Source: Phytohabitans houttuyneae (GTDB lineage: Bacteria; Actinomycetota; Actinomycetes; Mycobacteriales; Micromonosporaceae). Taken from it: DNA of 64,000 nucleotides. The translations under genes were made by a program, and so were the position numbers. The notes under the pieces were generated by a model that was not told the DNA's origin, did not search any database, and worked only from the letters and a program-made list of their open reading frames with translations. Positions within the stretch are counted from its first letter, which is position 1; every line of letters starts with the position of its first letter. Positions 1 through 64,000 of the stretch are shown in pieces. The stretch lies in the NCBI RefSeq assembly GCF_011764425.1, contig NZ_BLPF01000001.1, forward strand, positions 797,001 to 861,000. The letters are read 5' to 3'.

Positions 1-60
1 GCCGACGGTCAACCCGCGTGCGTCCACCGTGGACACACCGGGCTCTCCAAAACCTGCCAT
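1..60 (-). CDS. ribH: 6,7-dimethyl-8-ribityllumazine synthase, N-terminal fragment
   Basis: Only the first 20 codons are inside the window, reading leftwards from an ATG at 58-60 and beginning MAGFGEPG. The ATG follows immediately after the ribBA stop codon (61-63), so the two genes are probably translationally coupled. The identification rests on position as the fourth gene of a ribD-ribE-ribBA operon and on an N-terminus that resembles actinobacterial lumazine synthases. This enzyme condenses the RibA- and RibB-derived intermediates to lumazine, the substrate of RibE. No catalytic residues are visible in the fragment. Confidence 0.75.
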   Translation of the reverse strand, partial: MAGFGEPGVSTVDARGLTVG

Positions 61-1287
61 TTACGCGGAACCCTCCACCACATCTCCCAGGCCATCCAGG
101 ATGTGCCCCATGCGATCACGCTTCGTACGCAGGTAGCGCACGTTTTCCGGGTGCGGCCGGATCGGCAGCGACTCGCGGCCCACGATGCGCAGGCCGTGCC
201 CCGACAGCCCGGCACGCTTCGCCGGGTTGTTGGTGATCAGGCGCATCGAGCGCACACCCAGGTCATACAGGATCTGCGCGCCGGTGCCGTAGTCGCGCGC
301 GTCGGCCGGCAGCCCCAGCTCCAGGTTGGCGTCAACGGTGTCGCGACCCAGGTCCTGCAGCTGGTACGCCTGCAGCTTGTGCAGCAGCCCGATCCCCCGG
401 CCCTCGTGCCCGCGCATGTACAGCACCACGCCGCGGCCCTCGGTCGCCACGCGGGCGAGCGCGGCCTGCAGCTGGGGGCCGCAGTCGCAGCGCAGCGAGC
501 CGAAGACGTCGCCGGTGAGGCACTCGGAGTGGACGCGCACCAGCACGTCCTCGCCGTCGCCGAGGTCGCCGTAGACCAGGGCCACGTGCTCGGCCTCCGA
601 GTCCAGCTCGGCCCGGTACCCGACCGCGCGGAAGACGCCGTGCGGCGTGGGTAGGCGGGCCTCGGCGACCCGCTCGACCTGGCTCTCGACGCGGCGGCGG
701 TACGCCACAAGGTCGGCGATCGTGATGATCGTGAGGTGGTGCTCGACCGCGAACTTCTCCAGGTCCGGCAGGCGCATCATCGTGCCGTCGTCGTTGACAA
801 GCTCGCACAGCACGCCGGCGGGGCGCAGGCCGGCGAGCACCGCCATGTCGACGGTGGCCTCGGTGTGGCCGGGTCTGCGCAGCACGCCGCCGTTCTTGGC
901 GCGCAGCGGCACGACGTGGCCGGGCCGGCTGAGCGCGGTGGCGTCGGTGCCCGGGTCGGCGAGCAGCCGCACGGTGCGGGCCCGGTCGGCCGCCGAGATG
1001 CCGGTGCTCACGCCCTCGCGCGCGTCGACGGTCACCGTGTACGCTGTGCCCCTTTTGTCCTGGTTGATGTGGTACATCGGGGGCAGCTCGAGCCGGTCCG
1101 CGTCCGCCTCCGTGACCGGCGCGCAGATGTACCCGGAGGTGTACCGGACCATGAACGCCATCAGCTCCGGCGTGGCCAGCTCGGCGGCGAAGATCAGGTC
1201 GCCCTCGTTTTCGCGGTCCTCGTCGTCCACGACGATCACCGGCCGTCCCGCGGCGAACTCGGCGACGGCCTCCTCGATGGTGTTCAT
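61..1287 (-). CDS. ribBA: Bifunctional 3,4-dihydroxy-2-butanone-4-phosphate synthase / GTP cyclohydrolase II
   Basis: The 408-residue protein fuses the two enzymes that feed riboflavin synthesis. The N-terminal RibB domain (about 1-205) has the acidic motif [10 protein letters not shown] at 21-30 and the RPGH segment. The C-terminal RibA domain (about 210-405) has the zinc-cysteine segment SLRCDCG, the RGHEGRGIG loop, and TNNPAKR near 352. Length is normal for the fusion type used by actinobacteria. Its ATG overlaps the ribE stop (ATGA), and its own stop abuts the ribH start, so it is the third gene of a coupled ribD-ribE-ribBA-ribH operon under the upstream FMN riboswitch. Both domains look intact. 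Confidence 0.97.
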
Positions 1288-1928
1288 GCCGACACTCCGT
1301 CCGCCAGCTCCGCGGCGGGCGTGGCGCCGCTGGGCGCCGGCGGAGCCGCCAGGAGCTTCTCCACGTACTTGCCGATCACGTCGACCTCCAGGTTTACCAG
1401 GTCTCCGGCGCCTTTACGCCCGAGAGTGGTGAGCGCGAGCGTGGTGGGTATCAGGCTCACCGCGAACGACGAGTCGTCCACCGCGACGACGGTCAGCGAT
1501 ACCCCGTCCACGGTGATCGACCCCTTTTCCACCACGTAACGGGAAAGACCCGGAGGAAGTTCGATCGTGACGTCTTCCCACCGATCTCCGGGCGTCCGGG
1601 ACACGATCCGCCCCACCCCGTCGACGTGCCCCTGCACCAGGTGGCCGCCGAGGCGCGTGCCCAGCGTGGCGGCGCGCTCGAGGTTGACCGGGTCGCCCGG
1701 CGCGAGCGTGCCGAGCGCGCTACGGTCGAACGTCTCCTTCATCACGTCGACCGTGAACCCCCCGCCGTCCACCTCCACGACCGTGAGACACACGCCGTTG
1801 ACCGCGATCGAGTCACCGGCGCGCGCGTCCGACGCGACGAGCGGACCGCGCAGCGCGGCGATGCCGCCGTCGCCGTGCCAGTCCAGCCGGACCAGCTCGC
1901 CAAGTTCCTCGACAATCCCCGTGAACAA
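1284..1928 (-). CDS. ribE: Riboflavin synthase, alpha subunit
   Basis: The 214-residue protein has the two tandem lumazine-binding barrels of riboflavin synthase. The first begins [10 protein letters not shown] and contains [13 protein letters not shown]; the second contains GHVDGVGRI and [13 protein letters not shown]. It dismutates two lumazines to riboflavin. The start is a TTG codon (1926-1928), supported by a strong GGGAGG Shine-Dalgarno sequence 8 nt upstream. The ribD stop lies only 3 nt before this TTG, and ribE overlaps ribBA by 4 nt. The long N-terminal hydrophilic tail typical of wrongly extended models is absent with this start. Confidence 0.95.
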
Positions 1929-1931
1929 CGT

Positions 1932-2987
1932 TCAGCCCTCCCTTTTTCGCGGTGTGGCGGTGAAGCGCAGATCCGGCCCGACCTGGGCGATCTCGGTGTA
2001 CTCCAGGTCGATGGCCTCGGCGATGGTGTGCACGCCCGCATCGGCGAGCGCGGGAGATCCGGCGCCGAGGAGCTTCGGCGCCACGTACCCGATGATCTTG
2101 TCGATCAGCCCGGCGGCGAGGAAGCCGCCGGCGAGCGTCGGCCCGCCCTCCAGCAGGGCGGCCCGGACTCCGCGCTGGTAGAGCCCCGCGAGCAGCGCCT
2201 CCAGGTCGACCCGGCCGTCAGGGCCGGTCCCGACGTCCGCCGTGGTGACCACCCAGGTCGGTGCGGCGCCGTCGCGCACGCGGGCTTTTTCGGGGGTACG
2301 ACCCGTCGAGTCCACGACCACGCGCAACGGCTGGCGGATGTTGAGGGTGCCGTCGCGCAGGTTGCGCGCGGTCAGGCGCGAGTCGTCGGCGAGGACGGTG
2401 CCGACCCCGACGATGACGGCGTCGACGGTGCCGCGCAGCTTGTGCACGTCCATCCGGGCCGCCTCGGACGTGATCCACATGCTGGTGCCGTCGATGGCGG
2501 CCGAGCGGCCGTCGAGCGTCGCGGCGTACTTCCAGATCACGTACGGCCAGCCCCGCCGCACCGCGGTCAGCCACGCGATGTTGCCCTGCTCGGCCTCGCT
2601 CTCGCGGATGCCGGTGACCACCTCGACGCCGGCCTTGCGCAGCGTCTCCACACCGCCGCCGGCGAGCGGGTTGGGGTCGGCGACGGCGACGGCGACGTTG
2701 GCCACGCCGGCGCGGATGAGGGCGGCCGTGCAGGGGCCCGTGCGGCCGGTGTGGTCGCAGGGCTCCAGCGTGACGACAGCGGTACCGCCGCGGGCCCGCT
2801 CCCCTGCCTGTGCCAGCGCGACGATCTCGGCGTGCGGACCGCCCGCGTACGCGTGGAAGCCCTCGCCCACGACGTCGCCGCCGGTGTCGAGGATGACGCA
2901 GCCCACGACGGGGTTGGGACTTGTGGTGCCGAGCCCGCGGGCGGCCAGCGCTATCGCGCGGGTCATCGCCTCGTCAACGCTCGCCAT
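1932..2987 (-). CDS. ribD: Bifunctional diaminohydroxyphosphoribosylaminopyrimidine deaminase / 5-amino-6-(5-phosphoribosylamino)uracil reductase
   Basis: The 351-residue enzyme carries out deamination and reduction early in riboflavin synthesis. The N-terminal deaminase domain shows the zinc ligands HAE at 52-54 and PC at 76-77 with a third cysteine at 86. The C-terminal reductase domain follows, with a GTxxVIVGxGTVLxDD-like segment and an EGGPTLAGGF segment. The frame is open about 96 nt further upstream, but I choose the ATG at 2985-2987 because it has a GGAGAGG Shine-Dalgarno and the extension is low-complexity leader sequence. It is the first gene after the FMN riboswitch, so repression of the whole rib operon should act here. 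Confidence 0.95.
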   Translation of the reverse strand: MASVDEAMTRAIALAARGLGTTSPNPVVGCVILDTGGDVVGEGFHAYAGGPHAEIVALAQAGERARGGTAVVTLEPCDHTGRTGPCTAALIRAGVANVAVAVADPNPLAGGGVETLRKAGVEVVTGIRESEAEQGNIAWLTAVRRGWPYVIWKYAATLDGRSAAIDGTSMWITSEAARMDVHKLRGTVDAVIVGVGTVLADDSRLTARNLRDGTLNIRQPLRVVVDSTGRTPEKARVRDGAAPTWVVTTADVGTGPDGRVDLEALLAGLYQRGVRAALLEGGPTLAGGFLAAGLIDKIIGYVAPKLLGAGSPALADAGVHTIAEAIDLEYTEIAQVGPDLRFTATPRKREG

Positions 2988-3104
2988 GGGCGTCCCTCTC
3001 CAATGCCGGCCGGGGTGCGCGGGCAGGGAGATGGGGTGGCGTTGGGGCGGCAGATTCCGGTGGCGTCGGCGAACCGACCCCATCCAGGGGTGCCTCCGTC
3101 CCGC

Positions 3105-3248
3105 GCGCTAACTCCCATCCGGACTTTGACCGTCGGCCCTGGACTTACACCAGGTCCACCGGCCGTTGGCTACGACCGGGTCGCGGGCTCTCCGGGCATT
3201 GCGCCCCGATTACCGCCGGTTCGGAATTTCACCGAGCCCCGCCAGCGC
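3105..3248 (-). promoter_or_regulatory. FMN riboswitch (RFN element) upstream of ribD
   Basis: Read on the minus strand this leader has the conserved RFN blocks in order: GGGGCTCGGTGAAATTCC, ACCGGCGGTAAT, GCCCGCGA, a TGGACCTGG-TGTAAGTCCAGG hairpin arm pair, GCCGACGGTCAAAGTCC and GGATGGGAG. The closing P1 helix can form between GCGCT (3244-3248) and AGCGC (3105-3109). It lies about 120 nt before the ribD start and after the stop of the GGDEF gene. Known members bind FMN and switch off transcription or translation of riboflavin genes. No U-rich terminator was seen between it and ribD, so translational or Rho-type control is more likely (inference). Confidence 0.95.
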
Positions 3249-3313
3249 GTGGTGGGTTACCCATCGAGTCTTACACGCATGTGAGGGCGGCGCACCATGG
3301 GACGCGGTCAACA

Positions 3314-4300
3314 TCACAGCTTGGGGCCGTCGTTCCCGCTGTCCGCTTTGCGGCGATCGACCGCGATATACGACCCCGGCTGGTTTTTGGCCACCTTCTT
3401 CATTTCCGAGGCGACCGCGATGACCTCGCGCGGGTCGGCGTACTTGCGGCCGGTCGCCGTCGACTGCGCCACGCCGATCGAGAGCGTCACCAGGTGCGCC
3501 TTGAGCAGGTTGCCGCGGCGGTCGGGCACCAGCACGTAGCCCCGCTTGGCGTGCTCCGGGTCGTACAGCTCGTCGGCGGCCTGCTCGAAGTCGACCACCG
3601 CCTGCTGGGTCAGCGGCAGGATCTGGTCGGGGTGGCAGACGATCACGAAATCGTCGCCGCCGATGTGGCCGAGGAACGCGGGCGGCAGCCCGGCCGATAC
3701 CACCGCGCGGTGCATGCTGCGGGCCAGCGCCGTGATGAACTCGTCGCCGCGCTCGAACCCGTACACGTCGTTGACGCTCTTGAACCGGTCGATGTCGACG
3801 TAACCGACCGCGTAGTCGGTGCCGCTGCGCATCCGGTCGAGGATCTCCCGCCGCACGCGGGTGTTGCCGGGCAGGCCGGTGAGCGGCGAGACCTCGCGGA
3901 ACTCCTGGTTGCGCCGGAGCGTGGAGCGCACCCGGGCGATCAGCTCCAGCGTGTCGAACGGCTTCACAAGGTAGTCGTCGGCGCCGGCGGTGAGGCCGAC
4001 CACCTTGTCGACGGTCATGCCCTTGGCGGTAAGCATGATCACGGGGAGTGCGGAGGTCATCGGGTTGGCCCGCAGGCGCCGCGTCAGCTCCAGCCCGTCC
4101 ATGCGGGGCATCATCAGGTCGACCACGGCCAGGTCGGGGTGGCGCTGCTCGACCAGCTCGAGCGCCTCCATGCCGTCGCCGGCCAGCACCACCTCGAAGC
4201 CATGGATCTTGAGGTTGACGCTCACGAAGCGCGCGATGTCCTGGTCGTCGTCGACGACCAGGATCAGGTCGGGCCGCTCGACGGCCGGGTCCACGGTCAT
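3314..4300 (-). CDS. Response regulator with degenerate-signature GGDEF domain
   Basis: The 328-residue cytoplasmic protein has an N-terminal receiver domain (about 12-128) with acidic residues DDD at 17-19, the phosphoacceptor D61 in DLMMP, T91 and K113. A GGDEF domain (about 138-325) follows, with LTGLPGN at 140-146, DIDRFK at 169-174 and GGDDF at 214-218. The signature Glu is replaced by Asp, so diguanylate cyclase activity is uncertain; it could be weakened or converted to a c-di-GMP or GTP sensor. The ATG overlaps the rpe stop (ATGA), so it is cotranslated with rpe. No histidine kinase gene is adjacent. Confidence 0.9.
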
Positions 4301-4977
4301 GGCCCGGCCATCGCCCGGGCGGCAAGGCCGCGCAGCTTGCGCACCGCCTCGGCCGGGTCCTCCGCGCTGTACACCGCGGTGCCGGCCACGAAGGCGTCCG
4401 CACCGGCCGAGGCCGCCTCGGCGATCGTGTCCTCGGCGATCCCGCCGTCGACCTCGATGCGCAGCTCCAGGTGGCCGGCCTTGGCGTGCCGCCGGGCGGC
4501 GGAGACCTTGTCGAGCATCGCCGGGAGGAACTTCTGCCCGCCGAAGCCGGCCTTGATTGTCATGATCAGCAGCGTGTCGAAGCTGGGCAGCAGCTCCAGG
4601 TACGGCTCGATCGGCGTGTCGCGGTCGATCGCCAGCCCCGCCTTCGCGCCCGCGGCGCGCAGGTCCTTGGCCAGCGAGACCGGGTTGTCCGACGCCTCGA
4701 CGTGGAAGGTCACGTTGTACGCCCCCGCGTCCGCGTAGCCCGGCGCCCACCGCCGCGGGTCCTCGATCATCAGGTGCACGTCGAACGGGAGCGTGGTCGC
4801 CGCCCGCAGGCTCTGCACCACCGGCAGGCCGATGGTCAGGTTGGGCACGAAGTGGTTGTCCATGACATCGACGTGGAGCCAGTCTGCGGCGCCCTCGACG
4901 GCGCGGACCTCGTCGGCGAGGTGGGCGAAGTCGGCGGCGAGGATGCTCGGCGCGACGACCGGCGAAGGTGCGCTCAC
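4297..4977 (-). CDS. rpe: Ribulose-phosphate 3-epimerase
   Basis: The 226-residue TIM-barrel enzyme interconverts ribulose-5-phosphate and xylulose-5-phosphate; ribulose-5-phosphate is also the substrate of RibB encoded downstream. Diagnostic segments are APSILAADF at 9-17, [12 protein letters not shown] from residue 35, HLMIEDP, the [12 protein letters not shown] strand and the phosphate-binding EVDGGI. Length is typical. The gene overlaps the downstream GGDEF regulator by 4 nt and lies upstream of the riboflavin operon. A 223-nt gap separates it from the divergent lipoprotein gene on the plus strand, and promoters for both must lie there. Confidence 0.95.
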
Positions 4978-5200
4978 CCCCGACAGTGTACGGAGCCGGG
5001 CACAGCGGTTGGCAATGTCTGGTGCGACAACCGCGTCCGTGGTGGACGTTCGGCGGGTCCGGCGGGCCGGTGCCGGGTCGCGCGGCGAAACGCGCAGGTC
5101 CAGGCGTGCGGCGGCGCGTCACGGCCCGGGAGCGGGACGGGACGGTGGCGCGTGTGCCGTATGCTGCGGCCGGGCGCGGGACCCTGGGGAGGGCAGCTGT

Positions 5201-6100
5201 ATGCGACGCGTGGTGGGCGTAGCGGTTCTGGGTGGTCTGTTGGCGGCTTTACTCGCCGGCTGCGGCAATCCGGCCGGAGTCGACGGCAAGCTTGTGGACG
5301 ACTGGAAGGCGCAGCCCGAGGCGACACCGTTCGTGCCCGAGGTGGGCGTGTGCCACCTTTCGCTGCCGGACGAGCTGTACATATCGCGTGCCAACTACAA
5401 CCCGATCGACTGTGCGACCGAGCACCACTTCGAAACGGTGTTCGTCGGTCAGGTCAGCGGCACCGCGGCCGACGCGACTGAGCCGCCGAAGGCGTCGACC
5501 GAGGCCGCACGCGCCGCCTTCAAAGAGTGCAACACGAAGGTCAACGAGTACCTGGGCGGCGACTGGCGCGGCGGCCGCCTCGACCTGTACATCTACTACC
5601 CCGCCACGCAGGCGTGGGAGGGCGGCAGCCGCTGGTTCCGCTGCGACGTCGCCGAGATCGAGTCGCTCGACGTCAACGAGGTCAAGCGCCGCTCGGGCAA
5701 CCTCAAGGACGTGCTGAAGGCGGCCGCACCGATCGCGTACGGCTGCTTCCGCGCGATCATCAGCGGCGGCACCTCGATCAGCGCGATGAACGCGGTCACC
5801 TGCGGCACCGCGCACGGCGCCGAGTTCGCCGGCGTGTGGACCGCGCCGGACACGTCGTACGCGGACTTCGAGAAGAACACGCAGCGCGCCCACGACGGCT
5901 GCCGCGGCGTGGTCGCGAAGTGGGCCAAGGTGCCCAACGACGGCAACATCAAGTTCCGCACCGGGACGATCATCTACTTCCCGGACGAGGACGAGTGGGC
6001 CAACGGCGACCGCGGCGTGCAGTGCTTCATGTGGATCAGCGACCAGGACCTGCGCCGCTCGATGAAGGGCGCCGGACCGGGCGCGCTGCGCATCCGCTGA
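5201..6100 (+). CDS. Septum formation family lipoprotein
   Basis: The 299-residue protein begins with a signal peptide ending in a lipobox (LAGC, Cys21), so it should be anchored on the outer face of the membrane. The mature part has two related segments, about 45-165 and 170-285. Each has the pattern of an early Cys, a later Cys-x-x-x-His-GlyAla/Glu type motif (CATEHHFETV, CGTAHGAEFAG) and a final Cys, which is the organisation of the actinobacterial septum-formation domain family. The ATG at 5201 follows GGGGAGGGCAG. A much longer frame upstream is rejected because it lacks a ribosome binding site and reads through the rpe promoter region. The exact role is unknown; the family is linked to sporulation septation. 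Confidence 0.8.
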   Translation: MRRVVGVAVLGGLLAALLAGCGNPAGVDGKLVDDWKAQPEATPFVPEVGVCHLSLPDELYISRANYNPIDCATEHHFETVFVGQVSGTAADATEPPKASTEAARAAFKECNTKVNEYLGGDWRGGRLDLYIYYPATQAWEGGSRWFRCDVAEIESLDVNEVKRRSGNLKDVLKAAAPIAYGCFRAIISGGTSISAMNAVTCGTAHGAEFAGVWTAPDTSYADFEKNTQRAHDGCRGVVAKWAKVPNDGNIKFRTGTIIYFPDEDEWANGDRGVQCFMWISDQDLRRSMKGAGPGALRIR

Positions 6101-6154
6101 CCGCGGCGTCCCGGCAGGCGACGGGACAGGATCCAAACCGAGAAGCAGATCCGG

Positions 6155-6206
6155 GCTACCGCGACGTCCGCGGTGGTCCGGACCGCTGCTCCCGCGGCCT
6201 CACCCT
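6155..6206 (+). repeat. 52-bp dispersed intergenic repeat, copy A
   Basis: This segment matches the reverse complement of 10827-10878 at about 49 of 52 positions. It contains the palindrome GGTCCGGACC and ends in GCGGCCTCACCCT. It lies in the 183-nt gap between the septum-formation lipoprotein gene and the 3' end of rsmB. No transposase or target duplication was seen. It may be a short palindromic mobile element or a bidirectional terminator; function unknown. Confidence 0.75.
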
Positions 6207-6283
6207 GCGCGATCCACGGCCTCACCCCAAAGACCGGCCGAAGGCGACCCTCCGGGCCACCGCGGGCGTCGCGGTAGCAGGGC

Positions 6284-7648
6284 CTAGCCGCGGCGGAGCA
6301 GCGCGAGAAACATCGCGTCCGTGCCGTGGCGGTGGGGCCACAGCTGGACCGTCGGGCCGGCGCCGAGGCCGGGCATCCCCGCCGGCAGGAACGGGCGGGC
6401 GTCGACGAGGTCGACCGGCAGGCCGCTGCGGCGCGCCGCCTCGGTGACCGTCACGTGGGTCTCGACGAGGTGCGGCGAGCAGGTCACGTAGGCGACGAGG
6501 CCGCCCGGCCGCACCGCCGTGAACGCCGCCACGAGCAGCTCGCGCTGCAGCCGGGTCAGCGGTGGCAGGTCGGACGGCTGGCGGCGCCACCGCGACTCGG
6601 GGCGGCGGCGCAGCGAGCCGAGGCCGGTACAGGGCGCGTCGACGAGCACCCTGTCGAAGGCGGGACCGGGCAGCTCCTCCCGGCCGTCCTGGTGCAGCAC
6701 GGTCACCGGGAGGCCGCGGGTGGCCAGCGAGACGAGGCGGGCGCGGTGCTCGGCCACCTCGACCGCGGTCACCTCGGCGCCGCGCTCGACGGCCAGCGCG
6801 CCGAGCAGCCCGGCCTTGCCGCCCGGGCCGGCGCACAGGTCGAGCCACCGGGCGTCCGGCCCCTCCAGCGGCGCGTTGGTGAGCGCGGCGGCGACGAGCT
6901 GCGAGCCTTCGTCCTGCACGTGCGCGCGCCCCTCGACCACCGCTTGCAGGTCGCCGGGTGCGCCGCCGGGCAGGTACACCGCGTAGGGCGAGAACGCGCC
7001 GGGCGCGCCACCCACCTCGTCGGCGAGCTCGACCGCGTCGGCGCGGCCGGGGCGGGCGCACAGGTGCACCGGCGGCCGCTGGTTGTCTTCGATCAGCAGG
7101 CGGGTGGTCTCGTCCAGGTCGCCGCCGAGCGCCTCGCTGAACGCCCGCACGATCCACTGTGGATGGCTGTCGGCGACCGCGAGGTGCGCGACCGGGTCCT
7201 GCTCGTACGGGGGCGCGACCTTGCCGATCCACGTGTCCAGGTCGTGGGTGGCGATCTCGCGCAGCACCGCGTTGGCGAAGCCTGTCGCGCCGGCCGCCAC
7301 CGACCGCACCAGGTCGACGGTCGCGGAGACGGCGGCGTGCGCGGGCACGCGGGTGTGCAGCAACTGGTACGCCCCGAGGCGCAGCGCGTCGCGGGCCGGC
7401 GGGTCGATCCGGGCCACGTCGCGCCCGGCCGCCGAGCCGATGATCGCATCCAGCGTGCCCTCGTGGCGCAGCGTGCCGTACGTCAGCTCGGTGGCGAACG
7501 CCGCGTCCCGCCCGTACAGCCGCAGGTCGCGCAGGATGTGCGGCAGCACGATGTTGGCGTACGCGCCGTCGCGGTTCACGGCCGCCACCGCCTCGTACGC
7601 CGCGCGGCGGGGCAGGTCGGCGCGCTGGGTGCGGACCCCGCCCCTCAC
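6284..7648 (-). CDS. rsmB: 16S rRNA (cytosine-5)-methyltransferase RsmB/Sun
   Basis: The 454-residue protein starts with a NusB-like RNA-binding domain (about 1-150) and ends in a Rossmann methyltransferase domain. The SAM-binding loop is [10 protein letters not shown], and the two motif cysteines of RNA m5C methyltransferases are present: PC at 339-340 (DAPCTGLGS) and TC at 389-390 (VTCSPH). It should methylate C967 (E. coli numbering) of 16S rRNA. I choose a GTG start at 7646-7648 because it overlaps the fmt stop (GTGA) and the longer open frame only reads through fmt in another phase. It is the last gene of def-fmt-rsmB. Confidence 0.93.
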
Positions 7649-8571
7649 GCGAACCGCTCCGCGGTGTCCAGGCGCAACCCGCGCGCCCAGTCGAGCGCCG
7701 GCATCGACTTCTTCCCGGCGGCCTTCACCTCGCCGAGGGCCACCGGATCGGTCGCGGTGCCCACCAGCACGCGCTCCTTTTCCACGAGCAGGTCGCCGGG
7801 CTGGAGCTCCGGCCCGTACCGGATGGGGCGGACCGGGCCGAGCTTGAGGCGGTCGCCGCGGAACGTGGTCCAGGCCCCCGGCGCCGGCGTGCACGCGCGG
7901 ACCCGGCGGTCGACCGCGAAGGCCGGCTCCGACCACCGCACCTCGGCGTCGTCGACGGTGATCTTCGGGGCGAGCGAGACGCCGTCGGCGGGCTGCGGCA
8001 CGGCGCGGGCGGCGCCCGACTCGATCGCGTCGAGCACCGCGACGAGCAGGCCGGCGCCCGAGACGGCCAGCCGTTCGAGCAGGTCACCGGAGGTGTCGAT
8101 GGGCTTGATCTCCTCAGTCAGCGTGCCGTACACCGGCCCGGTGTCCATGCCCTCCTCCAACTGGAAGACGCTCGCCCCGGTGACGGTGTCGCCGTGCAGC
8201 ACGGCGTGCTGGACCGGCGCGGCGCCGCGCCAGGCGGGCAGCAGCGAGAAGTGCAGGTTGATCCAGCCGCGCTTCGGGATCTCCAGGGCCTCCTTGGGCA
8301 CCAGCGCGCCGTACGCCACGACGGGTACGCAGTCCGGGGCCAGCTCGCGGAGGCGGGCCTGAAACTCGGGCTCGCGCGGCCGGGCCGGTGTGAGCACCTC
8401 GATGCCCCGCTCGTCGGCCCAGGCACCGGCGGGCGAGCGCACCAGGCGGCGGCCCCGCCCGGCGGGAGCGTCGGGCCGCGTCACCACGGCGACGAGGTCA
8501 TGGCCGGACGCGGCGATGGCGTCCAGCGCGGGCAGCGTGACGGCCGGGGTACCGGCGAAGACAAGGCGCAC
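7645..8571 (-). CDS. fmt: Methionyl-tRNA formyltransferase
   Basis: The 308-residue enzyme formylates initiator Met-tRNA using 10-formyl-tetrahydrofolate. It begins with the Rossmann-like [11 protein letters not shown] and carries the folate-binding signature [15 protein letters not shown] near residue 110, followed by the [14 protein letters not shown]-like segment ([15 protein letters not shown]) and the C-terminal OB-fold. The stop is 4 nt overlapped with the rsmB GTG. def lies directly upstream, 3 nt away, so addition and removal of the formyl group are encoded together. Confidence 0.96.
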
Positions 8572-8574
8572 GCG

Positions 8575-9137
8575 TCACCGACCCAGACCGAAGGGGCTGC
8601 TGGACGACGCGTGCGGGCTCAGCTTGACCGTGGGCGGCGCGGCGTCGTTGTACCACTCGGCGGCCCGGATCGCCTTCATCGCCTCCTTGCGCGCCTCCGG
8701 GTCGAGGCGGTCGATGAAGAGCACGCCGTCGAGGTGGTCGGTCTCGTGCTGTGCGCAGCGGGCCATCAGCTCGCTGCCGACGATGCGCACCGGGTCGCCG
8801 TACATGTTGAAGCCCTTGGCCACCACGTTCATCCGGCGCTTGGTGTCGAAGTAGAGGCCGGGGATGGACAGGCACCCCTCCTGGCCGTCCTGTTCCTCCT
8901 CGTCGGGAAAGCTGAGCTCCGGGTTGATCAGGTGCCCGAGCACGTCGTCGACGTCGAAGGTGAACACGCGCAGCCCCACGCCGAGCTGGGGCGCGGCAAG
9001 CCCCACCCGCTGGCCTCCTGCATGGTCTCGGTGAGATCGGCGACGAGCCGCCGCAGCTCCGCGTCGAAGTCGACGACCGGCTCGGCGGGCGTCCTGAGCA
9101 CGGGGTCGCCGAACACTCGGATGGGCTGGACGGTCAC
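8575..9137 (-). CDS. def: Peptide deformylase, reading frame broken by one missing base
   Basis: Two overlapping frames together encode a normal 187-residue deformylase. The first (from the GTG at 9135-9137, beginning MTVQPIRVFGDPVL) stops matching after TETMQEASG. The other frame continues VGLAAPQLGV, the conserved motif I, and later has EGCLSIPG and the metal-binding QHETDHLDG. Inserting one C in the CCC run at 9006-9008 restores the frame. The enzyme removes N-formyl groups from nascent proteins using Fe(II) or Zn. Since fmt is intact, a true def knockout would be unlikely; I treat the break as a sequencing error. Confidence 0.9.
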
Positions 9138-9243
9138 GGGAAGACTCCCTCGTACGGAAAAGGGGTGGCGTACCAGTCTACGGAGTCCGGTGTGCGGTGC
9201 TGCGCAACCGGGCGTTCATCCGGTGCACCTACCGTCCGCGCTC

Positions 9244-10449
9244 ATGCGATCAATCGCCATCCGGGTGGGTACCGCCGCCGGTGTCGCCGCGCTCACGCTC
9301 GGCCTCGCCGCCTCCCCCACCCCGGCACACGACCACGACGACGTACGCACGCCCACGCTCACCGGGTTCGCGTCGCTGCCGGCGCAGACGTACGTGCCGG
9401 CCAGCGACCCGTCCGGCGCCGCGCTCGGCACCGCGCCGATCAACGGCGTGGTACCGCCCTTCGCCGACCAGCCGGTCCAGGGCTTCTCCGGCATCGTCCG
9501 GGGCGGCGGGGGCGCGTACGAGGTGCTGTCCGACAACGGCTTCGGCGCGAAGGCGAACAGCGCCGACTACGCGCTGCGGGTACAGCGGCTCGCCCCGGTC
9601 TTCCGCACCGGCGCGATCGACGTGCTCGGCGGCTTCCACCTGACCGACCCGGACGGCAAGGTGCCCTTCCCGCTCACCCGCCCCGACCGCGTCCTGACCG
9701 GCGCCGACTTCGACGTGGAGTCGATCACGCGGGCGGTGGACGGCACGTACTGGATCGGCGACGAGTTCGGCCCGTTCCTGCTCCACTTCGACCGCACCGG
9801 CCGGCTGCTGTCCGCACCGGTGTCGCTGCCGGGCGTCTTCGCGCCGGAAAACCCGTACCTGGCCGGCGGCACCCCGAACCTGGGCGGCAGCAAGGGCTTC
9901 GAGGGCATGGCCATCTCGCCCGACGGCCGCTACCTGTACCCGCTGCTGGAAGGCACGGTGACCGGCGACCCGGCCGGCGCCCTGCGGATGTACGAGTTCG
10001 ACCTGCGGGCCGGCGCGTACTCCGGCAAGCGCTGGACCTACCAGCTGGACTCCCCGGCGCACGCCATCGGCGACGCGATCGCGGTCGACGCCAACCGCTT
10101 CCTGGTCATCGAACGCGACGGCGGTCAGGGCGACGCCGCGCTGGTCAAGAAGATCTACCTGGCCGACCGCCGCGACCGCGACCGTGACGGCGCGCTCGAC
10201 AAGACGCTCGTCGTCGACCTGCTGAACATCGCCAACCCGAAGCGCCTGGGCGGTTTCGGCCCGGTGTTCCGTTTCCCGTTCACGACGATCGAGGACGTGA
10301 TCGTGCTGGACGACAAGACGATCGCCGTGCTCAACGACAACAACTACCCGTCCTCGTCGGGCCGCACGCCGGGCCTGCCGGACAACAACGAGTTCATCAC
10401 CATCCGGCTCCCCAAGTCCCTGCACCCCGACGGCCGTACGCTCCGCTGA
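9244..10449 (+). CDS. Secreted esterase-like activity of phytase family protein
   Basis: The 401-residue protein has a Sec-type signal peptide ending near the Ala-rich stretch at about 20-28 and no lipobox, so it should be secreted. The mature part has repeated beta-propeller-like strands with GFSGI, VESITR, YWIGDEFGPFL, GFEGMAISPDGRYLYPLLEG and DVIVLDDKTIAVLNDNNYP, the pattern of the phytase-like/esterase-like domain family. The many Asp and Glu residues suggest calcium or phosphate binding. The ATG at 9244 is chosen because the signal peptide starts there. It is on the plus strand inside a minus-strand chain of housekeeping genes, so it looks like a later insertion. Substrate unknown. Confidence 0.8.
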   Translation: MRSIAIRVGTAAGVAALTLGLAASPTPAHDHDDVRTPTLTGFASLPAQTYVPASDPSGAALGTAPINGVVPPFADQPVQGFSGIVRGGGGAYEVLSDNGFGAKANSADYALRVQRLAPVFRTGAIDVLGGFHLTDPDGKVPFPLTRPDRVLTGADFDVESITRAVDGTYWIGDEFGPFLLHFDRTGRLLSAPVSLPGVFAPENPYLAGGTPNLGGSKGFEGMAISPDGRYLYPLLEGTVTGDPAGALRMYEFDLRAGAYSGKRWTYQLDSPAHAIGDAIAVDANRFLVIERDGGQGDAALVKKIYLADRRDRDRDGALDKTLVVDLLNIANPKRLGGFGPVFRFPFTTIEDVIVLDDKTIAVLNDNNYPSSSGRTPGLPDNNEFITIRLPKSLHPDGRTLR

Positions 10450-10456
10450 CCCGGTG

Positions 10457-10486
10457 CCGGGAGGCCGCGCACCCGCGGCCTCCCGG
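10457..10486 (+). terminator. Hairpin terminator after the phytase-like gene
   Basis: CCGGGAGGCCGCG (10457-10469) and CGCGGCCTCCCGG (10474-10486) form a perfect 13-bp stem with a CACC loop, 7 nt after the stop codon. No U tract follows, as is common in actinobacteria. It could act as a terminator in either direction. Confidence 0.75.
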
Positions 10487-10603
10487 CCGCCGTGGGTTGC
10501 TCTCGACCTGGGCGCCACCAAGTCCGTCCACGGCGCAGCGCCGTCATGGGGAGCTCTACTACCGTCAGCGACCATCCGTCGGGCGCAAGCGGCACCGCAA
10601 TCG

Positions 10604-10652
10604 AGATCTTGGTGAGTTAGCGCGTTATTTCGACGCTAACTTGCCAAGATCT
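10604..10652. repeat. Long AT-rich hairpin (palindromic element)
   Basis: AGATCTTGGTGAGTTAGCG at 10604-10622 pairs with CGCTAACTTGCCAAGATCT at 10634-10652. That gives a 19-bp stem in which the only two non-Watson-Crick positions are T.G wobbles, around an 11-nt loop. Base composition is clearly more AT-rich than its surroundings, which suggests a separate origin such as a miniature mobile element. It is far from both neighbouring stop codons for a simple terminator. Confidence 0.7.
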
Positions 10653-10826
10653 GCCGGAGCGGGCTCGTGGGTTGAGCCGGGCGACTGCGGAGGGTGAGGC
10701 GGCAACCGCGGGCACAGCCGCAGCTCACGTCCAACTCGGGTCGGACTTCAAGAAGGCTCACCCCTGACCGCGAAAGCGCCTAGATCTGCGTGCGGTGGCT
10801 GTTGGGGGCGAGCTGGCCCACCGCGG

Positions 10827-10878
10827 AGGGTGAGGCCGCGGGAGCAACGGTCCGGACCACGGCGGACGCCGCGGTAGC
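10827..10878 (-). repeat. 52-bp dispersed intergenic repeat, copy B
   Basis: On the minus strand this matches copy A at 6155-6206 with three substitutions and in opposite orientation. Like copy A it has GGTCCGGACC and lies beyond the 3' end of a minus-strand gene (priA). Confidence 0.75.
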
Positions 10879-10935
10879 TCAAATCCTCAAATCCACTGAA
10901 AGGCACGGAGGCCGCCACCCCGGCTGCGTGAGCGG

Positions 10936-12899
10936 CTAGAGCAGGTCGAGCGGGTCCATCTGGACGCGGACCGGCTGGGCTGCCTTGCGGGCCGTACGGA
11001 CGCCGGCCGCCTCGTGCAGTGAGCGGGCCAGCGCGGCCTGGTTGGCGCGGCGGACGCGGACCAGCATGCGTTCCTGGCCCTGTGGGGCGGGCACCGGGCC
11101 GAGCAGCTCGGCGCCCTCGGGCAGGTGGGCGGTGGCGAGGAGGTCGGCGACGGCGTCGGGGGTGCCGGTGAGGCTGGCCATGCGGGCGGCGGGTGGGAAG
11201 CCCAGCTCGCGGCGTTCGGCGAGCTCGCGGGAGGCGTACCAGGCGGAGTCCCAGCGGATGAGGGCCTGCACCGCGGGCAGTGAGCCGTCGGCGGCGACCA
11301 CCACGCGGCCGCGGGGGTTGGCGAGGGCGGCGGCGTTCATCCAGCGGCGCAGGGTCTCCTCGGTGGCTCGCAGGTCGGCGCGGGTGAGCAGCGCCCAGGT
11401 GTCGAGCAGGAGCACGGCGCCGTACCCGCCGGCGGCGACCGGCTCGGCGCCCGGTGTGGCCACCACCACGGAGGGCTCGTCGGGCACGCCGGCCAGCACC
11501 TCGTCGCGGCCGGAGGTGCGGATCGGCACGCCCGGAAACGCCCGGCCCAGCTCCTCCGCCGTGCGCCGGGCGCCGACCACCGCGGCGCGCAGGCGGCGGC
11601 CGCCGCAGGAGGGGCAGGCGTAGGCGGCCGCGACCCGGCCGCACCACTGGCAGCCGGGCACCGCGTGCGAGGAGCGCAGCGCGAGCGGGCCGGCGCAGTG
11701 CGGGCACCGCGCCGGGGTGCGGCAGTCGGCGCACGCCATCGACGGCAGGTAGCCGCGGCGTGGCACCTGCACCAGCACCGGCGCGCCGCCCTTGAGCGCC
11801 TGCTTCGCGGCCTCCCACGCCACGGAGGGCAGCCGCGCCGTCGCGGCCGCCGGGTCGCGGGCCATGTGCGGGTCGTCGCCGGTCGGGCTGATGGCGGGGG
11901 TACGCGCCCGCGCGTGCTCACGCGGCGCCACGATCTCCTTCGCCCAGCCGGTCTCGATCAGCAGCTGGGCCTCGCCGGTGCGGGCGTAGCCCCCGAGCAG
12001 GGCGGCCGCGCCGGCGAGCTGGGCGCGGGTGAGCAGCACCTCGCGGGCGTGCGGGTACGGCGCACGGGGCTCGGCGTGCAGGTCGTCGCCGTCGTCCCAG
12101 AGGGCGACCAGCCCCAGGTCGGTGACCGGCGCGAACATCGCCGCCCGGGTGCCCACCACCACCGGCACCCGGCCGCGGCTGGCGGCGAGGAACGCGCGGT
12201 ACCGCTTGGCCGGCCCCAGCGCGGCGGAGAGCGCGACGTGCCGTCCCGGCCCGAGCACGGCGGTGAGCGCGGCGTCGAGGCGGTCGAGGTCGCGCGCGTC
12301 GGCGACGACGGCGACCGCTCCCTTGCCGGCGCGCACGGTGGCGGCGGCGGCCTCGGCGAACCGCGCCGGCCAGTCCTCGCCGGGCAGCGCGGACCAGACC
12401 GCGCGGGCGGGGCGGGCCTCGCTGAGGGCGGTGAGGAAGCCGGTCGCGGCGTACGCGCCCCAGCCGCTCTCGTCGAGCTTCGCCTCGGCCGGCTCCACCG
12501 GGTCGTCGGGGGCGCGGCCTGCTCGGCGCGGGCGTGGCGGGGCGGGACGGCGAGGCGGAGGACGTCGGCGAGGTTGCCCGCGTAGCGGTCGGCGACGGCC
12601 CGGGCCAGCCGCGCCACCTCGGGCGTGAGCACGACCTCCGGCGAGACGACCTTTTCGACGTAGAGCAGCTTCTTCTCGAGCGCCGTCTCCTCGGCCCGCT
12701 CCAGCAGCCAGCCGTCGACGAGCTGGCCGGAGAAGCGCACCTTGACCCGCGTGCCCGGCTGGGCGCCCTCGTCGAGCTGGGCCGGCACCAGGTAGTCGAA
12801 CGGGCGGTCGAGGTGCGCGAGCGGGACGTCCACGCAAACGCGAGCGACCGGCAACCGTGGAGCCGGCTGCCGGTCGCTCGTCGTCTTGCGGGTCGTCAC
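10936..12899 (-). CDS. priA: Replication restart protein PriA (helicase-like), frame broken by one missing base
   Basis: The repaired product is 654 residues. It starts at a GTG (12897-12899) with VTTRKTTSDRQ, runs through the 3'-DNA-binding domain (VDVPLAHLDRPFDYLVP), then changes frame at the GGGGG run 12508-12512, where one base is missing. The second part retains the zinc-binding cysteines (CADC, CPHC, CQWC, CPSC) and the C-terminal primosome domain. The Walker A and DEAH motifs are not recognisable: the expected P-loop reads ALPGEDW and the box reads WDDGDD. As in other actinobacterial PriA homologues, helicase activity is therefore doubtful. It lies downstream of metK. Confidence 0.88.
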
Positions 12900-12918
12900 C
12901 GCGCCATTCTGCCCGCCG

Positions 12919-14112
12919 TCACGCTCCGGCGGCGGACTTGAGGTCGGCGGCGCGGTCGGTGTTTTCCCACGTGAGGTCGGGCAGCTCGCGGCCGAAGTGC
13001 CCGTACGCCGCGGTCTGCCGGTAGATCGGGCGCAGCAGGTCAAGGTCGCGGATGATCGCGGCCGGACGCAGGTCGAACACCTCGTTGATGGCCTTTTCGA
13101 TGCGGTCGACGGGCACGTTCTCCGTGCCGAACGTCTCCACGAACAGGCTCACCGGCTGCGCCTTGCCGATCGCGTACGCCACCTGGGTCTCGCACCGCTC
13201 CGCCAGACCGGCCGCCACCACGTTCTTGGCCACCCACCGCATCGCGTACGCCGCCGACCGGTCCACCTTCGACGGGTCCTTACCCGAGAACGCGCCACCA
13301 CCGTGCCGCGCGTACCCGCCGTAGGTGTCCACGATGATCTTCCGGCCGGTCAGACCCGCGTCACCCATCGGACCACCGATCTCGAACCGGCCCGTCGGGT
13401 TGACCAGCAGCCGGTACCCCTCGGTCTCCAGGCCCAGGCCCTCGAGCTCCGGCGCGATCACGTGCTCGCGCACGTCCGGCGTCAGCAGCGACTCCAGCGA
13501 GATGTCCGCCGCGTGCTGGCTGGAGACGACCACCGTGTCGAGGCGGATCGGGCGCAGCCCGTCGTACTCCACCGTGACCTGGGTCTTGCCGTCCGGCCGC
13601 AGGTACGGAATCGTGCCGTCCTTGCGGGCGGCCGACAGCCGGCGGGCCAGGCGGTGGGCCAGCGCGATCGGCAGCGGCATCAGCTCCGGCGTCTCCGAGC
13701 ACGCGAAGCCGAACATCATGCCCTGGTCACCGGCACCCTGCGCGTCAAGCGCGGACTCCGACGCACCCGAGCGCAGCTCGAAGGCGTTGTCGACGCCCTG
13801 CGCGATGTCCGGCGACTGCGAACCGATGCTGATGCTCACACCACAGGACGCACCGTCGAAACCCTTCTTCGACGAGTCGTACCCGATCCCCAGGATCGTC
13901 TCCCGCACAATCGTCGGGATGTCCGCATAGGCCTTGGTGGTGACCTCACCGGCCACGTGCACCTGACCGGTCGTGATCAGCGTCTCGACCGCAACCCGGC
14001 TGCGCGGGTCCTGGGCGAGCAGCGCGTCGAGAATGCCGTCGCTGATCTGGTCAGCGATCTTGTCCGGGTGGCCCTCCGTGACCGACTCGGAGGTGAACAG
14101 GCGGCGTGCCAC
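12919..14112 (-). CDS. metK: S-adenosylmethionine synthetase
   Basis: The 397-residue enzyme makes SAM from ATP and methionine. It shows GHPDK near residue 12-16, [37 protein letters not shown] and [19 protein letters not shown], all conserved substrate and metal loops. Of several in-frame starts I choose the GTG at 14110-14112, which has AGGAG 4 nt upstream and gives the normal length. No SAM riboswitch is recognisable in the roughly 90 nt between it and coaBC. The gene sits in the gmk-rpoZ-coaBC-metK-priA chain. Confidence 0.96.
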
Positions 14113-14205
14113 GGTGCTCCTCACGTTTGTGTCTTCATAATTTCGCGGCGACTGGTTTCGCGGCAGTGTAGCCATCGCCGCTTGAACCTCAACCCTGACT
14201 ATCCC

Positions 14206-15420
14206 TTATGACAGGTCGGTTAAGTGGGGTACTACCAGGTCCAGGACCGCGTCGGCCAGCTCGTCCTTCGGCCGTTCGGCCAGGTCGGTCGTCGAACCGT
14301 CGGCGCCGAAGACCACCGCCGTGTTGGCATCGGCACCGAACACCCGGTCGACGCCGACCCGGTTGAGCACGATCAGGTCGGCGCGCTTGCGGGCCAGTTT
14401 GGTGCGGGCGTTGGCGACCGCGTCGTCGCCGTCACCGGTCTCCGCCGCGAACGCGACAAGCACCTGACCAGGCCGCTTGCGCTCGCCCAGCTCGGCGGCG
14501 ATGTCGGGGTTGGTGACCAGCTCGATCACCGGCGCGCCGCCGCCGGCCGGCTTTTTGATCTTCGAGGGTGAGTACTCCGCCGGGCGGAAGTCGGCGGGTG
14601 CGGCGGCCATCACCACGACGTCCGCGCTCGCGGCGACCTCGACGGTGACCTTGCGCAGCTCCTCGGTCGAGCCGACCCGCACGATGTCGACGCCCGCGGG
14701 GTCGGGCAGCGCGACGTTGGCGCTGACGAGCGTGACGCGGGCACCGCGGGCGGCGGCGGCGCGGGCGAACGCGTACCCCTGTTTGCCGGACGATCGGTTG
14801 CCCAGGAAGCGGACCGGGTCGAGCGGCTCGCGGGTGCCGCCGGCGGTGACCACCACGTGGCGGCTGGCCAGGTCGGTGGCGGGCAGGCCGCCGCGGGCCA
14901 GCACGCGCCGGCACAGCGCGAAGATCTCGGCCGGGTCGGGCAGGCGGCCCTTGCCGGTGTCGACGCCGGTGAGGCGCCCCACCGCGGGCTCGACCACGAT
15001 CGCCCCGCGGGCGCGGAGGGTGGCCACGTTGGCGGTGGTGGCGGCGTGCTCCCACATCTCGGTGTGCATGGCCGGCGCGAACACGACCGGACACCGCGCG
15101 GTGAGCAGCGTGTTGGTCAGCAGGTCGTCGGCGAGCCCGTGCGCGGCCTTGGCCAGCAGGTCGGCGGTGGCGGGTGCGACGACCACCAGATCGGCGCTCT
15201 GCCCGATCCGCACGTGTGGCACCTCGTGCACCTGGGACCACACGTCGTCGGCGACGGGCTGCCCGGAGAGGGCGGCCCAGGTCGGAGCGCCGACGAAGCG
15301 CAGGGCCGACGCGGTCGGCACGACCCGGACCGTGTGGCCGGACTCGGTGAAGAGCCGCAGCAGCTCGCAGGCTTTGTAGGCGGCGATGCCACCGCCTACG
15401 CCGAGGACGACCGCGGCCAC
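14206..15420 (-). CDS. coaBC: Bifunctional phosphopantothenoylcysteine decarboxylase / phosphopantothenate-cysteine ligase
   Basis: The 404-residue protein performs two steps of coenzyme A synthesis. The N-terminal flavoprotein CoaC domain (about 1-190) has GGGIAAYKACEL, the catalytic-histidine segment VPHVRIG, APATADLLAK and the PAMHTEMW loop. The C-terminal CoaB domain (about 195-400) has TAGGTREPLDPVRFLGNRSSG, the dimer and nucleotide signature SKIKK, and a FAAETG segment. It lies 3 nt after rpoZ on the same strand, so it is probably cotranscribed with gmk and rpoZ. Confidence 0.96.
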   Translation of the reverse strand: MAAVVLGVGGGIAAYKACELLRLFTESGHTVRVVPTASALRFVGAPTWAALSGQPVADDVWSQVHEVPHVRIGQSADLVVVAPATADLLAKAAHGLADDLLTNTLLTARCPVVFAPAMHTEMWEHAATTANVATLRARGAIVVEPAVGRLTGVDTGKGRLPDPAEIFALCRRVLARGGLPATDLASRHVVVTAGGTREPLDPVRFLGNRSSGKQGYAFARAAAARGARVTLVSANVALPDPAGVDIVRVGSTEELRKVTVEVAASADVVVMAAAPADFRPAEYSPSKIKKPAGGGAPVIELVTNPDIAAELGERKRPGQVLVAFAAETGDGDDAVANARTKLARKRADLIVLNRVGVDRVFGADANTAVVFGADGSTTDLAERPKDELADAVLDLVVPHLTDLS

Positions 15421-15423
15421 CGG

Positions 15424-15687
15424 CTACGGGTTGTCGGTGGGCTCGGCCGTCAGCAGGCCGGCGTTGATCTCACGCATCGCGATGGAGAGCGGCTTCTCCT
15501 GGGGGGTGGTCTCCACCAGCGGCCCCACGTACTCCAGCAGGCCCTCGCCGAGCTGGCTGTAGTAGGCGTTGACCTGGCGCGCGCGCTTGGCGGCGAAGAT
15601 GACCAACGCGTACTTCGACGTGGTCTTCTCGAGCAGCTCGTCGATCGGCGGGTTGGTGATGCCTTCAGGATTGGCGACGGAGCCCAC
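15424..15687 (-). CDS. rpoZ: RNA polymerase omega subunit
   Basis: The 87-residue protein has the omega-family core with [21 protein letters not shown] followed by [11 protein letters not shown]. Omega binds the beta-prime C-terminus and assists RNA polymerase assembly. The GTG at 15685-15687 is chosen because AGAAGGA lies at a suitable distance and the product [11 protein letters not shown] matches the usual actinobacterial start; an ATG eight codons upstream lacks a good site. It is located between gmk and coaBC. Confidence 0.96.
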
Positions 15688-15724
15688 GTGGATCCTTCTC
15701 TTTTCGGTCAAGGATGGTCATCAA

Positions 15725-16336
15725 CTAGCTCTGCGACCCCGGCCGCGCCGGGGCGAGAAATGATGAACCGAGCAAGCTTACCAGCTCGTCCGCGGCCCTC
15801 TCGACGTAGTCGTTGACCACCGTCACGTCGAACTCCCGCTCGGCGGCCAGCTCCTCGTCGGCGTGGACCAGGCGGCGACGGATGGTCTCCTCGTCGTCCG
15901 TGCCCCGGCCGATGAGGCGCCGCTTGAGCTCCTCGACGCTCGGCGGGGCGAGGAACACCAGCTGGGCGTCGGGCATCGCCGCACGCACCTGCCGCGCGCC
16001 CTGCAGGTCGATCTTCAGCAGGACCGGCTCGCCGGAGCGGAGCTTGTCCTCGACGGGACCGCGGGGCGTGCCGTACAGGTTGCCGGCGAACTCGGCCCAC
16101 TCCAGGAACTGACCGGTGGCGATCATCCGCTCGAACTCCGGCCGGTCGACGAAGAAATAGTGCACGCCGTCGACTTCGTAATCACGCATCTTCCGCGTGG
16201 TGGCGGACACCGAAAGCCAGACCCACGGCGAGCGCGCCCGGATCAGCTCGATCACGCTGTCCTTCCCGACTCCTGAGGGGCCGGACAGGACGGTGAGGCG
16301 AGCCGCTTCCGGGCGCGCGTCGTCTTCCATGCTCAC
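15725..16336 (-). CDS. gmk: Guanylate kinase
   Basis: The 203-residue kinase phosphorylates GMP to GDP. The P-loop is GPSGVGK at 19-25. The GMP-binding region has [20 protein letters not shown] and [10 protein letters not shown], and the lid contains [18 protein letters not shown]. It is part of the mihF-gmk-rpoZ-coaBC block. Length and motifs are normal. Confidence 0.96.
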
Positions 16337-16362
16337 TGCTTGTTTCTACACGGTGCAGCGGA

Positions 16363-16680
16363 TCAGTTTGAAGCGAACTCCCCAAGCAGCGCCTTACGCT
16401 GCTGCTCGCCGAGTCCGCGCAGGCGCCGGCTGTCGGCAATCTTGAGCTTCTCCATGATCTGGGTCGCTCGAATCTTGCCGATACCCGGGAGCGCCTGAAG
16501 CACGGCCGAGACCTTGAGTTTTCCTACGACGTCGTCGGTCTCGGCACGTTCGAGCACGGCGGCGAGGGTGGTCTTGCCCTGCTTGAGCTGCTCCTTCAGC
16601 TCAGCGCGGGCCTTGCGGATCTCCGCAGCCTTCTCCAGCGCAGCAGCGCGCTGTTCGGGGCTCAGTGACGGGAGCGGCAC
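16363..16680 (-). CDS. mihF: Integration host factor, actinobacterial type (mIHF)
   Basis: The 105-residue basic protein has an N-terminal helix rich in Lys, Arg and Glu, and a C-terminal helix-two turns-helix with ALPGIGKIRATQIMEKL, the DNA-binding signature of mycobacterial and Streptomyces IHF. It is unrelated to E. coli IHF and compacts the nucleoid. The GTG start at 16678-16680 has a GAGGAG site (CTGAGGAGAACTG). It lies just upstream of gmk. Confidence 0.95.
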   Translation of the reverse strand: MPLPSLSPEQRAAALEKAAEIRKARAELKEQLKQGKTTLAAVLERAETDDVVGKLKVSAVLQALPGIGKIRATQIMEKLKIADSRRLRGLGEQQRKALLGEFASN

Positions 16681-16796
16681 CAGTTCTCCTCAGGTCCCTA
16701 TCGCGGCGGCGAAACCACCACCGCATCTGTGAAACATGGTGTGGCCCGGAACCAAAGGGGCATGTGATTCCCGGCGCCGGGAAAACTAGCGGGCAG

Positions 16797-16816
16797 CGAC
16801 GTTTTCGGCAACGTCG
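16797..16816 (-). terminator. Short hairpin after pyrF
   Basis: CGACGTT (16797-16803) and AACGTCG (16810-16816) form a 7-bp stem about 35 nt beyond the pyrF stop. It is a weak candidate for the 3' end of the pyrimidine transcript; no U tract is present. Confidence 0.35.
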
Positions 16817-16849
16817 GCGCGCCATGATCACTGAATCGTGACTGCGGCA

Positions 16850-17692
16850 TCACCCTGCGGCGCCGTCCAGCACCGCCCGGCACTCGGCCTGAGCCCGCTC
16901 CACGGCCGCACGCAGGGCGGCGGTGTCCGGGCCGTGTTGGAGGACCTCCCGGGAGTACGACGGGAGCACTGCCGAAACGTTCCCGGAAAAGACCCGACGA
17001 AGATCATCCGGCGTCGCGCCCTGGGCACCGAGCCCCGGCGCGAGCATGGGTCCGCCCACCCCGGACAGGTCGTGGCCTGTCACGCCTACGGTCGCCCCGA
17101 CCACCAATCCGAAGCTGCCAAGTGGCTCCGCACCCCTGTTGAGCTGGGAAATCTCGTCGATGACGGCCTGCGCTACGGTCCGGCCGTCCTCCGCGACCGC
17201 GTGTTGCACGTACGGTCCTTCCGGGTTGGACGTCAGCGCGAGCACGAACACGCCGCCGCCATGCGCGGCCGCCAACTCGAACATCGGCGCCAGCGAACCT
17301 ACTCCCAGGTAGGGGCTCGCGGTGATCGCATCGACATACAGAGGACTGGATGGATCCAGGTACGCCTCGGCGTACGCGCGGACCGTGGAACCGATATCTC
17401 CCCGCTTGACGTCAAGCAGAACGAGCGTACCGGCATCTTTAAACTGTCGGATAGTTGACTCAAGGGTGGCGATTCCTCGCGATCCATGCCTCTCGAAAAA
17501 AGCGGACTGCGGCTTCACGATCGCCACCCGGTCGCCGGCCGCCTCCACGACCCGGCCGCAGAAGGTCGCTAGGCCGTCCGGGTCGTCCCGCAGCCCCCAC
17601 GCCGTCAGCAGCGACGGGTGGGGATCGACGCCCACGCAGAGCGGCCCCCGCTCGTCCATCGCCCGGCGCAGCCGCGCCCCGAAGGTCTCCAT
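16850..17692 (-). CDS. pyrF: Orotidine 5'-phosphate decarboxylase
   Basis: The 280-residue enzyme makes UMP. The catalytic Lys-Asp array is visible as VLLDVKRGDIGST, with the upstream VGVDPHPSLL and later VGVTGHDLSG segments. The length and DVKRGDI motif indicate the longer type-2 family used by mycobacteria. The ATG at 17690-17692 is preferred over an upstream GTG because a GGAGGG Shine-Dalgarno then has proper spacing. bioA separates it from pyrD. Confidence 0.95.
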   Translation of the reverse strand: METFGARLRRAMDERGPLCVGVDPHPSLLTAWGLRDDPDGLATFCGRVVEAAGDRVAIVKPQSAFFERHGSRGIATLESTIRQFKDAGTLVLLDVKRGDIGSTVRAYAEAYLDPSSPLYVDAITASPYLGVGSLAPMFELAAAHGGGVFVLALTSNPEGPYVQHAVAEDGRTVAQAVIDEISQLNRGAEPLGSFGLVVGATVGVTGHDLSGVGGPMLAPGLGAQGATPDDLRRVFSGNVSAVLPSYSREVLQHGPDTAALRAAVERAQAECRAVLDGAAG

Positions 17693-17713
17693 CCGCACAC
17701 CCTCCTGTAACCG

Positions 17714-18994
17714 CTAAGCCGCCCGAACGGCGGCGGTGATCGCGCGAGTGATCCGCGCCACATCCAGGTCGCCCGCCACGTACGGCGGCATCGTGTAGAT
17801 CAGGTCGCGGAACGGCCGGAGCCACACCCCGGTGCCCACCGCCGCGGCCGTCGCCGCCGCCATGTCCACCGGGCGGTCCAGCTGCACCACGCCGATCGCG
17901 CCCAGGACCCGCACGTCGAGGACCCCCGGAGCGCCCTCCAGAGGCGCCAGGCCGGCCCGGAGCGCCGTCTCGATCCTGCTGACCTCCCCCCGCCAGTCAC
18001 CGTCGCGCAGGAGGCCGATGGAGGCGCTCGCGACGGCGCAGGCGAGCGGGTTGCCCATGAAGGTCGGCCCGTGCGCCAGCACCGGCACCGCGCCCCGCGA
18101 GATGCCGGCGGCGACCTCCGCCGTGCACAGCGCCGCGGCCAGGCTCAGGTATCCGCCGGTCAGGGCCTTGCCCACGCACATGATGTCCGGGGTAACGCCG
18201 GCGTGGTCGGCGGCGAAGAGCGCGCCGGTACGGCCGAAGCCGGTCGCGATCTCGTCGAGGATCAGCAGGACGTCGTGCTCCCGGGTCAGCTCGCGCAGCG
18301 CCCGCACGTAGGCCGGGCTGTGGAAGCGCATGCCGCCCGCGCCCTGCACCACCGGCTCCACGATCACGGCGGCGAGCTGGTCGGCGTGGGCCGCCAGCTC
18401 CGCCTTGAGCGTGCGCAGGTAGCCCTCGTCCGGCGGCGTCTCGAAGCCGTCCGGCGGCGCCGGCGCGAACACCTGCCGCGGCAGCACGTCCGTCCACAGC
18501 TGGTGCATGCCGCCCACCGGGTCGCACACGCTCATCGGGTGGAACGTGTCACCGTGGTACCCGCCGCGCCAGGTGGCGAGCCGGTGCTTCTGGGGCCGCC
18601 CGCGGGAGCGCTGGTACTGCAGCGCCATCTTCACGGCGACCTCGACGCTGACCGAGCCGGAGTCGCACAGGAACACGTGCTCCAGCCCGTCCGGCGTGAT
18701 GTCGACGAGCGTGCGCGACAGCGCCACCGCCGGCTCGTGCGTCAGCCCGCCGAACATCACGTGGCTCATCCGCCCGAGCTGCCCCACGACCGCCGCGTCG
18801 AGGACCGGATGCCGGTACCCGTGGATCGCCGCCCACCACGACGACATCCCGTCGACAAGCTCCCGCCCGTCCGCCAGCCGCAGGGTCACGCCGTCCGCGC
18901 TCTCCACGACGTACGGGTCGGTGGTGCCCGGCATCGGCCCGTACGGGTGCCACACGTGCGCCCGGTCCAATGCCACGATCTCGTCCGGCCTCAC
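17714..18994 (-). CDS. bioA: Adenosylmethionine-8-amino-7-oxononanoate aminotransferase
   Basis: The 426-residue PLP enzyme converts KAPA to DAPA in biotin synthesis. It has [10 protein letters not shown] at the N-terminus, [10 protein letters not shown], the cofactor and substrate segment [30 protein letters not shown], and the PLP-lysine segment [13 protein letters not shown]. The GTG at 18992-18994 is preceded by GGGGGAG; the longer frame is rejected as arginine-rich shadow. No other biotin gene is present, and it is inserted between pyrD and pyrF, so it is an addition to the pyrimidine cluster. Confidence 0.93.
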
Positions 18995-19022
18995 CTTGGC
19001 ACTCCCCCATCGATGCCCAGCC

Positions 19023-20047
19023 CTACGGCACGCCGACCGCCCGCGCCGACCTCGCCCGCGCGGCGCGCGCCACCGACCGCACCAGCGCCGGGCCACGGTA
19101 GATGAAGCCCGTGTAGAGCTGCACCAGGCTGGCGCCGGCGTCGAAGAGTCGGGTGGCGTCGTCCGGGTCGAGGATGCCGCCGACGCCGATCACCGGCAGC
19201 GCTCCGCCGGTCTCGCGGCATACGAATTCGACCACCGCCCGGGCCCGCGCGGTCAGTGGCCGACCGGACAGGCCGCCGGCCTCCGCGGCCAGGGCGGAGT
19301 CGGTGGCGGCCACGCCGTCCCGGGACAGGGTGGTGTTCGTCGCGATCACGCCGGCCGCGCCCCGGTCCGCGCAGACCTGGAGCAGCTCGGCGATCGCCTG
19401 CTCGGTCAGGTCCGGGGCGATCTTCACGAGCACCGGCGGACCGCCGACCAGAGCTTCCAGGAGCGCGTCGAGGTGCTCGCGGTCCTGCAGCGAGCGCAGG
19501 CCCGGCGTGTTGGGCGAGGAGACGTTGACGGCCACGTACGAGGCGTGGTCGCGCAGCAGGTCGTACGAGGCGCGGTAGTCGGCCACCGCCTCGCCCAGCG
19601 GGGTCGCCTTCGACTTGCCCAGCGAGACGCCCAGCGGTACCGGCAGCGTCCCCAGGTCGGTCAGGCGGGAGGCGAGCGCGGCGGCGCCGTCGTTGTTGAA
19701 GCCCATCCGGTTGACCACCGCCTCGCTGTCGCGCAGGCGGAAGAGCCGGGGGCGCGGGTTGCCCGGCTGTGAGTACGCCGTCACCGTCCCGACCTCGACG
19801 AAGCCGAAGCCGAGCGCGGGCCACGCGGGCAGCGCGAGTCCGTTTTTGTCCATGCCCGCGGCCAGGCCCACCGGGTTGGGGAAGTCCACCCCGAAGACCC
19901 GCACCGGTGCCCGGACCGCGTACCGGCGGCGGAGCACCGCCAGCACGCCCGGCGACAGGCGGGACAGGCGGCGCAGCGTCCACTCGTGCGCCGCCTCCGC
20001 GTCACCGCCGCCGATCCGAAACAGCGCCGCCCGGGCGAGCGCGTAGC

Positions 20048-20051
<4 letters not shown>
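19023..20051 (-). CDS. pyrD: Dihydroorotate dehydrogenase (quinone), class 2
   Basis: The 342-residue flavoenzyme oxidises dihydroorotate. It has the N-terminal helical extension expected for membrane-associated class 2 enzymes, then [17 protein letters not shown], the catalytic-serine segment [14 protein letters not shown], the KIAPDL strand and the FMN-phosphate loop GVGGI. The GTG start overlaps the carB stop by 2 nt. Electrons should go to menaquinone. Confidence 0.95.
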
Positions 20052-23400
<3,349 letters not shown>

Positions 23401-23408
<8 letters not shown>

Positions 23409-24609
23409 TGTCGGTCAACTCCACGCCCTGCTTGCTGGTTCGTGTCGCAAGCTCCACACCCTGCTTGCTGGTTCGTGTCGCAAGCTCCACACCCTGCTTG
23501 CTGGTTCGTGTCGCAAGCTCCACGAAGCGATCGAAAAGGTAGTCCGCGTCGTGTGGGCCCGCGGCCGCCTCAGGGTGGTACTGGACGGTGAACGCGGGCA
23601 CGTCCAGCGCCCGCAGCCCTTCGACGACGTTGTCGTTGAGGCACACGTGTGAGACCTCGACCCGGCCGAACTCGGTGTCCACCGTCGTCTCATGTGGAGC
23701 GTCGACGGCGAAGCCGTGGTTGTGCGAGGTCACCTCGACCTTTCCGGTCGTGCGGTCGAGCACCGGCTGGTTGATGCCGCGGTGGCCGTAGCGCAGCTTG
23801 TACGTGCCGAAGCCCAGCGCCCGCCCCAGGATCTGGCTGCCGAAGCAGATGCCGAACAGTGGCACCCGCCGGCGCAGGACCTCGCGGGCGAGACCGACCG
23901 CGTGGTCGGCGGTCGCCGGGTCGCCGGGGCCGGGCGAGAAGAAGACCGCGTCGGCGCCGAGCCCGAGCAGGTCGTCCACCGTGGACGTGGCCGGCAGCAC
24001 GTGGGTGGTGACGCCGCGGGCGGCCAGCCGCCGCGGCACGTTGCGCTTGATCCCCAGATCAAGAGCGGCGACGGTGTACCGGTGCTCGCCCTCGGCCGCG
24101 ACCGTGTACCGCTCGGGGGTCGTCACCTCGGCGGAGAGGTCGGCGCCGACCATCTCGGGCGAGGCGAGCACCCGCTCGCGCAGCGCGGCCGGGTCGGTCT
24201 CCACAGTGGACACTCCGACCCGCATCGCGCCCCGCTCGCGCAGGTGCCGGGTGAGCGCACGGGTGTCGACGCCGCTGATGCCGACGATCCCCTCGGCCGC
24301 GAGCCGGTCCTCGAGGCCGCCGGTGGCGCGCCAGTTGGAGCCGACGCGGGTGGGGTCGCGCACCACGTAGCCGGCGACCCAGATCCGCCCCGACTCGTCG
24401 TCCTCGCCGTTGACGCCGGTGTTGCCGATGTGCGGAGCGGTCTGCACGACGACCTGGCGGTGGTACGACGGGTCGGTCAGCGTCTCCTGGTACCCGGTCA
24501 TGCCGGTGGTGAAGACGGCCTCGCCGAAGGTCTCCCCCTCCGCGCCGTACGCCTCGCCGTGGAACGCGCGCCCGTCTTCGAGCACCAGGATCGCGGGCTT
24601 GCGGGTCAC
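23401..24609 (-). CDS. carA: Carbamoyl-phosphate synthase small subunit
   Basis: The 402-residue glutaminase subunit supplies ammonia to CarB. The N-terminal domain has [15 protein letters not shown] and [15 protein letters not shown]. The class I amidotransferase domain has the nucleophile in [17 protein letters not shown] and the His-Glu pair in VQYHPEA. The GTG start overlaps the pyrC stop (GTGA). The C-terminus is unusual: after FDRFVE the protein runs through three exact or near-exact 11-residue repeats ([11 protein letters not shown]) before ending in LTDNA, an extension of about 35 residues not needed by the family. Confidence 0.94.
23419..23524. repeat. 33-bp tandem repeat, 3.2 copies, at the 3' end of carA
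   Basis: Three consecutive 33-bp units occupy 23419-23451, 23452-23484 and 23485-23517, with a partial fourth. Only one base differs between units (ACGCCC in the first, ACACCC in the others). The unit contains CTTGCTGGTTCGTGTCGCAAG. It is in frame within carA and encodes the repeated [11 protein letters not shown]. Near identity suggests recent or homogenising expansion. Confidence 0.95.
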
Positions 24610-25871
24610 TTGACTGCCTTTCCGTCGAGCACCGTGGCTTCTCCGCGCAGGAACGTCGCGACGACCCGGCCGGGCAGCGTCATCCCGGCGAACGGGGTGT
24701 TGCGGCTGCGGCTGGCCGACTCGCCCGGGTCGACGACGCGGCGGGCGGCGGGGTCCACGAGCGTGAGGTTGGCCTTTTCTCCCGGGGCGAGGGCGTTGCC
24801 GTGCTCGGCCAGCCCGGCGATCCGCGCCGGCGCGCGGGACATCCGCTCGGCGATCATGTCCCAGTCGTCGCCGAGCACGTCGATCACGATCGAGAGCGCC
24901 GTCTCCAGGCCGAGCATGCCCGGCCGGGCGTACGCCCACTCGCACTCCTTGTCCTCCACCGCGTGCGGCGCGTGGTCGGTGGCGACGATGTCGATGACAC
25001 CCTCGCGCAGCGCCGCGCGGAGCGCCTCGACGTCGGCCTGGGTGCGCAGCGGCGGGTTCACCTTGAAGACCGGGTCGTAGCTGACCGCCCGCTCGTCGGT
25101 CAGCAGCAGGTGGTGCGGGGTGACCTCGGCGGTGACCTTCACGCCCCGCGCCTTGGCGTGGCGCAGCACCTCGACGCTGCCCGCAGTGGAGACGTGGCAG
25201 ACGTGCAGGCGGCTGCCCACGTGCTCGGCGAGCAGCACGTCGCGCGCGATGATCGCCTCCTCGGCGACGGCCGGCCAGCCGGTGAGCCCGAGGCGGGTGG
25301 CGACCTCTCCCTCGTGCATCTGCGCGCCCTCGGTCAGCCGGGGCTCCTCGGCGTGCTGGGCGATGACGCCGTCGAACGCCTTCACGTACTCCAGCGCCCG
25401 CCGCATCAGCCGGGGGTCGGCGACGCAGTGGCCGTCGTCGGAGAAGATCCGCACCTGGGCGGCGGAGGTGGCCATCGCGCCCAGCTCGGCCAGGCGCTCG
25501 CCGGCCAGCCCCACGGTCACCGCGCCGATCGGCTGCACGTCGACGAGCCCCGCCTCGCGGCCGAGGCGGTAGACCTGCTCGACCACGCCGGCGGTGTCCG
25601 CGACCGGCGAGGTGTTGGCCATCGCGCAGACCGCCGTGTACCCGCCGAGGGCCGCCGCCCGCGACCCGGTCTCCACGGTCTCGGCGTCCTCGCGGCCCGG
25701 CTCGCGCAGGTGGGTGTGCAGGTCGACGAGGCCGGGCAGCGCGACGAGCCCGTCGGCGTCGATCACCTGGGCGCCCTTCGCGCCGCCTTCGGCGATCACG
25801 CCGTCCTTGACGAGCAGGTCCTGCTTCGCCCTGCCCAGGACCGAGACGCCTTTGATCAGGTATTGAGTCAC
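24606..25871 (-). CDS. pyrC: Dihydroorotase
   Basis: The 421-residue amidohydrolase cyclises carbamoyl-aspartate. Metal ligands are seen in [20 protein letters not shown] and the general-base segment [18 protein letters not shown] is in the position of the third metal-binding segment of class I enzymes. It overlaps carA by 3 nt and pyrB by 4 nt (ATGA), consistent with one transcript pyrR-pyrB-pyrC-carA-carB-pyrD. Confidence 0.96.
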
Positions 25872-26770
25872 GACTTGCCTCCGAGCAGCAGGTAGAGGAC
25901 GGCCATCCGCACGGAGACCCCGTTGGCGACCTGTTCGACGATGGTGGATCGGGCGGAGTCGGCCACCTCGGGTGCGATCTCCATGCCCCTGTTCATCGGG
26001 CCGGGGTGCATGACGATCGCGTGCTCGGGCAGGCGGCGCATGCGCGGCCCGTCCAGCCCGTAGCGGCGGGCGTACTCGCGGGCGCTCGGGAAGTAGGACG
26101 CCGCCATCCGCTCACGCTGCACCCGCAGCATCATCACGACGTCGGCGTCGGGCAGGACGGCGTCGAGGTCGTACGACACCTCGGTGCGCAGGTCCGGCGG
26201 GATCAGCGTGGGCGGGCCGACGAGCGTCACCTTCGCGCCGAGCGTGGCGAGCAGGTGGACGTTGGAGCGGGCCACCCGGCTGTGCAGCACGTCGCCCACG
26301 ATCGCGACGCTGAGCCCGGCGAGGCGGCCGAGGCGCGAGCGCATCGTGTACGCGTCGAGCAGCGCCTGGGTCGGGTGCTCGTGGGTGCCGTCGCCGGCGT
26401 TCAGGACCGAGCCCTCCACCCAGGTCGCCAGGCGGTGCGGCGCGCCCGAGGCGGGGTGGCGGATGACGACGGCGTCGGCGCCCATCGCCTGCAGCGTGAG
26501 CGCGGTGTCCTTGAGGCTCTCCCCCTTGGACACGCTCGACCCCTTGGCCGAAAAGTTGATCACGTCCGCGGACAGGCGCTTGGCTGCCGCTTCGAAGGAG
26601 ATCCGGGTACGGGTCGAGTCCTCGTAGAAGAGGTTGACGACCGTGCGCCCGCGCAGGGTGGGCAGCTTCTTGACCTCGCGGCCGGCGAGCGTGGCCATCT
26701 CTGAGGCGGTGTCGAGGACCAGCGTCGCCGTGTGCGCGTCCAGGTCCGCGGCGGAGAGCAGATGCTTCAT
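25868..26770 (-). CDS. pyrB: Aspartate carbamoyltransferase catalytic subunit
   Basis: The 300-residue enzyme joins carbamoyl phosphate and aspartate. It has the carbamoyl-phosphate loop [12 protein letters not shown], the SSVSKGES loop, [11 protein letters not shown] and the HPGPMNRG motif near the C-terminus. The ATG at 26768-26770 gives [10 protein letters not shown], the usual start. No pyrI regulatory chain is adjacent. A 52-nt gap separates it from pyrR. Confidence 0.96.
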
Positions 26771-26822
26771 TGCGCTGCCTATCTTTCGTTCACGACTGCG
26801 GGGCTCGGTCGCTGGCGCTCCC

Positions 26823-27392
26823 TCACTCCTCGCGCTCACGGGACAACCCCAGAAGCTTGACCTCGTCGGCGCCGTCCGTCTCGTCCAGCGCGACCTTGAC
26901 GCTCTCGCTGAGCGCGGTGGGGATGTTCTTGCCGACGTAGTCGGCGCGGATCGGCAGCTCGCGGTGGCCGCGGTCGACCAGCACCGCGAGCTGCACCGTG
27001 CGCGGGCGGCCGATGTCGCTGAGCGCGTCGAGGGCGGCTCGCACGGTGCGGCCGGAGAAGAGCACGTCGTCGACGAGGATCACGCGGCGACCGTCCACAC
27101 CGGCCGGCGGCACCTCGGTCGGGCCGACCGCTCGGGTGGCCTGGCTCCGGAGGTCGTCGCGGTAAAGCGTGATGTCCAACACACCGACCGGCACGTCGAT
27201 GCCTTCGAAAGTGCGGATGCGGTCGGCGAGGCGGCGGGCGAGCGGAACGCCCCGCGTCGGGATGCCGAAGAGAACGGTGTCCGCCGCTCCCTGTGTCTTC
27301 TCGAGGATCTGGTGCGCGATGCGGTCGACTATCCGTTTGACGTCGTCGGCGCTGAGAATGGACTTCGCGAGGGCAGCCTGCGGTAACGCCAC
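26823..27392 (-). CDS. pyrR: PyrR bifunctional regulator / uracil phosphoribosyltransferase
   Basis: The 189-residue protein has the phosphoribosyltransferase fold with [14 protein letters not shown] and the PRPP loop [18 protein letters not shown]. PyrR binds pyr mRNA in the presence of UMP and can also act as a uracil phosphoribosyltransferase. It is the first gene of the pyrimidine operon, starting at a GTG (27390-27392). A PyrR-binding RNA element overlaps its ribosome binding site, so it should regulate its own translation and that of the genes behind it. Confidence 0.95.
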
Positions 27393-27403
27393 TGGCGGTC
27401 ACT

Positions 27404-27428
27404 CCTTCCCCGCCTCACTGGACGGGCC
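27404..27428 (-). promoter_or_regulatory. PyrR-binding RNA loop overlapping the pyrR ribosome binding site
   Basis: On the minus strand the leader reads CCCG-TCCAGTGAGG-CGGG. The loop TCCAGTGAGG matches the conserved PyrR-recognised sequence (UCCAGNGAGG type), closed by a 4-bp stem (27423-27426 with 27409-27412). The GGGGAAGGAG Shine-Dalgarno directly follows the loop and shares its 3' stem. This is the arrangement known from mycobacteria for PyrR-dependent translational repression: with UMP bound, PyrR would stabilise the stem and hide the site. Confidence 0.8.
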
Positions 27429-27602
27429 TTAAAGGGTGTCGATGTCCAGCGCGACCCGTCGGAGACGGGCCGGCCGGTGGCCGCACGCAACGTTACCAGT
27501 GGACCTTGCGAACCCCATGAAGCCACTCCTGACCTACGAATCAGTACCAGCGCAAAACCGGACAAGTGAACGCTTATCTCGCGGCAGCGTGTTTAGAGGC
27601 AC

Positions 27603-27631
27603 TTGACGCTGTGTCTCAATCCCCGTACCGT
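27603..27631 (+). promoter_or_regulatory. Probable sigma-70-type promoter of bldD
   Basis: TTGACG at 27603-27608 and TACCGT at 27626-27631 are separated by exactly 17 nt, a good match to a housekeeping promoter. The predicted start of transcription is roughly 50 nt before the bldD ATG. Confidence 0.65.
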
Positions 27632-27643
27632 CACGCTCCGTAG
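27631..27643 (+). promoter_or_regulatory. Candidate BldD autoregulatory operator
   Basis: TCACGCTCCGTAG matches the BldD consensus TNAC-N5-GTNA except for the last base. It begins at the last base of the predicted -10 hexamer, where a repressor would block initiation. Streptomyces BldD represses its own promoter; that it does so here is inference. Confidence 0.4.
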
Positions 27644-27688
27644 CGATCCGCTGGGGAGAACCCCGGGCAGAGCACTGGGAGTGTCGGA

Positions 27689-28177
27689 ATGCCCTCTGAG
27701 TACGCCAAGTCCTTGGGCGCCCGCCTGCGCTCCATCCGCCAGCAGCAGGGGCTGTCCCTGCAGGGGGTGGAGGAGAAGTCGAACGGGCGCTGGAAGGCCG
27801 TCGTCGTCGGCTCGTACGAGCGCGGCGACCGGGCGGTCACCGTGTCCCGCCTCGCCGAGCTGGCGGACTTCTACCGCGTGCCCGTCTCGGAGCTGCTGCC
27901 CGACGGCAGCGGTGTCCGGCACGAGCCCACCAACAAGATCGTGCTCGACCTCGAGCGGCTGTACGACGAGGTCTCCGACGAGCTCGCCTACGTCGCCCGG
28001 TACGCGCGCGCGATCCAGCAGCAGCGCGGCGACTACAACGGCCGCGTGCTCTCCATCCGCGCCGACGACCTGCGCGCGCTCGCGATCGTGTACGACATCT
28101 CGCCCTCCGGCCTCATCGAGCGCCTGACGGAGGCCGGGGTGCTGGTGGCCGACCCGCGGGCGTTCTTCGCCTCCTGA
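27689..28177 (+). CDS. bldD: Developmental regulator BldD (c-di-GMP-responsive repressor)
   Basis: The 162-residue protein has an N-terminal Xre-type helix-turn-helix (about 8-70) with SLQGVEEKSNGRWKAVVVGS and a C-terminal domain that binds c-di-GMP. The ligand signature RGD-x8-RxxD is present as RGD, eight residues, then RADD, matching the two arms that hold a tetrameric c-di-GMP. It should repress sporulation and development genes during vegetative growth. The ATG at 27689 has GGGAG 7 nt upstream. The gene is divergent from pyrR and followed by a strong terminator. Confidence 0.97.
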   Translation: MPSEYAKSLGARLRSIRQQQGLSLQGVEEKSNGRWKAVVVGSYERGDRAVTVSRLAELADFYRVPVSELLPDGSGVRHEPTNKIVLDLERLYDEVSDELAYVARYARAIQQQRGDYNGRVLSIRADDLRALAIVYDISPSGLIERLTEAGVLVADPRAFFAS

Positions 28178-28247
28178 CCGGCCCCCGCTAGACGGGCGGC
28201 GCGGCGCCTCCTCCCCGGCGCTGCGCGCAAGCCCGCGGTACGCCCCG

Positions 28248-28278
28248 AAGGCACGCGGTTCATCGAACCGCGTGCCTT
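28248..28278 (+). terminator. Intrinsic terminator after bldD
   Basis: AAGGCACGCGGTTC (28248-28261) pairs perfectly with GAACCGCGTGCCTT (28265-28278), a 14-bp stem with a 3-nt loop, followed by TCTCGTT. It lies 70 nt beyond the bldD stop. Confidence 0.9.
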
Positions 28279-28783
28279 TCTCGTTGCCCCATCGACCCGT
28301 TTCTCTTTCACGGAGAGAGAACCTCTACCGAGCGTCCCCACCCGTCCGACGACACCGAGTCACCCCCTCCATGAGGAGCCTCTGGAGAAGGTCCAACCCC
28401 GTCGCGAGCGGCCGACCGGTCCAGGCTCGTCCGCGGGAGCGGGGGCGGCCCGTCCCGGTGAAGCTGGCCGGCCGCGCAGGGTGAGGCCATGGCGGATGGC
28501 GTGGTCGCCGGGAGACGTAAAGCTTGATCATTGTCCCGAAACCCGCGCGACACGCCGTAGGGAGCGCAGTTTTCGGGGCAACGATCATGCGCGGCATCGC
28601 GACGCAGACCGAGCACGCGGTCGCGACGGGGCCGAGCACGCGGTCGCGACGGGGGCCGAGCACGCGGTCGCGACGGGGGCCGAGCTCGCGGCGCCACGGG
28701 GGGTGAGGTCACGCGAGCGCGGCCCGCCGCAGGCGCGGGCCCCCGACCCACCGAGCGAGGCCGCGGCCGGCGAAGCCCAACGG
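28279..28783. other. Intergenic region with a hairpin and short tandem repeats
   Basis: No convincing gene is seen in these 505 nt. An imperfect hairpin pairs 28526-28542 (TGATCATTGTCCCGAAA) with 28571-28587 (TTTCGGGGCAACGATCA), with one T.G wobble and one A.C mismatch. At 28609-28691 there are 3.5 tandem copies of a 23-24-bp unit (CCGAGCACGCGGTCGCGACG core). The AGGGTGAGGYC word seen in the 6.2 and 10.7 kb gaps recurs at about 28479-28489 and near 28701. Confidence 0.7.
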
Positions 28784-29602
28784 TCACCGCTCCAGCGACC
28801 ACTCCGACGGTGTCCCATCAGACATGGAGCCGTCGTCGAAGCGGGCGGAAGCGGGCGGCGGCCAGGCGCCGTCGGGGAAGGCCTCGTGGTCGGCCAGGCG
28901 GTGGCGGATCGTGGTGATGGCGTCGCTGACCCACTCGACCAGGGCGGCCAGCGCGGCCGCGCCGCCCGCGACCGCGGCGCAGGCCGTCGCGACGCTCGTG
29001 GTGGCCAGGATGAGGGCGGCGGGGGTGCCGACCCCGGTGGCGGCGGCGAGTGCGGCGCCGAAGAGCTGGATCACAGCGGAGCAGAGCGCGGCCGCGATCG
29101 CCGCCCACAGGCCGCAGATGCCGATCGCCAGGCGGGCGAGGGCAGTGTCGAGGTCGCCGCCGATGGACTGGAGCGCGGTCAGTGCGGCGCGCTGGCGGGC
29201 GGCGGCGTCCAGGTAGGCGTCGGCGGCGCGGCCCTCCCACTCGTAGGCGGCGGCGAGGTGGTCGGGGTCGATTTTGCCGACGTGGTCGCTGAGCGGGCTC
29301 GCGAAGTCTTCGATCCAGCGGCGGCCGACCTCCCACACGCGCACCGGGTTGCCCGCCGGGGCGATGAGGCGGCCGACCAGCGCGAAGAGGCGGCGGACCA
29401 TCGCGAGGAGCTCCTCCAGCAGCCGCACCACCTGCCCGGCCAGGAACGCGGGCAGCGCGCGGGCCACCCGCAGCGCCTCGTCGACGAGGCGGTCGGTGGC
29501 GTCGGCGACGCGCTCCAGCAGGCGGCGCACGCGCTCGATGAGGTCGTCGAAGCCGGTGACGTCGACCGGCAGCGGGACGGTGAGCGGGGTGGTCACGGTC
29601 AC
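28784..29602 (-). CDS. Large WXG-like protein with C-terminal hydrophobic segments, possible type VII secretion partner
   Basis: The 272-residue protein has an N-terminal amphipathic helical region rich in Leu, Arg and Val (about 10-65), then EWEGRAADAYLDAA, a WxG turn between two helices (near residue 110-125). A long Ala-rich region with two or three possible membrane segments follows (about 145-225), and then a short acidic tail. This resembles the extended WXG100-type proteins made beside small EspC-like proteins. The GTG at 29600-29602 overlaps the stop of the upstream gene. No EccC or other secretion machinery is in the window, so export is inference. Confidence 0.6.
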   Translation of the reverse strand: MTVTTPLTVPLPVDVTGFDDLIERVRRLLERVADATDRLVDEALRVARALPAFLAGQVVRLLEELLAMVRRLFALVGRLIAPAGNPVRVWEVGRRWIEDFASPLSDHVGKIDPDHLAAAYEWEGRAADAYLDAAARQRAALTALQSIGGDLDTALARLAIGICGLWAAIAAALCSAVIQLFGAALAAATGVGTPAALILATTSVATACAAVAGGAAALAALVEWVSDAITTIRHRLADHEAFPDGAWPPPASARFDDGSMSDGTPSEWSLER

Positions 29603-29919
29603 CACTGCCCGCGCAGGCGGTGGACGGCGTCGCGCTCGTCCTGCTCGTATCCCGCGGCGGCGCCGGCCAGCGCGTCGGCGATCTCGGTGAAGCGCAGCGC
29701 GCCGTGCGCGGCGAGGATCTGGGCGCGGTGGCGGATCGTCGCATACGTCTCCGGGAGGGCGACCACGCCGCTCAGCGCGCACATGTCGTTGACCGACAGG
29801 TCGAGCTGATCGACCACAGTGGACGCTCTAGCCAGGGTGGCGGCCCACTCGCGCCACTCGTGGGCGTCGGAGCGGAGGGCCGCTATCGCGACCCGGATCT
29901 CCTCCTCTGTGGGCGGCAC
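29599..29919 (-). CDS. Small helical protein, ESX/type VII secretion-associated-like
   Basis: The 106-residue protein begins at a GTG and is predicted to be two long helices with a central turn. It has WREWAATLARAS and later GYEQDERDAVHRLRGQW at the C-terminus. Size, helical pattern and coupling (4-nt overlap) with the WXG-like gene downstream suggest it is the small partner of a type VII secretion-like pair. No specific domain could be named with certainty. Confidence 0.55.
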   Translation of the reverse strand: MPPTEEEIRVAIAALRSDAHEWREWAATLARASTVVDQLDLSVNDMCALSGVVALPETYATIRHRAQILAAHGALRFTEIADALAGAAAGYEQDERDAVHRLRGQW

Positions 29920-29977
29920 GCGACGACGCTACAAACCGCGCCCCCGCCCGGCAACCCCATCGACGCCGATCAAGGGA

Positions 29978-30412
29978 TCAGTGTGTGGTGAACTCCGCGA
30001 TACGGGCCAGCATGCCGTTGAGAAAGCGGGGCGAGTCGTCCGTGGACATCTGCCGCGCCAGCTCGACCGCCTCGGTGATGGCCACCGCGTCGTCGATCTC
30101 GTCGACATAAAGCATCTCGTACACCGCGATGCGCGCCAGGTTGCGGTCGACCACGGGCATGCGGTCGAGCGTCCACCCCTCGGCGTAGCTGGCGATCAGC
30201 TCGTCGATGCGGTCGAGGTGGGCGTCGACCCCCTCGATCAGCCCGATCGCGTAGCCAAGGTGCTCGGGGCGGGGCTGCTCCAGCCGCTGGATGTACGCCC
30301 GGAGGACGCCCTCCACCGGCAGGTCGCGCAGGTCGGCCTCGAAGAGCACGTCGAGCGCCCGCTTGCGGGCCTTGCGGCGCGCGGGCATCTGCGACTTGGG
30401 TGCCTCAGCCAT
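29978..30412 (-). CDS. nusB: Transcription antitermination factor NusB
   Basis: The 144-residue all-helical protein has ARRKARKRALDVLFEADLRD at the N-terminus (the RNA-binding arginine-rich helix) and the conserved DRNLARIAVYEMLY and AVAITEAVELARQ segments. With NusE it binds boxA RNA in rRNA antitermination. The ATG at 30410-30412 is chosen; a GTG three codons upstream is possible. It follows efp by 36 nt on the same strand. Confidence 0.94.
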   Translation of the reverse strand: MAEAPKSQMPARRKARKRALDVLFEADLRDLPVEGVLRAYIQRLEQPRPEHLGYAIGLIEGVDAHLDRIDELIASYAEGWTLDRMPVVDRNLARIAVYEMLYVDEIDDAVAITEAVELARQMSTDDSPRFLNGMLARIAEFTTH

Positions 30413-30448
30413 GCCGGACACCCGCCGCGACGCGACAAGCGGACGGCA

Positions 30449-31006
30449 TCACGCCCGGCCGAGGTAGCGGCCGTCGCGCGTGTCGACCTTGATCTTTTCG
30501 CCGGTGGTGATGAAGAGCGGCACCTGCACGGTCGCGCCGGTCTCCACGGTCGCCGGCTTGTTGCCGCCGGTGGAGCGGTCGCCCTGCAGGCCTGGCTCCG
30601 TGTACGTCACCTCGAGCACGACGCTGGTCGGCAGCTCGATGTACAGCGGGACACCCTCGTGCGTCGCCACCGTGGCCTCGGCCTCGGGAAGCAGGTAGTT
30701 GGCCGCCTCGCCGACCGTGCCGCCGGCGACGTGGATCTGGTCGTAGGTGTCCAGGTCCATGAAGACGTAGTCTTCGCCGTCCGCGTAGAGGTACTGCATC
30801 GTGCGCTTGTCGACGGTCGCGGTGTCGACCTTGGTGCCCGCGTTGAACGTCTTGTCGACCACCTTGCCGGAGAGCACGTTCTTCAGCGTGGTGCGCACGA
30901 ACGCGCCGCCCTTGCCGGGCTTGACGTGCTGGAACTCCACGACGGCCCAGAGCTCGCCGTCGAGGTTGAGCACCAGTCCGTTCTTCAGGTCGTTCGTGGT
31001 GGCCAT
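30449..31006 (-). CDS. efp: Elongation factor P
   Basis: The 185-residue protein has three beta-barrel domains. The tip of domain I is [13 protein letters not shown]; the lysine within PGKGG is the residue modified in many bacteria. The C-terminal domain has the EF-P signature ([17 protein letters not shown]). It relieves ribosome stalling at proline stretches, which is of interest because a very Pro-rich protein is encoded at 45331-50324. efp and nusB form a pair, as in many actinobacteria. Confidence 0.97.
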
Positions 31007-31167
31007 GTCCTGCCTTGATCTTCACTCGAGTGATTGACCTATCGAGTCTACCGGTACCCCGCGCGTGCGGCAGACCACGCCCGGCGGGACACCACCAAGC
31101 GGGAGACGTCACGAAGACGTCAGCCGATGTCCTCCTGCCGGACATCAATCGCTGACACCCTGCACCC

Positions 31168-32571
31168 GTGTTGACCAACTGCCGCGCGCTGGGTTTGGGG
31201 GGCTCGGTTCTCCTCGCGGTTGGTGGCCTGGCGGCCGGCGCGATGCCCGCGCAGGTGCCGTTCGGCCTGGCGATCCTGCGGCGCCATCCGGGGTGGGGCA
31301 TCGTGCTCGCGTACACCGGGCTCGTCCTGCTCATCGCCGCCTGGTGGCGCCTGGGCCACCTGGTGCGGTCGGCGACCGGCGAGCGGCCGACCCCGAAGCA
31401 GCTGATGGTCACGCTCGCCGTCTGGTCGGCGCCGCTGCTGCTGGCTCCCCCGCTGTTCAGCCGCGACGTGTACAGCTACCTCGCCCAAGGCGCGATGGTC
31501 GGCGCCGGCCTCGACGTGTACGAGCACGGGCCGGCCTACTACGGCGGCCCGGTGGCGGCCGAGGTGCCGGCGATCTGGCAGCACACGCCCACGCCGTACG
31601 GGCCGCTGTTCCTGCTGGTCGCCACCGGCGTGGCCGCCGCGGCGGGGGCGCACCTGGCGGCCGGCGTGCTCGGCATGCGACTTGTCGCGGTGCTCGGCGT
31701 GGTGCTGCTGACCGCGGCGCTGCCCGGCCTCGCCCGCCGCTGCGGCGTCGACCCGGCCGCCGCGCTGTGGCTCGGCGCGCTCAACCCGCTCGTGCTCGCG
31801 CACCTCGTCGCCGGCGCGCACAACGACGCGATCATGGTGGGCCTCCTCGTCGCCGGCCTCGCCGCCGCGGTCGCCCGGCGCCCGGCCGTGGGCGCCGCCC
31901 TCGTCGCCCTCGCCGCGCTGGTCAAGGCCCCGGCCGCGGTCGCGCTCCTCTTCGTGGCGTCGATCTGGGCGGAGCAGGGCCCGCGGCGCGACGCTGCGGG
32001 CGCCCCGGGGCGCTGGCGGCGGGTCCGCACGATGCTCTACTCGGCCGCCGTCGCCGCGGCGACCACCGTCGTGGTCACGGCGGTCGCCGGCACGGGGTAC
32101 GGGTGGGTCCGCGCCCTCGACACCCCCGTCTCGACGGGCAACTGGTCGCCGATGAGCGTGCTCGGCCGCCTGACCGGCGAGCTGCTGGGCACCGCGCACG
32201 CGGTACCCATGTGGCGCTGGATCGGCCTCGGCGCGGCGGTGCTGGCGGGTGCGGTGCTGTGGCTGCGCCGCGCCCACCTCGGCCCGGTGTACGCGGTGGG
32301 GCTCGGCCTCGGCGCGATCGTCCTTTTCGGACCGGCGCTGCGCCCCTGGTACCTCCTCTGGGGCCTGGTCCCCCTCGCCGCCGCGGCGCCGGACGGGCGG
32401 GTGCGGAAGGTGGCGGCGGCGGCCTGCGCGGCGCTCGCGGTGGTGGTGCTGCCGAGCGGGTTCGCGTTCGGCGCGGAGCAGGTGGCACAGGCGATCTTCG
32501 GGTGCGTGCTCGCCGCCGGCCTGGCCGCCGCGATCCTCACGCCCAGCCGGGTGCCGGCGGTCGCCCGGTGA
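31168..32571 (+). CDS. mptB: Polytopic GT-C glycosyltransferase, MptB-like alpha-1,6-mannosyltransferase
   Basis: The 467-residue protein has about twelve hydrophobic segments. The first periplasmic loop has FSRDVYSYLAQGAMV, an Asp-containing GT-C motif, and later HTPTPYGPLFLL, LWLGALNPLVLAHLVAGAHNDAIM and LKAPAAV-like segments. This layout is that of the polyprenol-phosphomannose-dependent MptB family, which builds mannan cores of lipoglycans. The GTG start is at 31168 and the stop overlaps the next glycosyltransferase (GTGA), so the two are coupled. The substrate is inferred from the family. Confidence 0.7.
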   Translation: MLTNCRALGLGGSVLLAVGGLAAGAMPAQVPFGLAILRRHPGWGIVLAYTGLVLLIAAWWRLGHLVRSATGERPTPKQLMVTLAVWSAPLLLAPPLFSRDVYSYLAQGAMVGAGLDVYEHGPAYYGGPVAAEVPAIWQHTPTPYGPLFLLVATGVAAAAGAHLAAGVLGMRLVAVLGVVLLTAALPGLARRCGVDPAAALWLGALNPLVLAHLVAGAHNDAIMVGLLVAGLAAAVARRPAVGAALVALAALVKAPAAVALLFVASIWAEQGPRRDAAGAPGRWRRVRTMLYSAAVAAATTVVVTAVAGTGYGWVRALDTPVSTGNWSPMSVLGRLTGELLGTAHAVPMWRWIGLGAAVLAGAVLWLRRAHLGPVYAVGLGLGAIVLFGPALRPWYLLWGLVPLAAAAPDGRVRKVAAAACAALAVVVLPSGFAFGAEQVAQAIFGCVLAAGLAAAILTPSRVPAVAR

Positions 32572-33836
32572 AGGATCTCGACCGCCGGTGGTACCTGATC
32601 GCCGGGCTGGCCGCCGCGACGGCGGTCTTCCTCGCGTACGTGCCCGCGCACCGCGGCTTCTTCGACGTCGGCGTCTACCACGGTGCCGTGCACTACTGGC
32701 TGCGCGACGGCGGCCAGCTCTACGACTTCCTGCGCCCGCCGACGAACTACGGCTTCACCTACCCGCCCTTCGCCGCGCTGGTGCTCAGCCCGCTCGCGCT
32801 GCTGCCGTGGCATCCCGCGATCGCGTTCAGCATCGTGGTCAACACGGCCGCCGGCGCGGCGCTGCTCGGCATGCTCGTCGACCCGGTCGCCAAGCGGCAG
32901 GGTTGGCACCGCGGCCTCACGTTCGGGCTGGCGGCGTGCGCGGTGGCGGTGTTCGAGCCGGTCCGCGACACGTTCAGCTTCGGTCAGGTCAACCTCGTGC
33001 TGCTCGCGCTCGTCGTGGCCGACACCCGGCTGCTGCGCCAGACCCGGTGGTCGGGTGTGGGCATCGGCCTCGCCACCGCCATCAAGCTGACGCCCGGCAT
33101 CTTCATCCTGTACCTGCTGGTTTCCGGCCAGCGCCGCGCCGCCGCCGTGGCGGGTGCCACCGCGGGCGCGGCGACGCTGGTGGCGTTCGCGATCGCGCCG
33201 GACGCGTCGCGCACCTTCTGGACCGAGGCGCTGTGGGACACCGACCGGATCGGCAACCTCGCCTACGTCTCCAACCAGTCGCTGCAGGGCGTGGTCGCCC
33301 GCCTCGACCCGACCGAGCCGAGCAGGCTGGGGTGGCTGCTGCTGGTCGCGGCCGCCATGGCGGTGTGGGTGTACCGCGTGCGCCGCGTCGACCCGCTCAC
33401 CGGCGCCGCGCTCACCGGCGTCGTGGGGTGCCTGGTCAGCCCGATCACGTGGGTGCACCACCTGGTGTGGGTGCTGCCCGCGCTGCTGCTGCTCGCCGAC
33501 TCGCGGGCGCGGCGGTGGGCCGCCGTCGCGTACGTCCTGCTGTGCAGCAGCGTCGTCTGGCTGTGGTGGGACGGGCGGGCGCCGGGCGAGTTCATCGGCG
33601 CCAACGCCTACGTGTGGATCTGCGTCGCGCTACTGGTCGGCCTGCCGGCGCGCCAGGTGGTGGAGGGCGAGCCGGTAGCCGTCGACGCCCAGGCCGCAGA
33701 TGACCCCGGCCGCGATGGCGGACACGACCGAGTGGTGACGAAACTCCTCGCGCGCGTGGATGTTCGAGATGTGGACCTCGATGAGCGGCGCGCGCAGGAG
33801 CGCGCAGGCGTCGCGCACCGCGTACGAGTAATGTGA
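32568..33836 (+). CDS. GT87-family membrane mannosyltransferase-like protein
   Basis: The 422-residue product begins at a GTG overlapping the previous stop. It has about ten membrane segments, with [17 protein letters not shown] in the first external loop (GT-C Asp), [61 protein letters not shown] and [17 protein letters not shown], all typical of DUF2029/GT87 mannosyltransferases. The last 69 codons (from 33630) lie antisense to aroQ and are hydrophilic, unlike the family. Either the gene lost its stop, or a missing base near the 3' end hides an earlier stop at 33678 or 33703. Confidence 0.75.
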
Positions 33837-34070
33837 CCACGCCGCCGGGTTGAGCACCACGGCCGCCTGCTCGTCGGCGGCGGCGTGCAGCCAGGCCAGC
33901 ATCTCGTGCTCGACGTCGGTCTGCCGCACCTCCACGTCGAGGCCCAGCTCCTTGCCGGTCGCCTCGCAGAGCTCGACGAGTCCCGCGTACGACGTCACCC
34001 CGTACACGTCGACCTGCCGCGTACCGAGCCGCCCCAGGTTGGGTCCATTGAGGACATAGACCTTGCTCAC
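33630..34070 (-). CDS. aroQ: 3-dehydroquinate dehydratase, type II
   Basis: The 146-residue enzyme is the dodecameric type II dehydratase of the shikimate pathway. It shows [14 protein letters not shown] with the catalytic Arg, VYG with the catalytic Tyr, [25 protein letters not shown] with the His/Ser anion site, and [17 protein letters not shown]. The GTG start (34068-34070) has GGGGG a few bases upstream and gives the standard length. The start lies within one copy of an 87-bp repeat. It converges on and overlaps the GT87 gene. Confidence 0.96.
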
Positions 34071-34151
34071 TGTGCCCCCTGGTTCGCTCGCTCGTGCGGC
34101 GCCAAAGGCGACGTCTTCCTCCGCCACCCCGAAACCCCGACTCCGTCGGCG
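34065..34151. repeat. 87-bp direct repeat, copy 1
   Basis: This segment is repeated at 34190-34276 with one difference (T at 34080, C at 34205). It includes the first codons of aroQ and its ribosome binding site. The two copies are separated by 38 nt. A frame through it encodes [16 protein letters not shown]-like peptides, probably by chance. Confidence 0.95.
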
Positions 34152-34189
34152 GGCCGACTCCGTCCAGACGCCGCCGCGCCAACTCGCTC

Positions 34190-34276
34190 GCTCACTGTGC
34201 CCCCCGGTTCGCTCGCTCGTGCGGCGCCAAAGGCGACGTCTTCCTCCGCCACCCCGAAACCCCGACTCCGTCGGCG
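34190..34276. repeat. 87-bp direct repeat, copy 2
   Basis: Second copy of the repeat at 34065-34151, ending one base before the aroB stop codon. The aroB 3' end and the aroQ 5' end therefore share sequence. It could have arisen by a local tandem duplication or as an assembly artefact. Confidence 0.95.
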
Positions 34277-34277
34277 C

Positions 34278-35339
34278 TCACGCCGCCACCTCCTCGTACG
34301 CCGCCCGCAGCAGTTCGTCGTCCGGACCGTCCAGGATGGACGGCTTGGCGAGCCCGTCCAGCACCACGAAGCGCAGCCGCGAGCCGCGCGCCTTCTTGTC
34401 CACCCGCATGGTGGCGAGCAGGTCCGGCCAGGCCCGCCCCGGGTATGCCGTCGGGAGTCCGAGCGCCTCCAGCACCGCGCGGTGCCGCGCGGCCGTGGCG
34501 TCGTCGAGGCGGCCGGCGAGGCGCCCGAGCGCCGCCGCGTAGACCAGGCCCACCGAGACGGCGTGGCCGTGACGCCACGAGTAACCCTCGACCTTTTCGA
34601 TCGCGTGGGCGAGCGTGTGCCCGTAGTTGAGCACCTCCCGCAGCCCACCCTCGCGCAGGTCGGCGCCGACCACGTCGGCCTTGACCCGCACGGCCCGCTC
34701 GACAAGCTCGCGGATGCTGCCCTCGTCGGCGCCCTTCGCCTCGATGAGGTCGAGGATCGCGGGGTCGGCGATGAACCCGCACTTGACCACCTCGGCCAGC
34801 CCCGCCACCAGGTCGACCGGCGGCAGCGTGTCGAGCATGGCGAGGTCGCAGAGCACGCCGGCCGGCGGGTGGAACGCACCCACGAGGTTTTTGCCGGCGG
34901 CGGTGTTGACGCCGGTCTTGCCGCCCACGGCCGCGTCGACCATGCCGAGCAGGCTTGTGGAGACCGGCACCCAGCGCACCCCGCGCAGCCAGCACGCCGC
35001 GACGAACCCGGCGAGGTCGGTCACCGCGCCCCCGCCGACGCCGACGACCGCGTCGGTGCGCGTGAAGCCCGCCGCACCCAGCTGGTCCCAGCAGTGCGCG
35101 GCGACGTCGATGCTCTTACCCGCCTCCGCGTCCGGCACGTCGATGGCGAGCGGCGCGATGCCGGCGTCGGCGACGCGCGCGGCGATGGCGTCGGCGTGCG
35201 CCCGCAGGGGCGGTGCGTAGAGAATCGCGGCGCGCGCGGCCCCGTCGAGCAGGCGCGGCAGCTCGTCGAGCAGGTCGCGCCCCACGAGCACGTCGTAGGG
35301 CCGCTCACCCCCGACCCCGATCGTGGTCACGTCATCCAT
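34278..35339 (-). CDS. aroB: 3-dehydroquinate synthase
   Basis: The 353-residue NAD- and zinc-dependent enzyme cyclises DAHP. It has [17 protein letters not shown] for NAD binding, [30 protein letters not shown], and the metal histidines in [12 protein letters not shown] and [11 protein letters not shown]. The ATG at 35337-35339 starts [10 protein letters not shown]. It is separated from aroK by the WYL regulator and hydrolase genes, which interrupt an otherwise contiguous aro cluster. Confidence 0.96.
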
Positions 35340-35364
35340 CGCCGTGCAGCCTAGCCCGTCCGCG

Positions 35365-35460
35365 TCACGCGACGCTCGGCCGCCACCCGGCCGGTGGGTC
35401 CTCGCCGACCCGCCCGTCGACCGCCTCCCGGATGAGGTCCGCGTGGCCGGTGTGCCGCCC
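35365..35460 (-). pseudogene. C-terminal remnant of a DinB/DUF664-type gene
   Basis: On the minus strand this encodes [25 protein letters not shown] and then a stop, matching the C-terminal HxGHADLLRExIDG helix of DinB-like (DUF664, mycothiol-dependent type) enzymes. No upstream part of such a protein exists: the frame runs directly into the 3' end of the WYL regulator in a different phase. It is probably the leftover of a deleted neighbour. Confidence 0.6.
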
Positions 35461-35479
35461 CGAGCCGCGCCCGCGGGGG

Positions 35480-36463
35480 TCAGCGGAGGCGGACCACCGC
35501 CGGGTGGCGGGTGGCCATCTCGGCCAGGTGCTTCGCGTACTCCCCCACCGCCTCGCGCAGGTCGTCCGGGCGCAGGACGGTGAACGGCCAGCCCAGGCCG
35601 GCGAGCATGTGTGCCATGCCGTCCAGGCGGTTGGCGCGGCACCGCAGCAGCACGCCGTCTTCGGTCTCGGTCAGCTCGGCCACGCTCGGCGGGATGCGGC
35701 GGCGGGCCTGGTCCAGGTCGGTCTCGAGCAGGACCTCGACCTCCCACGTGTACGGCACGCCGGCCAGCGACCGCGTCACATGTCCCACCGCGTCGAAGCC
35801 CTCCGGCACCGCGAACGTCTCCGTGCCGGACTCCACCGCGCTGATCCGGTCCAGGCGGAACGTGCGGATCTCGCCGCGGCGGTGGTCGTGCCCGGTCAGG
35901 TACCAGCGGCCGGCGTGGAAGACGAGGCCGTACGGGTCGACCTGGCGCAGTGACACGCCGCCGCGCCAGGAGCGGTACGTCAGGCTCACGCGGTGGCGCG
36001 ACCGGGTGGCGGCGCCGAGTGCGAGCAGTGTGGCGGTCGCGGGGCGGGCGACGCCCTCCTGGCGGGGACGCAGCGTGAAGCCGAGCGACTCGCGGACCGC
36101 GCCCAGCCGCTCGGCGAGGGCGCGGGGCAGCACGCGCTCGATCTTCGCGAGCGCGATCCCGGTCGCCGGGGCCTCGGTGCTGAGGCCCAGCTGGTCGGCG
36201 GCGAGGAGGCCGAGCACCACGGCCACCGCCTCGTCGTCGGTGAGCATCAGCGGCGGCAGCTTGTAGCCGGGGCTGAGCCGGTAGCCGCCGTAGCGCCCGC
36301 GGTTGGCCGTGACGGGGATGCCGAGGTCGGCGAGGGTGCCCGCGTACCGCCGCACGGTGCGCTCGTCCACCCCGAGGCGCGCGCCGAGGTCGGCGCCGGT
36401 CAGGCGGTGGTGGGTCTGGAGGAGCTCCAGCATGCCCAGTACGCGTGAGGCAGGATGTGACAC
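35480..36463 (-). CDS. YafY-type transcriptional regulator with WYL domain
   Basis: The 327-residue protein has an N-terminal helix-turn-helix (about 1-60: [20 protein letters not shown] then [13 protein letters not shown]). A central WYL domain follows, with [24 protein letters not shown] and RTFRLDRI, and then the C-terminal WCX extension. WYL domains sense ligands or single-stranded DNA. It is divergent from the hydrolase gene, with 57 nt between the start codons, so the two probably share a control region and the hydrolase is its likely target. Confidence 0.9.
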
Positions 36464-36520
36464 AGGTCACGCTCCTTAATCGGGCGGGATGCGTCCGGAT
36501 TCGATCCTAACGTTGCGCTC

Positions 36521-37246
36521 ATGACGACATTTGTGCTGGTACCCGGGTTCTGGATCGGTGGATGGGCGTGGGACGAGGTTGCCGCCTCACTACGCGCCGC
36601 GGGTCACCGCGTCCACCCCGTCACTTTGACCGGTGTCGCGGAGAATGCGCACCTCGCCACGCCAGAGACCAACCTCGACACCCACACGGACGACGTGGTG
36701 CGGCTGATCGAGGAGGAGGACCTGCGCGACGTGGTGCTCGTCGGCCACTCGGGCGGCGGCATGCCGGTCACCCAGGCGGCCGACCGGATCCCGCAGCGGA
36801 TCAAGCGCGTCGTGTACGTGGACAGCGGGCCGCTGCCGGACGGCGTGTCGCAGTTCGACACCAACCCGCCGGAGGAGCAGGAGCGGCTGCGCGCGCAGAT
36901 CGGCGACGGCCACCTGCTGCCGGTGCGGGACTGGGACGCGCAGGCCGACCCCGCGCTGCTGGCCGGGCTAGACGAGGCCACGCTGGCGACGCTGCGGGAG
37001 CGGTCGACGCCGCACCCGCTCGGCGCGGCCACGCAGCCGGTGCGGCGCACGGCCGGCGGCGACGACCTGCCGGTCGCGCTGGTGGCGTGCCTCTTCCCGG
37101 TCGAGCAGGTGGAGGCGATGGTGGCCGAGGGACACCCGTTCTTCGCGGCGTTTCGGGGCGGCGAGATCCGCGGGCTGCCGACCGGCCACTGGCCGATGTT
37201 CAGCGAGCCGAAGCGCCTCGCCGAGATCCTCGACGAGCTGAGCTGA
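36521..37246 (+). CDS. Alpha/beta hydrolase
   Basis: The 241-residue protein has the canonical fold: oxyanion strand FVLVPGFW, nucleophile elbow GHSGGG with Ser77, and a likely catalytic His223 in GHWPMF. The TPETNLDTHTDDVVRLIEEE segment is typical of the EstC/pheophorbidase-like subgroup. No signal peptide, so it is cytoplasmic. It is divergent from the WYL regulator. Substrate unknown. Confidence 0.88.
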   Translation: MTTFVLVPGFWIGGWAWDEVAASLRAAGHRVHPVTLTGVAENAHLATPETNLDTHTDDVVRLIEEEDLRDVVLVGHSGGGMPVTQAADRIPQRIKRVVYVDSGPLPDGVSQFDTNPPEEQERLRAQIGDGHLLPVRDWDAQADPALLAGLDEATLATLRERSTPHPLGAATQPVRRTAGGDDLPVALVACLFPVEQVEAMVAEGHPFFAAFRGGEIRGLPTGHWPMFSEPKRLAEILDELS

Positions 37247-37249
37247 CGC

Positions 37250-37753
37250 CTACGGCTTGAGGAGCGTCACGATCTCGTCGGCGATCTCCACCGGGTCGCG
37301 GCCGTCGGTCGCCACGGTGAACGTCGCGACCTCCTCGTACAGCGGGCGGCGCTGGTCCATCAGGTGCTTCAGCGTCGCCCGCGGGTTGATGGCCAGCAGC
37401 GGCCGGCCCGCGCCCAGCCCGACGCGGCTGACCGCGTCGGAGAGGCCGACGGAGAGGAAGACCACCGAGTGGCCGGCCAGCACGGCCCGCGTGCGCTCCG
37501 AGAGGACCGCACCGCCGCCGAGGGCGAGCACGCCACCGAAGGAGGCCAGCGCCGACTTCACGGCGGCTTCCTCGAGGGTACGGAAGTGGGCCTCGCCCTC
37601 GTCGATGAAGATTTCGGAGATCGGCTTGCCCGCGTCGGCCTCGATGTCGGCGTCGGTGTCCCGGAAGGCGGTGCCCAGCCGCTCGGCGAGCAGCTCGCCG
37701 ACGGTCGTCTTGCCGGCGCCCATCACGCCGACGAGCACGCAGGCCGGTCTCAC
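37250..37753 (-). CDS. aroK: Shikimate kinase
   Basis: The 167-residue kinase has the P-loop GVMGAGKTT at 9-17, the shikimate-binding DTDADIE, the FRTLEEAA segment, LGGGAVL and the lid segment RPLL. It starts at a GTG and lies 52 nt downstream of aroC on the same strand. It phosphorylates shikimate in the aromatic pathway with its neighbours aroB, aroC, aroE and aroQ. Confidence 0.95.
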   Translation of the reverse strand: MRPACVLVGVMGAGKTTVGELLAERLGTAFRDTDADIEADAGKPISEIFIDEGEAHFRTLEEAAVKSALASFGGVLALGGGAVLSERTRAVLAGHSVVFLSVGLSDAVSRVGLGAGRPLLAINPRATLKHLMDQRRPLYEEVATFTVATDGRDPVEIADEIVTLLKP

Positions 37754-37805
37754 CGCACGACCTCGATCGCCCGCTCGCCGCCGGCGGCCGGCCGCGACAG
37801 CTCGC

Positions 37806-38983
37806 TCACCGGATGACCAGGTTGTCGATGTAGCCGGCGAGGTTGCGCCGGATCTCCACGACCGAGTCGCCGCCGAACTTTTCCGTCGCCGCCTCGGCCA
37901 GCACCAGCGCCACCATCGCCTCGGCCACCACGGCCGCGGCCGGGACGGCGCACACGTCGGAGCGCTGGTTGATGGCGGTGGCCGGCTCGCCGGTGGCGAC
38001 GTCCACGGTGGACAGCGCGCGGTTGAGCGAGGAGATCGGCTTCATCGCGGCCTTGACCCGCAGCGGCTCGCCCGTGGTGATGCCGCCCTCCAGCCCGCCG
38101 GCGCGGTCGGTGACCCGCTTGACGCCGCTCGCCGTCGGGATGATCTCGTCGTGCGCCACCGACCCGCGGGAACGGGCCTGCAGCCACGCGTCGCCGACCT
38201 CCACGCCCTTGATGGCCTGGATCGACATCAGCGCCGTGGCGAGGCGGGCGTCGAGCTTGCGGTCCCACTGCACGTGGCTGCCCAGCCCCGGCGGCACGCC
38301 GTAGGCGAGCACCTCGACGATGCCGCCCAGCGTGTCGGCGTCCTTCTTCGCGGCGTCGACCTCGGCGACCATGCGCGCGCTCGCCTCCGGGTCCAGGCAG
38401 CGCAGCGGGTCGGCGTCGACCCGCTCGGCGTCCTCGGGGCGGGGGCGAGGCCGGGCTTGGCGGCCACCGAGCCGAGCTCCACGACGTGCGAGACGATCTC
38501 GATGCCGAGCGCCTGCTTGACCAGCGCCTTGGCGACCGTGCCGACGGCGACCCGCGCGGCGGTCTCCCGGGCGCTGGCCCGCTCGAGGATGGGGCGGGCG
38601 TCGGTGTGCCCGTACTTCTGCATGCCGGCCAGGTCGGCGTGCCCGGGGCGGGGCCGGGTCAGCGGCGCGTTGCGCGCCTGCGCGGCCAGCACGTCCGGGT
38701 CGACCGGGTCGGCGGCCATGACGGTCTCCCACTTGGGCCACTCGGAGTTGCCCACGCGGACGGCCACCGGGCTGCCGAGCGTCACGCCGTGGCGGATGCC
38801 GCCGATGATGTCGACGACGTCCTGCTCGAACGCCATCCGGGCACCCCGGCCGTAACCGAGCCTCCGCCGAGCCAGCTCCCGCCCGATATCGGCGCTCGTC
38901 ACCAGGACCCCGGCCGGAACACCTTCGAGGACAGCGACCAGCGCGGGGCCGTGCGACTCACCCGCGGTCAACCAGCGCAACAC
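37806..38983 (-). CDS. aroC: Chorismate synthase, frame broken by one missing base
   Basis: The repaired product is 392 residues. The N-terminal part has [17 protein letters not shown], the GRGARM segment and the [18 protein letters not shown]-site motif. After AAKPGLAP the frame breaks at the GGGGG run 38441-38445; one extra base restores [15 protein letters not shown] and the second half with [22 protein letters not shown] and the [18 protein letters not shown] end. FMNH2-dependent, it makes chorismate. The break is most likely a sequencing error, since chorismate synthase is normally essential. Confidence 0.92.
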
Positions 38984-39038
38984 CGGAACAGTCTGTCACG
39001 CGCCACTCCAGCGCCGCCCCGAGGGCGCGCTCAGGGGA

Positions 39039-39100
39039 GTTGATCAGGGAGTTGGTGGTGCGACACGCCGCACGGCACGCCCACGAAGTCCCTGATCAAC
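39039..39100. terminator. Long inverted repeat between aroE and aroC
   Basis: GTTGATCAGGGA (39039-39050) and TCCCTGATCAAC (39089-39100) form a perfect 12-bp stem around a 38-nt partly self-complementary loop. The repaired aroE stop codon lies inside the right arm. The same two 12-mers form the terminator-like hairpin at 52746-52777, so this is a repeated element, probably used as a terminator. Confidence 0.75.
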
Positions 39101-39919
39101 GCCGGAGGGCGGCGGCGAACAGGGCCGCTCGCATGGGCGCTCGGGGGCTGGGGAGATGCCGGTGAACTGTTGCCACTGGTCTATCGCCTGGGCCAGGAGG
39201 AGGTCCAGGCCGGAGACTATGCGGCAGCCGGCCGCCGTGGCTGCCGCCGCCAACGGGGTGGGCCACGGGTCGTAGAGGGCGTCGAAGAGCACAGTGGACG
39301 GTCGCCAGGCCACCTCGGCGGCGAGGGAGTCGGCGACGCCCTTCGGCACGGTGGAGATCACCACGTCGGCGGTCGCGTGCGCCGCGGCGTCGGCCCACCC
39401 CGCCCCGGCGAACGGCACACCCACCGCCTCGGCCACCGGGCGCAGCTCGGCGACCGCCTCGGGCCGCCGCGCCACCACCGTCACGCCCGCGGCACCGCAG
39501 CGCGCGGCCGCCGCGATCGCGGCACGCGCCGTGCCACCCGCCCCGAGCACCGTGAACGACGCGCCGCCGGGCACCTCGCCCAGCGCGTCGACCATGCCCG
39601 GGATGTCAGTGTTGTCCGCGTGCCAGCCGTCGATGGCCCGTACCAAAGTGTTGGCGGCACCGACCGCGGCCGCGACCGGGGAGACCTGGGTGGCCACCGA
39701 CAGGGCCACCTCTTTGAGCGGCATCGTGAGCGACAGGCCGGCCCACTGCGGGCCGAGGCCGTCGACGAGGGTGGCCAGCTCGGACTCGGCGCACTCGATC
39801 GCGGTGTACGCCCACCCGGTGAGGCCGGCGGCCGCGTAGCCCGCGTTGTGGATGACGGGCGAGAGCGAGTGGGCGACCGGCTTACCCAGCACGGCCGCCC
39901 GGTGAATCGTCTCGGTCAA
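39096..39919 (-). CDS. aroE: Shikimate dehydrogenase, frame broken near the C-terminus
   Basis: The repaired product is 274 residues. The shikimate site shows AHSLSP, the catalytic Lys in SLTMPLKE and Asp in NTDIPGM; NADP binding is by VLGAGGTARAA and VVARRPE. After GISPAPERP the frame breaks at the GGG run 39135-39137. Adding one base yields the conserved end MRAALFAAALRR and stop; without it the frame runs into a non-conserved tail that ends at 39044. It overlaps mltG by 4 nt. Confidence 0.92.
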
Positions 39920-41106
39920 AGGACGCCGTTCTCCCGCGCGATCTGCTTGTTTCGCTCATGCTGGGCGTTGTCGTTGGTAAATGCCGACTTGCCCGACTTG
40001 TCGATCGCGACGAAGAAAAGCCAATTGCCCTGCGGCGGTGCCATCGCGCCTTCGAGAGCGTGCTTGCCCGGGTTGTTGATCGGCGACGGGATGAGGCCCT
40101 TGAGCTTGCGGTTGTACGGGTTTTTCGGGTCGTCGAGCTCGGAGACCGTCATGTCCTTGGACGCCTTGATCGGCAGGCCGCGCAGCTCGCGCCAGTAGTT
40201 GACCGTCACGTCCATTTCGAGGCAGTTGCACGGGAACTCGCCGTAGAGCCGGTTGTACGCCACGCGCGCGACCTTGCCCAGATCCTCCTGGATGCCCGCC
40301 TCCGCCTGGGCGAGCGACGCCACGATCAGCACGTCGTAGGGCGTGAGGTTGAGCGCCTGCGCCTTCTCGTCGAACTTCAGCTCGCCCGTCACCGTGAGAA
40401 AGCGGTCGACCATCGTGCGCACGATGTCCGCGGCCGTCCACTTAGGATCGATCTCGTACGTGTCCGGGAAGAGGAAGCCCTCGATCGACGGCGTCACCTT
40501 CTTGCCGTCGCTCCGCTTGAACCACCAGTCCGGGATGCCGAGCTCGATCGGGTCCTTGGCCGCCTTTTCGAACTCGGCCACCGGGATCTTCGTCTTCTCC
40601 GACAGGAGCTTGAAGGTCGCCTTGGCCGACAGCCCTTCGCGGACCAGCACGCCGTTGACAATCTTGTTCTTCAGGTCGAGCAGCATGTTGACCGCCTCGG
40701 CACCGCTCATCTGCAGACGCAGCTTGTACGTGCCGGGCTGGATGTTCTGGCTGCGCGAGTTTGCCTGCGCCGCCTCGGTGAACGCCTTGGCGCTCTTGAC
40801 CACGTCGGCCGTCACCAGCGTGTTGGCGATGTCGGTCGCCGTCTCGCCCTGTTTGATGGTGATGGTGACCTCGCCCTGGCCGGCGCCCTCGTAGTCGGCG
40901 GTGGTGAAGAAGCCCTGCACGCGGTCGAAGCCGTACCACACGCCGGCACCGAGGCCGCCGAGCATCACGACCACCACGAGCAACGCGATCACGCTCTTGC
41001 CCGCGCCGCCACGCCGCTTCTTCTGGCCACGCTTGCGGCCCCGACGATGTCGCCACCGTTCGACGGGTTCATCGTCGAACGCAAGCTCCAACTCGTCGAT
41101 CATCAC
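39916..41106 (-). CDS. mltG: Endolytic murein transglycosylase MltG
   Basis: The 396-residue protein has a basic cytoplasmic N-terminus, one membrane segment (about 39-61) and an extracellular part with a LysM-like region (VTIKQGETATDIA). The YceG domain follows, with FLFPDTYEI and the catalytic-Glu segment LIVASLAQAEA. It cleaves nascent glycan strands and sets their length. The start is either the GTG at 41104-41106, overlapping the ruvX stop, or the adjacent ATG. It follows alaS and ruvX as in many bacteria. Confidence 0.93.
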   Translation of the reverse strand: MMIDELELAFDDEPVERWRHRRGRKRGQKKRRGGAGKSVIALLVVVVMLGGLGAGVWYGFDRVQGFFTTADYEGAGQGEVTITIKQGETATDIANTLVTADVVKSAKAFTEAAQANSRSQNIQPGTYKLRLQMSGAEAVNMLLDLKNKIVNGVLVREGLSAKATFKLLSEKTKIPVAEFEKAAKDPIELGIPDWWFKRSDGKKVTPSIEGFLFPDTYEIDPKWTAADIVRTMVDRFLTVTGELKFDEKAQALNLTPYDVLIVASLAQAEAGIQEDLGKVARVAYNRLYGEFPCNCLEMDVTVNYWRELRGLPIKASKDMTVSELDDPKNPYNRKLKGLIPSPINNPGKHALEGAMAPPQGNWLFFVAIDKSGKSAFTNDNAQHERNKQIARENGVL

Positions 41107-41561
41107 GCTCGCCTCCGCTGCGCGTCTAGCCAGCCCTGCAGGATCTCCACAGCGGCCGCTTGGTCGACAACCGCACGTTGGCGCTTTCCCCGCACGCCAC
41201 GTTCGGCCAGCCTACGGGTTGCCGCGACGGTGGACATCCTCTCGTCGGCCAACCGCACCGGAACCGGCGCGATCGCCTTGCTCAAGCGCTCGGCATATGC
41301 CCTGGCCTGCACCGCCGCTGGTCCTTCTTTCCCGGCGAGTGTCACCGGCAACCCGACCACGACCTCTACGGTTTGATACGCATCTACGAGTCGTGCAAGT
41401 TCAAAGATATCGGAAGGAATAGCATCAACTTCCGCATTCAGGTCGCGACGCAGAGTGCTCAATGGGGTGGCGAGAATCCCGTCCGGGTCACTCAAGGAGA
41501 CACCGACACGCACCTGGCCAACGTCGACGCCGAGGCGTGTGCCGCGTACAAACTCGCCCAT
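41103..41561 (-). CDS. ruvX: Putative pre-16S rRNA nuclease / Holliday junction resolvase-like YqgF
   Basis: The 152-residue RNase H-fold protein has GVDVGQVRVGVSLSDPDG with the catalytic Asp, VVVGLPVTLAGKEGPAA and RLADERMSTVAATRRL, and ends in VVDQAAAVEILQGWLD. It is thought to mature the 5' end of 16S rRNA. The ATG at 41559-41561 has AAGGGAGC upstream and gives normal length. It overlaps mltG. Confidence 0.93.
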   Translation of the reverse strand: MGEFVRGTRLGVDVGQVRVGVSLSDPDGILATPLSTLRRDLNAEVDAIPSDIFELARLVDAYQTVEVVVGLPVTLAGKEGPAAVQARAYAERLSKAIAPVPVRLADERMSTVAATRRLAERGVRGKRQRAVVDQAAAVEILQGWLDAQRRRA

Positions 41562-41640
41562 ATGCTCCCTTACTCCCGCGCGCATCTCCACCAATGTTCC
41601 CGCACGCGCCCGCGCTCGCACCGCCGGCGCCCGTGAAGCA

Positions 41641-41700
41641 GCAAAATCCCTGCCTTTGCTGCCTCACACCGCGCGGGAGGCAGCAAAAACAGGGATTTTG
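41641..41700. repeat. Two-tier long hairpin between ruvX and alaS
   Basis: CAAAATCCCTG (41642-41652) pairs with CAGGGATTTTG (41690-41700), and inside it TTGCTGCCT (41656-41664) pairs with AGGCAGCAA (41678-41686), separated by a symmetric 3-nt internal loop. The arms are AT-rich compared with the surroundings. It follows the alaS stop by about 45 nt in the minus direction, so it may terminate alaS transcription; its composition also suits a palindromic mobile repeat. Confidence 0.75.
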
Positions 41701-41743
41701 TCCCCACGCGGCGAAGCGGGCCTCGTGGCCCGCTTCGGCTGGG

Positions 41744-44428
41744 CTACACAGTCGTCAGGGCGTGCTCCACCGCGGCCAGCAGGCGGGGCGCCTCGTCGGC
41801 CGGCAGGCCGCCGCCCTGGGCCAGGTCGGGGCTGCCGCCGCCACGGCCGGACAGTGCGCCCTTGACCAGGTCGGACGCCGACACACCGCGGCCGCGCGCG
41901 GCCTGGTTGACCGCCACGACGAGCGACGCCTTGCCGCCCGACCGCGCCGCCACCGCGACCACCGCCGGGCGGGCCGGGTCGACCTTGCCGCGGATCTCCT
42001 GGGCCAGCGTGCGCACGTCGTTGCCGCCCGCGCCCTCCGGCGCCTCGGTGCCCACGTAGGCGATGCCGCCCACGTCGCGCGCCGACGACGCCAGCGACGC
42101 CGCACCGCCGAGCACGAGCTGGGCGCGGAGCTTCTCCAGCTCCTTCTCCGCGTCGCGCAGCTGGGTCACGGTCTGCTCGACCCGCTCGGCGACCTGCTCG
42201 TTGGGCACGCGGTAGAGCTCGGCAAGCCGCGACACCAGCAGGTGCTCGCGCGCCAGGTAGCCGAACGCGTCGATGCCGACGAGCGCCTCGACGCGGCGTA
42301 CCCCGGAGCCGATCGACGCCTCGGACAAGATCTTGACGAGGCCGAGCTGGCCGGAGCGGGCCACGTGGGTGCCGCCGCACAGCTCCCGGGCGTAGTCCCC
42401 GACCTCGACGACGCGCACCTCGTCGCCGTACTTCTCGCCGAACAGCGCCATCGCGCCCAGCCGCCGCGCTTCCTCCTGGGAGGTGATGAACGCGTGCACC
42501 TCCAGGTCGCCGAGAAGCACCTCGTTGACCTGCTGCTCCACGTCGTGCAGCACGCTCGGCGACACCGCGCCCGGTGTGTTGAAGTCGAAGCGCAGCCGGC
42601 CGGGCGCGTTCAACGAGCCCGCCTGGGTCGCCGACTCGCCGAGGAAGTTGCGCATCGTCTGGTGCACGAGGTGGGTGGCGGTGTGTGACCGCGAGATCGC
42701 CTTACGCCGCGTGACGTCGATCTCCGCGTACCCCGTGTCGCCGGCGCGGACCTCGCCGCGCACGACGCGCGCCTTGTGAACGATCAGGCCGGGGACGGGC
42801 TGCTGGACGTCGATGACCTCCACCTGGCCGTCGCCGACGGTGATCAGCCCATGGTCGGCCTGCTGCCCGCCGCCCTCGGCGTAGAACGGGGTCGCGTCGA
42901 GCACCAGCTCGATCTGCTCGCCCTCGCCTGCCGCCGCCAGCGCCACGCCGCCCGCGCCGAGCACCGAACGCACCCGCGACTCGCGCGTCACCTCGTGGTA
43001 GCCCGTGAACTCCACGGGGCCACCGGCGTCGAGCGCCGAGCGGTACGACGAGAGGTCCGCGTGGCCGGTCTTGCGCGCCTTCGCGTCCGCCTTCGCCCGC
43101 GCCCGCTGGTCCGCCATCAGCCGGCGGAAGCCGTCGGCGTCGACGGTGAGGCCCTGCTCCGCCGCGATCTCCAGGGTGAGGTCGATCGGGAAGCCGTACG
43201 TGTCGTGCAGCTGGAACGCCTGGTCGCCGGAGAGCGTGGGGCTCCCCTGCTGCTTGGCGGTCGAGATCGCCGTGTCGAGGATCGTGGTGCCCGCGCGCAG
43301 CGTGGACAGGAACGCGTCCTCCTCCGCGTACGCGTACTGCGAGATGCGGTCGAAGTCGGTCGCCAGCTCCGGGTACGACGGGGCCATGCAGTCGCGGGCC
43401 ACCGGCAGCAGCAGCGGCAGTGCCGGCTCCTGCCAGCCCAGCAGCCGCATCGCGCGGATCGCGCGGCGCATGATGCGACGCAGCACGTACCCCCGGCCCT
43501 CGTTGGAGGGGGTGACGCCGTCGCCGATCAGCATCAGCGCGGTGCGCACGTGGTCGGCGATCACCCGCAGCCGCACGTCGTCGGGGTGCGACTCGCCCGC
43601 CACGTGGCCGGACTTCGCGCCGTACTCCTTGCCGGTCAGCTCCGCGGCGAGCGCGAGGATCGGGCGGACCTCGTCGATCTCGTACAGGTTGTCGACGCCC
43701 TGCAGGATCGACGCGATCCGCTCCAGGCCCATGCCGGTGTCGATGTTTTTGCTCGGCAGCTCGCGGACGACGCGGAAGTCCTCCTTCGACGTCACGTCCG
43801 CGATCTCGTACTGCATGAAGACGAGGTTCCAGAACTCCAGGAACCGGTCCTCGTCGACGTCGGGGCCGCCCTCCGGCCCGTACGCCGGGCCGCGGTCGTA
43901 GTAGAGCTCCGAGCACGGGCCGGCCGGCCCGGGGATGCCCATCGACCAGTAGTTGTCCCGCTTGCCGCGGCGCACGATGCGGTCCAGCGGCAGGCCGACC
44001 GTCTTGTGCCAGATCTCGATGGCCTCGTCGTCGTCGAGGTACACCGTCGCCCAGATCCGGTCGGCGTCGAGGCCGAAGCCGCCCTCGGACACCGGCTTGG
44101 TCGACAGCTCCCACGCCAGCGGGATCGCGCCCGCCTTGAAGTAGTCGCCGAACGAGAAGTTGCCGTTCATCTGGAAGAACGTGCCGTGCCGCGACGTCTT
44201 GCCGACCTCGTCGATGTCCGGCGTGCGGATGCACTTCTGCACGCTTGCCGCGCGGTCGTAGGGCGGGGTGCGCTGGCCGAGGAAGAACGGCACGAACTGC
44301 ACCATGCCCGCGTTGATGAACAGCAGGTTGGGATCGTCGATGGCGGGCAGCGGAGCGGAGGGCACCACCGTGTGCCCATTGGCCGCGAAGTGGGCCAGGA
44401 ACCGCCGCTTGATCTCCGCCGTCTTCAT
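41744..44428 (-). CDS. alaS: Alanyl-tRNA synthetase
   Basis: The 894-residue protein has the class II catalytic domain at the N-terminus ([55 protein letters not shown]). An editing domain follows, with [15 protein letters not shown] and the zinc-type [10 protein letters not shown], and then the C-terminal oligomerisation domain ending in a Gly-Gly-rich DHHA1 segment. Length and motifs are complete. The ATG overlaps the stop of the small membrane protein upstream (ATGA). Confidence 0.97.
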
Positions 44429-44700
44429 CGATCGCCTCTCCGTGTCATCAGTTCCTCGTCGACGTCACCCTCGAAGTGGACGCCCGCCTCGATCGCCTCG
44501 TGGATCTCCTGCTCGCGCTCGGCCATCCCCTCACGGACGTCGTCCATGAAGCTACGCACGGACTCGACGAGCCCGCCAGCGGATTCCGAGAGCGACGCGG
44601 CGATGCCGCCCGGTGTGTACGACTGGGCTTTCTGCGAGACCTTGCGCACGACCAGCGCGCCCACCGCCAGCCCGACACCCAACCAGAGCAACCGCCTCAT
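44425..44700 (-). CDS. Small single-pass membrane protein (DUF6167-like)
   Basis: The 91-residue protein has an N-terminal membrane helix ([18 protein letters not shown]), then a [13 protein letters not shown] segment and an acidic amphipathic C-terminal helix. The ATG at 44698-44700 is chosen because GGGAAGG lies at suitable spacing; an ATG three codons upstream is too close. Genes of this type are commonly found upstream of alaS in actinobacteria, beside a DUF948 protein. Function unknown. Confidence 0.75.
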
Positions 44701-44775
44701 GGCCTTCATCCTTCCCGTACCGCCGGTCACGCCCGCCTCCGGGGTCGGCGCTCGACCCCGGGTCGGCGGAGCGTG

Positions 44776-45255
44776 TCAGCCGGCGACCTGTCCTGCCTTG
44801 CGTGCCGCTCGGGCCGCCTTGCGCCGCTGCTTGAGGGTGGTGCGCACCTCGCGCTCGTCGTCCGCGTGGCGGCGCGCGGCGGCGGCGCGGCGCACCCCGT
44901 AACCGAACGCGGCGACCTTCACCAGAGGGTTGGCCGCGGCGGCGGACACGACGGTGGCCAGGTTGGCCACGTTCGCCGTGACGCTCTGCGCGTGGCCGGT
45001 GATGGTGTCCACCTTGGCCAGCTGGACGTTCACACCGTCCAACGTGGTGTGCACCTGCCCCAACGCCTCGTTGACACCCAGAATCGTGGTGTTGACGTTA
45101 CCCAGCAGCGGTGCGGTGCGGTCGTTGATGTCGTTGATGGCGCGGGTCGCCGCGTCCACTGTGTGCCGCAGGCGCAGGATCGGCACCGCCAGCACCAGTA
45201 CGAGCATCAGGAACGCACCGGCCGCCACCAGCGCCGCGATCTCTCCACCTGTCAC
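44776..45255 (-). CDS. DUF948-domain membrane protein
   Basis: The 159-residue protein has an N-terminal membrane helix (EIAALVAAGAFLMLVLVLAV). A long coiled-coil-like region follows, with many Asn and Thr in heptad spacing (INDINDRTAPLLGNVNTTI), the pattern of DUF948, and then a basic Ala/Arg-rich tail. The GTG at 45253-45255 has AGGAGG 6 nt upstream. It is conserved next to alaS in actinobacteria; function unknown. Confidence 0.8.
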   Translation of the reverse strand: MTGGEIAALVAAGAFLMLVLVLAVPILRLRHTVDAATRAINDINDRTAPLLGNVNTTILGVNEALGQVHTTLDGVNVQLAKVDTITGHAQSVTANVANLATVVSAAAANPLVKVAAFGYGVRRAAAARRHADDEREVRTTLKQRRKAARAARKAGQVAG

Positions 45256-45330
45256 GCCCGTCCTCCTCCGCCCGGAGCCACCCAATCGCCAACGTGCAGA
45301 CCCTACCGTCAGTGACGGGCGGCCGCCGGG

Positions 45331-48300
45331 TCAGGAGGCCGTTGGCGCCGGATCGTCCAGCAACGGGTCGTCGGTGAACACCGGATCCGGGTCCTCACCG
45401 GTCAGTGACGGGTCCGTGCTCGGCGCCGGCTTGACGCGGTCGTCGTCGATGGCGTTGCGCACCTTCACCGACACCACGGAACCCTCACACGAGCCACCCG
45501 GCGCGGCCGGCGGCGGTGTCGCCGGCGGGGTGCCCCCGTCCTGCGGCGCGGCGGCGCACGAGGGCGGCCGCACCCACAGGTCGAGCGTGAGCTCGTCGCG
45601 CGTCCAGCACGTGTAGTGGCCCGGCACCGGCTGCTCGGGGCACATCTTCGCGGCTTCCCACCGCCGCCAGCCGGCCTCCGCGAGCGCCGCCTCGTACACG
45701 TCCGTGGTCTGCTCCGGCCCCTGCTGCGACTGCGCCGTCCGCTCCCGGAAGCGGCAGTCCACAAGGCACCATCGGCTGCCGCTGACCGCGTCCTGCACGT
45801 TCTGCGCGGCCCAGCCGGGCACGTTGAGGGCGTCGAGCGAGTTGAGGACGGGGTCGCGCGTGGCGGTGCGGATGCCGAAGTAGAGCGGCAGCGCACCGAG
45901 CACCAGCAGGCTCGCGACGACAAGGGCGACGAGGCGCCAGGTCCGCTGCTCCCGGGCCTCCGCCGGCCCGGGACCACCATCGCGGTCCAGCGCATCATCG
46001 GGTACGGATTCCGGTCCGTCACCGGGACCGTTGAACGGCACCGCCGGACGCGTCGGCCGTACACCCGGCTCGGCCGGCGGCGCGACGGACGCGCGCGCGA
46101 CGGCGACCGGCTCACCCTCTCCGGCGACCGGGCTGCCGGGCGGTCCGATGGGACTGCCCGCGAACCCGACGGGGCTCCCCGTCGGCGCCACGGGACTGCC
46201 CGGCGGCGCCACGCGCCCCTCGACCGGCGCCGCCGCCCGCGCGGCCCTCGGTCCCGAACCCGGCGCCGGCACACCCGCCCGCCCCGGTTCGGCAGCTCCC
46301 ACGGCTCCCGGTGGTACCACCGGCGCGGCCGCGGCCGCCCGAGCGGTCACCACGCCATCCGCGCCCATGCCACCCGGCGCCCGCGCGGCTCCCCGCGCGC
46401 CACCCGCGCCGTGTCCGTCAGGTCCCGGCCCGCCTACGCCCCGCGCCTCCGGCCCCGGGCCACCCGGCCCGCGCCCGCCAGGGCCGCGCCCGGGGACACT
46501 GGCCACGCCCGCGCCGTTGGGCCCTCGACCGGGTCCGCCGTTCGGCCCGGTGGGTGCACCACCGGCGCGCGGGTCGTCGAGGTCATGCATCTCACCGCGG
46601 CCGAGCGGGCCGCCGTGTACCGGTCCGGCACCGGGCGTCCTGGCCCGGCCCGCCGCTCCGCCCGGCACGCCGGGGCCGTCCGCCATGCTCTGGCCGTCGG
46701 GCGCCGCACGCCCACCCGCCCGGCCGGCGCGTGCGCCCGGTCCCCCGGGTCCGCCCGGTCCCCCAGGTCCGCCCGGTCCCCCAGGTCCCCCAGGTCCCCG
46801 GGTCCGCCGGCTGCGCCCGGTCCACCTGGGATGCCAGGTCCGCCAGGTCCGCCAGGTCCGCCCGGTCGCCCTGGTCCGTTTTGTCCGCCGGGTCCGCCCG
46901 GTCGTCCAGGTCCGTTTTGTCCGCCAGGTCCGCCCGTGGCGCCGGGTCCAGCGGGGATGCCAGGTCCGCCCGGTCCACCAGGAATGCCCGGTCCACCGGG
47001 AATGCCGGGGCCACCGGCCGAGCCGCGGCCACCGGGCACCGCGGGGCTGCCGGGTGTGCCGCCGGCTCGGGGGCCGGCGGGTCGTCCTGGGCCGGCGGGG
47101 ACCCGCGAGCCGCCCGGCATGCCGGGACCGTCCGCCATGCCCGGCCCGTCAGGTCCGTGCGCCCCACGTGCGCCTGGGGCGTCCGGCGCGAAGGGCGTGT
47201 GCGGGCGGGGCTGCCCGTCAGGTCCACGCGGTCCTGGAGCGTCCGGCGGGAAGGGTGTGTGCGGGCGCTGCCCGTCAGGTCCATGTGCCCCACGCGGGCC
47301 TGGAGCGTCCGGCGCGAAAGGCCCGTGCGGGCCCGGCTGCCCGTCCGGCCCGAAACGGGCGGCGGGTCCGCCACCCGGACGGGCGCCGCCGCGACCGCGC
47401 GAGCCGCCCGGCAGGATCGCACCCTGCCGGCCCGGCACCACGGGCGGAGCCACCGGCGCGGCGCGACCCGAGGGTGCGCCCGGGCCGCCGTCCGAGACAG
47501 GCGCGGGGCCAGGACCGCGACGCGGGTCGGGACCGGCCTGTCCGATCGGCGGGCGTGGCCGCCCCATCCCCCGGCCGCCACGGGGTCGGCCCCCGGGTCC
47601 GGCGAAGCCTTCGAGGTCGTCGTCCACGGGCGGCCGAGGCCCGCGCTCACCCATGCCCGGTGCGGCGGCCCGGCGGTGCGCTTCGTCGGGTTCGCCGGTG
47701 TCGTAGCCGCCGGCCCCCCGCGCCCGGCGGCGACCGCCGTCGGGTTCGGCGATGTCGCCCGTGTCATAGCCCGCAGGCCCACCCGCACCACGCCCACGAC
47801 GGCGACCACCATCCGGGTCAGCGACGTCGCCCGTGTCATAGCCCGCAGGCCCACCCGCACCACGCCCACGACGGCGACCACCGTCCGGGTCAGCGACGTC
47901 GCCCGTGTCGTAGCCCGCAGGCCCACCCGCACCACGCCCACGACGGCGAGCACCGTCCGGGTCAGCGATGTCACCGGTGTCGGGGCCGCTCCGGACACGG
48001 CGGCGCGAGCCGTCCGGCCCGTCGGTGTAACCGGGCGGCGGCAGGTCCGGTCTCGGCGGCCCGGCCGGTGCCGCACCGCGCCCGTCGGGGTCGGCCCAAC
48101 TCTCGGGCGACGCCTGGTCAGACACGCGCGGCCCGCTGCCGGTCGTCTCCTGGTCGACCCAGCGGGAGCGGGCGCCACCGCCAGTGCGCTCACCCCGGGG
48201 GACCGTCCGCTGCCCGCTGGTGCGGGAGCGCGTCCGCGGCAGCGGCTCGTCGGGCACGCCCGGCGCGGCGACCGCCGGCGCGGCGGGGTCGGGCTCGGCG

Positions 48301-50324
48301 TGCCGGGAGGCACGGGCACCGGGCAGCGGCACCTGCGGACCACCGTCGCGGGGCTCCCCCACGCCATCACGGCGCCCAAACGCGCCATCGTGCCGCTCGG
48401 GTCCGCCGTCGTGCCGGCCCGGCGCGCCGTCGTGGCGGCCTGGTGTGCCGGCACGCGGGAGATCGGGTCCCGGCGCGCCGCCACGCGGAAGGTCGGGTGC
48501 GCCGTCGTGGCGGCCGGGCACGCCACCGCGCGGGAGATCGAGTCCCGGCGCGCCGCCACGCGGAAGGTCGGGTGCGCCGTCGTGCCGGCCGGGCACGCCA
48601 CCGCGCGGGAGATCGAGTCCCGGCGCGCCGCCACGCGGAAGGTCGGGTGCGCCGTCGTGCCGGCCGGGCACGCCACCGCGCGGGAGATCGAGTCCCGGCG
48701 CACCACCGCGTGGAAGGTCGGGTGCGCCGTCATGCCGGCCCGGCGCGCCGCCGCGTGGCAGATCTGGCCCCGGCGCGCCACCGCGTGGCAGATCGGCTCC
48801 CGGCGCGCCGCCGCGCGGGAGGTCGGGGGGTGGCGGGACGTCGGGTGCGTTGCCGGAGGCGGGCACGACGCTGTCCGCGGGGCGACCGAAGGCCGGCGCC
48901 GGAGCCGCCATGGCCTGGAAGCCGCCGGTGTTGGGCTCCGCGTGCGGCGGCGGGCTCGGCCGGACCGGGGTCGGCTCGCCGTGCCGTCCGGGCGTGGCGC
49001 CGCCGTGGCGGGGCTCGCCGGGGTGGGCGGCGTCGCCGTGGCGGAGCGGCGGGAAGTCCTGACTGGGCGCGGCCGGGTCGAAGCGGCCACGCGGGCCGCC
49101 GTCGGTGTGGCGCGGATCGGGCTCGCCGCGGCGGGCTCCCGGCGGAACGGCCGCGAAGCCACCCGTGTCACCCGGACGCCCGGGCGCGGTAACACCGCCG
49201 TGCCTTCCGGGGCCCGCGTCGCCGTGCCGCCCGATGTCGCCGGTGTCGCCGTGGCGACCGGCGGGGCCGCCGTGCCTGCCGCCCGTCACGTCGCCCGTGT
49301 CACCGTGCCGGCCACCGCCATGCCGGCCGGACGCCATCACGTCGCCGGTGTCGCCGTGCCGGCCCGCACGGCCGCGACCGGTGATGTCACCCGTGTCGCC
49401 GTGCCGGCCGGGGGCGTCACCCGGCTCGCCGTGCCGGCCCGGACCGCCCGCGCCGTCGAAGCGGCCGGGCGGGGGCGCGCCGCCGAACCCGCCGCCGTCG
49501 CCCATCGGCACGACCTGGTCGAAGCCGCCGCTGTCCGGACCGCGCCGTGGCGGGCCGGCTGGCTCGAAGCCGCCGGCCGGGCCACCCCGCGGTGCACCGG
49601 GTTCGTCGAAACCGCCGCCGGGCGCACCGCGCCGCGCTGGGCCGCCAGGCTCGTCAAAGCCGCCCGGGCCGCGTCGCGGCGGCGCCGCGGGGTCGTCGAA
49701 GCCGCCGCCGGCCGGACCGCGCCGTGGCGGCGCACCCGGGTCGTCGAAACCGCCGCCGGCGGCGCCGCCCCGCGGTGGGCCACCGGGCTCGTCAAAGGCG
49801 CCGCGCCGGGGTGGGCCGCCAGGCTCGTCGAAGCGGGTGCGGGCGGCGGCGTCGCCGCGGCGGGTCGGGTCGGGGTATCCGGGTGGGGGCATCGCGTCGG
49901 GGTGGCGGCCGTGCGGGGGCTCGCCGCCGGGGCCGGCCACCACGGGAGGGCCGGCGGGCGGTGGTGCCTCGCGACCGCCCGGGCCGCCGGGCCGGCGTGC
50001 TGTGGGGCGGTCGCCGCGTGGCGGCGCGCCCGCTCCCGGGGCCTCCGGGGCGAACGGGACGGGCTGCCCCCGCTGCGCGCTCGGCAGCGGCACGACTGGC
50101 TCCTCGGGGCGGCGGGGCGCGGCGGTGGGCCAGCCGTCCTCGTCGCCCTCCTCCTCGTCGCCGGTGGGCAGCTTCGCGTACGCCGAGGCGCCCGCGGCAC
50201 CCGGCCCGATCGCGGCGCCCTGCTCCTTCGCGGTGCGCAGGTCGTCGAGCCAGCCGGTCTCCTCGCCGCTCACCGGCTCGTCGACGGGCTCCTCGCCCTT
50301 GCCACGCCCCCACCGCTTAGGCAT
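45331..50324 (-). CDS. Giant Pro/Gly-rich repetitive membrane protein, frame broken by one missing base
   Basis: The repaired product is about 1664 residues. It starts [13 protein letters not shown] at the ATG 50322-50324, which overlaps the rarA stop. No signal peptide is seen. Roughly 1440 residues of low-complexity sequence follow, with distinct repeat blocks: [11 protein letters not shown] (near 150-240), GRHGDTGD (290-380), a 25-residue DLPRGGAPG block (500-620), a 24-residue [14 protein letters not shown] block (780-860) and collagen-like GPGGPG. The frame breaks at the CCCC run 46796-46799. A single membrane helix ([19 protein letters not shown]) and a domain with several cysteines (CLVDC, KMCPEQ, YTCW, SCAA) end the protein. 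The cysteine domain is probably external. Function unknown. Confidence 0.8.
46740..47060. repeat. Collagen-like Gly-Pro coding repeat
   Basis: The minus strand encodes tracts of GPGGPG and [10 protein letters not shown] triplets. The DNA is a degenerate GGTCC-(A/G)CC tandem array. Such arrays favour slippage, and the frame break of the giant gene lies in it. Confidence 0.85.
47745..47976. repeat. 72-bp tandem coding repeat, about three copies
   Basis: Units starting at the GTGTC word at 47761, 47833 and 47905 are spaced exactly 72 bp and are nearly identical. They encode [18 protein letters not shown]-type 24-residue repeats on the minus strand, and a more diverged copy lies on each side. 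Confidence 0.9.
48426..48800. repeat. 75-bp tandem coding repeat, four or more copies
   Basis: Units starting with GCCGTCGTG at 48501, 48576 and 48651, and GCCGTCATG at 48726, are spaced exactly 75 bp; the two central ones are almost identical. They encode a 25-residue repeat containing [16 protein letters not shown] on the minus strand. Shorter half-repeats (DLPRGGAPG) extend to about 48830. Confidence 0.9.
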
Positions 50325-51696
50325 CGTCACCTCGCACGATCCGGCGGAGCGCGGACAGGCGCGCGGCCACCGCGCGCTCCGCACCGTGCTCGCCAGGCCG
50401 GTAGTAGTCGGTGCCCGCCAGGTCGTCCGGCGCGTACTGCTGGGTGACCACGCCGCGCGGGTCGTCGTGCGGGTACCGGTAGCCAATGCCATGACCGAGC
50501 CCGCGCGAGCCCGAGTAGTGGGCGTCCCGCAGGTGGCGGGGAACGGAGCCGCCGCGCCCCGCTCGTACGTCGGCCATCGCCTTGCCGATCGCCACCGTCG
50601 CCGAGTTCGACTTGGGTGCGGTGGCGAGGTGGATCACTGCGTGGGCGAGGTTGAGCTGCGCCTCGGGCAGCCCCACGTACTCCACGGCGTGCGCGGCCGC
50701 CGTCGCCACCGAGAGCGCGGTGGGGTCGGCCATGCCCACGTCCTCGCTTGCGAAGATCACCATGCGGCGGGCGATGAAGCGCGCGTCCTCCCCGGCCACC
50801 AGCATGCGGGCCAGCCAGTGCAGCGCCGCGTCGGGATCCGAGCCGCGCATGCTCTTGATGAACGCGCTGGTCACGTCGTAGTGCGCGTCGCCGTCCCGGT
50901 CGTACCGCACCGCGGCCACGTCGACCGCCTGCTCGGCCGTGGCGAGGTCGATGACCTTGGCGTCGAGGGCGGCGGCGGACGAGGCGGCCGCTTCGAGGGC
51001 GGTCAGGGCCTTGCGCACGTCGCCGCCCGCCAGCCGTACCAGATGGTCTTCGGCCTCTTGATCAAGAGTGACCGCCCCACCCAGCCCGCGCTCGTCGGTG
51101 GTCGCGCGTCGGACGAGGCCGCGCACGGCGTCGTCGTCGAGCGGCTGGAGGGTGAGCAGCACACATCGGGACAGGAGCGGCGAGATCACGGAAAAATACG
51201 GGTTTTCCGTGGTGGCCGCGAGTAGCGTGACCGTGCGGTCTTCCACGGCCGCGAGCAGCGAGTCCTGCTGAGTCTTGCTGAAGCGGTGCACCTCGTCGAT
51301 GAACAGCACGGTGGGCGGCCCGCCGGACCGCCGCTCGCGCCGCGCCGTGTCGATCACCGCGCGCACGTCCTTGACGCCGGCCGAGAGGGCCGACATCGCC
51401 ACGAACCGCCGGTCGGTGGCCGCCGCCACCAGGTGCGCGATCGTGGTCTTGCCGCTGCCCGGCGGCCCCCACAGGATCACCGACATCGGCGTCGAACCGC
51501 CGACCAGCTGCCGCAGGGGCGCGCCGGGTGCCAGCAGGTGATCCTGACCGACAAGCTCGTCGAGCGTCGCCGGCCGCATCCGCACCGGCAACGGGGAGTC
51601 GGCGCCGGGTGGGGTGAACCCACCCGTGGCGCCACCCCCCACCGGCGCGCCGCGCGCGCCGGTGGCCGTGAGGGGGAACAGGCCGTCGGTCTCCAT
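50317..51696 (-). CDS. rarA: Replication-associated recombination protein RarA/MgsA
   Basis: The 459-residue AAA+ ATPase has the Walker A loop GPPGSGKTT, the Walker B segment [10 protein letters not shown], sensor 1 in [12 protein letters not shown] and sensor 2 in [12 protein letters not shown]. The C-terminal tetramerisation domain ([21 protein letters not shown]) follows, with an HYDVTS segment before it. It acts at stalled replication forks. The ATG at 51694-51696 gives METDGLFPL; the longer frame is low-complexity. It overlaps the giant repeat gene by 8 nt. Confidence 0.95.
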
Positions 51697-51722
51697 CACC
51701 CAGAGACAGTACCGGCCGATCG

Positions 51723-51935
51723 TCAGCCGCGGCCGGGCCGCCGTCCCCGGTACCACCGACCGCCACCGCCGCCGGAGGGGCCGCGGCCGAGGCCAGCGAA
51801 GTACAGGGCCAGCAGGAACAGGCCGATCAGGACAAGGGTGTTCCAGTTGAACAGGTCCGGCGCACCCAGGTCGGAGTCGAGCAGGTCGAGCAACAGCGCG
51901 AAGCCGAACACCGCGGCAGCAGCGATGGCGAACAT
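51723..51935 (-). CDS. Small membrane protein of unknown function
   Basis: The 70-residue protein has two hydrophobic helices ([18 protein letters not shown] and [18 protein letters not shown]) joined by an acidic loop, and a Gly/Arg-rich tail. A strong AGGAGG site lies 4-5 nt before the ATG at 51933-51935, which supports it as a real gene despite its size. It lies 26 nt upstream of rarA on the same strand and may be cotranscribed. Confidence 0.75.
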
Positions 51936-52037
51936 GAATCCTCCTTGAGGGGGGTTTGGTGCACGCCTCATGTACCCCGCGCCACATCCCGCCAAGCGTC
52001 CACCGTGGACATTTCTGGCGCGGCCTAGGCTGCGAAC

Positions 52038-52736
52038 GTGGAGGTGGTCACGGGGCGGGAGGCGGTCGTGGCGGCGGCCGGCGACTCCCCGTATGCCAGG
52101 CTGAACACGCAGGGTGAGGTGACCGGCTATCTCGTTGCCGGTACCACCGCTTGGGTCGACCGGACCCCCGCGGGCCCGCTCGCCTGCGCGGTGGGTGAGC
52201 CCGCGCGGGCCGTGGAACTGCTGGCCGCCTCCGGCGCGTCGTGGCTGCATCTGCCGCGCGCCGTGGCCGGCGAGGTGGACCACCTGCCGGTGGCGCACCG
52301 CGACGACTGGGACTTCCTGTGGACGGCCTCGCCGCCGCCACCGCGGCCCGGCGAGGAGGCCGTGACGCAGCTCACTCCCGCCGACGAGCCGGACATCGAG
52401 GCGTTGCTCGCCGCGGCCTTCCCCGAGACGACCACCCGTCCGGGTGACCCGCGGGTGCGGGCGTGGTTCGGCATCCGTGCGCGGGGCCGCCTCGTCGCCT
52501 GCGGCGCCGACCGCAGCCGCGGTGGTGTCGGCTTTCTCGCCGGCCTCACGGTCCACCCCGACCAGCGCGGTCGCGGCCTGGGCGCCGCCCTCACCGCGGC
52601 CGTCGTCCGCCGCCACCTGACGGGGTACGGCGTGTCGTCGCTCGGCGTCCTCTCCAGCAACGCGCCGGCCCTGCGCCTCTACCGCGCGGTCGGCTTCACG
52701 GACTCGCTGGCCCGCACGTCGGTCCGCATCACTTAG
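52038..52736 (+). CDS. GNAT-family N-acetyltransferase
   Basis: The 232-residue protein starts at a GTG. The N-terminal half (about 1-100) is a divergent GNAT-like region, and the C-terminal half has the acetyl-CoA motif [20 protein letters not shown], and a typical end ([15 protein letters not shown]). The substrate is unknown. It faces aspS tail to tail, and a shared hairpin separates them. Confidence 0.88.
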
Positions 52737-52745
52737 GTCGTGCGC

Positions 52746-52777
52746 GTTGATCAGGGAGTGCCGAGTCCCTGATCAAC
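52746..52777. terminator. Bidirectional hairpin terminator between the GNAT gene and aspS
   Basis: GTTGATCAGGGA (52746-52757) and TCCCTGATCAAC (52766-52777) form a perfect 12-bp stem with an 8-nt loop between two convergent genes. The same arms recur at 39039-39100. Confidence 0.85.
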
Positions 52778-52795
52778 CGCGAGAGGAGACGTAGG

Positions 52796-54604
52796 TCAGC
52801 TGCCGTGCTCGACCGGGGCGGCCACGCCGGCGGTACCGGGCTTGTCGGCGGGAGCCTTCGGCTTGGCGTCCACGCCCGCCTCGGCGCGCTGCTGCGGCGT
52901 GATCGGCGTGGGGGCGCCGGTCAGCGGGTCGTAGCCGCCGCGCGTCTTCGGGAACGCGATCACCTCGCGGATCGAGTCGGCCCCGGACAGCAGCATGCAG
53001 ACGCGGTCCCAGCCGAACGCGATGCCGGCGTGCGGCGGCGGCCCGTACTTGAAGGCCTCCAGCAGGAAGCCGAACTTGTCGCCCGCCTCCTCCGGCGTGA
53101 TGCCGAGCAGGTCGAAGACGCGGCGCTGCACGTCGGCCCGGTGGATACGGACCGAGCCGCCGCCGATCTCGTTGCCGTTGCACACGATGTCGTACGCGTA
53201 CGCCAGCGCGCGGTCGGGCGCCTCCTCGAAGCTCGCCTCCCAGGACGAGTTCGGCGAGGTGAACGGGTGGTGCACCGCGGTCCAGCCACCCTCGTCCGTC
53301 CGCTCGAACATCGGCGCGTCGACCACCCAGCAGAACGCCCACGCGTCCTCGTCGACGAGCCCGGAGCGGCGGGCGATCTCGACGCGCGCGGCACCGAGCA
53401 GCTCCTGCGCCTCGCGGCGGTCGGTGGCGGCGGCGAAGAAGATCGCGTCGCCGGGCTTGGCGCCGACCGCGTCGGCAAGGCCGGCGAGGTGGGCCTCGCT
53501 CAGGTTTTTGGCGACCGGGCCGCGGGCCTCGCCGGTCTCGGCGTCGAGCACCACGTACGCCAAACCGCGAGCGCCCCGCGCCTTGGCCCAGTCCTGCCAG
53601 CCGTCGAGCTCCTTGCGGGTCTGCGCGGCGCCGCCGGGCATGACCACGGCGCCCACGTACCCACCGGCGTCGATCGCACCGGCGAACACCCGGAACTGCG
53701 TGCCCCGCAGGTAGTCGGTCAGCTCGGTCAGCTCCACGCCGTAGCGGAGGTCGGGCTTGTCCGAGCCGTACCGCGCCATCGCGTCGTGCCAGGTGATCCG
53801 CGGGATCGGGCCGGTGATCTCGTGGCCGGCCAGCTCGCGCCACAGCGCCCCGACGATCGCCTCGCCCAGGTCGATCACGTCGTCCTGGGTCACGAACGAC
53901 ATCTCGATGTCCAGCTGCGTGAACTCCGGCTGCCGGTCGGCCCGGAAGTCCTCGTCGCGGTAGCAGCGGGCGATCTGGTAGTACCGCTCCATCCCGCCGA
54001 CCATCAGCAGCTGCTTGAAGAGCTGGGGCGACTGGGGCAGCGCGTACCACGTGCCGGGCTGCAGCCGCACCGGCACCAGGAAGTCGCGGGCGCCCTCGGG
54101 CGTCGAGCGGGTCAGCGTCGGCGTCTCGATCTCGACGAACTCGCGGTCGTGCAGCACCGTGCGCGCGATCTGGTTGGCCCGCGAGCGCAGCCGGATCGCC
54201 CGCGCCGGCCCGCTGCGGCGCAGGTCGAGGTAGCGGTACTTGAGGCGGATGTCATCGCCCGCGTCGACGTGGTCGTCGACCGGCAGCGGCAGCGGCGCCG
54301 CCTCGGAGAGGATCTCGAGCACCGCGACGTTGACCTCGATCTCGCCGGTGGGCAGCTCGGGGTTGTCGTTGCCCTCCGGGCGGCGCTCGACCGCGCCGGT
54401 CACCTTGACGCAGTACTCGTTGCGCAGCGCGTGCGCGAGCTCCATCTCCTCGCGGAACACCACCTGCACCACGCCCGACGCGTCGCGCAGGTCGACGAAG
54501 ATGACACCCCCGTGGTCGCGCCGGCGGGCCACCCAGCCGGCGAGCGTCACCGTCGTGCCGGCGTCTGCGGCGCGCAGGCTCCCGGCGTCATGGGTACGGA
54601 TCAC
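52796..54604 (-). CDS. aspS: Aspartyl-tRNA synthetase
   Basis: The 602-residue class II synthetase has an N-terminal OB-fold ([24 protein letters not shown]), motif 2 ([20 protein letters not shown]), the bacterial GAD insertion domain and motif 3 ([12 protein letters not shown]). The GTG at 54602-54604 has AAGGAGA upstream. The Ala/Pro/Lys-rich C-terminal tail is lineage-specific. Whether it also charges tRNA-Asn cannot be told from this sequence. Confidence 0.96.
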
Positions 54605-54681
54605 GGGTACATCTCCTTCGCAATGGGTATCCGCGGACATTCTGTCAGGGATACCCGGAGTGACCCGAGGCCACCCGCCCG

Positions 54682-55481
54682 TCAGCGCGGGATGTTCCAC
54701 GCGGTGAGCTCGACGACCACCGCGTTGTCGGACCGGACGCCGGTGATCTCGATCCGCGCCAGGCGCCACGGGGCGCCGCTGCTCTGGGCGGCGGTGAACG
54801 AGGTGAGCACGCAGAGGACCACGCCCTGCCGGGGTGGCACCCTCGCCTCCTGGGGAAGCGGCGCGGTGCGGATCTTCTCGTGGCAGTCGATGGGGCTCAT
54901 GCCCTCCACGCCGTCCGCGCTGGCCTGCACTCCGTCACCCATCGTGAAGTACCGCTGGGCGTTGTAGTCGGCGTGGAGGGACAGGTCGGCGTCCTGGCTC
55001 GGCGCCTGCGCCCGCGGCTCGTCGACGTCGAGCGACATCGCGCTGTCCGTGGTCGCGAGAAGGATGAGGTTCTCCTTCTCGTACTTGACGTCGTAGTCGG
55101 TCCGCTCGTTGAGCTCCGGCGGCTCGGACGAGGTCGGGTCGACGATCGGCGGTGCCTCGGTCGTCGGCGGGGGCGCGTCGCCGGCCGCGCGGGTGCTGGT
55201 CCGGGTGTCCGGGGCGGGCTCGACGCCGCCGGCGCCGGTGGCGGCCGCGTTCTTGGCGTCGTTGGCCCGCCCGACGGCGCTCACCGCCACGCCCAGCGAC
55301 ACGAGCGCGATGAACACGGCGACAGCGGAGATCACGATGGGCAGGAGGCCCTTCCACCCACCACCGCCGCCGCCCGGCGTCGCGCGCGGCGGCACCGGAC
55401 CGCCCGGCGGGAAAGGCCCCGGAGGCGGCGGGGACGCGGGCCCCGGAACGCCCGGGGCGGGGGCGGGCTCGATGCGGTCAC
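54682..55481 (-). CDS. Membrane-anchored secreted protein of unknown function, frame broken near the start
   Basis: The repaired product is about 266 residues. A GTG at 55479-55481 with a strong GGAGGAGG site begins MTASSPPPP. One base is missing in the G runs at 55454-55463, after which the frame continues [14 protein letters not shown], a membrane helix ([20 protein letters not shown]), a Thr/Pro-rich linker and an external domain with two cysteines ([14 protein letters not shown]). The family was not recognised. It is divergent from a similar membrane-anchored gene at 55572. Confidence 0.65.
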
Positions 55482-55571
55482 GATGCCTCCTCCTCGGGCT
55501 CGACGGAGCGTTAGCATACGCCAGAGCCGCCACAATGGACGCGCCCGTAGATCCACAGTGGAAGATCAGGA

Positions 55572-56229
55572 ATGCCCTTGAAGATCGGCAATAGCGAGTC
55601 CGCGATGCTCAAGCTGACCATCGTCGGTACCGTCGTCGCCGTGCTCGGGCTGCTCCTGCTTCGCGGCCTGGCAGTTTCCCACGTCGGGCGACGGGACGCC
55701 GGACCGCGCCACCGCGACGACGGGCGGCGGGTCGGGCCAGACCGGCACCGCGGCGACGACCCCGCCCGGGCCCGGCCCTGCCGCCGAGCCGGTCACCTAC
55801 ATCGACTCGCTCAGCCCGCTCACCGGCGCGGGCAACCTGGTGCCGACGCGAGGGCGGCCCACCGCGGTCGCCGGCGCCGGATATCCGCATCCGGTGGTGA
55901 TCGACTGCCCCACGAACCAGTCGGACGACAAGGTCCGCGAGGTGACGTACGAGCTGCGCGGCAGGTACCGCACGCTGTCCGCGACCGTGCGCCCCCACTA
56001 TGAGGAGTACCCCGACTCGGTCACGTACGTGACGGCCGTCGGCGGCTTCCCGCAGCGCGACGGCGTGCTGAGCCGGCGGGAGGTGGGGCGGCAGCAGTTC
56101 GCGACGATGGCGAGTCCGCAGGCGCTCACCGCCGAGGTGCACGGCGCCGCCGAGGTCACGATCCAGATCCGGTGCGAGTCGCCCGACGGCGTCGTGGTCC
56201 TGGAGAGCGCGCGGCTCACGCGGGGCTGA
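55572..56229 (+). CDS. Membrane-anchored protein with NPCBM-like external domain, frame broken
   Basis: Two frames together give a protein of about 218-219 residues. The first encodes MPLKIGNSESAML and a membrane helix ending in LGLLLL. The frame then shifts near 55656-55664 (one extra or two missing bases, not a simple homopolymer loss) into FAAWQFPTSGDGTPD, a Thr/Gly/Pro linker and a beta-rich domain (VTYELRGRYRTLSATV, VTIQIRCESPDG). That domain resembles the NPCBM carbohydrate-binding fold, at modest confidence. It is divergent from the gene at 54682-55481 and may be functionally linked to it. Confidence 0.55.
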
Positions 56230-56307
56230 GGAGTTCCGTGCGTAACATGTCCGCAACGCAAGGGTGGCACGATCTCTACGCCCTGTAGCCGCCCGGAGGT
56301 GTGTCCC

Positions 56308-56610
56308 TTGTTCCTGACCCGGCACGAGCAGGACCGGCTGCTGATCCACGTCGCGGCCGACGTGGCGTGGCGGCGGCGCGAGCGCGGCCTGCGGCTCAAC
56401 CACCCCGAGGCGACCGCGGTGATCACCGCGTTCCTGCTGGAGGCGGCGCGGGACGGGCGCACGGTCGGCGAGCTCATGGAGGCCGGGCGGCAGGTGCTCA
56501 CCCGCGAGGACGTGCTCGACGGCGTGCCGGAGATGCTGGCGGAGGTGCAGGTGGAGGCGACGTTTCCGGACGGCACCAAGCTGGTCACCGTCCACGAGCC
56601 GATCCCATGA
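56308..56610 (+). CDS. ureA: Urease subunit gamma
   Basis: The 100-residue protein is a full-length gamma subunit: [41 protein letters not shown] and [19 protein letters not shown]. The TTG at 56308-56310 is chosen because GGAGG lies 8 nt upstream; the GTG three codons earlier is too close to that site. ureB begins inside the ureA stop (ATGA). First gene of ureABCFGD. Confidence 0.96.
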
Positions 56611-56921
56611 CCGGCATCGTCCCGGGCGAGGTCATTCCGGGCGACGGTGATGTGGAGATCAACGTCGGGCGGCCGGTGCTGACCCTCGCCGTGACCAACA
56701 CCGGCGACCGCCCGGTCCAGGTCGGCTCGCACTACCACTTCGCCGAGGCCAACCCGGCACTCGACTTCGACCGCGCGGCCGCGCGCGGGCACCGGCTCGC
56801 GGTACCGGCCGGGACCAGCGTGCGCTTCGAGCCGGGCATCCCGCGCGACGTCGACCTGGTGCCACTGGGCGGCAACCGGATCGTGCCCGGCCTCCGCGGC
56901 GAGGTCGGAGGACCCCTTTGA
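56607..56921 (+). CDS. ureB: Urease subunit beta
   Basis: The 104-residue protein has [18 protein letters not shown], the conserved [18 protein letters not shown] segment and VRFEPG near the end. It packs with UreA and UreC in the urease trimer of trimers. It is coupled by overlap at both ends, with ureA (ATGA) and ureC (TTGA). Confidence 0.96.
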
Positions 56922-58618
56922 ACAGGCAGCGGTACATCTCCCTCTACGGGCCGACGGCCGGGGACCGCATCCGGCTCGCGGACACCAACCTGCTCATCGA
57001 GGTCGAGGAGGACCGCTGCGCGGGCGGCGACGAGGCGGTCTTCGGCGGCGGCAAGGTGATCCGCGAGTCGATGGGCCAGTCGCGGGCGACCCGCGCGGAG
57101 GGCACCCCGGACACCGTGATCACCGGCGCGGTGGTGCTCGACCACTGGGGCGTGGTGAAGGCGGACGTCGGCATCCGCGACGGGCGGATCGTCGCGCTGG
57201 GCAAGGCGGGCAACCCGGACACGATGGACGGCGTACACCCCGACCTGGTCATCGGGCCGGGCACCGAGGTGATCGCCGGCAACGGCAAGATCCTCACGGC
57301 CGGCGCGATCGACTCGCACGTCCACTTCATCTGCCCGCAGATCCTCGAAGAGGCGCTGGCCAGCGGCATCACCACGGTGATCGGCGGCGGCACCGGCCCG
57401 GCCGAGGGCACCAAGGCCACCACCGTCACGCCGAACGCGTGGCACCTGGCCCGCATGTTCGAGGCGATCGACCCGTGGCCGGTCAACGTGATGCTGCTCG
57501 GCAAGGGCAACACGGTCAGCGCCGAGTCGATGTGGGAGCAGCTGCGGGCCGGCGCGGGCGGCTTCAAGCTGCATGAGGACTGGGGCACCACGCCGGCCGC
57601 GATCGACGCCTGCCTCACCGTCGCCGACGCCGCCGGCGTGCAGGTCAACATCCACACCGACACGCTGAACGAGGCCGGCTTCGTCGAGGACACCCTCCTC
57701 GCGATCGGCGGGCGGTCGATCCACGCGTACCACACCGAGGGTGCGGGCGGCGGCCACGCGCCGGACATCATCACCGTCGCCTCCCACCCGAACGTGCTGC
57801 CGTCCTCGACCAACCCCACCCGGCCGTACACGCGCAACACGCTCGACGAGCACCTCGACATGCTGATGGTCTGCCACCACCTGAACCCGTCGGTGCCGGA
57901 AGACCTCGCGTTCGCGGAGAGCCGCATCCGGCCGAGCACGATGGCGGCCGAGGACGTTCTGCACGACCTCGGTGCGATCTCCATGATCGGCTCGGACTCG
58001 CAGGCGATGGGGCGGGTCGGCGAGGTGGTGCTCCGCACGTGGCAGACCGCGCACGTGATGAAGGACCGTCGCGGCGCGCTGCCCGGCGACGGCGCGGCCG
58101 ACAACCAGCGGGCCCGCCGCTACGTGGCCAAGTACACGATCTGCCCCGCCGTCGCGCACGGCATCGAGGGCGACGTGGGCTCGGTCGAGGCGGGCAAGCT
58201 GGCCGACCTGGTGCTGTGGGACCCGGCGTTCTTCGGCGTGCGGCCGCACCTGGTGATCAAGGGCGGCATGATCGCGTGGGCGCAGATGGGCGACGCGAAC
58301 GCCTCGATCCCCACACCCCAGCCGGTCCTGCCCCGCCCGATGTTCGGCGCGTACGGCGCGGTGCCCGCCGCCACGAGCCTCGCGTTCGTGGCGCCGGCCG
58401 CGATCGAGGACGGGCTGGCCGAGCGGCTCGCGGTGGCGCGGCGGCTGGCGCCGGTCGCCGGGGTACGCGCCCGCGGCAAGGCCGACCTCCCGCTCAACGA
58501 CGCCACCCCGCGCATCGAGGTGGAGCCGGACACGTTCACGGTGCGGATCGACGGCGAGGTGGTCGAGCCGCGGCCGGTGACCGAGCTGCCGATGGCCCAG
58601 CGCTACTTCCTCTTCTGA
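56918..58618 (+). CDS. ureC: Urease subunit alpha (catalytic)
   Basis: The 566-residue protein hydrolyses urea to ammonia and carbamate. All dinickel-site residues are visible and fall at standard urease numbering: His134 and His136 (DSHVHF), carbamylated Lys217 ([10 protein letters not shown]), His246 (VNIHTDT), the [12 protein letters not shown] histidine and the SDSQAMGR Asp. The mobile flap Cys-His is in [16 protein letters not shown]. The start is a TTG overlapping the ureB stop. There is no sign of inactivation. Confidence 0.97.
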
Positions 58619-58626
58619 CGGCGACG

Positions 58627-59250
58627 ATGTCCACCACTCTGCTCCTGCTCGCCGACGGCCGGTTTCCGGCCGGCGGCCACGCGCACTCCGGCGGCCTGGA
58701 GGCGGCGGTCACCGCCGGCCGGGTACGCGACCTCGACGACCTCGACGCCTTCCTGCGCGGCCGGCTGGCGACGGCCGGCGTGGTGGCCGCGGCGTTCGCG
58801 GCGGCCGCGTGCGGGGGCGGCGACGTGCACACGCTCGAAGGCGAGCTCGACGCGCGCACCCCCTCCCCCGCGCTGCGCAGAGCGTCGCGGGCGCAGGGGC
58901 GGGCGCTGCTGCGCGCCGGCCGTACACTGTGGACTCTCTCCACAGTGGAGCGCGAGCTGCACCACCCGGTCGCGCTCGGCGTGGTGGCCGCCGCCGCGGG
59001 GCTGACGCCGCGCGAGGCCGCGCTCACCGCGGCGTACGGCACGGTGACCGGCCCGGCCAGCGCGGCCGTGCGGCTGCTGGGGCTGGACCCGTACGCGACG
59101 CACGCGCTCGTCGCCCGCCTCGCCGCTGACTGCGACGCCGTCGCCGCGCGAGCGGCCACAGTGGACGACCTGCCCGCCTGTTCCGCGCCGTTGCTGGACG
59201 TCATGGCCGAAGCACACGCCACCTGGGAGGTGCGTCTCTTTGCCAGCTGA
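58627..59250 (+). CDS. ureF: Urease accessory protein UreF
   Basis: The 207-residue helical protein has [21 protein letters not shown] at the N-terminus, the UreF signature, and [18 protein letters not shown] later. It forms the UreG-UreF-UreD activation complex that delivers nickel and acts as a GTPase regulator. It starts 8 nt after ureC and overlaps ureG by 11 nt. Confidence 0.93.
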
Positions 59251-59908
59251 GACCGAACACACGCATCCGCACCCGCACGGGGACCCGCACGCGCCGCGAG
59301 CGGCAGGCGGGCGGGCGCTGCGGATCGGCATCGGCGGCCCGGTCGGCTCCGGCAAGACCGCCCTCGTCGCCGCGCTGTGCCGCACGCTCGCCGCCGACGT
59401 GCGGCTCGCGGTGGTGACAAACGACATCTACACGACCGAGGACGCCGACTTCCTGCTCCGCAACGGGGTGCTGCCGGCCGACCGGATCCGCGCGGTGGAG
59501 ACCGGCTGCTGCCCGCACACCGCGATCCGCGACGACATCTCCGCCAACCTCGACGCCTGCGAGGACCTGGAGGCCGACCTCGGCCCGCTCGACCTCGTGC
59601 TCGTGGAGAGCGGCGGCGACAACCTGACCGCCACGTTCAGCAAGGGCCTCGTCGACCGGCAGATCTTCGTGGTCGACGTGGCCGGCGGCGACAAGGTGCC
59701 GCGCAAGGGCGGGCCCGGCGTCACCACCGCCGACCTGCTGGTCGTCAACAAGACCGACCTCGCCCCGCTGGTCGGCGCCGACCTGTCCGTCATGGCCCGG
59801 GACGCCGGCGCCCGCCGCGGCGCCCTGCCGACCGTGTTCCTCTCCCTTGTGGAGGATCCGGCCGCCACACCGGTCGCCGACTGGGTGCGCGGCCTCCTCA
59901 AGGGATGA
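59240..59908 (+). CDS. ureG: Urease accessory GTPase UreG with His-rich N-terminus
   Basis: The 222-residue SIMIBI GTPase has the P-loop GPVGSGKT at 33-40, the Ni-binding CPH motif in [13 protein letters not shown], the VESGGDNL segment and the NKTD guanine motif. Residues 7-17 contain five histidines, a likely nickel store. No ureE gene is present, and the His-rich end may compensate. The start is a TTG inside the end of ureF; a GTG or ATG with a better site was not found. Confidence 0.95.
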
Positions 59909-60669
59909 AAGCCACCGCCCGGATCACCGCGGTCGCGGAGGCCGGGCGCACGCGGCTGGTCACCCTCAGGTCGCAAACCCCGCTTCTGGTACGCAGGACG
60001 GGGTACCGCCTCGCGGACGGTGAAGCCGAGGTGCACCTTGTCGGCGGGGCGGCCGGCCCGCTGGGCGGTGACCGGCTGCGCATCGAGGTGACCGTCGAGC
60101 GCGGCGCGCGGCTGTGCGTGCGCAGCGTCGCGGCCTCGCTCGCCCTCCCCGGCCCGCCCGGCGCACAGTCCATCCTGGACATCCACGCGCGGGTGGCCGC
60201 CGGCGGCGCGCTGCGCTGGCTGCCCGAGCCGCTCATCGCGGCAAAGGGCTGCGACCACGTGTCCAGGTCCCTTGTGGAGCTGGACGGCGACGCCCGCCTC
60301 ACCTGGCGGGAGGAGGTCGTGTGCGGTCGCCACGGCGAGGAGCCCGGCGACGCGCGGCTGGAGAGCGCGGTGCGCCGCGACGGCCGTACCCTCATGCGCC
60401 AGGAACTCGCAGTCGGACCGCGCGCCCCCGGCTGGGCCGGCCCTTCGGTGCTGGGCGGCGGCCGCGCCACCGGCACCCTGCTGATAGTGGATCCTCTGTG
60501 GACGGACAAGCCGCCGGAAGCGGCGGTCCTCGGGCCCGGCGCGGCGCTGATGCCGCTCGCCGGCGGTCCCGCCGCGCTCGCCACCGCGGTCGGTGGTGAC
60601 CTGCGCGAGGTGCGCGCGGCGCTCGACAAGGCGTTCCCGCAAGCCGCCACAGACATAGACAAGTATTGA
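59905..60669 (+). CDS. ureD: Urease accessory protein UreD/UreH
   Basis: The 254-residue beta-rich protein has the features of Ure[33 protein letters not shown], a [17 protein letters not shown] segment and [14 protein letters not shown]. It bridges apo-urease with UreF and UreG. The ATG overlaps the ureG stop (ATGA). It completes the set ureABC-FGD. Confidence 0.92.
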
Positions 60670-60685
60670 TTGAACGCGCTACGAT
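60656..60685 (+). promoter_or_regulatory. Possible promoter for the DoxX gene
   Basis: TAGACA (60656-60661) and TACGAT (60680-60685) are 18 nt apart, at the 3' end of ureD and 40 nt before the DoxX ATG. It is the most AT-rich spot in the area. Low-confidence call by eye. Confidence 0.35.
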
Positions 60686-60725
60686 CTCCTGGCCGTGGGG
60701 ACCAGCCTCTACAGGAGCTCTTCGT

Positions 60726-61157
60726 ATGAACCCTGCACGCATCCCAGACCTCGTCACCTCGCTGTTCCGCATCGTGCTCGGGCTGCTGTTCGCCCTGCAC
60801 GGCGCCTCGTCGCTGTTCGGCGTCTTCGGCGGCAACCGCGGCTCGGGCGAGGCGATCGCCGTCGGCACCTGGCCCGGGTGGTACGCGGCGGTGATCCAGC
60901 TCGCCGGCGGCCTGCTGGTGCTGTCCGGCCTCGCCACCCGCGTCTCCGCCCTCGTCTGCTCCGGCTCGATGGCGTACGCGTACTTCACGGTCCACCAGCC
61001 CGACGGCCTCCTGCCGATGAACAACGGCGGCGAGCGCGCCGCCCTGTTCTGCTGGTGCTTCCTGCTGATCGCGGCGCTCGGCCCGGGCCGGTGGTCGGTC
61101 GACCACATGCTGACCCGGCGGCGCGCGTCCGTGCCCGAGCCGGCGGTCGCCTCGTGA
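60726..61157 (+). CDS. DoxX family membrane protein
   Basis: The 143-residue protein has four membrane helices with the DoxX pattern: LFRIVLGLLFALHGASSLFG, QLAGGLLVLSGLATRVSAL, AYFTVHQPDGLLPMNNGGERAALFC and LIAALGPGRWSVDHML. AGGAG lies 8 nt before the ATG. Some members take part in redox or thiol metabolism; the role here is unknown. It overlaps the SSI-like gene by 4 nt (GTGA). Confidence 0.88.
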   Translation: MNPARIPDLVTSLFRIVLGLLFALHGASSLFGVFGGNRGSGEAIAVGTWPGWYAAVIQLAGGLLVLSGLATRVSALVCSGSMAYAYFTVHQPDGLLPMNNGGERAALFCWCFLLIAALGPGRWSVDHMLTRRRASVPEPAVAS

Positions 61158-61528
61158 GGGCCCGGCGCGTCCTCGGCGCGCTCGCGCTGGCCGGCGCGCT
61201 GAGCCTGGCCGGCGCGCAGGGCGCGGCGGCGGGCGCGGACGGCGTGACCGAGTTCGAGATCTACACGGTCAACGGCGTCAAGACGCTCACCTGCGCCCCC
61301 GACGGCGGCACCCACCCCCACGCCAAGGCAGCCTGCGCCGAGATCGACGCGGCACGCGGCAACATCGCCGCCGTGCCCCGCCTGCCCGGCTACGGCTGCC
61401 TGGACGAGTGGGACCCCGTGCTGATCGGCGTGACCGGCACGTGGCGCGGCCAGGAGGTGCTGTTCAGCTCGTTCGAGTCGAACAAGGGCTGCGCGGCCAT
61501 CCGCCACGGCCACATCTTCTGGTACTGA
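61154..61528 (+). CDS. Subtilisin inhibitor (SSI)-like secreted protein with an acidic reactive site
   Basis: The 124-residue protein has a signal peptide (about 1-27) and the SSI pattern with four cysteines: TCAPDGGTHPHAKAACAEI, YGCLDEWDPVLIGVTGTWRG and NKGCAAI. In Streptomyces subtilisin inhibitor the reactive bond lies in Cys-Pro-Met-Val-Tyr-Asp-Pro-Val. Here the equivalent is Cys-Leu-Asp-Glu-Trp-Asp-Pro-Val, so P1-P1' would be Asp-Glu. That would not suit subtilisin or trypsin. The GTG start overlaps the DoxX stop. Confidence 0.85.
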   Translation: MRARRVLGALALAGALSLAGAQGAAAGADGVTEFEIYTVNGVKTLTCAPDGGTHPHAKAACAEIDAARGNIAAVPRLPGYGCLDEWDPVLIGVTGTWRGQEVLFSSFESNKGCAAIRHGHIFWY

Positions 61529-61619
61529 CGATCTTTAAAGACACACAGTCGCAACAAACGGGCAAAGCACGGGCAACGGGCGGCGGTTCTACTGCGTCTG
61601 ACTCACCACCGGTGAGGCG

Positions 61620-61734
61620 CGCCTAGGGTTCCGCCGCTCGTTCGCGCGGGCGGGGCTGGACCGAGAGACGCAGGCGCGCGTGTCGCGACGTCGCGGTGCG
61701 CGCGTTCCACGGCGGGACAAAAGCCCGGGAGACA
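61620..61734 (+). promoter_or_regulatory. Guanidine-I riboswitch (ykkC class)
   Basis: The leader contains the conserved ykkC blocks in order: CTAGGGTTCCG (61623-61633), GCTGGACCGAGAGAC (near 61655-61669), and ACGGCGGGACAAAAGCCCGGGAGA (61709-61732), with GC-rich variable hairpins between them. The match to these nearly invariant sequences is very good. Known members bind guanidinium and switch on genes for guanidine export or breakdown. Here it precedes a ureohydrolase and an uptake system. Confidence 0.92.
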
Positions 61735-61785
61735 GCCAAGTCCTGGCTGTGCCGTCCCAGCCAGGCCCCTCTCCCGGAGGTGCCC
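61733..61785 (+). promoter_or_regulatory. Expression platform: mutually exclusive hairpins and masked ribosome binding site
   Basis: CAGCCA (61733-61738) can pair with TGGCTG (61744-61749), or CCTGGCTG (61742-61749) can pair with CAGCCAGG (61758-61765); the two exclude each other. CCTC (61768-61771) can pair with GAGG of the GGAGG ribosome binding site (61776-61780). There is no U tract, so translational control of the GTG at 61786 is the best reading (inference). Confidence 0.6.
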
Positions 61786-62897
61786 GTGGCCCACATCCAC
61801 GACAACTACGGTCCCGAAGCGCGCTACGCCGTGGAGCGCGAGGCCGAACTGCCCACCACCAAGTGGGACGAGGAGGTCGCCCGCGGCCTCGAGCTCGGCC
61901 TCCCCGGCGCGGACTCCATCGTGGACCGCCGCATCCCCACGTTCAGCCGCGGCGAGCTGCCCCACTTCGCCGGCATCAACACGTTCCTCAAGGCGCCGTA
62001 CCTGGAGGACGTGCGCCGCTGCGGCGAGTACGACGTGGCGGTGCTCGGCGCGCCCTTCGACGGCGGCACCACCTACCGGTCCGGCACCCGCTTCGGCCCG
62101 CAGGGCATCCGCAAGATCTCCGCACTCTACGGCCCGTACTCGTTCGAGCTCGGCGTCGACCTCCGCGAGTCGATCACGATCGCCGACCTGGGCGACGTCT
62201 TCACGATCCCGGCGAACATCGAGAAGACGTTCGACCAGATCTCCAAGGCGGTCGGCCACGTGTACGCCTCGGGCGCCTTCCCGGTCGTGCTGGGCGGCGA
62301 CCACTCGATCGGCTACCCCACCGTGCGCGGCGTGGCCGAGCACCTCGACGGCAACCTCGGGATCATCCACTTCGACCGCCACGTCGACACCCAGGAAACC
62401 GACCTCGACGAGCGGATGCACACCACACCGTGGTTCCACGCCACCGACATCCCGAACGTGCCGCCGAAAAACCTCGTGCAGATCGGCATCGGCGGGTGGC
62501 AGGCGCCCCGCCCGGGGTCAAGGTCGGGCGCGAGCGCGGCACGACGATCATGACCGTCACCGACTGCGTCGAGATGGGCATCGAGGCGGCCGCCGCCAGG
62601 GCCCTGGAGGTGGCCTGGGACGGCGCCGACGCGGTGTGGCTCTCGTTCGACGTCGACTGCCTCGACGCCGCGTTCGTACCCGGAACCGGATGGCCCGAGC
62701 CCGGCGGCTTCCTCCCCCGCGAGGTGCTCAAGTTCATCCAGCTCATCGCCGAGCGGCCGCTCGCCGGCATCGAGGTCGTGGAGTGCTCGCCGCCCTACGA
62801 CAACGCCGAGATCACCTCGCTCATCGCCACCCGGGTCATCTGCGACACGCTCGGCTGCCTCGTGCGCGCCGGTCACCTTCCCTTGAGAAGCGCGTAA
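61786..62897 (+). CDS. gdmH: Guanidine hydrolase (guanidinase)-type ureohydrolase, frame broken by one missing base
   Basis: The repaired product is 370 residues, starting at GTG 61786 with GGAGG 5 nt upstream. It has a long N-terminal region (about 1-80) before the arginase fold: APFDGGTTYRSGTRFGPQGIR, GGDHS at 170-174, and the metal segment DRHVD at 197-201, where agmatinases usually have DAHxD. After GGWQAPRPG the frame breaks at the GGGG run 62514-62517; one extra G restores VKVGRERGTTIM and SFDVDCLDAAFVPGTGWPEPGG. The DRHVDTQE and ERMHTTPWFHATD segments and the guanidine riboswitch point to guanidine to urea plus ammonia rather than agmatinase. Confidence 0.8.
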
Positions 62898-62914
62898 CTC
62901 GTTAGGAGCATGCA

Positions 62915-63910
62915 ATGAGAAGAGTTCTCGCCGCCGCCGCGGCGTTCGTGTTGCTGTCCGCCGCCGCCTGCTCCGAGGGCGGCGACGACGCCGAGGCGGG
63001 CGCGCCCACCACCGTCCGGCTCGGGTTCAGCGCGTGGCCCGGCTGGTTTCCCTGGCAGGTCGCGCAGGAGCAGGGCCTGTTCGCCAAGAACGGCGTGACC
63101 GTCGACCTGAAGTACTTCGACAGCTACACCGACAGCCTCACCGCCCTGTCCACCGGAAACCTGGACGCCAACAGCCAGACGCTGAACGACACGCTCTCCT
63201 CCGTGAGCGGCGGAGCCAAGCAGACGATCGTGCTGGTCAACGACAACTCGACCGGCAACGACCAGATCATCGCCCGCGCCGGCATCGACACCGTGGCCGA
63301 CCTCAAGGGCCGTACGGTGGCGGTCGAGCAGGGCACGGTCGACCACTATCTGCTGCTGCTCGCCCTGCGCAAGGCCGGACTGTCCGAAGGGGACATCACG
63401 GTGAAGGCGCTGCTGACCGACGCGGCCGCGGCGGCGTTCGTGGCCGGGCAGGTCGACGCGGTGGGCGCGTTCGCCCCGTTCACCACCACGGCGCTCGGGC
63501 TCGCCGGCAGCAAGGCGATCGCCACCTCCGCCGACTTCCCCGGCGCGATCCCGGACCACCTCGTCTTCGACGCCGACTTCGTCAAGGACCACCCGAAGGA
63601 GGTGCAGGCCATGGTGGACACCTGGTTCGACACGATCGCCTGGATCGCGGCCAACAAGGACGCGGCCATCGCCATCATGGCCAAGAAGGGCGGCGTCAGC
63701 GACGCCGACTACAAGACCTACGACGCCGGTACCACGATCTTCACGCACGAGCAGAACCTCGCCGCGTTCACGCCCGGCCAGAGCGCCGCCAACCTCGACT
63801 TCCAGGCCCGGTCCATCGCCACGTTCCTGGTCGACGCCAAGCTCGTGGACGAGGAGCCGCCGCTCGACGGTCTCTTCGACCCGACGTTCGTCAAAGCGGC
63901 GACGCCATGA
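62915..63910 (+). CDS. ABC transporter substrate-binding lipoprotein, nitrate/sulfonate/taurine type
   Basis: The 331-residue protein has a signal peptide with a lipobox ending in Cys19 and an SsuA/TauA/THI5-like periplasmic binding fold: VRLGFSAWPGWFPWQVAQEQGLF, DSLTALSTGNLDANSQTL, IDTVADLKGRTVAVEQGTVDHYLL and AFVAGQVDAVGAF. AGGAG precedes the ATG. It follows the ureohydrolase by 17 nt under the guanidine riboswitch, so guanidine or a related cation is the likely ligand (inference); homologues of this type are a known riboswitch-associated group. Confidence 0.85.
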   Translation: MRRVLAAAAAFVLLSAAACSEGGDDAEAGAPTTVRLGFSAWPGWFPWQVAQEQGLFAKNGVTVDLKYFDSYTDSLTALSTGNLDANSQTLNDTLSSVSGGAKQTIVLVNDNSTGNDQIIARAGIDTVADLKGRTVAVEQGTVDHYLLLLALRKAGLSEGDITVKALLTDAAAAAFVAGQVDAVGAFAPFTTTALGLAGSKAIATSADFPGAIPDHLVFDADFVKDHPKEVQAMVDTWFDTIAWIAANKDAAIAIMAKKGGVSDADYKTYDAGTTIFTHEQNLAAFTPGQSAANLDFQARSIATFLVDAKLVDEEPPLDGLFDPTFVKAATP

Positions 63911-64000
63911 GCGAGCGGGCCGGCACGGCGGCCTCCCTCGCGGCGGAGCCCTCGGCCGTGCCCGAACCCGCGCCGCCGCGCTCCCTCCCGCGCCGCCGCC
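63907..64000 (+). CDS. ABC transporter permease, N-terminal fragment
   Basis: An ATG overlapping the substrate-binding protein stop (ATGA) opens a frame that starts MSERAGTAASLAAEPS and runs off the window with a Pro/Arg-rich cytoplasmic leader. No membrane segment is reached. Permease is inferred only from position in the transporter operon. Confidence 0.5.
   Translation, partial: MSERAGTAASLAAEPSAVPEPAPPRSLPRRR

Follow-up and report, generated by a model that had tools for sequence, protein, structure and literature searches.

The combination of a guanidine riboswitch, a ureohydrolase gene, an ABC importer and a urease operon on one stretch of Phytohabitans houttuyneae (Micromonosporaceae) DNA raises the question of whether these genes form a single route from guanidine to usable nitrogen, and what ties the urease to the rest. 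The DNA analysed is a window of 64,000 nucleotides (GCF_011764425.1, contig NZ_BLPF01000001.1, 797,001-861,000, forward strand) whose own coordinates are used here, and the region of interest spans 56308-64000 (Table 1). On the plus strand the order is ureABCFGD, doxX, an inhibitor-like gene, the guanidine-I aptamer, gdmH in two pieces and the ABC importer, the genes of which extend beyond the window end, with permease and ATPase open reading frames in the adjoining region L002. The urea import genes urtABCDE lie about 4 kb past the importer on the opposite strand. With riboswitch, guanidine hydrolase, importer and urease all present, the sequence makes it very probable that this is a guanidine-assimilation cluster of Phytohabitans. 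The preliminary description had proposed a complete guanidine-to-nitrogen route; its genes are indeed all here, but gdmH is broken as sequenced and the route had already been described for Synechocystis and Nitrospira inopinata (PMC8390497, PMC11410670, PMC12186494). The doxX and inhibitor-like genes, the permease and ATPase past the window end, and urtABCDE are additions to that description.

Table 1. Features of the P. houttuyneae cluster, in window coordinates unless marked L002.
Feature	Position	Strand	Evidence
ureA, urease gamma subunit	56308..56610	+	NF009712 162 bits, cut-off 123
ureB, urease beta subunit	56607..56921	+	NF009682 156 bits, cut-off 129
ureC, urease alpha subunit (nickel site)	56918..58618	+	NF009685 1136 bits, cut-off 907
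ureF, urease accessory protein	58627..59250	+	PF01730 98 bits, above Pfam gathering; no NCBIfam match
ureG, urease nickel GTPase, His-rich N-terminus	59240..59908	+	TIGR00101 270 bits, cut-off 204
ureD, urease accessory protein	59905..60669	+	PF01774 98 bits, above Pfam gathering; no NCBIfam match
DoxX-family membrane protein, between urease and riboswitch	60726..61157	+	PF07681 50 bits
Subtilisin-inhibitor-like secreted protein	61154..61528	+	PF00720 70 bits
Guanidine-I riboswitch aptamer	61612..61733	+	RF00442 68.9 bits, gathering 63, E 3.8e-10
Possible expression platform	61725..61777	+	61725-61732 pairs with 61770-61777, overlapping ribosome-binding GGAGG; weakly indicated
gdmH, guanidine hydrolase, piece 1	61786..62553	+	86% over 241 aa to 9FEK (Nitrospira inopinata guanidinase), 71% over 234 aa to 7ESR (Synechocystis GdmH); homologous to ~62,515, then out of register
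DRHVD metal-ligand motif, characteristic of guanidine hydrolases	62374..62388	+	common to 9FEK and 7ESR
gdmH piece 2, different frame	62517..62897	+	9FEK, 82% identical over 124 aa; 7ESR, 62% over 123 aa
ABC substrate-binding lipoprotein of NitT/TauT type, presumed receptor for guanidine	62915..63910	+	TIGR01728 224 bits, cut-off 163.5
ABC permease gene, start	63907..64000, on to L002:8907-9788	+	PF00528 98.6 bits
ABC ATPase	L002:9788-10567 (beyond window)		ORF and similarity to gdmH-linked ATPases of relatives

NCBIfam and Pfam profile searches find the urease operon complete, the structural genes ureABC being accompanied by accessory ureF, ureG and ureD, and its reported position about 1 kb upstream is confirmed, ureD ending 943 bases before the aptamer. 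For the urea importer, UrtA, UrtB, UrtD and UrtE exceed their NCBIfam cut-offs, while the frame-broken urtC was recognized by eye. The doxX gene is also present at the related loci L003, L004 and L087, and the subtilisin-inhibitor-like gene probably has no relation to guanidine. A match to the 5' ureB sRNA (RF02514; 57060-57351, minus strand) was rejected: because it runs antisense within ureC and relatives show it over ureC as well, it is read as coding similarity and not as RNA.

The pairing of urease with the riboswitch unit in an actinobacterium, singled out as deserving attention on the sequence alone, recurs on wider comparison. Of the 36 Micromonosporaceae genomes with gdmH, 13 have ureG no more than 10 kb away from it, where random placement predicts 0.08, and the two genes share one contig in 25; ureG occurs in all 36, compared with 88 of 164 genomes without gdmH. 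These co-occurrence tests ignore the relatedness of the genomes, so that the linkage within the family may go back to a single event, or very few, preserved by inheritance. Linkage nevertheless recurs in other groups and in other arrangements, and three actinobacterial MAGs carry riboswitch, gdmH, permease and urease as one array. In P. houttuyneae the urease genes precede the riboswitch, so nothing indicates that they are under its control; judged by gene order, L045, L071 and L076 look like exceptions, being arrays with urease behind the guanidine riboswitch. A literature search of titles and opening abstracts found no description of urease in a guanidine-riboswitch operon. The neighbouring urease might still be there by chance and have no functional tie to guanidine, as its upstream position, the two intervening genes and the 63 of 80 named gdmH loci with no urease gene in the flank (many flanks ending at a contig edge) would allow, yet the excess of close linkage in the family and its reappearance elsewhere, including an array behind the riboswitch, render this improbable.

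A covariance search with the guanidine-I model gave a significant match to RF00442, which is also the sole match in the whole genome. The riboswitch is therefore clear, but it is not the near-perfect example first described: RF00442 passes its gathering threshold at 10 of 15 related loci scanned, with 65-89 bits, and nine of these ten aptamers outscore that of P. houttuyneae. Known guanidine-I riboswitches are ON switches, and the present one would be expected to act in the same sense. A translational switch that hides the ribosome site is possible, the predicted leader fold containing the pairing listed in Table 1, but this candidate pairing does not rise above chance: the fold is no more stable than its shuffles (z -0.62, equalled by 47 of 200), and a pairing of this length is reached in 0.11 of shuffled sequences. 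Among the other leaders compared, the same 8-base pairing was found only in L004, with a 7-base pairing at that place in L003, and ribosome-site pairing is absent from L087. No terminator-like site was found on the plus strand of 60500-62000 in a search for T-tailed hairpins.

The gdmH open reading frame is interrupted near 62,515 in the P. houttuyneae assembly, which would be expected if the gene were a true pseudogene in this strain and the cluster a relic of which only the urease still works; gdmH of P. suffuscus is also broken, at another position, and of the six genomes of the genus that were searched, one (G001, 89% complete) gave no gdmH match. Against such decay, the frame is intact in P. 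maris and at L087, both pieces retain 98% protein identity to P. maris, and the codon changes follow a purifying pattern on either side of the break, with 37 synonymous and 4 other changes of 244 before it and 20 synonymous and 2 other of 126 after it. Further breaks in the same stretch, one in urtC and two in a kinase gene, all in frames that are open in P. maris, point to indel errors in the assembly. Taken together, the intact sister-species copies, the purifying change in both pieces and the broken neighbouring genes favour an assembly error over loss of the gene, and we regard a dead gene as quite unlikely.

Both pieces of the enzyme are closest to the two characterized guanidinases. Piece 1 scores 498 and 396 bits against these and at most 107 against any other solved ureohydrolase (70-76 for the metformin-hydrolase chains), while piece 2 scores 223 and 157 bits against at most 71. 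The DRHVD motif that had marked out the ureohydrolase downstream of the riboswitch lies, as described, within piece 1 and recurs in 96 of the 98 matches examined, a small number of these being the same place counted twice. The threonine at 62071-62073 (Thr96 of piece 1) and the tryptophan at 62691-62693 (Trp59 of piece 2) correspond to Thr97 and Trp305 in Synechocystis numbering, which PMC11410670 ties to guanidine specificity (PDB chain residue numbers are those of that paper plus 2). In a FastTree phylogeny of 102 sequences, built on the N-terminal part of the enzyme, gdmH groups with the characterized guanidinases in a clade of local support 0.86, outside which fall the other ureohydrolases tested, namely three characterized non-guanidinases and P. 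houttuyneae's own agmatinase-like protein. The expectation that automated annotation would call the enzyme an agmatinase is plausible, given its sub-cut-off matches to agmatinase models and closest PDB relatives named agmatinase. The agmatinase model TIGR01230 reaches 88 bits on piece 1 and 70 on piece 2, below its cut-off of 174, although an undivided enzyme would score higher than either piece does by itself. Closeness to the guanidinases is better evidence than these scores, and supports the product of gdmH as an orthologue of characterized guanidine hydrolases, predicted to split guanidine to urea and ammonia. A preference for another guanidino compound (agmatine, guanidinobutyrate, dimethylguanidine) over free guanidine, conceivable in a broad superfamily and with nearest relatives called agmatinase in the PDB, is highly improbable in view of the 82-86% identity to a guanidinase assayed against alternatives (PMC11410670), the retained Thr and Trp, the guanidine-I class of the aptamer and a separate gene elsewhere in the genome, with DAHAD, that we label agmatinase-like.

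The substrate-binding lipoprotein reported beside the enzyme is above its family cut-off and belongs to an importer of NitT/TauT (SsuA) type with binding protein, permease and ATPase, the last recognized by open reading frame and similarity rather than by family scan. Guanidine binding to the aptamer would switch on gdmH and the importer, which would take up guanidinium; GdmH, as a putative Ni-dependent ureohydrolase, would convert it to urea and ammonium, and the urease encoded 0.9 kb upstream would cleave the urea, with UrtABCDE nearby recovering external urea.

HypA and HypB are the usual nickel chaperones, and Synechocystis GdmH relies on chaperones of this type. A whole-genome profile search found neither in the P. 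houttuyneae genome (95% complete), where UreG is the only HypB-like protein found and falls below the HypB cut-off. Both are missing from 34 of 65 gdmH-bearing genomes, P. houttuyneae included, with presence of HypA, HypB or UreG taken as a score above the curated cut-off (in G297 a weak HypA match falls short of this). This set, made up of 66 listings less G289, which duplicates G203, comprises the genomes that carry 50 of the 80 named gdmH loci, and 16 others; 24 of the 30 named loci left out have Nitrospira, Nitrospiraceae, Nitrospirae or, in one case, Nitrosospira in their titles. HypA and HypB were likewise not found in N. inopinata (PMC11410670) and are thus not defining for a guanidine hydrolase. 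UreG is present in 63 of the 65 genomes, the exceptions being G208, in whose GdmH homologue the specificity Trp is replaced by Ser, and the MAG G287; as urease is needed anyway for urea use, this co-occurrence proves nothing about nickel. Linkage, scored in this set as a urease gene found in a flank of at most 10.7 kb or at nearby coordinates and liable to be hidden by draft contigs, occurs in 11 of 34 genomes without HypA and 8 of 31 with it (Fisher p 0.60), and in 13 of 47 without HypB and 6 of 18 with it (p 0.76). Linkage thus does not track HypA/HypB absence. The urease chaperones UreG, UreD and UreF are a candidate for supplying GdmH with nickel where HypA and HypB are lacking, but this test does not support such a role, which is unproven and rather doubtful. 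Were it so, the linkage would tie two consecutive nickel enzymes to a single metal-delivery system and would answer how guanidinase obtains nickel where the chaperone is unknown, a gap stated for N. inopinata (PMC11410670).

The Synechocystis PCC 6803 operon (GdmH = Sll1077, sll1080-1082 and HypA/HypB-like genes) shares with P. houttuyneae the guanidine-I riboswitch, GdmH, an SsuA-type ABC importer, sll1080-1082 (PMC8390497), and the handing of urea to urease, as proposed here. It differs in having nickel chaperones within the operon (PMC12186494) and urease elsewhere (PMC11410670), whereas P. houttuyneae has urease next door and a urea importer nearby. Comammox bacteria such as N. inopinata share the riboswitch, the guanidinase and the lack of a HypA/HypB match, but their import is predicted to use an APC permease in place of an ABC importer, and in N. 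inopinata the urease is not adjacent but elsewhere (both from PMC11410670). The guanidine carboxylase pathway of Pseudomonas syringae, Klebsiella and Raoultella has riboswitch control and an ABC importer in common with this cluster (PMC12186494) but employs an ATP-dependent carboxylase, a deiminase and allophanate hydrolase, none of which is found among the genes of 56308-64000 and L002. The metformin and dimethylguanidine hydrolases MefH and DmgH are Ni-dependent ureohydrolases, as proposed for GdmH, but are heteromeric with HypA/HypB genes alongside (PMC11399263) and match gdmH piece 1 far less well. The chemistry, riboswitch and importer are thus already known from Synechocystis and comammox; less known are a urease near gdmH in Micromonosporaceae and the one-array MAGs. 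The question of how guanidinase is loaded with nickel, raised for comammox, now concerns many actinobacterial genomes too, cultured strains among them. The guanidinase route is extended to soil actinobacteria of one clade, in which it is probably concealed by agmatinase labels, and its urea-splitting step is here physically joined to the guanidinase, at times behind the guanidine riboswitch itself.

The neighbourhood comprises an ABC importer, a guanidine hydrolase gene (gdmH), urease and a urtABCDE operon (see table), and from this gene set it would be predicted to encode presumed guanidine uptake, conversion of guanidine to urea, urea hydrolysis and urea uptake. Its nearest named matches are from Phytohabitans suffuscus and P. 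maris, and gdmH is found in five of six genomes of the genus.

Features of the P. houttuyneae window and of apparent riboswitch-led urease arrays in related loci
Feature	Position	Strand	Remark
FMN riboswitch	3103-3250	-	103.6 bits (gathering 66.2)
ureABCFGD	56308-60669	+	
DoxX-family gene	between ureABCFGD and riboswitch	+	
Subtilisin-inhibitor-like gene	between DoxX-family gene and riboswitch	+	
Guanidine-I riboswitch	61612-61733	+	
Guanidine hydrolase gene	61786-62897	+	two frames
ABC importer binding protein	62915-63910	+	permease then ATPase past window end
urtABCDE operon (urea import)	~3.7 kb past ATPase	opposite	urtC by reading only
Riboswitch-led urease array	L045:9810-18001		
Riboswitch-led urease array	L071:3240-10165		
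Riboswitch-led urease array	L076:9817-17685		

The two out-of-register gdmH pieces were searched separately. Piece one scores 498 bits against PDB 9FEK, identified as the N. inopinata guanidinase in PMC11410670, 396 against Synechocystis GdmH (7ESR/7OI1) and 107 against the next solved enzyme; the respective values for piece two are 223, 157 and 71. Identity is 86% and 82% to 9FEK and 71% and 62% to 7ESR, while piece one alone shares 33-41% with proclavaminate amidinohydrolase, guanidinobutyrase, guanidinopropionase and the genome's own agmatinase-like protein. A FastTree phylogeny of 102 N-terminal sequences, a few of which come twice from one place, puts the protein inside the clade that it spans with both characterised guanidinases (97 members, support 0.86); the characterised non-guanidinases and the agmatinase-like protein fall outside, as does an unusual homologue, L101, which is the next to join the clade (support 0.92). 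The threonine and tryptophan of guanidine specificity are both retained. The preliminary description had argued for a guanidinase from DRHVD in place of DAHxD, rightly so because DRHVD occurs in 96 of the 98 matches checked and the agmatinase-like L107 has DAHAD; this motif is a mark of the guanidine hydrolase family. The other exception is L101 (L101:1420-2577; 64% identity to piece one), which has DRHID and a serine at the tryptophan site, is followed by a permease-like gene (by reading) and possibly acts on another substrate; its genome gave no HypA, HypB or UreG match. Among the 98, the tryptophan site was not found in L035. One Micromonosporaceae genome, G354, carries two GdmH homologues (C1:7405254 and C1:7103606; 93% and 68% identity to piece one).

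The gdmH frame is lost near 62,515, is open in P. maris and L087, and is broken at a different place in P. suffuscus. Relative to P. maris, the 244 codons before the break contain 37 synonymous changes and 4 of other kinds, and the 126 after it 20 and 2, respectively. Within the same 20 kb of this five-contig assembly, urtC (L002:15699-17719, past the window end) is split by one break and a Ser/Thr kinase gene (L002:10636-12472) by two, against open P. maris frames; ureC, ureF, ureG, ureD, binding protein, permease and ATPase are unsplit. Indel errors in assembly are the likelier source of the gdmH break.

The guanidine-I aptamer, present once in the genome, had been called near-perfect: it is real (68.9 bits in the covariance search, gathering 63) but ordinary, since matches over gathering in 10 of 15 related loci scanned reach 65-89 bits. 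That of L082 lies ~6 kb from gdmH. The remaining five loci (L068, L043, L015, L079, L004) gave no match over gathering, although core motifs are visible by pattern in L004. No intrinsic terminator-like site was found on the plus strand near the window aptamer; a pairing that would hide the ribosome site could form there, though its occurrence does not exceed chance. A match to Rfam 5_ureB_sRNA lies antisense inside ureC (57060-57351, minus strand); it recurs over ureC in other actinobacteria and a Dehalococcoidia locus, L068, and is probably coding sequence rather than RNA.

Urease linkage extends beyond this genome. A urease gene is present in the examined flank of 17 of 80 named gdmH loci, many flanks ending early at contig ends, with none of the 17 titled Nitrospira; it is upstream on the same strand in nine, downstream on the same strand in four and on the opposite strand in four (10.7 kb from gdmH in L007). 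In statistics that ignore ancestry, gdmH was found in 36 of 200 Micromonosporaceae genomes, with ureG (up to 15 first-look candidates scored per genome) in all 36 against 88 of the 164 others, on one contig with gdmH in 25, and within 10 kb in 13 and 25 kb in 17, where random placement predicts 0.08 and 0.2. A class-wide sample (up to 12 first-look candidates scored per genome), likewise ignoring ancestry, gave ureG in 13 of the 14 genomes that carry gdmH and in 70 of the 232 that do not.

The guanidine pathway requires urease regardless of any role in nickel supply. Synechocystis GdmH uses nickel-delivery helpers, according to PMC12186494, which PMC8390497 gives as hypA and hypB; how the N. 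inopinata guanidinase is loaded is called unclear (PMC11410670). No HypA was found in the present genome (95% complete), whose sole HypB-like protein is the UreG of the urease. Among 65 distinct gdmH genomes, counting proteins that reached the curated cut-off, HypA occurs in 31, HypB in 18, neither in 34 and UreG in 63. UreDFG are natural loading candidates because HypA and HypB are so often missing and UreG so seldom; that they also load GdmH seems to us rather improbable. Across these 65 genomes, whether urease is linked to gdmH shows no correspondence with a lack of HypA or HypB. The urease-linked guanidine cluster carries a testable nickel question.

The observation of the preliminary description was sound and its interpretation mostly right; the cluster belongs to a known kind, with urease beside or within the unit seemingly under-reported in the literature searched. 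In two actinobacterial metagenome-assembled genomes (L045, L076) riboswitch, gdmH, APC-type permease, ureA, ureB, ureC, ureF, ureG and ureD follow on one strand; a third (L071) differs in a divergent ureD. By first start codon, gaps are 1-3 bases between gdmH and permease and 24-72 between permease and ureA; ureC, ureG and ureD were assigned by similarity searches, and ureA, ureB, ureF and permease by ORF reading. In the Dehalococcoidia L068:198-14090, urtABCDE, a guanidine-type ABC importer, gdmH and ureABCFGD share one strand, with no Rfam guanidine-I aptamer. The gene order of L045, L071 and L076 is that of an apparent riboswitch-led urease operon, and suggests that these arrays are exceptions to the arrangement given in the Fig. 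1 legend of PMC11410670, in which urease lies outside guanidine riboswitch control in four model genomes.
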